Made by a program: the position numbers and the translations under genes
Notes under the pieces: model-generated
What the model was told of the DNA's origin: nothing
The model's database searches: none
What the model saw: the letters and a program-made list of their open reading frames with translations, nothing else
NCBI GenBank assembly: GCA_029262835.1
Contig: JAJCYQ010000033.1
Span: 1 to 51,301, forward strand
Source: Bacteroidota bacterium
Lineage (GTDB): Bacteria > Bacteroidota > Rhodothermia > Rhodothermales > UBA10348
Direction: 5' to 3'
DNA: 51,301 nt
In this document: positions 1 to 51,301 of the stretch, piece after piece
Numbering within the stretch: position 1 is the stretch's first letter
Layout of the letters: each line of letters begins with the position of its first letter

Positions 1-1
1 G

Positions 2-1489
2 TTTAGTCTCCGCTTCGCGCTTGACGGGGCGCGCGGCGGGGCGGCCGCCCACGACGCCGGCATCATCCACCGGGACATCAAGCCCGGCAACGTGATGGTG
101 ACAGACGCCGGCTTCCTGAAAATCCTGGATTTTGGGCTCGCCAAAGTGCAGGATGTGACCATGACGGTGGGCGAGGTGTCGATTGGTACGCTGGCCTACA
201 TGAGTCCGGAGCAGGCCCAGGGGGCGCCGGTCGACGTGCGCACGGACCTGTGGGCTGTGGGCGTGGTGCTCTACGAACTGCTCGCTGGAAAGCGGCCGTT
301 CGATGGCCCATACGACGCGGCCATTCTGTACGCGGCCGTGAATACCGATCACGAAGATGTCACGACATGGCGGGAAGATGCGCCGGAGGTGCTTGCCCGG
401 ATCGTCGACAAACTGCTTCAGAAATCGCCCGATTCCCGCTACCAGACGGCGCACGAACTCGTGACGGATCTGCGCGCGATGACGGGGGAGGGGGACCTCT
501 CGGGGCTGTCTGTGATTTCGCAGCTCTCGGGGATGCAGGCGGCCGGTATGCAGGTGGGAGGCGCGCCGGGCGGTGCAGGGCAAGCGGGTAGTGCGGGGCT
601 TTCGGACGCCGGAGCGTCGCAAGCGGGTGGTGCGGGGCAAGCGGGTAGTGCGGGGCTTTCGGATGCCGGAGCGTCGCGGGGGCTGCTGTCCCGGCACGGC
701 TACCTGCGCCTTGGTGCGGCCGCTGCTGGCGCACTGATCGTTGGCGCGGGTGCCTATTTTGCCCTCTCTGGCGGGGGCGCGGGCTCGGCCGAGAAGGCCG
801 CCATCGAGGCCTCGGCGCGTGAACAGGCTCGGACCTTCCTCGACAACGGCATTGCCTTTCTTCGCGATGGCAAGTACGAGCTCGCGCTCGCTGAACTCGA
901 GCGCTCGCTCCAGTACGATTCGACCTACGGCCCGGCCTGGAGCTCCCTCTCCGGCGTCTACTACCAGCTCAACGACTATGGCGGCGCCATCCGCGCCGCG
1001 AACCGGGCCATCGCCTTCGACGGCGAGAACACGACAGCCTATTACAACCGTGGGCTCGCTGAGGCGGGCCAGGGGCAGACGGATCGTGCCATGGGGACGC
1101 TTTCCCGTGCTACGGAGATCGACAGCACGTTCACGCAGGCCTACAGCGCCCTCGCGGACCTTCTCATTGAATCGGGACGCGCCGCCGATGCGCTGAATGT
1201 TCTTGAGCGCGCGAGCCGTACGGCGTCAACGTCGCTCCGGTTCATTGTGTACAAGAACCAGGGCAAGGCGTACATGGCGCTTGGCGAACCCGCCACAGCG
1301 CTCGACTACCTGCAGCCCTCGCTTCGCCTCAATCCCGACTGGTCAGAAACCGTGCTGCTCATGGCACGCGCCTATGACGCACTGGGCGATGACGGACAGG
1401 CGCGCCCCCTCTGGCAGCGTTACCTCGAACTCGAAACCCGCCCAGCGCTCCGGGCCGAAGCCCGGCAGCGCCTTGAGGGCGGATCCTGA
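2..1489 (+). CDS. Membrane-anchored Ser/Thr protein kinase with TPR sensor domain (5' truncated)
   Basis: The reading frame is open from base 2, so the start and the ATP-binding N-lobe lie outside the window. Seen: the catalytic loop HRDIKPGN (about 71-94), the DFG motif (about 128-136), an SPE in place of APE, and the rest of the kinase C-lobe to about 490. A low-complexity Gly/Ala/Ser linker (about 530-680), a hydrophobic segment (about 712-770) and TPR-like repeats to the end follow. Family knowledge: such Hanks-type kinases are membrane proteins that phosphorylate Ser/Thr, with the C-terminal part acting as a sensor or scaffold. The TPR part should lie outside the inner membrane. It converges on the giant gene, with only 16 bases between stops and no clear terminator. 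The first 15 or so codons fit the kinase consensus poorly, which may reflect a weak contig end. The kinase call is firm; the target is unknown. Confidence 0.9.
   Translation, partial: FSLRFALDGARGGAAAHDAGIIHRDIKPGNVMVTDAGFLKILDFGLAKVQDVTMTVGEVSIGTLAYMSPEQAQGAPVDVRTDLWAVGVVLYELLAGKRPFDGPYDAAILYAAVNTDHEDVTTWREDAPEVLARIVDKLLQKSPDSRYQTAHELVTDLRAMTGEGDLSGLSVISQLSGMQAAGMQVGGAPGGAGQAGSAGLSDAGASQAGGAGQAGSAGLSDAGASRGLLSRHGYLRLGAAAAGALIVGAGAYFALSGGGAGSAEKAAIEASAREQARTFLDNGIAFLRDGKYELALAELERSLQYDSTYGPAWSSLSGVYYQLNDYGGAIRAANRAIAFDGENTTAYYNRGLAEAGQGQTDRAMGTLSRATEIDSTFTQAYSALADLLIESGRAADALNVLERASRTASTSLRFIVYKNQGKAYMALGEPATALDYLQPSLRLNPDWSETVLLMARAYDALGDDGQARPLWQRYLELETRPALRAEARQRLEGGS
572..677. repeat. 57-bp tandem duplication in the kinase linker
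   Basis: Bases 572-620 recur at 629-677 with two mismatches, giving a 57-bp (19-codon) period. The unit encodes a Gly/Ala/Ser-rich linker between the kinase and the membrane segment. The period is a multiple of three, so copy number can change without breaking the frame. Confidence 0.9.
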
Positions 1490-1505
1490 GTTTACGTTCT
1501 GAGCT

Positions 1506-4500
1506 CTATTTGCTGAGTACGAGTCGGAGCGTTGTGTTGTGCGCGCCCGCCTCGGTGCGAACGAGATACATGCCGCTCGAGAGTCGCTCCCCGTCAATCT
1601 GGACCAGGTGTCTGCCTGCCGGCATGGACCCATTCACGATCACGGCTACCTCCCGGCCCAGGATGTCGTACATCACCATGCGGACATCGGCGGCTTCCGG
1701 CAGATCGACCTGGACGGTCGTCCGCGCGCGGAACGGGTTTGGATAGTTCGGGTGCACCGCGAACTCATTTGGCAGTGTCTCGTCGGCCGCGAAGAGCGAT
1801 GCGCCCTTGCCCAGTGACGGGGGTCCGAGCTTCTCCAGATCCTTCTTGATCGCCGTCCAGGCCTTTCTGGTGGCCGCGACCGCGTCGTCGAAGTCGCCGT
1901 CCTCGAATGCACCGTCTTCTGTGCGAACAAGGACATAGGCCCCTTCGTCGTTGCTGTCGATAGCGTATCCGGCGTCACCAAGGTGTTCCTGGGCGCGCTC
2001 GAGCGCCTTGCGGCACCTCTTGTTGTTCTCGCAGCCAGCGTCAGCAAGGCGGGTGATGGCGGCTTCAAGAACGGCCTCGTCCGCATCCAGAATCCGGTCC
2101 ACGATGGCCTGGAGTTCCTCAGCGTAGGAGTCGGTCATGTCCATGATGGCCATGATTTTCCTTACAGCGACCCGGTCGCGGTTCAGCGTTTCCTCGCCTA
2201 CGTCGAACCGCGGGAGGTTCCACTCCTGCCAGAGGGCGGGATCGAGGTTCTCCGTCAGCTTCTCGAGGGCAGTCTGCGCGGCATCCTCGAGCGATTCGTC
2301 TTCTTCGTCCTTGTCGGACTTTTTCGACTTGTCGGACTTCTTGGACTTGTCAGACTTTTTGGACTTGTCGGACTTCTTGGACTTACCGCCCATCTCGGAT
2401 GTCGTATTGACCGTCTTCATAGACAGGAGCGGCATAGGGCCAACGAACGTCTCGTCTGTCGGTTGCTCAACAGCCAGGCCGCCCTGGGGCGTCGCCAGTT
2501 CAGCCAGCAATGCGTCTGTTATGACCTGCAGATCGCGCGCCGCAAAGAACCGGTCGTCCGCCACGAGGTTGCCGTCTGCATCGGGGTCTTCGCCGTCGAG
2601 CAGCGGCTCACCATTTACCGTGTCACCGTCCGTATTGGGATTCAGCGGATCGGTTACACCCGCTACTTCCGCGCCGTCGTCCAGGCCATCACCGTCCGTG
2701 TCGGCCACAAGCGGATTGGTCGTCAGCGCCACTTCGGTGCCGTCGTCCAGACCGTCATCGTCCGAATCCGGGTCGAGGGGGAAGGTGCCGAGCGTCACCT
2801 CGGTGCCATCTCCAATGCCGTCACCGTCGGAGTCCGCGGCATTCGGATCCGTACCGCGGGCCTCTTCGTCAGCGTCCGTCAGGCCGTCTCCATCCGAGTC
2901 AACTACGGTTATCGCTTCGCCACCGAAGTCCAGGATGCTGATGTCCTCCGACCCGGCGTTCGTGACGATGGCAATCTGAGCGGCTGGGGAGAAGACCACG
3001 GCTTCCGGGTTCTCGCCGACGGCCAGCGTCTGCAACGGCTCGAGCGTGAGCGCCAGCACGCTGCCGGACGCGGACGATGAGCTTGGAATGATCTGCGAGG
3101 AAATCGAGTAGACCTGCACGAGGCCGAGATCGAAGCTCGTTACGTAGAGCAGGCCGCCATCCGGGCTGATCTCCACTTCGCGCGAGTTGGATTCCACGCC
3201 AAGACGCGCGACGGCCTGGAAGTCCGTCTGCTGCGTCAGTTCTTCCGGCACACGGTAGCCTTCGAGCGCACCAGCGAGCGTCGTCACCCAGACCACGCCG
3301 CCGTCTGGCGACACTTCGACGTCACGCGTAGACGACTCGGAGGTAATCCGAAGCGTTCCAGCGTCCTCATTCGCCGATCCGTTGGCATCGAGAACGAGCG
3401 CTCGGAGGCCAAGTGTCTCGGTCGTGAAAAAGAGTGTACCCCCATCTGGAGAAATTTCCACATCCCGGGGACTGGATTCCTCACCAAAGCGGGTACCCCC
3501 ATCCGGGGATACGTCGACATCCCGATTGTTGGCTTCGACCCCGATGCGGGCAATGGCCTTGTTCTCGGTGCCACTACCGTCCGCAAGGTCGATGATCGAG
3601 ATCTTCTGGCTCGTGTATTCTGCGACGTAGAGCCGCTTGCCATCTGGTGAGATGGCGAGGCCGAACGGGTTCAGTCCGACGTCAATCGTCGCGACCACAG
3701 ACCGGGTGGCGACGTCAATGACGGACACGTTGTGCGATGCGAAGTTGGTCACGTACAGGCGCGCACCGTCGGGCGACATGACGACTTTCAGCGGCGCGTC
3801 GCCGACACTGATCTTGTCAATGATCGCGCCCGAATCTGTATTGATGACGGTTACGAGGTCGCTGCCTGTGTTTGTTACGAAGGCCGTCCCGCCGTCCGGC
3901 GACACTTCGACGTCGCGCGGCGCGCTCTCGGTGGTAAACCGCGATACGGCCGGGTCAAGGAGCGGAAGCACGTCATAGAGTTCGAGGTTGATCGTCGCCT
4001 GCCCGTTGATTGTCACGGGTCCTGAAACGGCGCCGTCTGGAACGACCACGTTGAGCGATGTCAGCGTGGACGCATCAGGGGTAACCTCGATTGTGCCTCC
4101 GTCTGACGAGAACCGCACGCTGTTCTGCGAGGGAATGGGGCTGTAGCCCGTACCTGTGAAGACCACGACGGCGCCCGGTATGGCGACAAGTGGGCTCACG
4201 GATGAGACCGTGGCCATGGTCGGCGCGGCTTCGGTGGTGAAGGTCAGCGACAGCGCGGTGCCGAGCATCTGCGCGGGGCTGGACGTATCGGTGATCTGAT
4301 CCGAGAACGTCGCCGTGTAGACGGTCGAGAACGCGAGTGGCTCCGCCGGGCGGAATACGATGCGGCTGCCCTCATTGAGCACCTCGGCGGTGCCCGCGAC
4401 GGCGGAGCCTGCGTTCGATGACCCAACGTGCAGCGTCACATCGCCCGCGCCGAATACGACCGGCTCCGAAAAGTCGGCAAACACGGCCGTGCGCACAGAT

Positions 4501-7500
4501 ACCGCCCCGGCGCCGTTAACTGGCCCGAATGCGGTGATTGTGGGCGCTGCGTTGGTCGGTGTGGTGAAGCTCGAGGAAAATGCCGTTCCAAGCGCATTAC
4601 CAGACGCATCCGTGACAGCGGCGTCGACCTGGATGGTGTACGTGGTTTCATCTGCAAGCGATACGCCCTCCGCGAGTTGGAAGGCCGCAATCCAGCCCGG
4701 AAGACCACTGTCAAGCGATGTGTTCGGGAAGAACGGCTCGCCAGAAACAGGCCCATTTGGGCCCGAAAGCCGCATACCAGCAGCCAACGAGGCCGTATTC
4801 ATCGGCTCAGAAAATGTAACATTTATTGTTACATTTTTTGAAACGCCCAGTGCGCCGTCTTCAGGGCTCGACGCGAGCACAGTTGGCGCCGTTTGATCGG
4901 CTGGCGCTACGGTGAATGACTGCGCGAACGGCGTCGTCATCGAGTTCCCCCGCTCGTCGGTAGCGCCTGTCACCTGGATCGTGTACGTGGCGTCGTGGTC
5001 GAGCAGGACGCCCGCATCCAGCGTGAACACCGCGAGTACGCTCAGGCCGCCCGGGACTTCAGCGCGGCCGGGAACAGTGTTGTTTGCGGCATCCAGTACC
5101 TCGAACACGATGTTCTCGGTGGTCACGGGTTCATTGAAGGTGACCACGATGTCGGGCCGCGTAGCTACGCGCGTGCCTTTTGGCGAGGCGCCGTTGACTA
5201 CGGGCGGTGTGGAATCGACGTTTGTTGCAAAATCAACACTACCCACCGTCTGGCCTGTGGATACGTTAACCATGGCTGCCACATCCTCTGTTTCGTTGGA
5301 TGTCTCATCCTGGTCCGACCAGAGTTCCGGAATGAAAGACGCGTTCTCGGTGATGGAGCGGATGTATGGGCTGACCGTGCCCGGGTACATGCCCGGCACG
5401 TTGTCCACAACGCCATCGAGCGGCTGGATGCGCAGCTCATAGGAGCCCGCCGGTACGCCGGGAATCGTGTATGTGCCGTCGACATCGGTATACGCATGCA
5501 GGCGGGCGCGCGTATCTGGGTCGCGCGCCGTGACGAGGGCGCCTGCGAGCGGTTGGCCTGCAGGCTCACTCTCGCTGTCTGTAACGAGGCCCGAGATGGA
5601 GCCGAGACCACCGGTGTTCTGGGCATTCGGATACTTGTGGCTTACCCACGCGCGGTCATCCACCTCAAGGCTACGGTAGGACGTGCCCGACGGAATGGAA
5701 AAGAACATCGTGGCCGTTGAAATGCCGGAGTGCCGAAGGCCGAGCGTGTGCCCGAATTCGTGCGTGGCAACCGCCTGAGCATCCCAGATACCGGGCGTCA
5801 GGTCCGTTCCAATACCGTTCTCCTGACCAATGAGCGCGGCATTGAAAATGATGTCCGCCTCGACAATTTTGGCTTCCGTCGCGCTCCCAATGTCGCCCTC
5901 GAAGGTCAACATTTTCGATGCCACGGCGAGCGTGTTCGAGGAGAGCGGAAAGGAGGCGGTGGACTTGGTGACGAGGTTGATGCCGTCGCCCATGGCGGGC
6001 TCGGTGACACCTGGGCCAGAAGTGCCCGTAGCCACACTACCGAACGAAATTTCGTCTGACGCCGTCGATGTACCGACCGCAGCCCACGACGCGATAGCGT
6101 TCCGAATAGCCATCTCCATGCCTGATATGGCGGCGAGCTCAGGACTGAGTGTGAACACGAGGCCGGAGGTAACGCGCACGATCTGATCGGGAAGCGCTGC
6201 CGCCACGTTCTCGGCCGCGATGGTCACGGGCAGTGAGAATTCGGAGGTCGCGCCGCTTGCTGACGTCGCGGTGGCAACGAGCTGATCTCCCGCAATAAGC
6301 CCACTGAGCGGAATGGTCTTCAGGACGCTTGTTCCTCCTGTCGATGCGACGGGGATTGACGCCACGAGCGTGCTGCCCTCAAGCCCCGATGCGTCGGGCG
6401 TAAAGAACTCCAGCGTCATGGCTTCTGTGCGCTCGAGCGAAAACTCGATGTCGAGATCCAGTCCGCGCACGCCGGCAAAGGAAATGACTGGCGCATTCTG
6501 CAGGTTGTTCGGGCCCGCGTCCACATCGCCTCCGTCGTTCGGCGTCTGGCCGTCGCCCTGGTCATCGGCGCTCGTCAGCGGGTCGTCCAGCACCAGGTCA
6601 ATCCCGATGCCGCCGTTGTCGAACATTTCGTTTGCCGTAATGCGTGCCATTGGCGATCCGTCCGCCGTGTTGTCATCCTTCAGAAGGATTCCGTTCAGCG
6701 TGTTATGTGCAATGACGTTTGCTTCGATGAGCGACGAGCCGGTAAAGACGCCTACAATGCCATGTCCGCCATTCGGGAATGAGTTCCTCGCGCTGTTCGT
6801 ACCTATGAAGTTGCTACGCAGGGTGTTGCCCGCACCACTGTGCACGAGTACGACGCCATCCAGCGTATTTCCGGAAAAGACATTGTTTTCGACAAGGTTG
6901 TCGGAGGCGCCATTCGTGATGGCGAGTCCCTGGCGCAGGTTTCCGAGCGCCGCGTTGCCAGCCGCGTTCAGGCCGACGGTGTTGCCCGAGACAATGTTGG
7001 CCGCAGCTCCTGTCGTCAGCACGATGCCTGTGTCGGCGTTGCCCGAGACGACATTGTCCAGGATGGAGTTGCCGGAGGATCCGAGCTCGACCCAGACGCC
7101 GGCAAAGCCGTTGGCAAGGACGATGGTTCCATTGGCATCCAGGCCAATGTAGTTATGGGAAATAACGTTTCGTGCATTGACCAGCGAGGCATCGTCCAGA
7201 TTCGGTTCGGAGATCACCACGCCATGGCTTCCGTTGCCCGAAATCACGTTTCGTGCTGCCGGACTTCCACCAATTGTGTTGTCGGTGGCGCCGAACCAGA
7301 TTCGGACACCCTCGATCAGGTTGGGTCGTGCCTGCGTTCCTGACGCATCTACTCCAATCAGATTGCCCTCGACCGTGTTCAACGTCGAGCCTGGCTCTTC
7401 GATGATCAACCCGGCGCCCTGGTTACCAGAAATCACATTGGGGTCATTTCCGGCGATGCCAATCTGGTTCGATGGGGAGCTTGCGACGATGATACCGTTC

Positions 7501-10500
7501 AGGTTGGAGATATTTTGGCTGTTCGTGTCGAGGAGCATGGCCCCGGATGCGGTCAGGCCAACGACGTTGCCGAACAGCTCATTGCGTGCCGATCCCTCTC
7601 GGATGTCGATACCTGAATCGCCATTGCCTGCGATCACATTGAAAGAAACAGTATTTTCATTTGAGTTCAACAGGGATATTCCATTCAAGTCATTTCCCTG
7701 CGGGGTCTCGCCGTCTACGGCAAGCCCGATGATGTTCTCCGTAATGGTCATGAACTGGGCAACATCCTGGACGCGTATGCCATCGCGGCCGTTCAGGGAG
7801 ATTGTATTGTTGCGGACCAAACCTCCGTCAGCATTACTTACCCGAATTCCATCCGTCACGTTCTGTTGGATGGAATTGTGTTCAACAATGGCGTTCAATC
7901 CTCCCAGTTCAAGCAGGACGCCGGTTCCATTCTGCTCGATATCATTGTATCCAATGACGTTGTCCTCGGTATCAGAAACCCGAACACCCAATTGGTTGAA
8001 GCGGATTGTATTGCCGTTACCCGGCACCAGATCGCCAATAAGGTTGTTTCCGTCTCCGTCTCCGGCCAGGCCAATGCCCACACCGTTTCCGAGGTCAGTC
8101 GTGCCATTGCGCGCTACTCCGATGTGATTACCGTAGAGCATGTTGCTGCCGCCCCAGTTTCGGGTTCCGTCGAACCGGCTCCCCAATGCTACGGCTTCGG
8201 AAAACCCTCCCAGGACGTTGTCACGAATGATGTTGGACGCACCCTGGTTGCTTCCAATACCCGTGTTGTTGGCAAAGTTGTCGTAGTCAGGATTATCGAA
8301 GTGTCCGGCCGGAGAAGGCAGAATGCTTGTTCCTGTTCGATCGGTTCCGATAAGATTGTTCTGAATGATGTTGCCATCAGCGCCCGGTTCGAGGTGAATT
8401 TCGTCGGCTGCATTGGCTGAAATCAGATTACCATCAACGGGGAGGGAGCCACCGATGACGTTCCCCGTCGATGTTCCAAAAAATCCAACGACATCTATGC
8501 CCGCTCCAAAATTACCGAGTGCGACGAGACCGTCCACGTCCGTACCGATGTAATTGCACCGGACAACATGGGCATCCGAATCGTGGTCTATAAGAATGCC
8601 TCCACTGGCGAACGAGTGAATAACCAGCCCCTGGATGGTGACTCCGCGAGCCCCGCTGGCCATCCGGAGGCCGTGCGTATTCGGCCCGGCCGGATTGAAC
8701 GGAATGCCGGAGCCGTCGAGCACGATCTTGAGTATGCGGTCCGTGAAATCCGACGTGCCGCACGTCGCGCCCGTCTGACTCGTGCCGTCGATAACAACCG
8801 CCTCGGTGAGCGCTGGCAGTGGGGTCGCGGGCGAAATCACATGCGGCCCATCGCCCGGAATATTGAACGTAATGATGTCCGGTCCCGCGCCATTGGCCGT
8901 CAGGTTGGCCGCTTCAATGGCGCTACGAAGAGAGCCAGCGCCCGTATCAGCGGTCGATGTGACTGCCAGCGGGTTGGATGGCGCCGTGGTCACAGCGATG
9001 GCAGGGGAGAACTCCGACGTGTTGCCAACTGCATCGGTGAGTGTCGCCAGGATGAAGTCACCGTCGGCGATACCAGCAGCTACTGGATCCGTGATGACGA
9101 CGACGGTCGGTCCGCCAGCGTTGGTGTACGCCGTCGACGTAAGGTAGTGCTCGCCTTCGCGGGTCTGGACGTCGGCTTCAAAAAATTCGATGGTACCCTC
9201 GCGCTGGCCCGTTACAAGAATTGTCAGGTCGCCGCCAACAGAGATCTCAGCGTTTACAACGGCGGGCGCGGTAATTCCATCGTTGGCATCCGTGCCACCC
9301 GTTGCGTGCGGTACGAGATCAATTCCCGTTCCATTGCCGAACATGCTGTTCCGGCTTATGGTGTTGCGAAGGGGGCTGAAGTTGCCATCTCCCTGGGTAA
9401 TTTGGATGCCCTGTCCCGAGTGGCCAGCAATGATGTTGTTCTCGAGCAGGTTGTCGTGTGCGCCTTTCTGAACGTAGATACCGGTGTCGCCACTGGGAAG
9501 GACGGTCGTACCAGTATAATCCGTGCCAAGGCGGTTCGTTGCTACTGTCCAGTTTCTCGGACCCTGCAAAGCGTTCGCATGCGTAATGGCAATATCTCTC
9601 CACGTAGCACCCGCCATAACGTTGTCGCGGACTTCGACAAAAGTAGCCTGGTTGCTCGAGACGCTGTGTGTAGTGCGCCCGTCCGTGAAAATCTCCGTAC
9701 CGGAAGCCTTCAGTCCAAAATAGTTACCCTGGATGAGCGGACTGTTGACCGACGGCTCCTGCTGGACACCACCCATGATCAGATTTCGGTCGGCCGGGTT
9801 CGGGCCACCGATTTCGTCGTCATTGCCGCCGGCCAGGTGAATGCCACCGCTTCCGAGCCATGTTACTCCGTCGCTGCCGATGTAACTCCCCTTTACCTTG
9901 TGTCCCCCACCCTGGAGGGAGATGGCGGGTCCGGGTGACCCATAGACAACAAGGCCCCGGATCTCCGTTCCGGAGTGTCCTGAAACCTGGATGGCGTTAC
10001 CCGCACCAACACCAGAGCCATCGATGTGCACCCGGATATCTGCATCGAACGGGGCGTAGCCGGCCGTCGTATTGGCCGATGATTCCGACTGGGAGTATCC
10101 GTCGATGACCACGGCCTCCGTCACATCGAGTGGGCTCAGAAGCGCAACGGTGTGAGGACCCGCGCCCGGAATATTAAACGTAATGACGTCAGGTCCCGCG
10201 CCATTGGGGGCCGAGTTGGCTGCTTCAATAGCGCTCCGGAGTGAGCCAGCGCCCGAGTCGGCGGTCGATGTGACGGCCAGCGGATTTACGGGCGCCTCGG
10301 TAACTGTAAACGCGGGTGAGAATTCAGATGTGTTGCCCGTAGGGAACTGTGAATGAGTGGCCACAAGAACATCCCCAGTGGCGATTCCAAGTCCGCTGGC
10401 AACGCCAAGATCGATTACTTTGGTTTCCCCACTCTGCGTCACATTGAACACGCGGGCGGCTTCGAAGAAATCTGTCGCACCATCCCGATAGATTTCCACG

Positions 10501-12944
10501 GTGTAGATGTCTGTGCCAACCGGCGTTCCCGCTGTCCACGATACAATAAGTTTACCGGCTGCATTAATTTCAGCCGCCAGGTTGTCCGGGTGGTTGATCA
10601 GTGTGTTCGGGCCCACATCGGTGTCGCCCGCGTCGTTTGGCGTGACGCCAAAACCGCCAAGGTCAATCCCGAGTCCTCCGTTCAGGTACAGCCTGTTATT
10701 AACGATCTGGTTTTCGGTCGATGATCCATCTACGCCGTCAACGACCTCTATGGCGCTTCCGACGCTTCCGGTAATCGTATTCAGGAGCAGGTGTGCATTG
10801 TCGGTGTTGTTCGACAGTTGAATTCCCGTTCCATTCGGGAAGGGCCCGCCGCCCCCTGCATTCGTGCCAATGAAATTGTTATTGATGTCTGGAGCATCAC
10901 TCTGATCTGTGACAATCGCTGCTGCAGAGAAACCTCCTATCTGGTTATTGGCAAGGACAGCATTGTTACTGCGGAATACGTTTATTCCCACACGGGTACC
11001 AGTCGAAGGCTGCAGAACAGCCGAAGATGATGCATTCAGGCCGATGACATTGTTTCGAACCGTCGAGTTGTCGGCAGTCGAGAGCATGATCGAGGTGAAC
11101 ACAGTACCTGCTATCAGATTACCCTCTGCTGGAGTTGAGCCACCGATGACGTTTCCTGTGGCTCCGGACACCTGGATCGCCGACAGCCCGACATCCGCGA
11201 GCATTGTACCATCTGGGCTTGTACCAATAAGGTTACACGCTATGGTATTGTTGGCTGCGCCATCGAGAAGAATTCCATGCCCTTCAGCCTGCCCAAGCGC
11301 GAGCCCTCGAATGGTAGATCCGCCAGCTGTCGGGTTGAGCTGTAGGATGTGCTGCGTCCCGATGGCTACACCTGGAGCCTCCAGGACTATCCGAAGTGAC
11401 CGATTGGCAGGGGAATCGCCGCAGGTGGCGCCAGCCTGTGAAATGCCGTCCAGCAGGACGGGTTCGGTGACTACGAGCGTTGACGAAAGTGAAATCGTGT
11501 GCGGGCCTGCTCCAGGGATCGCAAAAAGAACGCTTTCGAGGCCCGCGCTGCCAGCAAAACAGTCTCCAGACGTCGTATCGGTGCCCGAGTTGGCGTTTTC
11601 GATAGCTTCGCGGAGCGTACACGCGCCGTCTCCCGCTGTGATGTTGTCGAGGGGAGACGTGACCTCAATAACTCCCTCCGCGAAATTCCCACCGAAGACG
11701 GAGTTGGAACCCGACGACGAGGCGGTGACAAGTTCCAGCCCGGGATCTGACGCATTCATTTCGGCAAGACGCAGTTGTCTATTGGCACCAGGTAGCCGCG
11801 TGCGCATGAACGTGCCGTCACCGCGGCCACGGAGGCCCTGGAAAAACTCGCCACCCCAGGTGAAGCCGGCGAGTAGCAGATCCACTTCGCCGTCGGCGTC
11901 GATATCTCCCGCCGTCATATCAAAAACGGCCTTCCTGTTGTCTCCGAAGTAGGATGGAGCAGAAAAGGACGTGCCGTTCTGGCCCATGTAGACCGCGACG
12001 CGCGCCTCGTTGCCGTTCTCGGCGGCAGAGTCAGACCCGGAGGCGGCGATGTCCAGGTCGCCATCTCCATCGAAGTCCGCAACGACAAGTCCATTCACGT
12101 TGAACGGGCCGGGGCCATAGGTGATGGCGGTGGAGACGACGAACGTACCGGCCTGGGTTGTAGAATTTACGAGAACCTGTGAATCGGAAAGGAATCCGTC
12201 GGCAAAGACCAGATCGGGCTTACCATCTTTTGTGATGTCGGCGATTTCTACTTCTGCCGATAGAAGAGTCGACAGTCCGGTCGCGGCATTGATGACACTG
12301 CCGTCCAGTACAATCGGTGTCATTACTCCCGACGTCACATTGTTGCTGTTACTGAGCCCATTGAGGTAGACGACAGACGAAACGCTCCCACTGAAGGTGT
12401 TGGCTACGACTACATCCAGTTTCGCGTCGCCATCCACATCAGCGACGGCGATGTCTGAAGCGCCCCCGTTTGCAGCCGGCGTCGCGGCGTCCGTCCAGTA
12501 GAGTGAGAAGATGCCCGAACCATCATTCAGGAAGAGTTGATTCGGTTCACAGCCTGGACTGGTACAGTTCCCATTATTGGCTATGGCGTTGCCCACAAAA
12601 GCATCCAGATCACCGTCGCCGTCAAAATCGGCGAGTTCAACGGTCATGCTCTGGAATTGCCCGGTCATGTCAGGATCGGACTGCGCGACCTGGGTGAGGG
12701 CACCTGTGCCATCTGAGCGCCAGACGGTATTGGCGCTGCCACGATTGGCAACGAAGATATCGACGTCACCGTCACCATCGAGATCGCCTGTCGCGACCTC
12801 GGAGGAATTGGCGGCTGAAAACGTTCCTAGCGTGACCGATTGCGCCTGGACGACCGGAGCGGAGAACAACGAAAGCAGCATGGCAGCCAGGAAGGCTCCG
12901 GATGCGGCGCGGACTGGGCGTACGTTCGGATTGGACGTATTCAT
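1506..12944 (-). CDS. Giant secreted multidomain surface protein: FG-GAP, beta-helix, matrixin protease, propeller, T9SS tail
   Basis: 3812 residues. Rough order: signal peptide (1-36); FG-GAP/VCBS repeats with DxDGDGD motifs (36-425); three right-handed beta-helix cassettes, each opening with an LR(E/S)AIE-type motif and closing with an Ig-like strand ending SEFS (430-880, 886-1320, 1322-2235); a matrixin-like metallopeptidase with HEFGHTLGLRH near residue 2394 and a later Met and RSLEVDD segment (2240-2435); a carboxypeptidase regulatory-like domain (2445-2520); three Big_5/SbsA Ig domains (2570-2895); an IPT/TIG domain (2900-2985); YVTN/SPDGG propeller repeats (2990-3330); thrombospondin type-3 calcium repeats (3345-3440); a KSKKSD linker (3520-3545); a type A T9SS sorting domain (3732-3812). 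Expected to cross the outer membrane by T9SS and be attached or released. It probably shares an operon with the 218-residue gene 87 bases upstream. The leader is C-rich with no Shine-Dalgarno. Substrate and partner are unknown. Confidence 0.92.
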   Translation of the reverse strand: MNTSNPNVRPVRAASGAFLAAMLLSLFSAPVVQAQSVTLGTFSAANSSEVATGDLDGDGDVDIFVANRGSANTVWRSDGTGALTQVAQSDPDMTGQFQSMTVELADFDGDGDLDAFVGNAIANNGNCTSPGCEPNQLFLNDGSGIFSLYWTDAATPAANGGASDIAVADVDGDAKLDVVVANTFSGSVSSVVYLNGLSNSNNVTSGVMTPIVLDGSVINAATGLSTLLSAEVEIADITKDGKPDLVFADGFLSDSQVLVNSTTQAGTFVVSTAITYGPGPFNVNGLVVADFDGDGDLDIAASGSDSAAENGNEARVAVYMGQNGTSFSAPSYFGDNRKAVFDMTAGDIDADGEVDLLLAGFTWGGEFFQGLRGRGDGTFMRTRLPGANRQLRLAEMNASDPGLELVTASSSGSNSVFGGNFAEGVIEVTSPLDNITAGDGACTLREAIENANSGTDTTSGDCFAGSAGLESVLFAIPGAGPHTISLSSTLVVTEPVLLDGISQAGATCGDSPANRSLRIVLEAPGVAIGTQHILQLNPTAGGSTIRGLALGQAEGHGILLDGAANNTIACNLIGTSPDGTMLADVGLSAIQVSGATGNVIGGSTPAEGNLIAGTVFTSIMLSTADNSTVRNNVIGLNASSSAVLQPSTGTRVGINVFRSNNAVLANNQIGGFSAAAIVTDQSDAPDINNNFIGTNAGGGGPFPNGTGIQLSNNTDNAHLLLNTITGSVGSAIEVVDGVDGSSTENQIVNNRLYLNGGLGIDLGGFGVTPNDAGDTDVGPNTLINHPDNLAAEINAAGKLIVSWTAGTPVGTDIYTVEIYRDGATDFFEAARVFNVTQSGETKVIDLGVASGLGIATGDVLVATHSQFPTGNTSEFSPAFTVTEAPVNPLAVTSTADSGAGSLRSAIEAANSAPNGAGPDVITFNIPGAGPHTVALLSPLDVTEAVVIDGYSQSESSANTTAGYAPFDADIRVHIDGSGVGAGNAIQVSGHSGTEIRGLVVYGSPGPAISLQGGGHKVKGSYIGSDGVTWLGSGGIHLAGGNDDEIGGPNPADRNLIMGGVQQEPSVNSPLIQGNYFGLKASGTEIFTDGRTTHSVSSNQATFVEVRDNVMAGATWRDIAITHANALQGPRNWTVATNRLGTDYTGTTVLPSGDTGIYVQKGAHDNLLENNIIAGHSGQGIQITQGDGNFSPLRNTISRNSMFGNGTGIDLVPHATGGTDANDGITAPAVVNAEISVGGDLTILVTGQREGTIEFFEADVQTREGEHYLTSTAYTNAGGPTVVVITDPVAAGIADGDFILATLTDAVGNTSEFSPAIAVTTAPSNPLAVTSTADTGAGSLRSAIEAANLTANGAGPDIITFNIPGDGPHVISPATPLPALTEAVVIDGTSQTGATCGTSDFTDRILKIVLDGSGIPFNPAGPNTHGLRMASGARGVTIQGLVIHSFASGGILIDHDSDAHVVRCNYIGTDVDGLVALGNFGAGIDVVGFFGTSTGNVIGGSLPVDGNLISANAADEIHLEPGADGNIIQNNLIGTDRTGTSILPSPAGHFDNPDYDNFANNTGIGSNQGASNIIRDNVLGGFSEAVALGSRFDGTRNWGGSNMLYGNHIGVARNGTTDLGNGVGIGLAGDGDGNNLIGDLVPGNGNTIRFNQLGVRVSDTEDNVIGYNDIEQNGTGVLLELGGLNAIVEHNSIQQNVTDGIRVSNADGGLVRNNTISLNGRDGIRVQDVAQFMTITENIIGLAVDGETPQGNDLNGISLLNSNENTVSFNVIAGNGDSGIDIREGSARNELFGNVVGLTASGAMLLDTNSQNISNLNGIIVASSPSNQIGIAGNDPNVISGNQGAGLIIEEPGSTLNTVEGNLIGVDASGTQARPNLIEGVRIWFGATDNTIGGSPAARNVISGNGSHGVVISEPNLDDASLVNARNVISHNYIGLDANGTIVLANGFAGVWVELGSSGNSILDNVVSGNADTGIVLTTGAAANIVSGNTVGLNAAGNAALGNLRQGLAITNGASDNLVENNVFSGNTLDGVVLVHSGAGNTLRSNFIGTNSARNSFPNGGHGIVGVFTGSSLIEANVIAHNTLNGILLKDDNTADGSPMARITANEMFDNGGIGIDLVLDDPLTSADDQGDGQTPNDGGDVDAGPNNLQNAPVISFAGVRGLDLDIEFSLERTEAMTLEFFTPDASGLEGSTLVASIPVASTGGTSVLKTIPLSGLIAGDQLVATATSASGATSEFSLPVTIAAENVAAALPDQIVRVTSGLVFTLSPELAAISGMEMAIRNAIASWAAVGTSTASDEISFGSVATGTSGPGVTEPAMGDGINLVTKSTASFPLSSNTLAVASKMLTFEGDIGSATEAKIVEADIIFNAALIGQENGIGTDLTPGIWDAQAVATHEFGHTLGLRHSGISTATMFFSIPSGTSYRSLEVDDRAWVSHKYPNAQNTGGLGSISGLVTDSESEPAGQPLAGALVTARDPDTRARLHAYTDVDGTYTIPGVPAGSYELRIQPLDGVVDNVPGMYPGTVSPYIRSITENASFIPELWSDQDETSNETEDVAAMVNVSTGQTVGSVDFATNVDSTPPVVNGASPKGTRVATRPDIVVTFNEPVTTENIVFEVLDAANNTVPGRAEVPGGLSVLAVFTLDAGVLLDHDATYTIQVTGATDERGNSMTTPFAQSFTVAPADQTAPTVLASSPEDGALGVSKNVTINVTFSEPMNTASLAAGMRLSGPNGPVSGEPFFPNTSLDSGLPGWIAAFQLAEGVSLADETTYTIQVDAAVTDASGNALGTAFSSSFTTPTNAAPTITAFGPVNGAGAVSVRTAVFADFSEPVVFGAGDVTLHVGSSNAGSAVAGTAEVLNEGSRIVFRPAEPLAFSTVYTATFSDQITDTSSPAQMLGTALSLTFTTEAAPTMATVSSVSPLVAIPGAVVVFTGTGYSPIPSQNSVRFSSDGGTIEVTPDASTLTSLNVVVPDGAVSGPVTINGQATINLELYDVLPLLDPAVSRFTTESAPRDVEVSPDGGTAFVTNTGSDLVTVINTDSGAIIDKISVGDAPLKVVMSPDGARLYVTNFASHNVSVIDVATRSVVATIDVGLNPFGLAISPDGKRLYVAEYTSQKISIIDLADGSGTENKAIARIGVEANNRDVDVSPDGGTRFGEESSPRDVEISPDGGTLFFTTETLGLRALVLDANGSANEDAGTLRITSESSTRDVEVSPDGGVVWVTTLAGALEGYRVPEELTQQTDFQAVARLGVESNSREVEISPDGGLLYVTSFDLGLVQVYSISSQIIPSSSSASGSVLALTLEPLQTLAVGENPEAVVFSPAAQIAIVTNAGSEDISILDFGGEAITVVDSDGDGLTDADEEARGTDPNAADSDGDGIGDGTEVTLGTFPLDPDSDDDGLDDGTEVALTTNPLVADTDGDGLDDGAEVAGVTDPLNPNTDGDTVNGEPLLDGEDPDADGNLVADDRFFAARDLQVITDALLAELATPQGGLAVEQPTDETFVGPMPLLSMKTVNTTSEMGGKSKKSDKSKKSDKSKKSDKSKKSDKDEEDESLEDAAQTALEKLTENLDPALWQEWNLPRFDVGEETLNRDRVAVRKIMAIMDMTDSYAEELQAIVDRILDADEAVLEAAITRLADAGCENNKRCRKALERAQEHLGDAGYAIDSNDEGAYVLVRTEDGAFEDGDFDDAVAATRKAWTAIKKDLEKLGPPSLGKGASLFAADETLPNEFAVHPNYPNPFRARTTVQVDLPEAADVRMVMYDILGREVAVIVNGSMPAGRHLVQIDGERLSSGMYLVRTEAGAHNTTLRLVLSK
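2309..2390. repeat. 18-bp tandem repeats encoding (KSKKSD)n
   Basis: About four copies of an 18-bp unit inside the giant gene encode KSKKSD repeated in tandem, running into an acidic DEEDE stretch. The copies differ mainly at synonymous positions. It forms a highly charged linker between the calcium-repeat region and the helical segment before the sorting domain. Confidence 0.9.
3436..3549. repeat. 57-bp direct repeat within the propeller: truncated blade
   Basis: Two adjacent 57-bp units (3436-3492 and 3493-3549) both begin GTACCCCCATC and encode RDV(E/D)(I/V)SPDGGT. A normal blade here spans about 40-60 residues, but these two SPDGG motifs are only 19 residues apart. One blade is therefore mostly missing or partly duplicated. 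Confidence 0.75.
4811..4837. repeat. AT-rich perfect inverted repeat inside the giant gene
   Basis: AAAATGTAACA (4811-4821) and TGTTACATTTT (4827-4837) form an 11-bp perfect inverted repeat around TTTAT. On the coding strand this encodes NVTINVTF at the start of a Big_5 strand, using AT-rich codons unlike the surrounding GC-rich gene. Whether it acts as a DNA site or RNA hairpin cannot be told from sequence. Confidence 0.7.
8851..8983. repeat. Beta-helix cassette header repeat, copy B (partner at 10161-10293)
   Basis: This 133-base stretch closely resembles 10161-10293 in the same orientation. It encodes the cassette header with LRSAIEAAN, GPD and FNIPG. The similarity is high at the DNA level, including many synonymous positions, pointing to recent internal duplication or gene conversion within the giant gene. 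Confidence 0.8.
10161..10293. repeat. Beta-helix cassette header repeat, copy A (partner at 8851-8983)
   Basis: Direct-repeat partner of 8851-8983. It begins cassette 2 of the beta-helix region. A third, more diverged header lies near 11600-11650 and keeps the LREAIENAN motif but little DNA identity. Confidence 0.8.
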
Positions 12945-13031
12945 GGGGGAAAGCGGATAGGTGGAGGGGCGAGCGGGTCAGGTAAGACATGGAGCCACCG
13001 GCGAGGCCAGCGGCGGGGGGCCGAGGGGGGC

Positions 13032-13688
13032 TCAGCGATTCGGCGCGTCGCCGAGAAGCGCGCGCTTGAAGGCTTCAAGCGAAATGGCGCGGCCCATTCC
13101 CGGCTGCGGCGCGTCGGAGTCAATGGCGCCTTGCGTCTGCGCTGGCACCTGCTGGGCGCCTGGAGCGGAGCCCCCGGCGGCCTCGGCATCGCCCGAGAAC
13201 AGTCCCTCGGCGCCGAGGACCCGTTTTTCGCGTGTAACCCGGTCGGTTACAACGTCCAGTTTGCCCTGCGCGCCGCCATTTACGACGTTCATTCCGCTCG
13301 CTGCGTGGCGCTCAATGAAAACGACGGCCTCGTCACCCGGCGTGAACACGGGCATATCCGATACCTGGTGGATCACATTGCCCACCTGCCCACCGGGGAC
13401 GATAACCTCGGTCTCGGCGCCGGAGCTGCCGAGGAGCGTCTCATCGACGCGAAGCGTGATGCGCGTAAGAATAGCCGTGCGGTCCTCGTTCCAGAAGCTC
13501 TCGCTCTTCATGGTGCGGGCGAGCACGACCGAACTGGACGAGCGGGTGAGCGTTTCGGCGCGGAGCCTGACGGGCTCGTCGTCGCTGACGCCGGCCCGGT
13601 TCTGCGCGGCGGCGGAGCCTGGGTCGAGCGCCCCGGTCAACAGGAGAAGGCACAAGGCCAAAAGGCGAAAGAGAGGGTATGCTTTCAT
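13032..13688 (-). CDS. Secreted protein of unknown function, of a type seen beside matrixins
   Basis: 218 residues with a clear signal peptide (about 1-29, ending AAAQ). The middle holds a beta-rich domain with the pattern VVLAR...W...ILTRITLRVDETLLG, then VIVPGGQVG and FTPGDEAVVFIE, and a variable tail. From memory, proteins with this VxGxV...W...T...V...LKG...VPGG pattern often sit next to secreted matrixin-type proteases; I know of no assigned function. Here it lies 87 bases upstream of a giant protein that contains a matrixin domain, on the same strand, which supports a functional link. It could be an inhibitor, chaperone or partner of the protease (inference). The leader before the ATG is CACCACCCAC-like, with no Shine-Dalgarno. 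Confidence 0.8.
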   Translation of the reverse strand: MKAYPLFRLLALCLLLLTGALDPGSAAAQNRAGVSDDEPVRLRAETLTRSSSSVVLARTMKSESFWNEDRTAILTRITLRVDETLLGSSGAETEVIVPGGQVGNVIHQVSDMPVFTPGDEAVVFIERHAASGMNVVNGGAQGKLDVVTDRVTREKRVLGAEGLFSGDAEAAGGSAPGAQQVPAQTQGAIDSDAPQPGMGRAISLEAFKRALLGDAPNR

Positions 13689-13776
13689 GTGGGTGGTGTG
13701 GTGTTGGGCCAGGCGGCCCGGGTCTGGGTGGGTAGTATGTATTACGATTAATTATTGAGAATCAGCTCACGGTCTG

Positions 13777-16700
13777 TCAGCGATCAGTGCGTCCGGTCAA
13801 AATGAATGGGGCCCAATGGAATGGATGCGCCCACTCGCTGCTCGTCATATCCAGTTTGGCGCGCCGGAGCGCTTCGGCGGTTGTATGGCTTTGCCGGCCG
13901 CCTGCCGCATAGGCATAGAACGCGCTCATGAGCTCGGCCGTCGATTCGTCCGCGACGGCCCATAGGCTGGCCATGACGCTCTCGGCGCCGGCGTACATGA
14001 AGGCACGCGTCAGCCCAACCATGCCTTCGCCCTGGACAAGCTGACCAAGACCCGTCTCGCAGGCGGAGAGCACAACGAGTTCCGACGAAAACGGCAGGTT
14101 GAATATTTCAGAGGCCTGGAGCAGGCCTTCGCCCGGACCCGTCTCGCGGACCGCGTTATTTTCTGTAGATGCGCCAGGGCGCGTCAGGGCGAGCGCCGAG
14201 TAGTCGGGACGGTTGTCATCGATAAGGCCGTGCGTGGCGAAGTGGACAAACCGGTAGCTGTCGCTGGCGGCCGCCGCGCGGACGCGGGCCTCCGTAGCAT
14301 CAGCACCTGAGAGCACTACCGACCGGTCGCCCGGTCCAACGACCGCCTCTACGTTCTCGATTTCCGTTGCCGTAAAGGGAAGCTGTTCCAGCGGGTTGTT
14401 TCGGAGTGCGGAGAGCCCGTTTGTCGCGCCGAAATCCGGATTACCAACCGCCAGCAGATCGTGTGTGTATGACCTGGCCGGACGCGTGCCCATTTGTATC
14501 CAGGCTGTTGCGCTCGACATGTAGCTGATGGTACCGGCCTCCAGAAAATAGGTGTGCGAGGACCACGAGTCGCCAGGCATGGAGACCAGTGCCTCAAACG
14601 GGACATAGTTCAGCAGGTCGTGCGGCATGACAATAATGTCCGTGGCATCCTCAAGGAGGTCGGCGGCAGGGGCCACGAGCATGTCGTAGAGTCCCTGGGC
14701 GGCCAGACCGTAGGCGCGCGGCGTCGTGCGCGCGGGGTCTTCGAGGGCGAAGCGGAGCTGATCGACCTGCGTTCGGAGTTCACTTCGGCTTGGAAGGCGC
14801 ACGAGCCGCGCGCCGCGCGCAGAGACCGCCCAGAGCGCCGAACTTGAATCTCCGACGCTGTAGGAGAGGGCCACCTGACCCGGCGAGAGGGCCGCCTGGA
14901 ACTCCCGGAGCGTTACCGGCTCGGGGTAGACAAGGTCGGCGTAGGCCGGATTCTGGGCGCGGATTTCCCGTTCCAGGGCAGAGAATCGGATTTCAAGGTC
15001 GCGCAGGTAGTCCTTCAGCATGGCGCGGCGCTCGCGGTCTTCGGCGGCCGGAATGAGCGAGCGCACAAAGGCCAGACTGTCAATCATGACCTGTTCGCGC
15101 TCGGCGAGCTCCGGGTCAACGCCGCTCTCGACGCCTGCCGTGGCCTCGGCAAGCTGCTCGGAGAATACACGGGCCTTGGCGCGCTCGGCGGTGAGGAAGG
15201 CGCGGTCCATCCAGACGTTTTCTTCCGCGGAGCCGAAGACGGCTACGGACCGGTCTACGGGCCTGGCTGCAGACGTGCCTGAAGACGCAGATCCCGACGT
15301 CGCCCCGGTCGCCGTACGCGTTAAAAAGTCAACGTAATCCTCGTACAGGTAGGTGGTCTGCGCAATGAACCCGGCGCGGTCCTCGGCCGCATGCAGCAGG
15401 CCGCGGGCCGATTCAATGGCGGCGACGCCCTTTTCGTACCAGACATAGGCGCTGTCGGCCTGCCCATCGGCTTCGGCGGCATCTCCAAAACCGAAATAGA
15501 TCCCCATCTGCAGCTCGGGCAGGTCGTACTCGGTGGCGATGGCGAGGGCTTCTTCGTAGGCGGGGCGGGCCGAGGCGGGGCCTTCGGCGCGGAGACGCGC
15601 GTTACCGAGGCCCATCTTCACGGTTGCCGAAGTCACGTCGTCCGAGAGCGAATCGGCCAGCGAGGCGGCACGGGAGAGCCAGTCGAGCGATGCGCCGTAG
15701 GAGCGCTGCTCGAACGAGGCGCTGCCCAGATTCACGAGGGCATTCAGGCGGCTGTCCGCGAAGTCCGCGCCAGAGGAAGCGCCAAGGGCGCGTTCAAAGA
15801 AGGGTTCGGCCCGGTCCGGACGGTTCAGCCAGATGAAGACGACCCCTATATTATTGTATGCGCCGGCCAGTAGGTCATCGAACCCATTTTCTTCCGCGAG
15901 CGCGATGACGTCCTGGTAGTAGGCGATGGCGCTTTCAAAGTCACCGAGCCGCCGGCTGACGACACCCAACTGATTCGTGACCAGTGCCTCGGTTCGGGCA
16001 TCGTCCGTCAGGCGCAGGTCTTCGCGCAGCGCAAGCAGATCAACCATCGCGTCGCTGTGCCGGTCCAGATAGTCGGTCAGGATTCCGGTGGCATTGTTGC
16101 GCTGCCGGATCCATTGCGCGGTATTGCCGGTCGCCAGATAGAGGTCGCCTGCCTTGCGGTAGTAGTTCTCGGCCTCATCGAACCGGCCAACGGCCTCGAA
16201 TGACCTTGCAATAATGGCGAGCGTGCGGGTGAGCGGGATGGAGTCGCCGATGGCCCAGCGGATGCGCTCCGACTCGAGAAGGGCGTCCAGCGCTTCTTTA
16301 TAGTCGCGACCCAGGGCACTAAAATAATAGATGCCGATGTCGTTCAGCGTGTTGCCAATCAGTTTTTTGTCGCCAAGGCGTCGCCGAAGCTCCAGCGCCG
16401 ACTGGTTGTAGGTCAGGTAGGCACCGCGGTCAAGGAACCAGCTCACATAGCCGAGCTGTCCCTTGGTGGCGGCCAGGCCCGCCAGGTCACCAAGCGATTC
16501 GTACAGCGCTTCCGCGCCGAGCAGTGCCTCTCGGGAGGCTTCCCGCGTATCGGCGCTGGCGCGCTGTGCTACGCCCAATTCAAACAGGCTGTCGGCCCGG
16601 AGTTTATCACCGATGGCATGCGGCGGCAATTCCGTGGCAAACCCGACCTGCAGCATGAGCGACGGCTCCTGGAAACGTTCCCTGTACCACTGCGCAACGC

Positions 16701-17097
16701 GGCCTGCACGCACGAGCGAGGGCGCTGCGCTCTGCCGCAGGCCGTTTCCGTCAGCGGGCGGTTCTCCGCCCGAGGCCAGGAGGCGCTCCCTGAGGCCGTC
16801 CCGGATCCAGCCGGAGACCACGTCGCCTACATCCAGACGATGCCGCTCCAGAAGAGGTGCGGCCACATCTGAATTGTTGGACGCAGCCGCTTCGCCCAGC
16901 ACGCCGATCCAGGCTGGCACCGCCTCGGGGTCCGCTACCTGGGACGAGCTCTGGCCAGCGGCGGGTAGCGGAGCCATGGGGCCCGGCAGAATGGAAGCGG
17001 CCAGAAGCACGACGGCCCAGACGACCGAACGGATGGCCTTCAGAGATACGACGCGGCACTCCTCACGGGAGGGTTGTAATGCGTATAGACTGTGCAT
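13777..17097 (-). CDS. Exported TPR-CHAT domain protein (caspase-like protease)
   Basis: 1106 residues from the ATG at 17097. I chose this start because the next in-frame upstream ATG lies inside the preceding gene, whereas this one sits 10 bases after that gene's stop with a GAGGA motif just upstream. Residues about 25-50 form a signal peptide or N-terminal anchor. A long array of TPR repeats follows (about 150-550), then a helical linker and a C-terminal CHAT domain (about 800-1106). The dyad is present: His956 in HFATHG and Cys1013 in SACETG. CHAT is a clan CD cysteine-peptidase fold; TPRs usually bind the activator or substrate. Export implies a periplasmic or surface role, unlike cytosolic CRISPR-linked TPR-CHAT. 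It lies between the FecR-domain gene and the giant exoprotein operon. Confidence 0.9.
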   Translation of the reverse strand: MHSLYALQPSREECRVVSLKAIRSVVWAVVLLAASILPGPMAPLPAAGQSSSQVADPEAVPAWIGVLGEAAASNNSDVAAPLLERHRLDVGDVVSGWIRDGLRERLLASGGEPPADGNGLRQSAAPSLVRAGRVAQWYRERFQEPSLMLQVGFATELPPHAIGDKLRADSLFELGVAQRASADTREASREALLGAEALYESLGDLAGLAATKGQLGYVSWFLDRGAYLTYNQSALELRRRLGDKKLIGNTLNDIGIYYFSALGRDYKEALDALLESERIRWAIGDSIPLTRTLAIIARSFEAVGRFDEAENYYRKAGDLYLATGNTAQWIRQRNNATGILTDYLDRHSDAMVDLLALREDLRLTDDARTEALVTNQLGVVSRRLGDFESAIAYYQDVIALAEENGFDDLLAGAYNNIGVVFIWLNRPDRAEPFFERALGASSGADFADSRLNALVNLGSASFEQRSYGASLDWLSRAASLADSLSDDVTSATVKMGLGNARLRAEGPASARPAYEEALAIATEYDLPELQMGIYFGFGDAAEADGQADSAYVWYEKGVAAIESARGLLHAAEDRAGFIAQTTYLYEDYVDFLTRTATGATSGSASSGTSAARPVDRSVAVFGSAEENVWMDRAFLTAERAKARVFSEQLAEATAGVESGVDPELAEREQVMIDSLAFVRSLIPAAEDRERRAMLKDYLRDLEIRFSALEREIRAQNPAYADLVYPEPVTLREFQAALSPGQVALSYSVGDSSSALWAVSARGARLVRLPSRSELRTQVDQLRFALEDPARTTPRAYGLAAQGLYDMLVAPAADLLEDATDIIVMPHDLLNYVPFEALVSMPGDSWSSHTYFLEAGTISYMSSATAWIQMGTRPARSYTHDLLAVGNPDFGATNGLSALRNNPLEQLPFTATEIENVEAVVGPGDRSVVLSGADATEARVRAAAASDSYRFVHFATHGLIDDNRPDYSALALTRPGASTENNAVRETGPGEGLLQASEIFNLPFSSELVVLSACETGLGQLVQGEGMVGLTRAFMYAGAESVMASLWAVADESTAELMSAFYAYAAGGRQSHTTAEALRRAKLDMTSSEWAHPFHWAPFILTGRTDR

Positions 17098-17107
17098 GAT
17101 GCCATCC

Positions 17108-18151
17108 TCATTGCTTCTCGGAAGCAGCCACGGCGCGTTGAAGCGACTGGATGGCCTCATCTTTCATGCCAGCGTCGGCATAGAGGCTGCCGAGGATCCG
17201 GTGGGCCGCCGCAGAGTCGGGATTACGCTCGGCGATTGCAGAGAAGATGGAGATGGCATCGGCCAGCAGTCCGTGCCGGGCGTAGACCGAGCCGAGCAGG
17301 TAGGCGGCGTCGGCGCTGTCCGATTCACCGAAAAGGTTTTCAATGTCCGTACGCGCTTCCGCTACCTGGGTCCGCTCGGAATCGGTAAGCACGACAAAGG
17401 AAGCCAGGGGAGATGCCACCGTGTCCAGCATATCATCGGCCTCGACGCGCCAGAAGTAGGTCGTACCGGGCGAGAGCGTGGGGGCGGATGCCGGCCAGGT
17501 CCATGAAGTTGCCTCGGTCTCCGCCTCGTGGACAACGCCATCAGAGGAGGAGACGGTGATGCGGTAGGTGTCGAAATCGTCCTGCGCCGCCCACGAGAAA
17601 TCTGGCGTGCCGTCGACAATGCGGGTGTTTACGGGCGCGAGGACGCGAAGCACGGAGTCGCCGGCGCCGCTTCTCAGGCCGCCAAGCACGGCAATTTCAC
17701 CTTCGCCTGCCCGATGGAGCGCCAGATCCGATGCGGCGGCGAGGAGGTCGCCTCCGACTTCACGAACAGGGCCGGAAAGGGTCGGCGCCGAGGTCGTAGC
17801 CGCTGAGATGGTCATGGTGCTGCCGCCATCGAGCGACACCATGTTGCCGTTGGCGAAGAGGAGGGAGGTCTCGGAGTCGGCTCCTGTGCGGACGCGGTCG
17901 CCTTCAAAGAGCTGCGAGCCCCAGTCGGCGGCGCGGAAGGTGGTCTCGCCCGCGCGGGCAACCTCAACGGTTCCTTTGATGTCCGTCATGAGGGCGACAC
18001 GGTCCTGGGCCGAAGCGGCCGGGGCGAGGAGACCGGTCACCATCACGGCGACAAATGCGAGGGAGGTGACGGAGGCGAGAAGTGCGCCGCTGCGGCGGCG
18101 CTCGCTCGACGCGCGAGGTTCGAGCTGGACAGATGCGGTGAAAGTTGTCAT
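17108..18151 (-). CDS. FecR-domain protein with C-terminal TPR, exported
   Basis: 347 residues from the ATG at 18151; a longer frame to 18244 exists but its extra 31 residues are not signal-like. Seen: a basic N-terminus, a hydrophobic signal or anchor (about 20-48, ending ASAQ), a FecR domain (about 50-135: a VEV...W...L..GD.VRTG..S...L.F..G pattern), an Ig-like segment (about 195-275) and TPR helices at the C-terminus (about 285-347). The FecR domain occurs both in sigma regulators and in exported proteins. No sigma-factor gene adjoins here, so anti-sigma activity is not supported. It is 10 bases ahead of the TPR-CHAT gene and probably co-translated. The leader carries CCACCCAC and no Shine-Dalgarno. 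Confidence 0.88.
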   Translation of the reverse strand: MTTFTASVQLEPRASSERRRSGALLASVTSLAFVAVMVTGLLAPAASAQDRVALMTDIKGTVEVARAGETTFRAADWGSQLFEGDRVRTGADSETSLLFANGNMVSLDGGSTMTISAATTSAPTLSGPVREVGGDLLAAASDLALHRAGEGEIAVLGGLRSGAGDSVLRVLAPVNTRIVDGTPDFSWAAQDDFDTYRITVSSSDGVVHEAETEATSWTWPASAPTLSPGTTYFWRVEADDMLDTVASPLASFVVLTDSERTQVAEARTDIENLFGESDSADAAYLLGSVYARHGLLADAISIFSAIAERNPDSAAAHRILGSLYADAGMKDEAIQSLQRAVAASEKQ

Positions 18152-18274
18152 AATCGTGTGGGTGGTTTCCCTACACGTTACGACAAGAATTGACCAAGTT
18201 TCAAAGAAGTGTGAAGAAATCCGTTGCGGCCCGGACGATTTCACATGCTCGTTACAACCCGCTCTGCCAAAAGG

Positions 18275-18769
18275 TTACAGGAATCCAAGCTCCAGTTTCG
18301 CCTCGTCAGACATCATTTCAGGTGTGAACGGTGGGTCGAAGGTGATATCGACCCGCGCATCGCGCACCTCGCGCAGGTGGCGGACGCGCTGCTCGACCTG
18401 CCCGGGCAGGAAACCGGCGGCCGGGCAGTTGGGCGTTGTCAGCGTCATGGTAATCATGACCGTCCTGTCCGGGTTGATGTCTATCCCGTAGATGAGCCCG
18501 AGGTCGTAGACGTTGACCGGAATTTCCGGGTCATAGACGGTTTTGATGGCTTCAACAATCAGCGCTTCGAGCTCCTCGTCCGTAAGATTGTCGCCCGGCT
18601 GCGCCTCGTCATCCGTAATGGCACCTTCGTCCGCACCCGTTTCGGGGGACGCTGACCGGGCCGCGTTGAGCGCGGAGTTCGCATCCACCGAATGACCGGA
18701 CGGTGTGCTGCCGGAGGTGCGTTTTTCTGGAGTGCTCATATCAGGATGCTGTGTTGAATGCTTGCTCAT
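18275..18769 (-). CDS. sufT: SUF-associated MIP18/DUF59 protein (SufT-like)
   Basis: 164 residues. The MIP18 fold occupies about 65-164, with DPEIPVNVYDLGLIY, TMTLTTPNCPAAG (the conserved Cys) and a C-terminal ITFDPPFTPEMMS. Family members help mature or transfer Fe-S clusters. The first 60 residues are low-complexity, rich in Ser, Ala, Asp and Glu, and unlikely to fold. I chose the ATG at 18769 because it overlaps the sufE stop (ATGA), as in the other coupled junctions of this operon; an in-frame ATG at 18739 is possible. It is the last gene of the SUF operon; 123 bases separate it from the FecR-domain gene. Confidence 0.88.
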   Translation of the reverse strand: MSKHSTQHPDMSTPEKRTSGSTPSGHSVDANSALNAARSASPETGADEGAITDDEAQPGDNLTDEELEALIVEAIKTVYDPEIPVNVYDLGLIYGIDINPDRTVMITMTLTTPNCPAAGFLPGQVEQRVRHLREVRDARVDITFDPPFTPEMMSDEAKLELGFL

Positions 18770-19215
18770 GGAGACGGCTGATGTTGCGCGGCGAGTGCGG
18801 CGGCGTAGAGCCGGAGCTGCCGGATCATGCTGTCGAGACCGTTCTTGCGTGTGGGAGAGAGATGCTCTTTCATGCCAATCCGGTCCAGGAACGAGAGGTC
18901 CGCCTGCGCAACGTTGGCAGCAGGCTGGTTGTCGAGTACGCGGATGAGGAGGGCGATCAGGCCACGCGTGATCTGGGCGTCCGAGTCGGCCGTAAACCGG
19001 ACGCGGCCGTTTTCGCCCTCGGCGCGGATCCAGACCTGGGACTGGCACCCGGAAATCCGGTACTCATCGGTCTTGTATGCATCGGCAATTCGGGGAAGGT
19101 CGGCCCCGAGGTCAATCAGATACTGGTACTTGTCCATCCAGTCGTCGAACATGGCGAATTCGTCGACGAGGGCGTCTGCCTGCTGTTGCATGGTATTCGT
19201 CGTTGCGTTGGTCAT
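18766..19215 (-). CDS. sufE: SufE sulfur acceptor
   Basis: 149 residues, the usual length. The acceptor cysteine is Cys57 in ISGCQSQVW. SufE accepts persulfide sulfur from the SufS desulfurase and passes it to the SufBCD scaffold in the cytosol. The start codon overlaps the sufS stop (ATGA at 19212-19215), and its own stop overlaps the sufT start in the same way, so the three proteins are probably made by coupled translation. Confidence 0.95.
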   Translation of the reverse strand: MTNATTNTMQQQADALVDEFAMFDDWMDKYQYLIDLGADLPRIADAYKTDEYRISGCQSQVWIRAEGENGRVRFTADSDAQITRGLIALLIRVLDNQPAANVAQADLSFLDRIGMKEHLSPTRKNGLDSMIRQLRLYAAALAAQHQPSP

Positions 19216-20450
19216 TGCAACATGTCCGCCGCGCGCCGGACGCCACTGGCCAGGCGGTCAATTTCACTGCGCGTGTTGTAGAAAGCCATGCTCGCCCGGA
19301 CCGTTCCGGGTATGCCCAGACGCTTCATGAGAGGCTGCGTGCAGTGGTGGCCCGTGCGGACGGCAATGCCCAGCCGGTCAAGAATACTGCCCACGTCATA
19401 GGGGTGTGTATCGCCGACAAGGAACGATACGACGGCGGCTTTGCGGCGCGCTGTGCCCACGAATCGGATGCCTGGGATGGCCGCGAGTTGTTCCGTGGCG
19501 TAGGCCAGCAGGTCCGCTTCCTGGCGCTGGATGGTCTCATACCCGACGGATTGTACGTATTCGATGGCCGCCGCCAGACCGATCACGCCGGCAATATGCG
19601 GCGTGCCAGCCTCGAATTTGTGGGGGAGATGGTTGTAGGTCGTGCCTCCGAAATCCACCTCTTCGATCATGTCACCACCGCCCTGCCAGGGAGGCATGGA
19701 TTCGAGCAATTCCCGCTTTCCGTAGAGCACGCCGACGCCCGTGGGGCCGAAGAGCTTGTGACTCGAAAAGCAGTAGAAATCGCAGTCGAGCGCCTTGACG
19801 TCGACGGCGGCATGGGGGACGGCCTGCGCGCCATCGAGAAGTACGGGCACGCCCATCCGGTGGGCGTCGCCTATCATGCGCTCCACGGGGTTGATGGTAC
19901 CGAGCGTATTGGAAACATGCACCACGCTTACAATGGCGGCGCCTTCTGCGAGCGCGCGCTCATAGTCTTCGTAGTCGATTTCTCCGTCGTCGGTAACGCG
20001 CACGACGCGGAGTGAGGCGCCGGTTTCCTGACAAATGAGCTGCCACGGGACAATGTTTGAGTGGTGCTCCATCTCGGTGACCACGACGTTGGCGCCCGGG
20101 TGCAGGTGCATGCGGCCCCAGGACGATGCCACCAGGTTGATGGCTTCGGTCGTTCCCCGCGTGAATACGATCTCGCCGACATCCTCCACGCCAAGAAACG
20201 CGCCTATGTCGGCCCGCGCACCCTCATAGGCATTCGTGGCGACCTGGCTCATGAGATGCACGCCCCGGTGCACGTTGGCATTTTCCATCTCGTAGTACAT
20301 GGAAATGCGATCCAGCACGGCGCGCGGTTTCTGCGCCGTGGCCGCATTGTCGAGATAGGCCACCGTCGTGTCATACACAGGCGTCGAGAGCGCCGGGAAA
20401 TCGGCGCGGAGCGTATTCAGGTCGATGGTTGGGGCAGTGACAGGGTGCAT
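19212..20450 (-). CDS. sufS: Cysteine desulfurase SufS
   Basis: 412 residues. A PLP-dependent group II cysteine desulfurase that removes sulfur from L-cysteine for Fe-S assembly. Seen: the PLP lysine Lys232 in SSHKLFGPTG, a cofactor Asp in LLDGAQA, and the catalytic Cys370 in RTGHHCTQP, all at expected positions. The gene starts 7 bases after sufD and has a short GATCCCACC leader rather than a Shine-Dalgarno. Its stop overlaps the sufE start, matching the SufS-SufE partnership. Confidence 0.96.
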   Translation of the reverse strand: MHPVTAPTIDLNTLRADFPALSTPVYDTTVAYLDNAATAQKPRAVLDRISMYYEMENANVHRGVHLMSQVATNAYEGARADIGAFLGVEDVGEIVFTRGTTEAINLVASSWGRMHLHPGANVVVTEMEHHSNIVPWQLICQETGASLRVVRVTDDGEIDYEDYERALAEGAAIVSVVHVSNTLGTINPVERMIGDAHRMGVPVLLDGAQAVPHAAVDVKALDCDFYCFSSHKLFGPTGVGVLYGKRELLESMPPWQGGGDMIEEVDFGGTTYNHLPHKFEAGTPHIAGVIGLAAAIEYVQSVGYETIQRQEADLLAYATEQLAAIPGIRFVGTARRKAAVVSFLVGDTHPYDVGSILDRLGIAVRTGHHCTQPLMKRLGIPGTVRASMAFYNTRSEIDRLASGVRRAADMLQ

Positions 20451-20457
20451 GGTGGGA

Positions 20458-21750
20458 TCAATCGGCGAGCAACTGGCCGAGACGCGTATTCAGGTAGGTT
20501 CGGACCTCTTTAAGCGAAATGAGATCCACCACGTCCCGCGCGAACGCTTCCAGTAGAATGAGTCGGGCCGTTTTTTCAGGAATGCCTCGCGAGCGAAGGT
20601 AGAAGAGGGCCTCGTCGTCGAGTTCGCCTGTCGTTGCGCCGTGACTGCAACGCACATCGTCGGCGTAGATTTCGAGTTCCGGCTTGGCGTAGACGTGCGA
20701 CCGGTCATCCATTACAATGCTTTTGGATGACTGGTAGGCGTTGATTTTCTGGGCATCCTGCCGAACCATGACCTTGCCGTTGAATACGCCCGTCGAGCCG
20801 CCTTCCACGATGCCCTTGAAGAGCTCGTTCGAAAAGCAGTTGGGCTTGACGTGGTCGACCAGCGTATAGTTGTCCACGTGCGCACCGCCGCGGGCAATGT
20901 AGAGCCCGTTCAGATGGGTTTCGCAGTGCTCGCCGTCTGGAACAAAGTGCAGGTTGTTGCGCACGAGGGCGCCGCCCAGCGTCATGTTGTTGGTCGAGAA
21001 GACGCTCTCGCCCTTCTGTTCGACGTAAAGACCGTTCACGAAGCGCGCCCGGGCACCGCGCTCGTAAACAACAAGATGTTTCAGCCGGGCGCGCATGGCC
21101 ACGTCAACGCCGACAATACGGTTTTCGAATACCGAGCCCGCATCAGCCTCTGGAAAGTGCTCTACGATGTGCGCTTCACTGTTTTCGCCCGCCACGACAA
21201 GCATACGTGGCTGGATGAAGGCATCGGGCGACACGGCGGCATGATGGATGTAAACAGGCTCCGGAAGTACGGCGCCTGGAGCAATGTGGATGAACAGGCC
21301 GTCGGGGGCGAACGCGGCGGCCAACGTACCGAAAACATCACTGGATGTACCTTCCGAAACCCTTTTCAGATGCTGCCTGACCAGTTCCGGATGCGTTTCA
21401 AGCGCGCTGCGGAGCGTGAGGACCGTGAGGCCTTCTGGAAGCTGCTCGGGAGCGGACGCCAACTGACCGTTGACGGTCTTCAGGTGCACTCCTGGCAATT
21501 CGGACAGTGGGAGTCGCGTTGCGGAGACGGGTCCCGGGGTCTGCAGCAGGGGGGTGTCGCCTATCCACCTGGTAACAGGTGTATATTTGTACGCCTCGCT
21601 TTTGGGGCGCGGGAAGCCGGTGTCGGCAAAAGTTCGAATGGCCTGACGTTGGCTCGACGTCCAAGCGTCCGAATCATCGGACGGAAGGAGGCCGAGGTCC
21701 TTGTCAAAGGCCTCGATGAATGTCGTTTCAAGAGATTTCTGTCGGGTCAT
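20458..21750 (-). CDS. sufD: SUF scaffold subunit SufD
   Basis: 430 residues with the SUF beta-helix core (about 130-400). His370 in CSHGATTG corresponds to the conserved His at the SufB-SufD interface where clusters are thought to be built. The N-terminal about 120 residues are the usual variable helical part. SufD joins SufB and the SufC ATPase in the SufBC2D complex. Its start overlaps the sufC stop (ATGA at 21747-21750). Confidence 0.95.
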   Translation of the reverse strand: MTRQKSLETTFIEAFDKDLGLLPSDDSDAWTSSQRQAIRTFADTGFPRPKSEAYKYTPVTRWIGDTPLLQTPGPVSATRLPLSELPGVHLKTVNGQLASAPEQLPEGLTVLTLRSALETHPELVRQHLKRVSEGTSSDVFGTLAAAFAPDGLFIHIAPGAVLPEPVYIHHAAVSPDAFIQPRMLVVAGENSEAHIVEHFPEADAGSVFENRIVGVDVAMRARLKHLVVYERGARARFVNGLYVEQKGESVFSTNNMTLGGALVRNNLHFVPDGEHCETHLNGLYIARGGAHVDNYTLVDHVKPNCFSNELFKGIVEGGSTGVFNGKVMVRQDAQKINAYQSSKSIVMDDRSHVYAKPELEIYADDVRCSHGATTGELDDEALFYLRSRGIPEKTARLILLEAFARDVVDLISLKEVRTYLNTRLGQLLAD

Positions 21751-22517
21751 GCCGGAACACCTGCATCTTCACGGAGCCAGTCGTATCCCTTTTCTTCGAG
21801 GTCCAGGGCAAGCTGTTTGTCGCCTGATCGGACAATGCGCCCATCTACCAGTACGTGCACCACATCCGGAACGATGTACTCGAGCAGGCGCTGGTAGTGT
21901 GTGATGACGACGAAGGAGCGTTCAGGGCCGCGTAGTTTATTGACACCCTCGGAGACGACGCGCAGGGCGTCAATATCGAGACCGGAGTCGGTCTCGTCCA
22001 GGATGGCCAGCTTTGGAGCCAGCATGGCCAGCTGGAAAATTTCGTTTCGCTTCTTTTCGCCGCCCGAGAACCCTTCGTTCACGCTGCGCGCCTTGAGCGC
22101 CGGATCCAGGTTGACGAGCGCCGCATTTTCCCGCATGAGGGCAAGGAAGTCGGCGGCGGAGAGTTCGTCTTTGCCCTGGTGTTCGCGCACGGAGTTGACC
22201 GCGTGCCGCAGAAAGTTTGACATGGAGACGCCCGGCAGTTCGACCGGATACTGGAACGCCAGAAAGAGGCCCTCGCGGGCGCGCTCGTCGGCTTCCATTT
22301 CGAGCAGGTCATGACCTTCATAGGTGACGGAGCCGTCGGTAACTTCGTACCCGTCACGGCCGGCGAGCACCGACGCGAGGGTGCTTTTTCCGGAACCGTT
22401 GGGCCCCATGATGGCGTGCACCTCACCTGGCTTCACGGACAGGTCGAGTCCTTTGAGGATGGGCGTCCCGTCCTCTTCAATGGACGCGTGCAGGTTCTTG
22501 ATATCAAGCATATTCAT
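21747..22517 (-). CDS. sufC: SUF ATPase SufC
   Basis: 256 residues, ABC-type ATPase. Walker A GPNGSGKST is at residues 38-46; the signature is FSGGEKKRNE, followed by Walker B ending AILDETDSGLD, all typical of SufC. ATP binding drives the rearrangement of SufBC2D during cluster assembly. A second in-frame ATG two codons in would also serve. The leader from sufB (26 bases) is C-rich (ACCCACCC) with no Shine-Dalgarno. Confidence 0.97.
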   Translation of the reverse strand: MNMLDIKNLHASIEEDGTPILKGLDLSVKPGEVHAIMGPNGSGKSTLASVLAGRDGYEVTDGSVTYEGHDLLEMEADERAREGLFLAFQYPVELPGVSMSNFLRHAVNSVREHQGKDELSAADFLALMRENAALVNLDPALKARSVNEGFSGGEKKRNEIFQLAMLAPKLAILDETDSGLDIDALRVVSEGVNKLRGPERSFVVITHYQRLLEYIVPDVVHVLVDGRIVRSGDKQLALDLEEKGYDWLREDAGVPA

Positions 22518-22543
22518 TCGTGATGGAAGTGGTTTTGGGTGGG

Positions 22544-23995
22544 TCAGCCGACGCTGCCTTCGAGTTCAATGGCGAGCAGGTTTCGGGCTTCGACGGCGAA
22601 CTCCATGGGGAGCTTGGCCAGGATTTCTTTGCAGAAGCCGTTCACAATCAGTTTGATGGCGTCGGTTTCGGAAATGCCGCGTTGCTGGCAATAGAAAATC
22701 TGATCTTCACCGACCTTGGAAGTTGTCGCTTCGTGTTCGACCTGGGCCGTGGGGTTGTTGATTTCCAGGTAGGGGAACGTATGTGCCCCACACCTGTCGC
22801 CGAGCAGCATGGAATCGCACTGGGAGAAGTTCCTCGCGCCGGTGGCACCACGGTTGATTTTCACAAGGCCGCGATAGGCGTTCTGGCTCTTTCCACCCGA
22901 AATTCCTTTCGAGATGACGGTCGATGTAGTATTCTTTCCGATGTGGATCATCTTGGTCCCGGTGTCGGCCTGCTGGTGCCCTTTTGTAAAGGCGACACTG
23001 TAGAACTCGCCGACCGAATCGTCTCCCTTCAGGATCACGGATGGATACTTCCACGTGATGGCACTGCCGGTTTCGAGCTGCGTCCACGAAATTTTGGAAC
23101 GCCGACCCTCGCAGATGCCCCGCTTCGTGACAAAGTTGTACACACCACCCTTGCCTTCTGCACTACCCGGATACCAGTTCTGGATAGTCGAGTATTTGAC
23201 CTCGGCTTCTTCATGCGCGACGATTTCCACGACGGCGGCGTGCAACTGGTTTTCGTCCCGCATGGGGGCCGTGCAGCCCTCGAGGTAGCTCACGTACGAG
23301 CCTTCGTCGGCGATGATGAGAGTACGTTCGAACTGCCCGGTGCCCGCTTCATTGATCCGGAAGTATGTCGAGAGTTCCATGGGGCAGCGAACACCCTTGG
23401 GGATATAGCAGAACGAACCATCGGAGAACACGGCCGAGTTCAATGCGGCATAGAAGTTGTCCGTCCGGGGCACGACGCTGCCCAGATACTTGCGCACGAG
23501 TTCCGGGTGTTCCTGCACGGCTTCGCCAAACGAGCAGAAGATGATGCCCTTCTCGTTGAGTTCCTTCTTGAAGGTCGTGGTGACACTGACCGAGTCCATG
23601 ACCACATCCACGGCCACGCCGGCAAGGCGCTTCTGCTCCATCAGCGGGATGCCGAGTTTGTTGAACGTGTCAATGAGCTGCGGATCGACTTCGTCAAGGC
23701 TCTCAAGCTCCGGCTTTTTCTTCGGGGCGGAGTAGTAGGAGATGGACTGGAAGTCGATATCGCGAATATCCAGGTGCGCCCACTCCGGCTTGTCGTTCTT
23801 TTCGAGCAGGCTGAGGAAGTAATCGAGCGCCTTGAGCCGCCACTCGAGCAGCCATTCCGGTTCGTTTTTCTTGGCTGAGATGTACCGGACCGTGCTCTCA
23901 TCAAGGCCGATGGCCGCCTTGTCCGACTCGATTTCAGTGACGAAACCGTACTTGTAGTCGGCATTGGCTACTTCCTGAAGGTATTCGGTGCTCAT
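22544..23995 (-). CDS. sufB: SUF scaffold subunit SufB
   Basis: 483 residues, full length. First gene of the SUF operon. Cys393 in [15 protein letters not shown] matches the cysteine known to receive sulfur and hold the nascent cluster in E. coli SufB. The strongly conserved central segment (about 180-300) is intact. No sufR or iscR gene adjoins; the 205-base upstream gap shared with the divergent A-type carrier holds an inverted repeat that could be the operator. Confidence 0.97.
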
Positions 23996-24031
23996 GGATT
24001 ACGCTCTGGGTGACGACACGAATGGATGTTG

Positions 24032-24048
24032 TTTGGATTGAGTCCAAA
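24032..24048. promoter_or_regulatory. Inverted repeat upstream of sufB (possible operator)
   Basis: TTTGGA-N5-TCCAAA, a perfect 6-bp inverted repeat, lies 37-53 bases before the sufB start in the shared region with the divergent carrier gene. Read toward sufB it sits in TATTATTTGGACTC, which resembles a Bacteroidetes -7 element (TAnnTTTG with one extra base). A regulator binding here would cover the promoter. The operator role is inference; no regulator gene is nearby. Confidence 0.4.
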
Positions 24049-24200
24049 TAATAAAATGGCGGCGAATTAGTTTCATTTTCTGCCGTGAACTTCCAGAGTC
24101 TTCACATACGTGCAAAAGCGACTCCTGAACGTTTATGCATTGCCTGCCGGACACCGCTCCGAGTCGGGATCCTGCGGCGTATGATTACGTTCGAGGCCGC

Positions 24201-24548
24201 ATGGAAAACACGCTTGAAGTCATAAAAATATCAGATTCCGCCCGGCAACAGATCATATCGACCGCCGAAAAGGAACGGGTGGACATGACGGCGGCCTGGC
24301 TGCGTATCGCGGTGGTTCCAGGTGGCTGCTCGGGCCTTACCTACGACCTTGGTTGGGATACGACGGTCCGAGACGCCGACGAGGTTCTTGAGATATCGGA
24401 CATTCCGGTTGTGATCGATGCCCGCAGCATGGCCTACCTGGAAGGGTCGGTCCTGGATTTTTCAGATGGCCTCGAGGGCAAGGGCTTCCATTTCAATAAC
24501 CCGCAGGCCGTGCGCAACTGTGCGTGTGGCGAGAGCTTCGGGCTGTAG
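24201..24548 (+). CDS. sufA: A-type Fe-S carrier (HesB/IscA/SufA family)
   Basis: 115 residues from the ATG at 24201, chosen because GAGG sits just upstream and the longer frame (from 24135) adds a non-conserved tail. The three cluster cysteines are present: one in GGCSGL and two in CACGES. These proteins receive clusters from the scaffold and pass them to apo-targets. Divergent from the SUF operon, so it may share its regulation. A second paralogue lies at 33431-33778. The sufA symbol rests on location; iscA or erpA type cannot be separated by eye. Confidence 0.88.
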   Translation: MENTLEVIKISDSARQQIISTAEKERVDMTAAWLRIAVVPGGCSGLTYDLGWDTTVRDADEVLEISDIPVVIDARSMAYLEGSVLDFSDGLEGKGFHFNNPQAVRNCACGESFGL

Positions 24549-24564
24549 AGCTGACCGCTGCCGC

Positions 24565-25110
24565 TCAGGGCGAGGAGGACGCTGACACTGATTCTTCACG
24601 GCGCTCCCACGCCATGCTGTCCCCTTCGACGAGACCGAGGGCATCGCTCTGGCCGGCCTCCAGTTCGAGTACGTACATGACCGGACCGTCAGATGTGACG
24701 TTTTCTGCGCTCATGGGCTGCACGTAGCGTCGGATATTGTGGATTATGCCGTCGGCGCGGATGAACAGCAGGTCAAGCGCGAGCGGCGTATTGGCCATCC
24801 AGAACGCACGCTCCGACTCGTCGGGAAAAACGAAAAGCATGCCGGATTTTTCGGGCAGATCCTCCCGCTGCATGAGACCGCGGCCACGTGAGGAGTCGTT
24901 ATCGGCAATCTCGATGGCCAGTGTGTCCAGTACCTCGTCATCGCGGAACAGGCGCAGCTGCCCATCGACCCGGAAATCGATGGTGGGCGTGGCGGCGGAT
25001 CCATCTGTGACAGGCGTGTCCCCCGCAGGTCGCGGCGCGTCTCCGTCTGAACAGGCGGTGAGCATACTGCCAGAGAGCAGAATGGGTAGCAGGAAGCGGG
25101 AACAGGTCAT
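24565..25110 (-). CDS. DUF192 lipoprotein
   Basis: 181 residues. A lipoprotein signal with lipobox LTAC (Cys20), a disordered linker, then one DUF192 domain (about 48-165) with GRGLMQREDLPEKSGMLFVF and FWMANTPLALDLLFI. The family is widespread, envelope-associated and without a firm function. It begins directly after the stop of a second DUF192 gene, and the two proteins share the whole domain pattern, so they are tandem paralogues. It converges on the A-type carrier gene with 16 bases between stops. Confidence 0.88.
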   Translation of the reverse strand: MTCSRFLLPILLSGSMLTACSDGDAPRPAGDTPVTDGSAATPTIDFRVDGQLRLFRDDEVLDTLAIEIADNDSSRGRGLMQREDLPEKSGMLFVFPDESERAFWMANTPLALDLLFIRADGIIHNIRRYVQPMSAENVTSDGPVMYVLELEAGQSDALGLVEGDSMAWERREESVSASSSP

Positions 25111-25617
25111 TTATTCGGTGTTGAATGTGCGTCGTTGCCAGGTGAAGTAGGCGGTCGAATCAATACCAAGTCGCCGTGCGGTGCCAGCGCGCACTTCGAG
25201 TACGTACTGGGCCGGGGCCGTAGAGTTTATGTTCTCATCTGAATATGGCGTCGTGCGCTCGACAATGTTGACAATGCGGCCATCTTCACGCGCGAACACG
25301 ATATCGAGCGGCAGGGGTGTATTGCGCATCCAGAAGGACTGCATGGATTCGGACGAGTCGACGAAGAGCATGCCGCCCCGCTCGGGCAGCGAACGACGAT
25401 ACATCAGGCCTTGCGCCTGCTCGGAGTCGGTTTCCGCCAGTTCGATCACGAAGCGCTGGATAAGGGTCGAGTCGGCGCTGTACACGTCCAGCACGCCCTC
25501 GGGAGTGAAGGGGATGTCCTGCTGGGCGCTGGCGGAGTCCGTTTCAGGCTTCGAACAGGCGGCCACGAGCAGGAGCAGGCTCAATCCGGCAGCAGCCGGG
25601 ATGTGATGGAGTCGCAT
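25111..25617 (-). CDS. DUF192 lipoprotein, tandem paralogue
   Basis: 168 residues. Lipobox VAAC (Cys21), short linker, DUF192 domain (about 40-160) with QGLMYRRSLPERGGMLFV and FWMRNTPLPLDIVFA. Its first 37 bases overlap the 3' end of hemW in another frame, and its TAA abuts the ATG of the next DUF192 gene, so hemW and both lipoproteins are very likely one transcript. Function unknown. Confidence 0.88.
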   Translation of the reverse strand: MRLHHIPAAAGLSLLLLVAACSKPETDSASAQQDIPFTPEGVLDVYSADSTLIQRFVIELAETDSEQAQGLMYRRSLPERGGMLFVDSSESMQSFWMRNTPLPLDIVFAREDGRIVNIVERTTPYSDENINSTAPAQYVLEVRAGTARRLGIDSTAYFTWQRRTFNTE

Positions 25618-26729
25618 AGGGTCTTGCCAGGGTTGGTCAGGCGTACGGTGTGGTTGCGCAGCGGATGAATGAGACCCGACTGCTCCAGTTCGGCGATGAC
25701 AGAAAGTTTTTCGGTGAGCAGATCTACGCCATACCGGCGCTCCAGTTCAGTCAGGTCGAGTCCGTCATCGGTGCGCAGGCGAAGCAGGATGTACTCGTCG
25801 GCTAGCGCATCGAGGCTGAGATGCTCGCGGTCTTCGAGTGGGGGAACGTGCTGCGAGAGCAGGGCCTCGTAACGTTTCAGGTTGCGCACGTTCGACCACC
25901 TTTTAGCCGGCAGGCCCGACCACCAGAAAGAATGGGCCGAGGGGCCGCAGCCGATGTAGTTGGTGTGATCCCAGTACCGGTGGTTGTGCCGGGATCGATG
26001 GCCAGGTCGGGCAAACGACGAGATTTCGTAGTGTTCGTAGCCGCGACCGATCAGGTAATCCATGGTGAACTCGAACGCATCGGCATGCGCGGCATCGTCC
26101 TGCGGCTCCACCTGTCCGCGCTGAACCTGCTTCCAGAGAGGCGTGCCCTCTTCAAGCGTGAGACTGTAGGTGGATATATGCGGAACGTCGAACGAGGCGG
26201 CAATTTCCAGATTGGCGGCCCAGTACTCACTTGGCTGACCAGGCAGGCCGAATATCAGGTCCATGCTGTAGGAATCGAACCCAGACTGGTTTGCGGCGCG
26301 AAGGACCTCGCGTGCGTTTGTGCTGTCGTGCACCCGGTTCATCTGCTCGAGGTCCCGGTCAAAAAAGGATTGCACGCCAATGGAAAGCCGACGGATACCC
26401 GCAGCGAGCAGGCCATCAAGGTAAGCCGGCGATCCATTTTCAGGATTGAGTTCAAAGGTGATTTCCTGAAGCGAGGATGTGTCGAATGCCTCGTGGATCG
26501 TATCCATCAGAATCTGGACCGATCCTGTTGGCAGGAGTGAGGGAGTGCCACCGCCGAAATAGATGGTTTCGAGCGCTTCGCGGTGGCCGTACTCGCGTCC
26601 GTAGTGCTGTATTTCGTAAACGAGAGCCTTCAGGAAGCGGTCCTGTGACATGGCCGTCGTGACAAAATAGAAATCGCAGTAGGAGCAGCGCTGTGAACAG
26701 AACGGGATGTGGAGGTAGAGTCCGGCCAT
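25581..26729 (-). CDS. hemW: HemW-type radical SAM protein (heme chaperone family)
   Basis: 382 residues from the ATG at 26729, which starts MAGLYLHIPFC as in the family; a longer frame adds 13 unconserved residues. The radical SAM cysteines are Cys11, Cys15 and Cys18 (CSQRCSYC), followed by GGGTPS. The HNHRYW motif marks HemW rather than true coproporphyrinogen dehydrogenase HemN. HemW binds heme and an Fe-S cluster and is thought to insert heme into respiratory proteins; it is often misnamed HemN. Confidence 0.92.
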   Translation of the reverse strand: MAGLYLHIPFCSQRCSYCDFYFVTTAMSQDRFLKALVYEIQHYGREYGHREALETIYFGGGTPSLLPTGSVQILMDTIHEAFDTSSLQEITFELNPENGSPAYLDGLLAAGIRRLSIGVQSFFDRDLEQMNRVHDSTNAREVLRAANQSGFDSYSMDLIFGLPGQPSEYWAANLEIAASFDVPHISTYSLTLEEGTPLWKQVQRGQVEPQDDAAHADAFEFTMDYLIGRGYEHYEISSFARPGHRSRHNHRYWDHTNYIGCGPSAHSFWWSGLPAKRWSNVRNLKRYEALLSQHVPPLEDREHLSLDALADEYILLRLRTDDGLDLTELERRYGVDLLTEKLSVIAELEQSGLIHPLRNHTVRLTNPGKTLCDSITSRLLPD

Positions 26730-26771
26730 GCGCAGGGGGTGGGGCGCCGTTATTCGGCGCGCTTTCACGGT

Positions 26772-27281
26772 TCAGAATATGATGCCGATGCGGAAAGGAA
26801 TAGCGACCGACGTTGTTTCTTCGCCCACGACAAGGGCGGGTACGAGTTCGTAGAAGAGGGTCGATTCCCGAAGCAGTTTGACCCAGCCGACACCCATATG
26901 GATGGACGGGCCGCCCTCCGATGTGGACCCGTCGCCGAAAGGAATGTAGCCGCCAAGACCGGCGAGCAGGTAAGGAGCGCGCGTTTGCCCCTCGAGCGTT
27001 ACGATGAGCGAAACCTGGGGATCGACGACCCAGGTGGCCTGGTCCTGCCCCTCGAAGATGAAACCACTGATTCCCGTATCGAAGGCGAGCGAAAGATCGG
27101 AGTTGATGGGAGAGGCGAGGCGTCCGCGGAATCCGAGGCCGAGACCATCTTCACTGCTGAGCAGCGTATTCAGGCTGATACCCAGCCGCGGCGTCTGCAA
27201 CTGCGCCTGGGCGCTGTCGGTGCGGGTGGCAATTACCAGCAGCAGCGCGCCCACAAGGGCAGTGAACGATTTGCGAAACAT
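26772..27281 (-). CDS. Small outer-membrane beta-barrel-like protein
   Basis: 169 residues with a signal peptide (about 1-27, ending AQAQ). The mature part alternates polar and hydrophobic residues in short strands rich in Gly and ends in RIGIIF, a C-terminal aromatic typical of outer-membrane barrels. No family recognised by motif. It starts 100 bases from the divergent etfB gene and is 42 bases upstream of hemW, so may lead that operon. Confidence 0.7.
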   Translation of the reverse strand: MFRKSFTALVGALLLVIATRTDSAQAQLQTPRLGISLNTLLSSEDGLGLGFRGRLASPINSDLSLAFDTGISGFIFEGQDQATWVVDPQVSLIVTLEGQTRAPYLLAGLGGYIPFGDGSTSEGGPSIHMGVGWVKLLRESTLFYELVPALVVGEETTSVAIPFRIGIIF

Positions 27282-27381
27282 GAGAATTCGGGGTTGATCG
27301 GGCGGGCCAGCAGGGGAGTTTCTGTTGGACCGTCAGGAAGGCGTGGCGAACCTTGAAAGATAGAAAAATCCCGCGTCCCAG

Positions 27382-28101
27382 ATGAAATTTTGTGTGTGTA
27401 TCAAGCAGGTCCCGGATGTCGCCGCCAATGTGCAGACGGGGCGGATGGTTCTCAACGCGTACGATGCCTCGGCGGTGGAAGCGGCGCTCGCGCTGACGGA
27501 AGCCCATGGCGGTGAGGTGCACCTCGTTTTGATTGGGCCCGATATGGCCAAGGAGACAATTCGCAAAGCGCTTGCCATGGGGGCGCACGAGGCGACGCAC
27601 CTGGTGACGACCGCTGCGCTTGACTCGCACGCCGTCAGCCGACTGCTCGCCGCGCATTTCTCAGAGGCGGAATACGACGTTATTCTGACGGGAAAGCAGT
27701 CCCAGGATACCGACGCTGGTCTGGCAGGCGGCATGCTGGCTGAGCATCTGGGATGTGCCTATGCGACCAATGCCGTCGGGCTCGACCTGGAAGGGGACAG
27801 CACGGTCGTTGTGACCCGCCAGGGCGATGCCGGCCAGGAAATCCTTGCGCTCCAGGCGCCGTGTCTCGTAACATGCTCGAACGACATGAACGACCCACGC
27901 ATACCGTCCCTCAAGGGAATCATGGCGTCCAAGAAGAAGCCGCTCCACGAACGCGAAGTGACGCCGGAAGCAGGCCGAACAGAGCTGCACAGTACGTATG
28001 CGCCACCGGGTCGGGAGCCGGGTATCAAAATTGAAGGGGAACCCACGGAGCAGGCAGGCGAGCTGGTTCGTCTGCTCCAGGATGAGGCGGGGGTACTGTA
28101 A
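27382..28101 (+). CDS. etfB: Electron transfer flavoprotein, beta subunit
   Basis: 239 residues. Begins MKFCVCIKQVPD, as in the family, with the GKQSQDTDAGLAGGMLAE nucleotide-binding segment and a C-terminal ASKKKPL. It pairs with EtfA to hold FAD and carry electrons between dehydrogenases and the quinone oxidoreductase. First of four overlapping genes (etfB-etfA-fixC-fixX), an arrangement known as EtfABCX or FixABCX; some members bifurcate electrons from NADH to ferredoxin and quinone. No Shine-Dalgarno is visible before the start. The stop overlaps etfA by one base (TAATG). Confidence 0.95.
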   Translation: MKFCVCIKQVPDVAANVQTGRMVLNAYDASAVEAALALTEAHGGEVHLVLIGPDMAKETIRKALAMGAHEATHLVTTAALDSHAVSRLLAAHFSEAEYDVILTGKQSQDTDAGLAGGMLAEHLGCAYATNAVGLDLEGDSTVVVTRQGDAGQEILALQAPCLVTCSNDMNDPRIPSLKGIMASKKKPLHEREVTPEAGRTELHSTYAPPGREPGIKIEGEPTEQAGELVRLLQDEAGVL

Positions 28102-29078
28102 TGAAAACACTGCTTGTTGTTGCAGCGCTCCAGGATGGGCGCCTGAAGCGTTCCACATTCGAGGTCATAGCCCGAACGCGTGAGGTGGCCCGGGAAATCG
28201 GGGGCGACGTGGCCGCTGTCGTGCTGCATCCGGCTGCCCGGGACGTGGCTCCCGAGCTGATGGCGCATGGCGCCTCCCGCGTCCATGTCGTGGAGGACCC
28301 GGTCTTTGACAGGCACCTCAATGGGCCGGTTGTAGATGCCCTCGCTGCGGTGATTTCGGAAATCGGACCGCGGCTCGTCGTGGCACCGTCCACGGAATCG
28401 TTCAAGGATGTGATGGGGGCGCTCGCTGCCCGCCTCGGAGCGGGGGCGCTTCCGGATGTATCGGAGTTCGGCCTGGAAGGTGACCAGGTTGTTGCCGTGC
28501 GTCCGGTGATGGCAGCCAAGATGATGGCCCGGGTTTCGAGTGCGGAGCCGCTGGTTATTGTGTCGGTGCGGAGTGGGTCGTACGAGGCCAGCCGTTCGGC
28601 AGTGGAGGGAGAGGTGGTGCCCGTGTCATTCAGCACGCGCGCCGATGCTCCCTGCCCGGTCCTGCGTGATATTCTGACCGCCGGTGGAGGAGAAGTTGAT
28701 CTGTCGGAAGCCCGCGTCGTCGTGGCGGCCGGGCGCGGCGTTCGCGATGAAGCGGGCCGGGACCTTGTGCTTGAACTGGCGCGCATTACGGGCGCGGCCA
28801 TCGGAGCGTCGCGCGCTGTCGTGGAAACAGGCCTGTTCCCGGCTACGGCGCAGATTGGTCAAACGGGTAAGGTAGTCTCACCGGACCTGTACTTCGCCAT
28901 CGGGATATCGGGCGCCATCCAGCACGTCGCCGGCATGGTGAACAGCCGCGTCATCGTGGCCATAAACAAGGACCCGGATGCGCCCATCTTCGAATATGCG
29001 ACCTATGGAATCGTTGGCGATGCGTTCAAGGTCCTGCCGCCCCTCATCGCGGCCATCAAGGCGCAGGAGGGACGCTGA
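28101..29078 (+). CDS. etfA: Electron transfer flavoprotein, alpha subunit
   Basis: 325 residues. The FAD-binding C-terminal domain shows [20 protein letters not shown] and AIQHVAGM, then [20 protein letters not shown], all intact. It forms a heterodimer with EtfB in the cytosol. Its stop overlaps the start of the quinone oxidoreductase gene by one base (TGATG), which indicates coupled translation and a complex with FixC and FixX. Confidence 0.96.
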
Positions 29079-30403
29079 TGGAAGAGCCGTTCGATTGTAT
29101 CATCGTGGGCGGAGGCATTGCCGGATTGAGTGCGGCCATGACGCTTGCGCGCGGGGGCGCCCGGTTCCTGCTCATTGAGCGGGGAGAATTCTGCGGGGCG
29201 AAAAATGTCTCCGGGGGTGTACTCTGGGGGACCGACCTTGAAAAACTCGTTCCTGGCTACGCGGACGACCCGGACGCCGGGTTTGAGCGCTTCGTGAATC
29301 ACCGCCGACTTACGTTTCTCGACGCCGACTCGGCATTTTCGGTCGATTTCAAGTCGGCCCGGTTCAACGATAAACCCTATGGTGGCGTAACGGTGCTCCG
29401 TGCGGTCTTCGATGCCTGGTTGGCTGGCAAGGTCCAGGAAGCGATTGACGAGAGCCCGTACGCGGACGAATCGTTCCTGGCGACCGACATCCTCGTGGAG
29501 GAAGTGCTCATGGAGGACGGCCGTGCGGTCGGAATCCGGGCGGGCGACGAGACCTTTCATGCCCATTCGGTACTGCTCGCCGAGGGCGTAAACAACCTGC
29601 TCACGCGGCAGGTGGGGCTTGAGAAACCGTTTGTGGATGCGGACTACGTCGCTGTCGGCGTAAAGGAGGTGCTCAGGCTGGACGCCGACCGGCTGGCCGA
29701 TCGCTTTCAGCTCACCGGCCGCAGTGGGCTGACAAATGAATTTGTCGGGGCGGGTACCGACGGTGTGGAGGGAGGTGGATTTTTGTACACCAACCGCGAT
29801 TCATTGTCGGTCGGACTGGTCATCGGAATGAAGGACCTTCGGGAGAAAGGAGGTACGCCCTATGACCTGCTGAATCACTTCAAAGCGCATCCGGCAGTCG
29901 CGGACATGATCCACGGGGCAGAGACGGTGGAATATTCGGCGCACGTCGTATCGACCGGTGATATCCGGGGCCTTCCGAGCGAGCTCTACGCGGGCGGACT
30001 GCTCATTGCCGGGGAGGCGGCGCACCTGCTCATGAACGCCGGGAAAGCCATCCAGGGAATGGACTATGCCATGCGAAGCGGCATGTTGGCGGCGGAAACG
30101 GTGCTGGAAGCGCGCAAGACCGGAGATTTCTCGAAAGCCATGATGTCCAATTACCGCAAGGCGCTCGATGCCAGTTATGTATTGCAGGATATGCATTCGT
30201 TCCAGGATGCCGTGCACCTCCTGCACGCCGGCCCCATGTTCAAAGATGTCCCGAATGTGCTGTGTGACTTTGGTCGGCAGTTTTTCGCCGTGCGGAGTGA
30301 GCCGACACCAAAGGCCATGTCCATGATGCATGCCGCCGTCAAACGTCATGCTTCGTACTGGGATCTCGTCAAACTCGGAATCAAAGCAGCCCGATCACTA
30401 TGA
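29078..30403 (+). CDS. fixC: FAD-dependent ETF:quinone oxidoreductase-type subunit (FixC/EtfC)
   Basis: 441 residues. An N-terminal Rossmann motif GGGIAGLSAAMTLARGG (about 9-25) binds FAD, followed by GEFCGAKNVSGG. It lacks the C-terminal ferredoxin domain of eukaryotic ETF-QO, which is supplied by the next gene. It probably passes electrons from EtfAB to membrane quinone. Its last base pairs overlap fixX (ATGA). Confidence 0.95.
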   Translation: MEEPFDCIIVGGGIAGLSAAMTLARGGARFLLIERGEFCGAKNVSGGVLWGTDLEKLVPGYADDPDAGFERFVNHRRLTFLDADSAFSVDFKSARFNDKPYGGVTVLRAVFDAWLAGKVQEAIDESPYADESFLATDILVEEVLMEDGRAVGIRAGDETFHAHSVLLAEGVNNLLTRQVGLEKPFVDADYVAVGVKEVLRLDADRLADRFQLTGRSGLTNEFVGAGTDGVEGGGFLYTNRDSLSVGLVIGMKDLREKGGTPYDLLNHFKAHPAVADMIHGAETVEYSAHVVSTGDIRGLPSELYAGGLLIAGEAAHLLMNAGKAIQGMDYAMRSGMLAAETVLEARKTGDFSKAMMSNYRKALDASYVLQDMHSFQDAVHLLHAGPMFKDVPNVLCDFGRQFFAVRSEPTPKAMSMMHAAVKRHASYWDLVKLGIKAARSL

Positions 30404-30708
30404 AAGAGCAACCGACGTCCATTGCCGAGCGACTGGGGCTGGTGGCCTACAGAAACCAGGGTCGATCCGCGGCGCGCGCGCATATCGAGGTCGACACGGA
30501 CATCTGCAATTCAGGTTGTCCCCATAAATGCACGACGTACGTGTGTCCGGCGAAGTGCTACACGCTCGACGAGGTCGGCGATGTCCACTTCCAGTTCGAG
30601 GATTGCATTGAGTGCGGCACGTGCCTGTATGCATGTGACCAGGGTGCCGTGACGTGGCGCTACCCTCACCCCGAGGAGGGGCGTGGCGTGAACTGGGCCC
30701 TGGGCTGA
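30400..30708 (+). CDS. fixX: Ferredoxin-like subunit FixX/EtfX
   Basis: 102 residues. The C69xxC72xxC75xxxC79 set matches one [4Fe-4S] cluster. A second group, Cys36, Cys40, Cys44, Cys49 and Cys53, lies upstream; classic FixX has fewer cysteines there, so a second cluster is possible but its spacing is not standard. The ending RYPHPEEGRGVNW resembles the FixX tail. It is the partner of FixC. A terminator hairpin follows within 10 bases. Confidence 0.92.
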   Translation: MKEQPTSIAERLGLVAYRNQGRSAARAHIEVDTDICNSGCPHKCTTYVCPAKCYTLDEVGDVHFQFEDCIECGTCLYACDQGAVTWRYPHPEEGRGVNWALG

Positions 30709-30716
30709 CGCCCGCG

Positions 30717-30748
30717 GCGCCGAGAAGCCGGGCCTACTCGGCGCTTTT
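30717..30748 (+). terminator. Rho-independent terminator of etfBA-fixCX, overlapping the clpC 3' end
   Basis: GCGCCGAG (30717-30724) pairs perfectly with CTCGGCGC (30737-30744), followed by TTTT (30745-30748). The 3' arm encodes the last Ala-Glu of clpC on the other strand, and the clpC stop lies in the loop. The T-run serves only the plus strand. Confidence 0.85.
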
Positions 30749-33409
30749 ATCCGGTTTCGTGTCTGTCTTGGCGTCCGGTTCCGCTGCCGGGCCTGCCTCG
30801 TCGTTCGATGCCGAATCCGGTTCGGTGTCCGGTTCGATATCCGAGCTGCCGTCAGCGTCAGCTTTGGCTGTAGCCGTTTTGGCCTTCTTCTTTTTCTTCG
30901 GCGTCGCCTTCTTGCGGAAACTCAGCTCACCCGTATCCTTTTTCTCGTCGTAGGTGATGACGAGCGTGTCGTCCTCTCCGAGGTCGTGGCCCAGAATAGC
31001 TTCTGCCATGGGATCCTCGACGTATTTCTGGATGGCGCGGCGAAGCGGCCTGGCACCGAACTTGGGATCGTACCCCTTTTCCACCAGAAACTTGCGGGCA
31101 GACTCCTCAAGCTCAACGCTGATACCGACCTCTCCGGCGCGTCCGAAGAGCTCGGCCGCCATGAGGTCAATGATCTCGTGGATATGCTTCTTCTCGAGCG
31201 GATTGAAGACGATCACATCATCGATCCGGTTCAGGAACTCGGGGTTGAAGACGCGCTTGAGGGCATCTTCTACCGTCGACTTCATAGTCTGGTAATTGAA
31301 TTCCTGTTCGTTCGGAGAGAAGCCAATACCCTTGCCGAGGTTTTTGATATCACGCGCTCCAATGTTGGAGGTCATGATAATGATCGTGTTGCGAAAATCA
31401 ATCTTGCGCCCCAGGCCATCGGTCAAAAGGCCATCGTCGAGGACCTGCAGTAGAATGTTGAATACGTCCGGATGGGCCTTCTCTATCTCGTCCAGCAGGA
31501 CGACGGAGTAAGGCTTGCGCCGCACTTTTTCAGTCAGCTGTCCACCTTCCTCGTAACCGACATATCCGGGAGGCGCTCCGACAAGGCGCGACACGGAGAA
31601 CTTCTCCATGTATTCGGACATGTCGATACGGATCAGCGAGTCCTGCGAATCGAACAGGTATTGCGTCAGGCGCTTGGCCAGTTCCGTTTTGCCAACGCCC
31701 GTCGGCCCGAGGAATATGAACGATCCAATGGGCCGCTTGGGGTCTTTCAGGCCTGCCCGTGTGCGCCGAATGCTGCGGGACAACTTGCGGATGGCATCTT
31801 CCTGGCCGATGACCGCGCCCTGCAACTCCTCCTCCATGTGCAGCAGGCGCCGCGTTTCCGGCTCGGAGATCTTGTCGACAGGAACACCGGTCATCATGGC
31901 GACAACTTCCGAGATGTCGTCGCTGGTCACATTGTAGACCTCCGATTCAGACTGTTCGTCCCACTCCTTTTTGGCAGCCTCCAGTTTCTCCTGGAGGGTC
32001 TTTTCCTTGTCGCGGAGTTGGGCGGCTTCCTCGAACTTCTGACTCTTGACGACCCGCGTTTTCTCTTCGCGCGCCTTCTCGATCTCCGTCTCGAGTTCGA
32101 CAATATTCTTTGGTACGCGAATATTCTTCAAGTGTACGCGCGCGCCGGCCTCGTCGAGGACATCAATGGCCTTGTCTGGCAGATACCGGTCGGAGATATA
32201 CCGCTCGCTGAGCTTTACGGTGAGCTCAATGGCTTCGTCGGCGTAGGAGACGTGATGGTGATCCTCGTACCGGTCCTTGATGTTGCGCAGAATGATGATG
32301 GTCTCATCGGGCGTGGCCGGATCGACCATGATTTTCTGGAAACGACGGTCGAGGGCACCATCCTTTTCGATGTGCTGGCGATATTCATCGAGCGTTGTTG
32401 CTCCGATGCACTGAATCTCGCCCCGCGCAAGGGCGGGCTTGAACATGTTCGATGCGTCAAGCGAGCCAGACGCACCGCCTGCTCCGACGATGGTATGCAG
32501 TTCGTCGATGAACAGGATCACATCCGGGCTCTTCTCGAGCTCGTTCATGACCGCCTTCATGCGCTCCTCGAACTGTCCGCGGTATTTCGTGCCGGCGACG
32601 AGCGCCGCCAGATCGAGCGTGACCACGCGCTTGTCGAAGAGGACACGGCTGACCTTGCGCTCCACAATGCGCATGGCAAGACCTTCTGCGATGGCTGTTT
32701 TGCCCACACCCGGCTCGCCGATCAGAACCGGGTTGTTCTTCTTGCGACGCGAGAGGACCTGGGCCACGCGTTCAATTTCACGCTCGCGCCCGACGACGGG
32801 GTCGAGCTTGTCATCTTCAGCCAGGGCGGTCAGGTCCCGGCCAAAATTGTCGAGTACCGGTGTTTTACTTTTTTCCATCTTTCCGCGCTCCTTTGGACTT
32901 TGGCTGCGACCACTGCCGGACGACTTGGAGCCGCTACCGGATTGGGATGTACTGCGGGGTGAGGATGGCTTTCCTGAGATGATGGTATCGAGTTCTGTCC
33001 GAACAGAGTCGTACGTCACGGTAAATCCCTGCTGCAGGATCTGGGCGGCCAGGTTTTCGTCATCACGCAGGAGGCTCAGCAGCAGGTGCTCCGTACCGAT
33101 GACGTCACTCTTGTAGAGCTTGGCCTCGAGATACGTGATTTTGAGGACTTTTTCGGCCTGTTTGGTCAGCGGGATGTTTCCGACCGTCAACGTGCCGCCT
33201 GTACTGCGCACCGTATCTTCTACGGACTTTTTGAGCTTGAACAGGTCACAGCCAAGGTTGCGCAGGATTTTTACGGCAATTCCTTCGCCCTCGCGGATGA
33301 TGCCGAGCAACAGGTGTTCCGTTCCTATGTAGTCGTGACCAAGGCGGATGGCCTCTTCACGGCTGTAGGAGATGACGTCTCGGACCCGATTTGAAAAATT
33401 TCCTTCCAT
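30734..33409 (-). CDS. clpC: AAA+ unfoldase ClpC
   Basis: 891 residues. Two Clp N repeats (about 1-145), D1 with Walker A GEPGVGKT (about 230), a UVR motif in the middle domain (about 455) and D2 with Walker A GPTGVGKT (about 565). A GIGF loop fits the ClpP-docking tripeptide site. It unfolds proteins for ClpP. The tail after about 830 is unusual: a Lys-rich run, then about 45 residues rich in Asp, Glu, Pro and Ala, longer than normal ClpC. No ctsR, mcsA or mcsB lies nearby, so the Firmicute-style control is not seen. Confidence 0.96.
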
Positions 33410-33430
33410 AAGTGGGATAGTTCGCCGGGA

Positions 33431-33778
33431 TCAGGAGGCAAAGCTCGATCCACACCCGCAGGTCGCGGTGGCGTTGGGGTTTTCGAAGGTGAAGCCACGG
33501 GCATTGAGGCCATCCTGATAATCGACCATGGTACCCATGAGGTAGAGTCCGTGACGCTTGTCCATATAGACGGTGATGCCATCCACGTCGAAGGTCACAT
33601 CGTGCTCACGTTTGCGATCAAAGCCAAGGATATAGCTCATTCCCGAACAGCCGCCTCCACGGACCCCTACTCGCAGGCTGAAACCATCTGGAATAGACTT
33701 GGCCTGCATGATGTTACGGATTTCTTCCGCGGCCCGTTCGGAAAGCTGGATAGGACTGGTAAGCGTTTCTGTCGACAT
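33431..33778 (-). CDS. A-type Fe-S carrier (IscA/ErpA-like)
   Basis: 115 residues from the ATG at 33778; a GTG at 33853 would add 25 variable residues. Cysteines: one in GGGCSGM, two in TCGCGSS. It differs clearly from the carrier at 24201, so the window has two A-type carriers, which may serve different clients. It lies between the lamin-tail lipoprotein and clpC on the same strand. Confidence 0.88.
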   Translation of the reverse strand: MSTETLTSPIQLSERAAEEIRNIMQAKSIPDGFSLRVGVRGGGCSGMSYILGFDRKREHDVTFDVDGITVYMDKRHGLYLMGTMVDYQDGLNARGFTFENPNATATCGCGSSFAS

Positions 33779-33856
33779 GTTCGCATTGGTTGCTTCAGCG
33801 TGCGTGTGTGCTACGATAGGTGATGGGGGCTGTTCCACTGTTACCGCGTCCACATC

Positions 33857-36094
33857 CTATCTTCGGAGAAGGGCGACCGGCAGGCGGAAGGTTGTCTCTC
33901 CGGGGCTTGTGACGGTTATTTCCACCACGTACGGACCGGCCGGGAGCAGGGTACCGTCGTCCCGGCGCCCGTCCCAGGACAGTGTCTCGGGCCCGTGGAC
34001 AAGCAGTCCCCGAGACACGCGTCGAACGATGTGTGCGTGCAGGTCGCGAACCACGATGCGGACCACGCGAGGCCCCTCGCCAGGCGGATTGTACAGGTGG
34101 ATCAAGGTCTCGCCGCCAAGTTCCGGATGCTCTGGATAGAAGGAGGTGGGAGAGAGGTGCGCCGATGGGCGATCCGAATCCGCGTCTGTTGGGGGCGGCG
34201 TGTTTTCGTTGCCGTGTTCGGGGCTGTCCGTGCTACCGGGAGATGCACCGCCCTGCGCTGTTGACGTTGTCCAGGGAGCGAAGCCGGTACGCGTGTGCAC
34301 CCGCACCAGAGAGCGCCCTTTTCCAGAAATGATGGACGGGTGGTGATTGTCCGGCGTATACGTGTCGTGCGCCAGAACCGTATGATCCCGTGCGTGGAGG
34401 GTGAGGGAGCGGCCGCTGTTCAAAAGACCGAGGGAGCGGCGAACAGGGAGTGTCAGCACGGCCGAAGGCGTGCCCGGCCAGATATCGCGGAGTGTGCCTG
34501 CCGGGTTTTCCGTCCCGGATCGATGGGAGGGAATCTGGAATGCCACGACCGTCGCGCCGGGTGCAACGAGAACCGGTTGATACCCCAGCCGCAGGGTGTC
34601 GGACGTACCCCGCTCGCTGATTTCCCACGTCATGAAGGCACCAAAGAGCGATACGGGTGCTTCGCTGCTGTTTGTCCATTCCAGGAATTCAATTTGGTCG
34701 ACCAGGCCATCGGAAGGATCGGTGAGCGGATCGTACAGCACTTCGGTCATGGTGAGGGCATGGGCCACGGGGTCTGGATGCTGGGTTTGCCGGAGCGCTG
34801 CTGCCGTGTCTTCGCCAGGAGAGCTGGGTGGGAATAGAGACGATGCCCAGTCGGCGGGGCCGGGCCCCGTGCGGACGAGTGATCGGTCCGTGTGGCTGCG
34901 GAACCTGGGATCTTCCATGTCGGCGGAGACCATGATGGAGTCGAGCACCGAAGCCGACACGCCATCCGTGCGGAGGACCAGCGTCTGACCACTGGTCGGG
35001 ATGCTCCTCTCGAGGGTCAGGATCTGGCCTGGATGCACGAGGTGCGCGGCCAGTGGACCGGCGCTCCGAATGGGCGCTGAGCTGTCTGATGTATCGTGTA
35101 TGCGAACGTGCCGAAGCGAAATATGCCGGTCCGACTGGACCAGGATTTCGATGAAATCCGGACTCCCGCGTAGCAGGACCTCCGTTATGAGCAGGTCGCC
35201 AGCCACAGGCGCGCCGTGCACGGGGTGGGATGACGGGGGCGCGGTGTTTCCGGTCGGGTCCCGGAGCCCGGAGACGTGGAGTTGCTCTCCGAAAAGTGGC
35301 GAGGCAAGACGAACATCGGTCTCCGTGAACAGATGGGTCGGGACGGGATTTCCCGGCACCGAAGTGGGGCCGGTTGCGCCGGCGCCGGAAACAAGAATTT
35401 CCAGACGGCGCACATCCTTTGGTAGCAGGGGCTCCGAGAAGTAGAGTCGAATGACAAGGCTGTCGAGTTGCTCAACGCCTGTTATCGAGGGTGCCGCTCG
35501 ATCGATCTCGAAGACGGTATTCACGCGTCCGGGCGATCCCACTCCGTCCGTGGGCAACGACCAGTTGGCCGCGGCATGCGCCGGAAGGAATGTCTGCACG
35601 CGCTCGAGACTGCGCCCCCGCTCCACCTGGCTGGACGTGTACCCCAGGTGCTCGCTCTGGCGCCCGTCGAGCGCCAGAGCGAGCGAGTCGCCCCCATTAT
35701 TGAGTGCGGGCCATGGTCGCAGCTCCACCGTGCGGCGCGGAGCGGGCAGCCCGGGAAACGTGCGGCGGTACCACTCGCTGAACAGTGTTGTGTCGGGCGT
35801 CACAACGACGAAATCTCCGGGCATAAGCGGGGTGGCTTCGTCCGGAAGCATGCGCCACGCCGACGTGGCGTCGCGCAGGGCGAGTCGGCCGGGTGCAAGA
35901 GGGCTCGCGCCGCCGATGGCAAGTTCAACATACTCCGGATCGCCAGATGCCGGAGCGGCCATAAGCTCATTGAGCTGCACGCGCGGAGCCAGCACCTGCC
36001 GTGCCTGCGATTCGGGCGCTGAGCAGGCGACAAGGAGTGCACTCGAAAACAGGCAACAGACCATGCGGGACATGACATCAGGGAGTTTGTTCAC
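33857..36094 (-). CDS. Lamin-tail-domain lipoprotein with Ig and FlgD-like modules
   Basis: 745 residues if the GTG at 36094 is used; ATG codons at 36073 and 36064 are also possible and keep the signal. The lipobox is VACS near residue 24. Three lamin-tail-like domains (about 40-165, 299-400, 449-560) share the pattern ...NE(L/V)(M/L)..P......(E/D)(Y/F)(V/I)E(L/I). A SbsA-type Ig follows the first. The end (about 660-745) matches a FlgD Ig-like fold with WDGRRDDGTLLPAGPYVVEI. Such proteins are common in the Rhodothermia-Bacteroidetes group; no enzymatic residues are recognised. It carries both a lipobox and a secretion-style end domain, so the anchor is uncertain. Confidence 0.8.
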   Translation of the reverse strand: MNKLPDVMSRMVCCLFSSALLVACSAPESQARQVLAPRVQLNELMAAPASGDPEYVELAIGGASPLAPGRLALRDATSAWRMLPDEATPLMPGDFVVVTPDTTLFSEWYRRTFPGLPAPRRTVELRPWPALNNGGDSLALALDGRQSEHLGYTSSQVERGRSLERVQTFLPAHAAANWSLPTDGVGSPGRVNTVFEIDRAAPSITGVEQLDSLVIRLYFSEPLLPKDVRRLEILVSGAGATGPTSVPGNPVPTHLFTETDVRLASPLFGEQLHVSGLRDPTGNTAPPSSHPVHGAPVAGDLLITEVLLRGSPDFIEILVQSDRHISLRHVRIHDTSDSSAPIRSAGPLAAHLVHPGQILTLERSIPTSGQTLVLRTDGVSASVLDSIMVSADMEDPRFRSHTDRSLVRTGPGPADWASSLFPPSSPGEDTAAALRQTQHPDPVAHALTMTEVLYDPLTDPSDGLVDQIEFLEWTNSSEAPVSLFGAFMTWEISERGTSDTLRLGYQPVLVAPGATVVAFQIPSHRSGTENPAGTLRDIWPGTPSAVLTLPVRRSLGLLNSGRSLTLHARDHTVLAHDTYTPDNHHPSIISGKGRSLVRVHTRTGFAPWTTSTAQGGASPGSTDSPEHGNENTPPPTDADSDRPSAHLSPTSFYPEHPELGGETLIHLYNPPGEGPRVVRIVVRDLHAHIVRRVSRGLLVHGPETLSWDGRRDDGTLLPAGPYVVEITVTSPGETTFRLPVALLRR

Positions 36095-36184
36095 TCCCTC
36101 GACCCACGGGTCGGCGCGGCATAACCTGAATCGGGCCTACCAGGGCGATCGGCCTTTGCTGCGGCGCGTTCTGCAGGGCATTTG

Positions 36185-36321
36185 GTCCTTGGACCGTGGC
36201 CCGAAGAACGCGCCGCAGAAAGGCCCGCTGCGGGGGCCTGAAGAGCGGGAAATTCTGTCCTTGGACCGTGGCCCGAAGAACGCGCCGCAGAAAGGCCCTC
36301 TGCGGAGGGCCTGAAGAGCGG
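36185..36321. repeat. Two-copy intergenic repeat with nested hairpins
   Basis: Copies 36185-36248 and 36257-36321 are nearly identical, with period 72. Each begins around a GTCCTTGGACC palindrome and includes an AGGCCC...GGGCCT hairpin. An inverted partial copy, GGCCTTTGCTGCGGCGCGTTCT (36151-36172, one base off), pairs with 36205-36225. The span lies between the M20 gene (ending 36327) and the lamin-tail gene (starting 36094), both on the minus strand. It looks like a duplicated terminator cassette or a small dispersed element. Confidence 0.85.
36287..36312 (-). terminator. Probable terminator of the M20 gene
   Basis: On the minus strand AGGCCCTC-CGCA-GAGGGCCT forms an 8-bp perfect stem with a 4-base loop (36293-36312) about 15 bases after the M20 stop, followed by TTTCT. 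The short T-run makes it a moderate call. A weaker second copy (stem 36221-36226 with 36234-36239) lies downstream. Confidence 0.55.
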
Positions 36322-36326
36322 CCGGC

Positions 36327-37535
36327 CTACGCCGGGGCGGTATTGCGCGCGACCTGTTGGAGGGCCCGCTTCATGATTTCCGCCAGCATACGCGACGTCA
36401 TTGGAATGGCCGCTTCGTCCACATCAAAGCACGAGTCGTGCAGTGGGTGGGAGGTAGCCGGGCCGTTCGAGGTCCCGACCCGAAGCAGCATTCCGGGTAC
36501 GTGCTGCAGGTAGTGGGCAAAATCCTCTCCTCCCATGCTGGGGCGCGGTATCTCAAATATTGCATCGGGTCCGTGCGTGTCCATGAGAGCGTCCCGGACA
36601 AGCGATACCAGTTCCGGTGCATTGTATACGGGAGGGGAGCCGATATCGAACTCCACATCGACCTGGGCACCGTGCATCCGGCCAATCGCTCGGGCGGTAT
36701 GCTCCATACGTTCCTGAAGTACACGCCGTTCGTCGTTGGAAATACACCGAACTGTACCCCCGATCTCCGCGCAGGCAGGAATCACGTTGAACGCCTCGCC
36801 TCCGGTCATCCGGCAAATGGAGATGATGGCCGTGTTGCGGGCATCGGACTGTCGGCCTACGATCTGGTAAAGGACCGCCATGATCTGGGACATGATCCAG
36901 ACCGTATCGGTGCTCTGGTGCGGTCGTGCTGAATGCCCACTCGCATGCCCCCGTACCCGGATCGTGAAGCGATCGGCCGATGCCGTGGCCGGGCCGGAAA
37001 TCAGCCCGTAGCAGCCGGTGGACAACGTAGGATCCACGTGCGACGCGAAGACAGCCGTTACCCCGTCCAGGACGCCGTCTTCGATCATGGCCGGTGCGCC
37101 ACTCGGAATACCTTCCTCATTAGGCTGGAAGAAGACACGCACGGTTCCAGGAAGCGCTTCCCGTTCTTCGTTCAGTACGAGCGCCAGTCCGACAGCCATG
37201 GCACTGTGGGCGTCGTGGCCGCAGAGGTGGGCTACGCCGTCGACCGTCGATCTATAGTCCACATTTTTTTCGTCCTGCGTTGGAAGCGCGTCGATGTCCG
37301 AGCGGTAGGCGATGACCGGACCCGCCGCGTCGCCGACGATGTCGACGTAGAGTCCCGTTCGCGCAAGTGGGCCGTGGACCTCCAGGCCGTGCATCTCCAG
37401 TACCTCCTGGAGATAGCGGTGCGTGTGTACTTCATGGAATCCCACCTCTGGATACCGGTGCAGATGCCGCCGGACCTTTTGCAGCAGGGTGTCCAGGTCT
37501 TCATTCAGCAGATGGGCGGGGGCTGTCGTTGTCAT
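36327..37535 (-). CDS. M20 family amidohydrolase/peptidase
   Basis: 402 residues. Metal-site motifs of the M20D type are present: LCGHDAHSA (about 107-115), QPNEEG, a later HVDP and GGEDFAHYL near the C-terminus. The dimerisation lid motif GHASGHSARPH is intact. The family removes acyl or amino-acid groups from amides such as N-acetyl amino acids, hippurate or auxin conjugates; the substrate cannot be set. It follows the VWA gene by 10 bases in what looks like an operon with it and the antiporter. Confidence 0.92.
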   Translation of the reverse strand: MTTTAPAHLLNEDLDTLLQKVRRHLHRYPEVGFHEVHTHRYLQEVLEMHGLEVHGPLARTGLYVDIVGDAAGPVIAYRSDIDALPTQDEKNVDYRSTVDGVAHLCGHDAHSAMAVGLALVLNEEREALPGTVRVFFQPNEEGIPSGAPAMIEDGVLDGVTAVFASHVDPTLSTGCYGLISGPATASADRFTIRVRGHASGHSARPHQSTDTVWIMSQIMAVLYQIVGRQSDARNTAIISICRMTGGEAFNVIPACAEIGGTVRCISNDERRVLQERMEHTARAIGRMHGAQVDVEFDIGSPPVYNAPELVSLVRDALMDTHGPDAIFEIPRPSMGGEDFAHYLQHVPGMLLRVGTSNGPATSHPLHDSCFDVDEAAIPMTSRMLAEIMKRALQQVARNTAPA

Positions 37536-37545
37536 ATCATCTCTC

Positions 37546-39696
37546 TCAAACCATTCCCAGACGTTTCCGGAAAAACCATTCCAGTGTCAACAGGATAAGG
37601 ATTACGGCGAGGAACGGGTACTTCTGCCAGAGACGATTCTGTGAAACAATGCGTTCGTCCACCGTCTGCATGGCCGAGAGGGCGAGCAGCTCCTCACGCA
37701 GCGAAGCAATCCGATCCGGGGCAATGAACACCCCTCCCGACACGTTCGCCAGTTGTGCCATCAGGTTGTAGTCGGCCTGCGTGGTGCGGAATTCAACGGA
37801 CTGCTGCCCAATAACGAACTCCCCGCGGTCGCTGCCAAGAATACTGCCGTCGACCGATGCCGACGCCGTGTAGGTGTATTCACCGGCGGGCAGTCGTCCG
37901 AGGTCGGCCGTATAGCGGCCATCCCCAACAGGCTGCATGCCGACCGGCAATTCGGTGCCGTCGGCCGCACGGACAAGAAGCGAGACACTGGCATCTGGTT
38001 CCGGCGCGAGTGTTTCATCGTAGACCTCACCCGTAAGCACGATGGGAGTCCCTTCGGCCATGCGCACCGAAGCAGGCGTCACTCGCACGAGGCGCTCGTC
38101 GTCGGTTGCGTACATCCAGCTGAGTATGTTTTCCTGGATGCGCTGCCAGGCGGCGGCCTCCCGCTCCAGGTCGTCCGGTACGAGGCGCCATCGCCAGGTT
38201 TCGGTCGCCAGCAGCGCAGCCGTCCGCGTTTCCCCCATACGACCAACTACCAGGAGGGGTTGATCCAGGTCGACGCCTCGAACCGTTGCGCCTGCCAGGA
38301 CCGTTGCACCCGGGAGGACACTCCACCGGGTTTCGTTGGCCTGTACCGGGAAAAGTCGTTGCCAGAAGGCTTTGTCCAGCCCCTCCTGTCCATGATCGAA
38401 AATGGGGTGGGTCGATGCGCCGGGGTCCGGTCGGAATGAAACTTCAGCCCAACTCTGGCGGGGCGTTTCCGGCGTGACGGCAAGGATGCCCCCCCAGTCA
38501 CGAGCCAGCATCCGCGTATCGAGCGCCCGGTCTGCGATGAAAAAAACAGGAACCCCTTCTCGCGCTGCGGCAGCGAGACGCTGGGAATCGCCGCTCGAGG
38601 CGGCGCGGCCCGGAAATCCGACGAGCACAAACAGATCCCAGGTCGAGAGCGAGTCAGGGAGAGGGCCTTCATGCCATTGGCCGGGCTGTTTCTGGATCCG
38701 CGTGGTAAGTTCAATGTCCGTGTCGCTCTCGAGGAGCCTCCGCCATGCGGCCGTCTCTGGCGATGGACTACCGGCTACGAGCAGTACCCGCTTGCGCTGG
38801 TCAAGTATCTGAAGTCCAATCTCCTCCGTGTTGTTGCGCGTGTTCGCCTCGCCAGGAATCCGGGTGACGGCGACCTGGAGCCGCTGCAGTCCGGGCTCGG
38901 ACGCCGTATAGGAGAGATCGACAACGACCTCACCCGTACCGGGGCTCAGGACCGAGGTGTTATCCAGCACCTCACCGTCCCGTGACAAGGACACATTCAC
39001 CGTCTGCTCCTCGGCGCCTTCGCTACGGATTCGTACGCGAATGGGCACCTCACTGCCGGTATAGGACAGGGAGTTGAAGAGTACCTGCTGGATACGCACG
39101 TCCAGTTGGCGGAGTGTATCGCCGTGTGCGACGGCGATGACAGGCACGGGATAGCGCTCCGCGACAGCCAGCGGATTCGCCCCCGTATTGTAGAGGCCGT
39201 CAGAGAACAGGACGACGGGCCCGGGCAGGGCACCTTCTGGAACGCCGTCAATGACCGATCGAAGCGCCGCGTCGAGATCTGTCTGAGGGGCCGCAAACGT
39301 ATCGGCCGTCACGGAGTCTGCCAGCAGATGGGCAGTTCCATGGAACAGGGTCCGGTGGGGGATGCCGCTCAGCGCATCTTCAATGGCGGCAAGCTGCGCG
39401 TGTACATCGGGGACACGCGTGCTTCCCTCGCCGCCGGTGAACGACATACTCTGGCTCGCATCCACAAGAACATGGACAAGTGGCTCACGGCTTTCTGTTT
39501 CTTCCCGCGTCCAAAGTGGCTCGAAAAGCAGGAAAAGAACGAGTGCCAGAGCCAGGAATCGGAGTGTCCCAAGGGCAGTGCGTGGAAGCAGAGGGAGTTC
39601 GGGCGTCGTTCGCCGGTAACTCCACCATGCGGCCAGTCCCAGAAGGACGAGGCCAAGGACGAGCAGCAGGGGATGTTCTCCGAGGGAAACGTTCAT
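37546..39696 (-). CDS. Membrane protein with VWA domain and GATase-like fold
   Basis: 716 residues. Two N-terminal hydrophobic segments (about 10-27 and 43-60), then a VWA domain with MIDAS DASQSMS (about 78-84), a beta-sandwich, a class I glutamine amidotransferase-like fold (about 300-480) without an obvious catalytic Cys-His-Glu set, and a hydrophobic end (about 695-710). Such proteins usually sit with BatA-, MoxR- and DUF58-type genes, none of which is here. It may be an envelope assembly or stress protein. Three bases separate it from the antiporter stop. Confidence 0.82.
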   Translation of the reverse strand: MNVSLGEHPLLLVLGLVLLGLAAWWSYRRTTPELPLLPRTALGTLRFLALALVLFLLFEPLWTREETESREPLVHVLVDASQSMSFTGGEGSTRVPDVHAQLAAIEDALSGIPHRTLFHGTAHLLADSVTADTFAAPQTDLDAALRSVIDGVPEGALPGPVVLFSDGLYNTGANPLAVAERYPVPVIAVAHGDTLRQLDVRIQQVLFNSLSYTGSEVPIRVRIRSEGAEEQTVNVSLSRDGEVLDNTSVLSPGTGEVVVDLSYTASEPGLQRLQVAVTRIPGEANTRNNTEEIGLQILDQRKRVLLVAGSPSPETAAWRRLLESDTDIELTTRIQKQPGQWHEGPLPDSLSTWDLFVLVGFPGRAASSGDSQRLAAAAREGVPVFFIADRALDTRMLARDWGGILAVTPETPRQSWAEVSFRPDPGASTHPIFDHGQEGLDKAFWQRLFPVQANETRWSVLPGATVLAGATVRGVDLDQPLLVVGRMGETRTAALLATETWRWRLVPDDLEREAAAWQRIQENILSWMYATDDERLVRVTPASVRMAEGTPIVLTGEVYDETLAPEPDASVSLLVRAADGTELPVGMQPVGDGRYTADLGRLPAGEYTYTASASVDGSILGSDRGEFVIGQQSVEFRTTQADYNLMAQLANVSGGVFIAPDRIASLREELLALSAMQTVDERIVSQNRLWQKYPFLAVILILLTLEWFFRKRLGMV

Positions 39697-39699
39697 GAA

Positions 39700-40725
39700 T
39701 CAGCTGGTGTAGGGCAGCAACAGATAGATCATATAGGCGATAAATCCAGTCAGAAGCAGCAGGCCGCCCGCGCGATTGAGCTCGTAGCCGAACCTGGCCA
39801 GGGGAAACAGCACGAAACTGAATCCCATCATGACAGGGAAGTGGACATTGATGGTTTCCTGTTCTACTTCGATAGGCTCGAGCAGCGCCACGGCACCAAT
39901 TACGAACAGTACATTCAACATGTTGCTGCCCAATATGTTACCAACCGACATGTCGGCCTCTTTCTTTACGGCGCACATCATCGATGCGGCCAACTCCGGC
40001 AGGCTGGTACCGATGGCGACGATGGTCAGGCCAATAACCACAGGATGAATCTGGAGCAGTTCGGCAATGGCAATGGCGGAGGTGACCATGAGCTGAGCGC
40101 CCATGGCCAGCGCACCTATGCCCGCCACGAGCAGGACGACGCGGGCCCATGGGGCCAGGCGGTTCGAACCAATACGGGCAATCAGGCGGGATACCCGGCG
40201 CTCGGCCGCGCCTGCATTCTCATCCTCATGGGGAATGAGCGGGGTAGGTTTCTGCTGCGATGGAAGCGAACGGGCGTGTGTCACAGAATCGAAGATGAGC
40301 CACGCCATGAACATGCCCAGCCCAGAGAGCAGGATGACGCCGTCGAGCCGCGAGAGAAGGCGGTCCGATGCCAGCAGCCAGAAGAGCAGCATGACGGTAA
40401 GCATCATGGGATATTCGCGAAGCAGCGTCTGCCTGGAAATAGCCAGCGGAAGCAACACGGCGCTCAATCCGAGGATGAGGGCGATATTGGCAATATTGGA
40501 ACCCACGACATTTCCAATAGCCAGACCGTCTTCGCCGAGAAGCATGGCGAACATGTTGAGCAACAGTTCGGGCATGGACGTTCCGAGCGCAACAATGGTC
40601 AGTCCGACAACAAGCGGCCTGATCCCGAAGCGGAGTGCAACACTCGATGCACCCTGGACCAACCAGTCGGCTCCCATGTACAGGATACCCAGGCCGAGTA
40701 GGAAAACAAATACGTGCAGGAGCAT
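39700..40725 (-). CDS. Calcium/sodium antiporter (CaCA family, YrbG-like)
   Basis: 341 residues with about ten hydrophobic helices. The two alpha repeats are present: GSNIANIALILG and later GTSLPELAASM with GNILGSNMLNVLFVIG. The family exchanges Ca2+ for Na+ or K+ across the inner membrane. A charged loop lies in the middle (about 150-190). Its ATG directly abuts the cytidine deaminase stop, so translation is likely coupled. Confidence 0.95.
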   Translation of the reverse strand: MLLHVFVFLLGLGILYMGADWLVQGASSVALRFGIRPLVVGLTIVALGTSMPELLLNMFAMLLGEDGLAIGNVVGSNIANIALILGLSAVLLPLAISRQTLLREYPMMLTVMLLFWLLASDRLLSRLDGVILLSGLGMFMAWLIFDSVTHARSLPSQQKPTPLIPHEDENAGAAERRVSRLIARIGSNRLAPWARVVLLVAGIGALAMGAQLMVTSAIAIAELLQIHPVVIGLTIVAIGTSLPELAASMMCAVKKEADMSVGNILGSNMLNVLFVIGAVALLEPIEVEQETINVHFPVMMGFSFVLFPLARFGYELNRAGGLLLLTGFIAYMIYLLLPYTS

Positions 40726-41514
40726 TCAGTCCGGGGTGAGTGCGCGGCCGGTGAAGAAGTGGGGTAACATGGAAACGGCCTCCATGCAGTCAGGAGGCCG
40801 ATTTCCGCGGTCCATCCAAACCGATGCTCCGGGAGCAAGTTCCACGATGAGCTGGCGGCACGCACCACAGGGCGTACCCTGGTCGTCCTTCGGACAGGAG
40901 AGCGCCATTGTCGCAGGTTCGGCCAGCCCGTAGGACACCATGGTTGAGAGCGCATTGCGTTCAGCGCACAGGATCCATGTCCATTCAGGATGCTCCACAT
41001 TCACGCCGGGAATGGCTGTGCCGTCCTCTGCGTCAAGCAGGCATCCGACCGGGAAATTCGAGGAGGGAACGTGCGCGCGCTCGGCGACGTGGCGCGCGCC
41101 GGCGATCATGGATCGAGGGTCCGCGACCCGGTCTCGATCGCCAGAGGGCACGGAGGGTGAAACCTCGGTCCCTGGCGTCGGAAGGGGGGCGTCAGAAAAA
41201 TGCACCATCTGGGAGGAGCCCGTCCTCGCCGATCGGCCAGCGAACGCTCCCCGCAGGTACAGCACCTCGGCGTCGCTGAGTGCGCGGCTCGAGTAGAGCG
41301 CCTCGATGTCGAGGCGGCCGAGGGCATAGGCCGTCGTTACCGCGTTTACCGTGGCAGGAATCGACAACTGGAACGATGCGCTGTCAATGCGGACCCCTGG
41401 AATCCAGTCACCATTTCCGAGGAGCAGAAGGACCACATGCGGATCTCGGGACCAGGGAACCCGTGCCCTGGTCTGGTACGTGCTGGCTGTATGGATCAAC
41501 CACTCGTCGTGCAT
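40726..41514 (-). CDS. cdd: Two-domain cytidine deaminase with catalytic C-terminal half
   Basis: 262 residues. The C-terminal half (about 135-262) holds the zinc motifs: PGVNVEH (the Glu), CAERNAL (about 182) and PCGACRQ. The N-terminal half (about 15-95) has the same fold outline (WIPGVRIDSASFQLSIPATVNAV) but lacks the Cys and Glu, so it is a degenerate copy. In the E. coli two-domain enzyme it is the C-terminal half that is degenerate, so the order is reversed here. It deaminates cytidine and deoxycytidine for salvage. The start faces the tRNA-Leu promoter region. Confidence 0.88.
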   Translation of the reverse strand: MHDEWLIHTASTYQTRARVPWSRDPHVVLLLLGNGDWIPGVRIDSASFQLSIPATVNAVTTAYALGRLDIEALYSSRALSDAEVLYLRGAFAGRSARTGSSQMVHFSDAPLPTPGTEVSPSVPSGDRDRVADPRSMIAGARHVAERAHVPSSNFPVGCLLDAEDGTAIPGVNVEHPEWTWILCAERNALSTMVSYGLAEPATMALSCPKDDQGTPCGACRQLIVELAPGASVWMDRGNRPPDCMEAVSMLPHFFTGRALTPD

Positions 41515-41520
41515 TCATTT

Positions 41521-41548
41521 TTGACAAAATTGTTTGACTCGCTACGAC
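41521..41548 (+). promoter_or_regulatory. Possible tRNA promoter
   Basis: TTGACA at 41521-41526 and TACGAC at 41543-41548 are spaced by 16 bases, about 21 bases before the tRNA. The -10 match is only partial, and an alternative TTTG...TACTTT pair overlaps. Low confidence. Confidence 0.35.
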
Positions 41549-41569
41549 GTGGTACTTTCTACGTTCCTT

Positions 41570-41658
41570 GCCGGGATGGCGGAATAGGTAGACGCAACGG
41601 ACTTAAAATCCGTTGAACCGTAAGGTTCGTGCGGGTTCGAGCCCCGCTCCCGGTACCA
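41570..41658 (+). tRNA. tRNA-Leu (anticodon UAA)
   Basis: A full cloverleaf can be folded. The acceptor stem GCCGGGA pairs with TCCCGGT (G1-U72 is a wobble). The anticodon stem ACGGA/TCCGT carries loop CTTAAAA with anticodon TAA at 41604-41606. There is a long class II variable arm, as expected for leucine, a GGTTCGAGCC T-arm, and an encoded CCA end (41656-41658). It decodes UUA and UUG. Confidence 0.97.
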
Positions 41659-41678
41659 TCATTGACAGGACCACATAC

Positions 41679-43838
41679 ATGTTCATGCGCACTTTTCGCC
41701 CGCTTCTTCTGTTCGTTCTTCTTATTCCGGCGGCCTGTCAGGCCCCGGACGCCCGCTTCCCCGCGGAGGATATGGCCCGTTGGGAGGCGCGGGCAGCGGG
41801 CATCTCCATCACGCGGGATGACTGGGGTATTCCGCACATTGAGGGTGAAACGGATGCCGATGCCGTTTTCGGCATGATCTACGCCCAGGCTGAAGACGAC
41901 TTCAACCGGATCGAGGTCAATTTCCTCAATGCGATGGGACGCCTGGCGGAGGCCGAAGGGCGCAGTGCACTCTATCGCGACCTCAGGATGCGTCTGTTCA
42001 TCCATGAGGATGACCTGAAGGCCATGTACGCGGAAAGCCCGGCGTGGCTTCGGGACCTTATGGATGCCTGGGCTGACGGACTCAACTACTATCTGGCGAC
42101 GCATCCAGAAACGGTGCCCCGAGTTCTGGACCGCTTTGAGCCCTGGATGGCTCTTTCGTTCAGTGAGGGCAGTATTGGCGGGGATATAGAGCGCGTACGA
42201 ACGCGCGACGTGGAATCGTTTTACGGAAATAATGACCAAGTGACCATGGCGCAGATTGGTGCGCCGGACGACGTCCGTCTCGAGCCGACCGGGTCAAACG
42301 GATTTGCCATCGCTCCGGAGAACACGCAGAACGGCCATGCGCTGCTGCTCATCAATCCGCATACGTCGTTCTATTTCCGGGCCGAGGTCCACGTCCGAAG
42401 CAACGAAGGGCTGAACGCCTACGGCGCTGTGACATGGGGACAGTTCTTTGTCTATCAGGGATTCAATGATCGGGCTGGCTGGATGCATACCTCGAGCCGG
42501 GCCGATAACATCGATGAGTATCTGCTCGATGTCGAACGGCAGGAGGACAGCTGGTACTACCGGTTTGACGGCGAACTGCGGCCTCTTTCGGCGCGCGACG
42601 TCACCATCCGCGTTCGGGAGGAGGACGGGTCGTTCACCGAGCACGAATTCACGACCTACCGCAGCCATCACGGCCCTGTCATCAGGGAGCAGGATGGTCA
42701 GTGGGTGGCGTTCAAAATCATGGAGGAACCCCTCAAGGCGCTGCAGCAGTCGTATCTGCGGACGAAAGCACGTTCGTTCGATGCGTACATGGAGACCATG
42801 CGGTTGCATACCAACTCATCCAACAATACGGTATATGCGGACGCAGATGGCACAATTGCCTATTTCCACTCCAATCACATTCCCATCAAGGATCCATCCT
42901 ACGATTGGACAGCGCCCGTTGACGGTACGACATCGGCAACCGACTGGAAAGGGGTGCACTCGGTAGAGGAGTCACTCCTTATCGTGAATCCACCAAATGG
43001 ATGGATCCAGAACACGAACAACTGGCCCTTCTCAGCGGCCGGGGAATACAGTCCGCGGAAGGATGATTTTCCGGCTTACATGTCCCAGAATCCAGAGAAT
43101 GCGCGTGGAATCAACGCGGTACGCGTGCTTGAGGGTGTCACCGATTTCACCATCGAAACGCTTCGGGCAGCCGCCTATGATCCAACGATGACAGCCTTTG
43201 AGCAGCTCTTGCCGCCGCTCTTCGAGGCGTGGGAGGCGCTGCCGGAGGGCGATGCACTGAAAGACGCGACCCGCGAGCAGATCGGTGTGCTGAAGACGTG
43301 GAACATGGACTGGGGCGTCGATTCCGTGCCGACGTCAGTAGCTATTTTCTGGGCGTCGGAGCTGCTTGGAAATAGCGAGGGGAGCGTGTCGCCCCGCCGC
43401 CGCGTGGAAGCACTTGTCGAAGCAACGAACACCCTTGAGACTGATTTCGGGTCGTGGCAGACGCCATGGGGCGACATCAACCGGTTCCAACGTCTCACTG
43501 GTGATATAGTCCAGCCCTTTGACGATGATGCGCCCAGCATTCCTGTAGGGTTCGCGTCGTCGCGGTGGGGCTCGCTGGCGGCCTATGGCCAGCGGACGTT
43601 CAATGACACGAAAAAGATCTATGGAACACGAGGCAACTCATTTGTGGCGGTCGTTGAATTTGGAGACCGTGTCGAAGCCATTGCCATCACGGCCGGTGGA
43701 CAAAGTGGTGATCCCGAGAGCCCACATTTCAATGACCAGGCTGAACTGTATGCCAGCGGGCAGCTGCGGCCTGTCTATTTCTACCCGGAGGACATCCAGG
43801 CTGCTGCAGAAGAATCCTACGTTCCAGGGCAGCGCTGA
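41679..43838 (+). CDS. Penicillin acylase family lipoprotein (Ntn hydrolase)
   Basis: 719 residues from the ATG at 41679, preceded by AGGA at 41667-41670. The open frame extends upstream into the tRNA, which is not coding. Lipobox AAC near residue 20. The nucleophile is Ser206 in TGSNGFAIAP; the family cleaves itself just before this Ser to make alpha and beta chains. Its substrates include beta-lactam side chains, N-acyl homoserine lactones and lipopeptide amides; the true one is not known here. The start is 20 bases after the tRNA CCA, so the two may be one transcript. Confidence 0.9.
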   Translation: MFMRTFRPLLLFVLLIPAACQAPDARFPAEDMARWEARAAGISITRDDWGIPHIEGETDADAVFGMIYAQAEDDFNRIEVNFLNAMGRLAEAEGRSALYRDLRMRLFIHEDDLKAMYAESPAWLRDLMDAWADGLNYYLATHPETVPRVLDRFEPWMALSFSEGSIGGDIERVRTRDVESFYGNNDQVTMAQIGAPDDVRLEPTGSNGFAIAPENTQNGHALLLINPHTSFYFRAEVHVRSNEGLNAYGAVTWGQFFVYQGFNDRAGWMHTSSRADNIDEYLLDVERQEDSWYYRFDGELRPLSARDVTIRVREEDGSFTEHEFTTYRSHHGPVIREQDGQWVAFKIMEEPLKALQQSYLRTKARSFDAYMETMRLHTNSSNNTVYADADGTIAYFHSNHIPIKDPSYDWTAPVDGTTSATDWKGVHSVEESLLIVNPPNGWIQNTNNWPFSAAGEYSPRKDDFPAYMSQNPENARGINAVRVLEGVTDFTIETLRAAAYDPTMTAFEQLLPPLFEAWEALPEGDALKDATREQIGVLKTWNMDWGVDSVPTSVAIFWASELLGNSEGSVSPRRRVEALVEATNTLETDFGSWQTPWGDINRFQRLTGDIVQPFDDDAPSIPVGFASSRWGSLAAYGQRTFNDTKKIYGTRGNSFVAVVEFGDRVEAIAITAGGQSGDPESPHFNDQAELYASGQLRPVYFYPEDIQAAAEESYVPGQR

Positions 43839-43859
43839 GGTCGTGTAGCGCGCATCGAA

Positions 43860-44060
43860 TTACTCGTTCCACGCCGTCGTGCCCATGGCGCTGGCATCGG
43901 CAGGTGGCAATGGCGCATCGTGACCAGCGTTGCGCATGGACAGCTGGTGCACCTGCTCCTCAAGTTCATCGAGGCGCCTGAGCAGATAGCGACCGCCCAG
44001 GACAACGGCGGCTGCAAGCAGCAGGTTGATGATCGAGAGCAGCAGGACGAGCAGTTCCAT
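43860..44060 (-). CDS. 66-residue membrane protein with short coiled coil
   Basis: From the ATG at 44060, one base after the ggt stop; a longer frame within ggt is less likely. A transmembrane helix (about 2-24) is followed by a basic RR and a Leu/Glu heptad-like stretch (about 27-42), then a polar tail. No family is recognised. Immediate contact with the ggt stop suggests coupled expression. Confidence 0.6.
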   Translation of the reverse strand: MELLVLLLSIINLLLAAAVVLGGRYLLRRLDELEEQVHQLSMRNAGHDAPLPPADASAMGTTAWNE

Positions 44061-44061
44061 G

Positions 44062-45777
44062 TCAGTAGCCGATGGCGCGACCGTCAAACGATCTACTGTC
44101 AGCAGCACCCCAGCGGATTCCCGATTCAAGGTCAATCACAATGCCCATGGCCCGGCCCTGGCGGTTACGATCGTAGACGGTGTGCCCCATCATTTCGTAG
44201 AGCCGGCGCGTATCGGGAGAAATCCCGGGCTCGAATGACGTGCGGTCCGGCAACCACTGATGGTGGATGCGTGGTGCTTCGACAGCTTCAGCGATGTTCA
44301 TACCGTGATCCACCACATTCAATATGACCTGTACCACGGTATTGATGATGGTTCGTCCACCCGGACTACCAATGGCCATGAACGGACGCCCGTCCTTTGC
44401 CAGTATGGTTGGTGTCATGGAGGAGAGCATGCGTTTTTCCGGCGCCACCTGGTTGGGCGCGGTTCCGATATTTCCGCGTCGATCGGTATAGCCTGGTACC
44501 GGATTGAAGTCTCCCATTTCATTATTCAGAAGGAACCCGGCACCGTCCACAACGATCTTGTTGCCATACCCGTGTTCCAGGGTATAGGTCATTGAGACCG
44601 TATTGCCCTCGGCGTCCACCACCGAAAAGTGGGTGGTTTCCTCACTTTCCTGGATCTGGATGCCGTTGAAGGCAGAGGAGTCGCTCTCCGAAGCCGCGAG
44701 CAGGTCAATCGTGGATCGAAGCCGCGAGGCATGGTCCTTGCTGGTCAGTGTGGACAGGGGAAGATCGGGATTGAAGTCCATGTCTCCCACGTACTGGGCC
44801 CGATCGGCAAAAGCCCGGCGCATGGCTTCTGTGACGATGTGCAGGTAGGCTGCCGAGTTGTGGCCCATGGAGGCGACATCGAATCCTTCAAGGATGTTCA
44901 GCATGGTCACGGTAGCTATGCCGCCAGAGGACGGCGGCGGCATGCCGTAGACATCATAACCCCGGTAGGTACCGTGGATGGGCGTCAGTTCCTGGGCCTC
45001 GTAGCGGGCCATATCTTCTTCTGTGATGAGGCCACCGTGACGCGCCATGAAGTCGGCTACCAGGCGTGCCGTTTCTCCTTTGTAAAATCCGTCGTGTCCA
45101 CCATCCCGGATGCGCTCGAGCGTACGGGCAAGATCCGGCTGCCGGAATAATTCTCCGGGAGCATAGTTGCCGTCGTCGCCTTTCGTGAAGGCGGCGACCG
45201 CCGCGTCATAGACGGGATCCTCGTCGGCCAGGGATCGCAGCCAGTCGCCCGTAGTGCGCATATCCCAGGAGTATGGGAATCCATCACGGGCCAGACGGAC
45301 GGCTGGTTCAACAAGGTCCGCCCAGGGTAGACGACCGAGACGCTCATGGGCCAGTACCATGCCGGCAACCGTTCCTGGAACGCCTGTAGACAGCAGGTTG
45401 ACGTGCCTGTTGTCGGAATCGGGCATACCGTCGTCGCCGACGAACATGTCTACTGTAGCGGCGAGCGGCGCCTTTTCCCTGAAATTGAATGCGGTGACTT
45501 CGCCGTCAGCGCCATGATACATGAGGAACCCACCTCCTCCCACGTTGCCGGCAGCGGGGAAGACGACCGCCAGGGCAAAGGACGTTGCGACCGCCGCATC
45601 GACCGCATTTCCTCCGGCTTTCAGGATGTCGACGCCAACCTGACTGGCAAGATGATGCGTAGTTACGACCATGCCGCTTTCGGCCGGCACAGGCCTTCGG
45701 CCCTGCTGGGCATCGGCGGGCAATGCGTGTACCAGCGTGATGGCCAGGAGAGCGAGGAAAACAGAAGCGTTGCGCAT
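44062..45777 (-). CDS. ggt: Gamma-glutamyltransferase, secreted
   Basis: 571 residues from the ATG at 45777, which gives a signal peptide (about 1-22, ending ADAQ). The catalytic Thr is residue 381, the first T of ETTHFSVVD, where the precursor cleaves into large and small chains. Later GSPGGRTI and NNEMGDF motifs are present. It hydrolyses or transfers gamma-glutamyl groups from glutathione in the periplasm. It is separated by 114 bases from the DHOD-like gene, with no obvious terminator seen. Confidence 0.95.
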   Translation of the reverse strand: MRNASVFLALLAITLVHALPADAQQGRRPVPAESGMVVTTHHLASQVGVDILKAGGNAVDAAVATSFALAVVFPAAGNVGGGGFLMYHGADGEVTAFNFREKAPLAATVDMFVGDDGMPDSDNRHVNLLSTGVPGTVAGMVLAHERLGRLPWADLVEPAVRLARDGFPYSWDMRTTGDWLRSLADEDPVYDAAVAAFTKGDDGNYAPGELFRQPDLARTLERIRDGGHDGFYKGETARLVADFMARHGGLITEEDMARYEAQELTPIHGTYRGYDVYGMPPPSSGGIATVTMLNILEGFDVASMGHNSAAYLHIVTEAMRRAFADRAQYVGDMDFNPDLPLSTLTSKDHASRLRSTIDLLAASESDSSAFNGIQIQESEETTHFSVVDAEGNTVSMTYTLEHGYGNKIVVDGAGFLLNNEMGDFNPVPGYTDRRGNIGTAPNQVAPEKRMLSSMTPTILAKDGRPFMAIGSPGGRTIINTVVQVILNVVDHGMNIAEAVEAPRIHHQWLPDRTSFEPGISPDTRRLYEMMGHTVYDRNRQGRAMGIVIDLESGIRWGAADSRSFDGRAIGY

Positions 45778-45891
45778 GCGTGGAGACGGTAGAGTGATCC
45801 AATACAGGTATGAGAGGTTCAAACTACGCTTCGCACGCACGTCCAGCAAGACGGGGGCGTGCTAACACTACCCAGGATGGCCCAAGGGCAA

Positions 45892-46893
45892 TTACAGACC
45901 GCGCTCCCGCCATCCAGAGACGGTCTTCATGTAGTTGGCGCGTTCAAACGCCGATGGGTCGTACACGTGGATCTGGCTCATGCTGCCACACATCTGGGCA
46001 AGCGAATCGTATTCATGCTCATTGAGCCAGGCCCGGAGCGCCATGTTCATTTCCTCGATACGATCCAGCCCATGTGCCAGTAATTCCGACGCCATCATGG
46101 TGACCGATGCGCCGGCCATGATGCCGCGAACCACGTCCTCGACCGTGTGGACGCCCGTGGTCAGTGCCAGGTCCGCCGGAATGCGTCCATACAGGATAGC
46201 CAGCCATCGAATGGGAAGCCGCGCCTCAGAGGATGTAGAGAGGTGCACGCGGGGCACGACATCAAGCTTCTCGATGTCTATATCGGGCTGATAGAACCGG
46301 TTGAAGAGCACGATGCCGGAGGCGCCGGCGCGGCACAGTTCCTGCGCGAAATGGGCGGTGGCTGTGAAGTAAGGAGAAATCTTGACCGCGATCGGAATCT
46401 CGACCTCGTCGCGTACGAGGCGAACTACAGCCAGGTAGCGCTCTTCCACCTGGGCTGCCGTCACATCCGGGTCCGTTGGGATGTCATACAGGTTGAGTTC
46501 GAGTGCATCGGCACCCGCTTCCTGTATGAGCTTGGCGTAGTGGATCCATCCACCGGGCGTGGCGCCATTCAAACTGGCAATTATGGGGATATCCACGCGG
46601 GTCTTGGTCTGGCGGATATGCTCCAGGTACCGCTCGGGCGTAGACTGGACACCGATCGGTTCCGGAAAATAGGAAAGGGACTCGGCGTAGCTCTCTGAAC
46701 CGTGGTCCAGGTAGTGGCTCAGGGCGCGGCTTTCCTGCTCAATCTGCTCCTCGAAGAGGGAGTAGAGCACGACAGCGCCGGCTCCGTGATCTTCCATGGC
46801 CACAATGGAGTCCAGGTTGTCCGAGAGGGGCGATGCGGACGGTACAAGCGGAGAGGACAGCTCGAGACCCAGATATTGGGTATTGATCTTCAT
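45892..46893 (-). CDS. Dihydroorotate dehydrogenase-like flavoprotein
   Basis: 333 residues from the ATG at 46893, four bases after the PFOR stop. A TIM-barrel of the class 1 DHOD type: SSPLVPSASPLSDN near the start, IIASLNG, ELNLYDIPTDP, AVKISPYF and TTGVHTVEDVVRGIMAGA. The catalytic Cys or Ser loop of true DHOD (NCPN or equivalent) is replaced by LYDIPT, so orotate synthesis is doubtful. From memory, genes like this often sit beside pyruvate:ferredoxin oxidoreductase; the function is not known to me. Confidence 0.85.
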   Translation of the reverse strand: MKINTQYLGLELSSPLVPSASPLSDNLDSIVAMEDHGAGAVVLYSLFEEQIEQESRALSHYLDHGSESYAESLSYFPEPIGVQSTPERYLEHIRQTKTRVDIPIIASLNGATPGGWIHYAKLIQEAGADALELNLYDIPTDPDVTAAQVEERYLAVVRLVRDEVEIPIAVKISPYFTATAHFAQELCRAGASGIVLFNRFYQPDIDIEKLDVVPRVHLSTSSEARLPIRWLAILYGRIPADLALTTGVHTVEDVVRGIMAGASVTMMASELLAHGLDRIEEMNMALRAWLNEHEYDSLAQMCGSMSQIHVYDPSAFERANYMKTVSGWRERGL

Positions 46894-46897
46894 GGTA

Positions 46898-49800
46898 TCA
46901 GTGGCTTGGTGTGGGAGGCAGTTTCCGGGCTCTGGGAGGAGAAGCTGGGCCGGCCGATTTGTCCGGTTCTTTTCCATGCGCCATCCCTTCGAGACGCTTC
47001 CATCGCGCGTGGATCTGTTTCTGGGCCTCTTCCAGGAATGCGTTCGCGGCGCCTGGATTGGTGGCGAGCAGCATCCGATACCGGTTTTCGGTATGGATGT
47101 ATTCCCCGAGTGGGAGATTCGGCGGTTTACAGTCGAGTTGCAGCGGCGTTTTGCCTTCCTCTGCGCGCCGTGGGTCATACCGGTAGAGTGGCCAGTAGCC
47201 AGACTGGACGGCCAGCGTCTGCTGGTCGAGGGCCTTCGACATGTCAATACCGTGCGCTATGCAGGGGCTGTACGCGATGACGAGCGATGGTCCGTCGTAG
47301 GACTCGGCCTCCTGGAGGGCCTTGATGACCTGGTTGTCGTTGGCTCCCATGGCTACCTGCGCCACATACACGTAGCCATATCCGACCGCCATCATGCCAA
47401 GGTCTTTCTTGGGTGTCGGCTTGCCGCCCGCCGCGAATTTGGCCACTGCGCCGAGCGATGTGGCCTTCGAGGCCTGGCCACCCGTATTGGAATAGACCTC
47501 GGTATCGAGCACGATCACGTTCACGTTGCGTCCTGAAGCCAGAACATGATCCAGACCTCCGAATCCAATATCATAGGCCCAGCCGTCGCCGCCTACGATC
47601 CACACACTGTGGCGGGCGAGGGCGCGCGATACGGCAAGAAGGTCACGCGCCATGGGGTCGTCGACCCCTTCGAGGCGGGCGCGCAGTTCATTGATCCGCG
47701 CACGCTGCTGTGTACGGAGGGCATCGTCGGTTTCCGGACTGTCAATAAGCGCTGTCGCCAGGTCATCCCCGAGCGTACCACGAAGGCGTTCGACGAGTTC
47801 GCGGGCGTACTCGTTCTGTTTGTCGAGGGAAAGGCGCATTCCGAGACCGAACTCGGCGTTGTCCTCAAACAGGGAGTTGTTCCAGGCTGGCCCGCGGCCA
47901 GCCGCGTTGTGCGTCCACGGCGTAGTGGGAAGATTGCCACCATAGATGGAGGAGCACCCCGTTGCATTGGCCACAATAATATGGTCCCCATAGAGTTGCG
48001 TCAACAACCTGATGTAAGGTGTTTCTCCGCAACCCGCGCACGCACTGGAAAACTCGAAGAGCGGCTCGAGGAGCTGCACGTCCTTCACTTTCGTGAAGGG
48101 CAGGGTCATGGCGCCGTCTCCGTTCTGCCCGTTAGTGCGGCCGAACGGTGGAAGCGACGAGAAAAAATTCCATGCATTCGTCGACATATCCCTGTTCGGA
48201 GCCATATTGAGCGCTTTCCGGCTGGCATTCGATTTGTCCCGGGCCGGACAGACTTCAACACACAACTGGCACCCGGTACAGTCCATGGTCGACACCTCGA
48301 GTGTATACCGGGAGGCGTCCATGCCACGCCAACTGGCGGGAAGCGATTTGTACCCGTCTGGAGCGTCGGCGAGCGCAGCTTCGGGTACCACATTGGCCCG
48401 AATGACGCTGTGAGGGCACACCATGACGCATTTCCCACACTGGATGCAGAGGTCTTCCTCCCATACCGGGACCTCGAGAGCAATATTGCGCTTCTCGTAC
48501 TTCGTGGTTCCCGATGGCCATGTGCCGTCATCCGGGAACGCACTGACCGGAAGGGCATCGCCTCGACCGGCAATCATTTCCGCTGTCACGCGGCGTACGA
48601 ATTCCGGCGCATCGGGTGGTACGGGAGCGCGCATGGCCACGGTAGACGCGGTCTCGGCCGGCACATCGAGTTCATGTACACTGTCCAGCGCCGCATCGAC
48701 AGCTGCCATGTTCTGACGTACCACGGGCTCACCCCGTTTGCCGTACGTGGAACGGATATAATCCCGAACATGGGAAATGGCCTCTTCGGTCGGAAGAATA
48801 TCGGACAGCATGAAGAAGGCCGTCTGCATGATGGTATTGATGCGGACTCCGAGGCGAAGCTTCCTGGCCAGGGCGTAGGCATCGATCACGAACACGCGCA
48901 GCTCTTTGTCCAGGATCTGCTTCTGGACCTCGCGGGGAAGTTCGCTCCACGTGGCATTTCCAGCGTGCGGACTGTTGATGAGCAGCGTGGCACCATGGGC
49001 AGCAATGGACAGGATATCTACATCTGCCAGGAAATTGAACTGATGAACCGCAACGAAGTCGGCCTCTCGTATGAGGTAGGCTGATTGAATGGGTTCCGGC
49101 CCGAAACGAAGGTGCGAGACGGTGCGCGCTCCGGCTTTTTTGGAGTCGTAGACGAAGTAGCCCTGCGCATGATAGGGCGTGTACTCGCCAATGATCTTGA
49201 TGGTGTTCTTGTTGGCTCCGACCGTTCCATCGGATCCAAGCCCCCAGAACACGGCGCGGCGCGTCTCCGGATGTTCGGTTGTAAAGCGCGGATCGATGGT
49301 CAGTGACCTGTGCGTGACGTCATCATCTATACCAACAGTAAAACTCCTGCGGGGACTCTCTTTCCGAAGTTCATCGAGAACGGAGAGTACCATGGCAGGG
49401 GTAAACTCCTTGGAAGACAGCCCATAGCGGCCACCGATCACAGCAGGCATAGAGATGGGATGGTCCGGATCCGACGGGCGCATGGCCGCTTCGGCACATG
49501 CTGTGACCACGTCCTGGTATAGCGGTTCGCCAGCGCTGCCGGGCTCCTTGGTGCGGTCAAGTACGGCAATGGAGCGGACCGTGACTGGCAGTGCGCGGAG
49601 CATCATCACCGATGAGAACGGCCTGAAAAGTCGCACATTCAGGACGCCGACGCGCTCGTCCTGGTCGACGAGCCGGCCAATGGCCTCACGAGCGGTATCG
49701 ACGCCACTTCCCATGAGAACCACGACGCGCTCGGCCTCGGGGTGGCCGGTGTACTCAAACGGCTGGTAGTTGCGCCCGGTAAGGGCACCAAATTGCTCCA

Positions 49801-50539
49801 TGGCTGCCGTGACTGTTTCCAGGCAGGCGTCGTAGCGTGGGTTGACACTTTCGCGTGTCTGGAAGAATACATCTGGATTCTGCGCTGTGCCGCGGATGAC
49901 GGGCCGCTCGGGGTTCATGCCACGCGCCCGGTGTGCCTGGATGTGCTCTTCGGGTAACATGGCGTGAATGACGCTGTCCGGGACGACGGTGATTTTCTTG
50001 AGTTCGTGGGACGTCCTGAAGCCATCGAAAATATGCAGGAACGGAATGCGCGACGAGAGGCTGACCGAGTGGGCAATGACCGCCATATCCATCGCTTCCT
50101 GCACGCTGGATGCGAAGAGCATGCCCCATCCGGTTGCCCGGGCGGCCATGACATCCGAGTGGTCGCCGAAGATGGAGAGCGCCTGCGAGGCAATGCTGCG
50201 CGCTGCAATGTGGAATACGGCGCCGGTCAGCTCACCCGATATCTTGTACATGTTCGGGATCATGAGCAGCAGTCCCTGGCTCGCCGTAAAGGTGGTCGTG
50301 AGCGAGCCTGCCTGCAGTGCGCCGTGCACCGCCCCGGCCGCTCCACCTTCGGCCTGCATTTCTATGATCCGAGGCGTCGTTCCCCAGACATTCTTCATGT
50401 CCCGGGAACTCCATAGATCGGACAGTTCTCCCATGGGAGATGCGGGTGTTATCGGGTAGATGGCGATGACTTCGCTCGCGCGGTATGCCACGTGGGCGGC
50501 AGCCTCATTTCCATCCATTACAGCCGTGTACTCAGACAT
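46898..50539 (-). CDS. nifJ: Pyruvate:ferredoxin (flavodoxin) oxidoreductase
   Basis: 1213 residues, a single-chain enzyme. It oxidises pyruvate with CoA to acetyl-CoA, CO2 and reduced ferredoxin or flavodoxin. Seen: the pyruvate-binding start AIYPITPASPMGE, two 4Fe-4S motifs CIQCGKCVMVCP (about 697) and CTGCQLCVEVCPA (about 752), a CAGCGETPY region (about 834), and the thiamine site GGDGWAYDIGFGGLDH (about 981). A basic Pro-rich tail (about 1185-1213) is longer than usual. The gene is followed by the DHOD-like gene four bases away. It should work with a low-potential carrier; none adjoins. Confidence 0.96.
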   Translation of the reverse strand: MSEYTAVMDGNEAAAHVAYRASEVIAIYPITPASPMGELSDLWSSRDMKNVWGTTPRIIEMQAEGGAAGAVHGALQAGSLTTTFTASQGLLLMIPNMYKISGELTGAVFHIAARSIASQALSIFGDHSDVMAARATGWGMLFASSVQEAMDMAVIAHSVSLSSRIPFLHIFDGFRTSHELKKITVVPDSVIHAMLPEEHIQAHRARGMNPERPVIRGTAQNPDVFFQTRESVNPRYDACLETVTAAMEQFGALTGRNYQPFEYTGHPEAERVVVLMGSGVDTAREAIGRLVDQDERVGVLNVRLFRPFSSVMMLRALPVTVRSIAVLDRTKEPGSAGEPLYQDVVTACAEAAMRPSDPDHPISMPAVIGGRYGLSSKEFTPAMVLSVLDELRKESPRRSFTVGIDDDVTHRSLTIDPRFTTEHPETRRAVFWGLGSDGTVGANKNTIKIIGEYTPYHAQGYFVYDSKKAGARTVSHLRFGPEPIQSAYLIREADFVAVHQFNFLADVDILSIAAHGATLLINSPHAGNATWSELPREVQKQILDKELRVFVIDAYALARKLRLGVRINTIMQTAFFMLSDILPTEEAISHVRDYIRSTYGKRGEPVVRQNMAAVDAALDSVHELDVPAETASTVAMRAPVPPDAPEFVRRVTAEMIAGRGDALPVSAFPDDGTWPSGTTKYEKRNIALEVPVWEEDLCIQCGKCVMVCPHSVIRANVVPEAALADAPDGYKSLPASWRGMDASRYTLEVSTMDCTGCQLCVEVCPARDKSNASRKALNMAPNRDMSTNAWNFFSSLPPFGRTNGQNGDGAMTLPFTKVKDVQLLEPLFEFSSACAGCGETPYIRLLTQLYGDHIIVANATGCSSIYGGNLPTTPWTHNAAGRGPAWNNSLFEDNAEFGLGMRLSLDKQNEYARELVERLRGTLGDDLATALIDSPETDDALRTQQRARINELRARLEGVDDPMARDLLAVSRALARHSVWIVGGDGWAYDIGFGGLDHVLASGRNVNVIVLDTEVYSNTGGQASKATSLGAVAKFAAGGKPTPKKDLGMMAVGYGYVYVAQVAMGANDNQVIKALQEAESYDGPSLVIAYSPCIAHGIDMSKALDQQTLAVQSGYWPLYRYDPRRAEEGKTPLQLDCKPPNLPLGEYIHTENRYRMLLATNPGAANAFLEEAQKQIHARWKRLEGMAHGKEPDKSAGPASPPRARKLPPTPSH

Positions 50540-50615
50540 GCGGTATCACCAATATTCGTCATGTGTGCGGAAAAGCACAGGCAAATTCAGCGAAGAACCG
50601 GATGGGGAATGCAGG

Positions 50616-50671
50616 CTGTCAGATCTGTCAGACTGTAGGGGATTGACGCGTCAAAACGCGGGGCAATCCCC
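50616..50671. promoter_or_regulatory. Repeats and hairpin in the PFOR upstream gap
   Basis: The 164-base gap between the aldolase end and the PFOR start holds a 9-base direct repeat CTGTCAGAT|CTGTCAGAC (50616-50633) and a hairpin with arms GGGGATTG (50638-50645) and CAATCCCC (50664-50671), with an inner CGCG/CGCG pairing. The hairpin could end aldolase transcription (T-run absent), and the direct repeat could be an operator for nifJ. Both roles are inference. Confidence 0.4.
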
Positions 50672-50703
50672 GGTAGGCAGCAGGCCGTCTTCTTCTGACG
50701 GAT

Positions 50704-51301
50704 TCAGGCGTTGAGGACGGGTTCAATCCGCGAAAGCGCGTCGTCAATATCGACCGTCGTGACGTCAAGGTGTGTGGTGGCCCGGATGGTCCGCGGACCA
50801 AAGGGCACGACGGCAACCCCTCTTTCGCGGCAGCGATCGACAATCTCTATGGCGTCTCCGCCCGCTACATCGAACATGACGATGTTGGTCTGCACGGCAT
50901 CCGGATCAATACGGACGCGGCGCATGGCCGCAAGGCCTGTAGCAAGTCTGGTCGCGTTCTCGTGGTCACGGGCCAGACGCTCTATGTTGTGATCGAGCGC
51001 ATACAGCCCGGCCGCGGCAAGAATGCCGACCTGTCGCATTCCCCCTCCAAACATCTTCCGGTAACGGTGGGCCTTGTCCACGACAGAACGCGAACCGACC
51101 AGTACGCTGCCAACGGGTGTACCCAGCCCTTTGGACAGGCAGACACTGACGGTATCGAAGAGTGCCGCCCACGTTTCGAGTGGCACCCCCGAAGCCACGG
51201 AGGCATTCCAGAGACGGGGGCCCGGCACGTGACACGGAACAAACAGTTTTAGAGCCACCACGAACGCGCCCCGCAAAGTGACGGTGGGGCACATAAATCC
51301 C
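50704..51301 (-). CDS. Threonine aldolase (5' truncated)
   Basis: The window ends inside the gene. PLP lysine in VCLSKGLGTPVGS and the RLWNASVASGV and GGGMRQVG motifs identify the beta-eliminating-lyase/threonine aldolase family, which cleaves threonine or allo-threonine to glycine and acetaldehyde. The first about 25 residues read poorly: the HLDGAR motif appears as HVPGPR, losing the Asp that holds the cofactor. That suggests base errors at a contig end rather than a real change. The ATG at 51292-51294 is internal, not the true start. Confidence 0.85.
   Translation of the reverse strand, partial: GFMCPTVTLRGAFVVALKLFVPCHVPGPRLWNASVASGVPLETWAALFDTVSVCLSKGLGTPVGSVLVGSRSVVDKAHRYRKMFGGGMRQVGILAAAGLYALDHNIERLARDHENATRLATGLAAMRRVRIDPDAVQTNIVMFDVAGGDAIEIVDRCRERGVAVVPFGPRTIRATTHLDVTTVDIDDALSRIEPVLNA

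Follow-up and report, generated by a model that had tools for sequence, protein, structure and literature searches.

The window, a 51,301-bp stretch of DNA, is one whole contig (C33) of the draft genome G000, which comprises 3.45 Mb in 103 contigs. Two co-directional genes on its minus strand frame the region considered here: a gene for an M20 family peptidase (36327-37535, stop codon at 36327-36329; PF01546, E 6e-39) lies upstream and a gene for a lamin-tail-domain protein (33857-36094; PF00932, E 2e-10) lies downstream. The 232-bp gap between them carries a tandem repeat and an inverted repeat, and its core is a near-perfect palindrome of 78 bp at 36150-36227, to which no strand is assigned. 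The outer arms of this palindrome (36150-36172 and 36205-36227) form an outer stem of 23 positions with 20 Watson-Crick pairs, one G-T pair and two mismatches, and enclose a tip that is itself paired. The asymmetric tip (36173-36204, plus strand) reads GCA / GGGC / ATTT / GGTC / CTTG loop / GACC / GTG / GCCC / GA. From the outer stem inward, an unequal internal loop (GCA/GA) precedes a 4-bp stem (GGGC/GCCC), followed by a second unequal loop (ATTT/GTG), another 4-bp stem (GGTC/GACC) and the tetraloop. This order corresponds to the conserved tip pattern GGGC-ATTT-GGTC-nnnn-GACC-GTG-GCCC.

Folded as DNA, the palindrome is more stable than 200 of 200 shuffled sequences (z -6.9 and -7.8 for the two strands). 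The whole 232-nt gap folded as RNA is likewise better than its shuffles (z -4.3 and -5.4), and the z-score of the half-copy region described in the next paragraph is -1.5. In a palindrome scan across the window the element obtained the top score (16.0) and one other place, at 35650-35684, scored 14.5; among three Markov controls, which here and in the following scan preserve dinucleotide content only, two contained nothing scoring 13 or more and the third contained palindromes of 14 and 13. A scan of 410 kb of the same genome (L124-L143 and L026) yielded 24 long palindromes versus 2 in the dinucleotide control, several of them with perfect arms of 17-19 bp and spacers of 37-71 nt (L124 14815, L130 9025, L133 19310, L142 19577). 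A near-identical 91-bp stretch with inverted ends, possibly the end of an insertion sequence, occurs on two contigs (L124 41-131 and L143 8078-8168). Elsewhere in the window, a 57-bp repeat at 567-677 that appeared similar at first look is an in-frame coding minisatellite whose protein was named by eye as kinase-like/TPR; a second in-frame repeat, of 18 bp at 2310-2384, encodes a KKSDKS-type sequence in a 3812-aa open reading frame.

The palindrome is accompanied by a tandem duplication (36185-36321, no strand) with a period of 72-73 bp and 1.9 copies, each unit of which contains one palindrome arm, part of the tip and a small AGGCCC/GGGCCT hairpin. The second unit thereby includes a half copy of the palindrome (36257-36298, no strand), made up of one arm and the distal tip portion, the opposite arm being absent; all of its 42 bases are identical to the full copy. 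The small hairpin lies on the minus strand at 36221-36239, where it overlaps the outer arm of the palindrome, and again at 36293-36312, where it has a stable 8-bp stem and is separated from the M20 stop codon by 14 bases. A first-pass annotation had described this region as two near-identical units of 64-65 bp. Two direct copies are indeed present (36173-36236 and 36245-36308, 89% identity over 64 nt), both contain the GTCCTTGGACC palindrome (36185-36195 and 36257-36267) and the small hairpin, and the reported inverted partial copy is real, with unrefined arms (36150-36180 and 36197-36227) that are 81% complementary. The true period is nevertheless longer and the units are not equivalent: one is the full palindrome and the other is one arm plus a partial tip, so that the main feature had been under-read. 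The same annotation had correctly placed a hairpin shortly after the M20 stop codon and had proposed a duplicated terminator. In a terminator scan of 35900-36600, neither small hairpin obtained an intrinsic-terminator score, as the T-tract required by the scan is lacking, and the one terminator-like site lies elsewhere, at 36441-36429; the terminator proposal is thus left with no support beyond the shape of the hairpin.

Further copies were sought at increasing taxonomic distance. With a 197-bp region as query, a second copy was found in the same genome on contig C3 (91% identity over 66 bp, E 6e-20), and the remaining matches there, at 21 places, all had E-values of 0.09 or weaker. Across 60 genomes including its own, matches at E 1e-3 or better were confined to the own genome and the congeners G001 and G003; matches in G037 and G047 (E 0.005-0.009) were excluded from this count. 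When up to three mismatches were allowed, the tip pattern occurred at eight places in three of the four genomes of the genus, corresponding to seven full copies and one half copy, and read-backwards controls gave no matches. Two of these places lie in G000, four in G001 (one of them the half copy), two in G003 and none in G002. An order-wide search found the tip in 3 of 114 genomes, none outside the genus, and one match in the control. Scanning GTDB contigs yielded six loci, five in assemblies of G001 and G003 and one in Streptacidiphilus. The latter (L048 about 245-280) is an exact tip pattern beside a gene that, read by eye, is presumably rplL, and was judged a chance match. Neither a phage nor a plasmid origin was borne out: there was no phage match and no exact tip pattern in viral contigs, and plasmids provided only matches of 21-27 nt in 18 records. 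Nothing in Rfam 15 reached the gathering threshold, the six matches with E-values up to 5 all being below it and the best of them being microRNA models far below, and the literature searches made here returned no paper on the element of this genus.

A covariance model (R1) built from six copies, of which the window palindrome is one (E 4e-15), was searched over 244 genomes of the class with stricter filters and 21 first-look candidates scored per genome. The scan recovered its six members and a held-out seventh (G001 C12, E 2e-9), together with tandem half copies beside the copy on G001 C41 (E 0.04-0.06). Apart from one borderline match in G026 (E 0.095), left out of the counts, it returned no additional full copy in these 244 genomes, a scan which misses weak members. 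It passed over a hairpin at the ribonucleotide reductase (RNR) site of G000 that later scored 26.7 bits, and further diverged members may likewise have escaped it. The element has so far been seen only in this genus, which the class scan suggests but does not prove for genomes elsewhere.

All seven full copies are intergenic, and each faces at least one 3' end (7/7). Besides the window copy after the M20 gene, copies follow the gene for a two-domain E1 dehydrogenase at an orthologous site in G001 and G003, a gene for a Cys/Met PLP enzyme in G001 and the class II RNR gene in G001. The remaining two, on G000 C3 and G003 C26, lie between convergent frames in the region from HNH to RNR, the C3 copy being flanked by an unassigned open reading frame of 324 aa and one of 82 aa. 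The genus is represented by draft genomes with 20 to about 100 contigs each; three of the seven copies lie within 250 bp of a contig end (the C22 copy has its left flank missing there) and a fourth within 1.5 kb, and the assemblies may therefore lack some copies. It had been proposed that many copies in the genome would indicate an element and none a local duplication. With two full tip-pattern copies the outcome falls in between, and it is resolved only by comparison across species.

At the M20 site this comparison is direct. The order of the M20 and lamin-tail genes is kept in G001, G002 and G003, and the site is empty of the palindrome in all three congeners. The distance between the M20 stop codon and a motif conserved in the next protein is 355 nt in the window versus 226 nt in G003, 219 nt in G001 and 173 nt in G002. 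At the E1 site, the interval to the PLP-enzyme gene carries the hairpin in G001 and G003; the gaps in G000 and G002, which run to a convergent gene, measure 38 and 3 bp and are hairpin-free, leaving the site empty in two of four genomes. A survey of 3' flanks in the genus and family used 14 M20, 14 E1 and 4 RNR loci (out of 30, 27 and 4 fetched; three flanks were shorter than 300 nt). Palindromes scoring 11 or more were found at 1 of 14 M20 and 3 of 14 E1 loci; three of these four belong to the present element, and the remaining one, in G010, is another repeat. Other genera also have short tandem or alternating-inverted repeats of different kinds immediately behind M20 genes (L064 in G013, L065 in G004) and E1 genes (L095 in G014, L100 in G010). 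In the HNH-RhuM interval, the copies on G000 C3 and G003 C26 agree at 70 of 70 bp; the DNA immediately adjoining them gave no blastn alignment, and the nearby HNH-gene region is 80% identical. The stretch from the HNH to the RNR gene is a variable island (G000 C3 about 64-80 kb, in L026 and L142; G003 C26/C33), which in G000 includes an HsdR gene of a type I restriction system along with further extra DNA; the interval is short in G003. Behind RNR lies a Fic gene in G001 and, as judged by eye, also in G003. Because the intergenic flanks of the congeners are too diverged to define the ends of the element, a target-site duplication cannot be read at these sites.

The outer arms change together. 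Their covariation was assessed in a six-copy alignment (A2) with five distinct related rows, which was preferred to one with uneven ends (A1) and one in which the seventh copy is placed with a gap (A3). Among 16 outer pairs, five have changed on both sides and none on a single side; of 120 cells, 99.2% are paired (one unpaired), a proportion that falls to 33-47% when the partner is slid by one to three columns. The covariation score was reached by none of 500 shuffles, the count of two-sided pairs by 3 of 500 and the count of further pair types by 25 of 500. Over all seven stems, 1 of 149 positions is a G-T pair and two are mismatches. All three belong to the window copy, which accounts for the one-sided difference seen in two of the 21 pairwise comparisons. 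Between G001 and G003, 4 of 19 pairs differ at the orthologous E1 site, each on both sides, with no single change.

A similar pattern is found at the RNR site, where the hairpin of G000 is related to that of G001 (alignment score 49 versus a shuffle maximum of 42) and was matched by R1, searched against the RNR loci of the family, at E 0.002 and 26.7 bits. In a hand alignment of 12 positions guided by the pairwise alignment, the two hairpins show one two-sided difference, none that is one-sided, and a 2-bp insertion that both arms carry in mirror image. The G000 hairpin keeps the architecture and not the letters of the tip, so the tip is not strictly constant; used as a DNA query, it returned no second copy in the four genomes of the genus. 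What remains at this site in G003 aligns only with the right half of the hairpin in G001, and the alignment of the G002 hairpin to the others is no better than shuffles. Fold-back template switching predicts that the arms change in concert, that indels are mirrored and that G-T intermediates are scarce, and the data, a small sample, would fit a rewriting of the arms by this process. According to one study, template switching is a maker and possibly a maintainer of perfect stems, the evidence for such maintenance being circumstantial in the authors' own judgement (PMC8794818).

In other genera of the family, the class II RNR gene is followed on its 3' side by a conserved element some 80 nt long (L173-L191; for example L176 about 1369-1455, minus strand). 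It consists of a stem with a CATCAGT-like loop, the linker ACGGGGAGCG and a terminator-like hairpin with a GGTGGG-containing loop, behind which a T-run stands in most cases. In 23 of 24 RNR loci surveyed (a partial locus in G008 was left out), the hairpin was recognised by eye at 19 of 19 loci outside the genus and at none of the four within it, a strict pattern finding 10. Ten sequences show two-sided changes in 13 of 22 predicted pairs. None of five loci searched matched Rfam at gathering, one giving weak sub-threshold matches, and R1 did not match this element in the RNR loci of the family. It is a candidate for an undescribed RNA.

Taken together, these observations favour, with a probability of about 60%, a small DNA palindrome of about 64-78 bp, low in copy number and to date seen in this genus alone, that inserts between genes near 3' ends. 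Copies at several unrelated sites and their presence or absence at orthologous sites between congeners show that the element is dispersed. The same comparison shows a near-constant asymmetric tip and outer arms that remain paired as their sequence changes, and it supports both mobility and a joint evolution of the arms. A tandem half copy stands beside the full copy in the window and, similarly arranged, in a congener: in G001, half copies of arm plus tip lie in tandem adjoining full hairpins at a contig end. The earlier proposal of an inserted REP-like or MITE-like element is in its essentials supported by the dispersed copies and by a site empty in three congeners, though the element is not abundant; that of a local duplication is right in that a tandem duplication happened, and what was duplicated is a half-palindrome plus the adjoining small hairpin. 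Among the points against the preferred reading, the tiny copy number is unlike that of a thriving mobile element, and the E1 pattern, with presence in G001 and G003 and absence in G000, requires one loss or two gains.

Under the reading as a mobile palindrome, the tip with its unequal internal loops would be the part recognised by an enzyme that acts on hairpins or single-stranded DNA and moves the element. The tip might also let a nascent strand fold back during replication and copy its own arm, and such template switching would rewrite both arms together and keep them paired. Stalling of the polymerase at the tip, followed by slippage, could give rise to the tandem half copy; slippage at this point is proposed since the end of the duplicated unit falls immediately beyond the tetraloop, and the tandem half copies of the window and of G001 would both fit it. 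Where it is transcribed, the very stable 3' hairpin may shield the upstream mRNA or act as an attenuator of the gene that follows. Among ten neighbouring proteins compared with Pfam, none falls in a transposase family and no transposase could be tied to the element, although the nearby contig ends would leave space for an autonomous relative. A more speculative extension, which at present is rather doubtful, describes a self-priming palindrome whose conserved tip would be moved by a hairpin-recognising enzyme other than Y1/RAYT and would let replication rewrite both arms at each site. As fold-back would remake the arms together at every site, the tip would then be the heritable element.

If the element were instead a structured RNA of 3' untranslated regions, acting as an mRNA stabiliser or as a processing or protein-binding site, selection on the RNA would explain the pairing and the dispersal would be incidental. 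The copies in the window and on C22, C41, C46 and C12 all lie downstream of a gene with the same orientation of the tip relative to it, the loops are conserved, the arms show compensatory changes and the gap folds strongly as RNA. However, G-T pairs, at 1 of 149 positions, are almost absent and the six-copy alignment holds no pair changed on one side only. The hairpin is missing at the orthologous M20 3' end of three congeners and the E1 3' end of two, the C3 and C26 copies between convergent reading frames have an ambiguous parent transcript, and no Rfam model matches near its threshold. This explanation is possible, though rather unlikely.

A recombination site or hot spot of island insertion, working in the manner of an integron attC site, would let foreign genes enter beside the hairpin. 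It would account for the HNH-RhuM interval of G000, which has extra DNA on both sides of the hairpin, and for the 70/70-identical hairpin in the short interval of G003. The foot of an integron attC site carries the boxes RYYYAAC ... GTTRRRY. These boxes were not found in the seven copies: GTT...AAC is present at the foot in C3 and C12 and slightly inside it in C22, C26 and C41, and neither triplet appears in the window copy or C46. Where they occur the triplets are therefore in the order opposite to attC, the conserved part is the tip and not the foot, and the other copies adjoin housekeeping-type genes, all of which makes a hot spot improbable. Duplication of a transcription terminator alone, with no element involved, accommodates the real 72-73-bp duplication and its stable hairpin after the stop codon, but it is highly improbable and is rejected as the main reading, as it is contradicted by the copies dispersed over other sites and species and the rest of the repeat is a half-palindrome beside a hairpin with no T-tract.

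The mobile palindrome favoured here can be compared with several described systems. RAYT transposases are a frequent explanation for short palindromic repeats. A search for the Y1 transposase family (PF01797; RAYT, Y1_Tnp) found no match in the four genomes of the genus, and control matches in 5 of 14 reference genomes including Escherichia coli. The REP tag GTAG/CGTC or its complement was found within 6 nt of the foot in none of the seven elements, one of which (C22) has its left flank missing. The element resembles REPs and REPINs, as the literature describes them, in being an intergenic palindrome mainly downstream of genes, between co-directional or convergent genes, and possibly in forming inverted doublets that fold into one hairpin; in REPs, mismatches and bulges of the stem can be recognition determinants (PMC3733652, PMC3116915, PMC8266576). 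In contrast to the high copy number of REPs, at most three full tip-pattern copies are present per genome, and the element has an outer arm of 18-26 bp and a conserved tip rather than a conserved foot. With regard to REPINs, its halves are inverted copies with systematic tip differences and no tag. On the grounds of tag, transposase and copy number, membership in the REP/RAYT system was rejected and the element is classed as REP-like, not REP.

With MITEs it shares a short inverted-repeat sequence that occupies some sites and is lacking where those sites have orthologues, but neither an autonomous parent element nor a target-site duplication was identified. Subterminal hairpins of the IS200/IS605 family offer a parallel in that single-strand hairpins with unpaired bases serve as recognition sites (PMC8266576), although Y1_Tnp (PF01797), as noted, has no match in the four genomes. 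Hairpins maintained by template switching (PMC8794818) likewise have perfect stems, multi-base compensatory changes and a retained loop, but reside in RNA genes, whereas here the tip is dispersed between sites.

The element therefore has the form and location of a REP with neither the tag nor a Y1 transposase nor a high copy number. Its arms, with two-sided changes, few G-T pairs and a mirrored insertion, would provide a compact natural case for testing template switching at bacterial hairpins, and the element may equally serve as a case for finding the enzyme that moves such hairpins.
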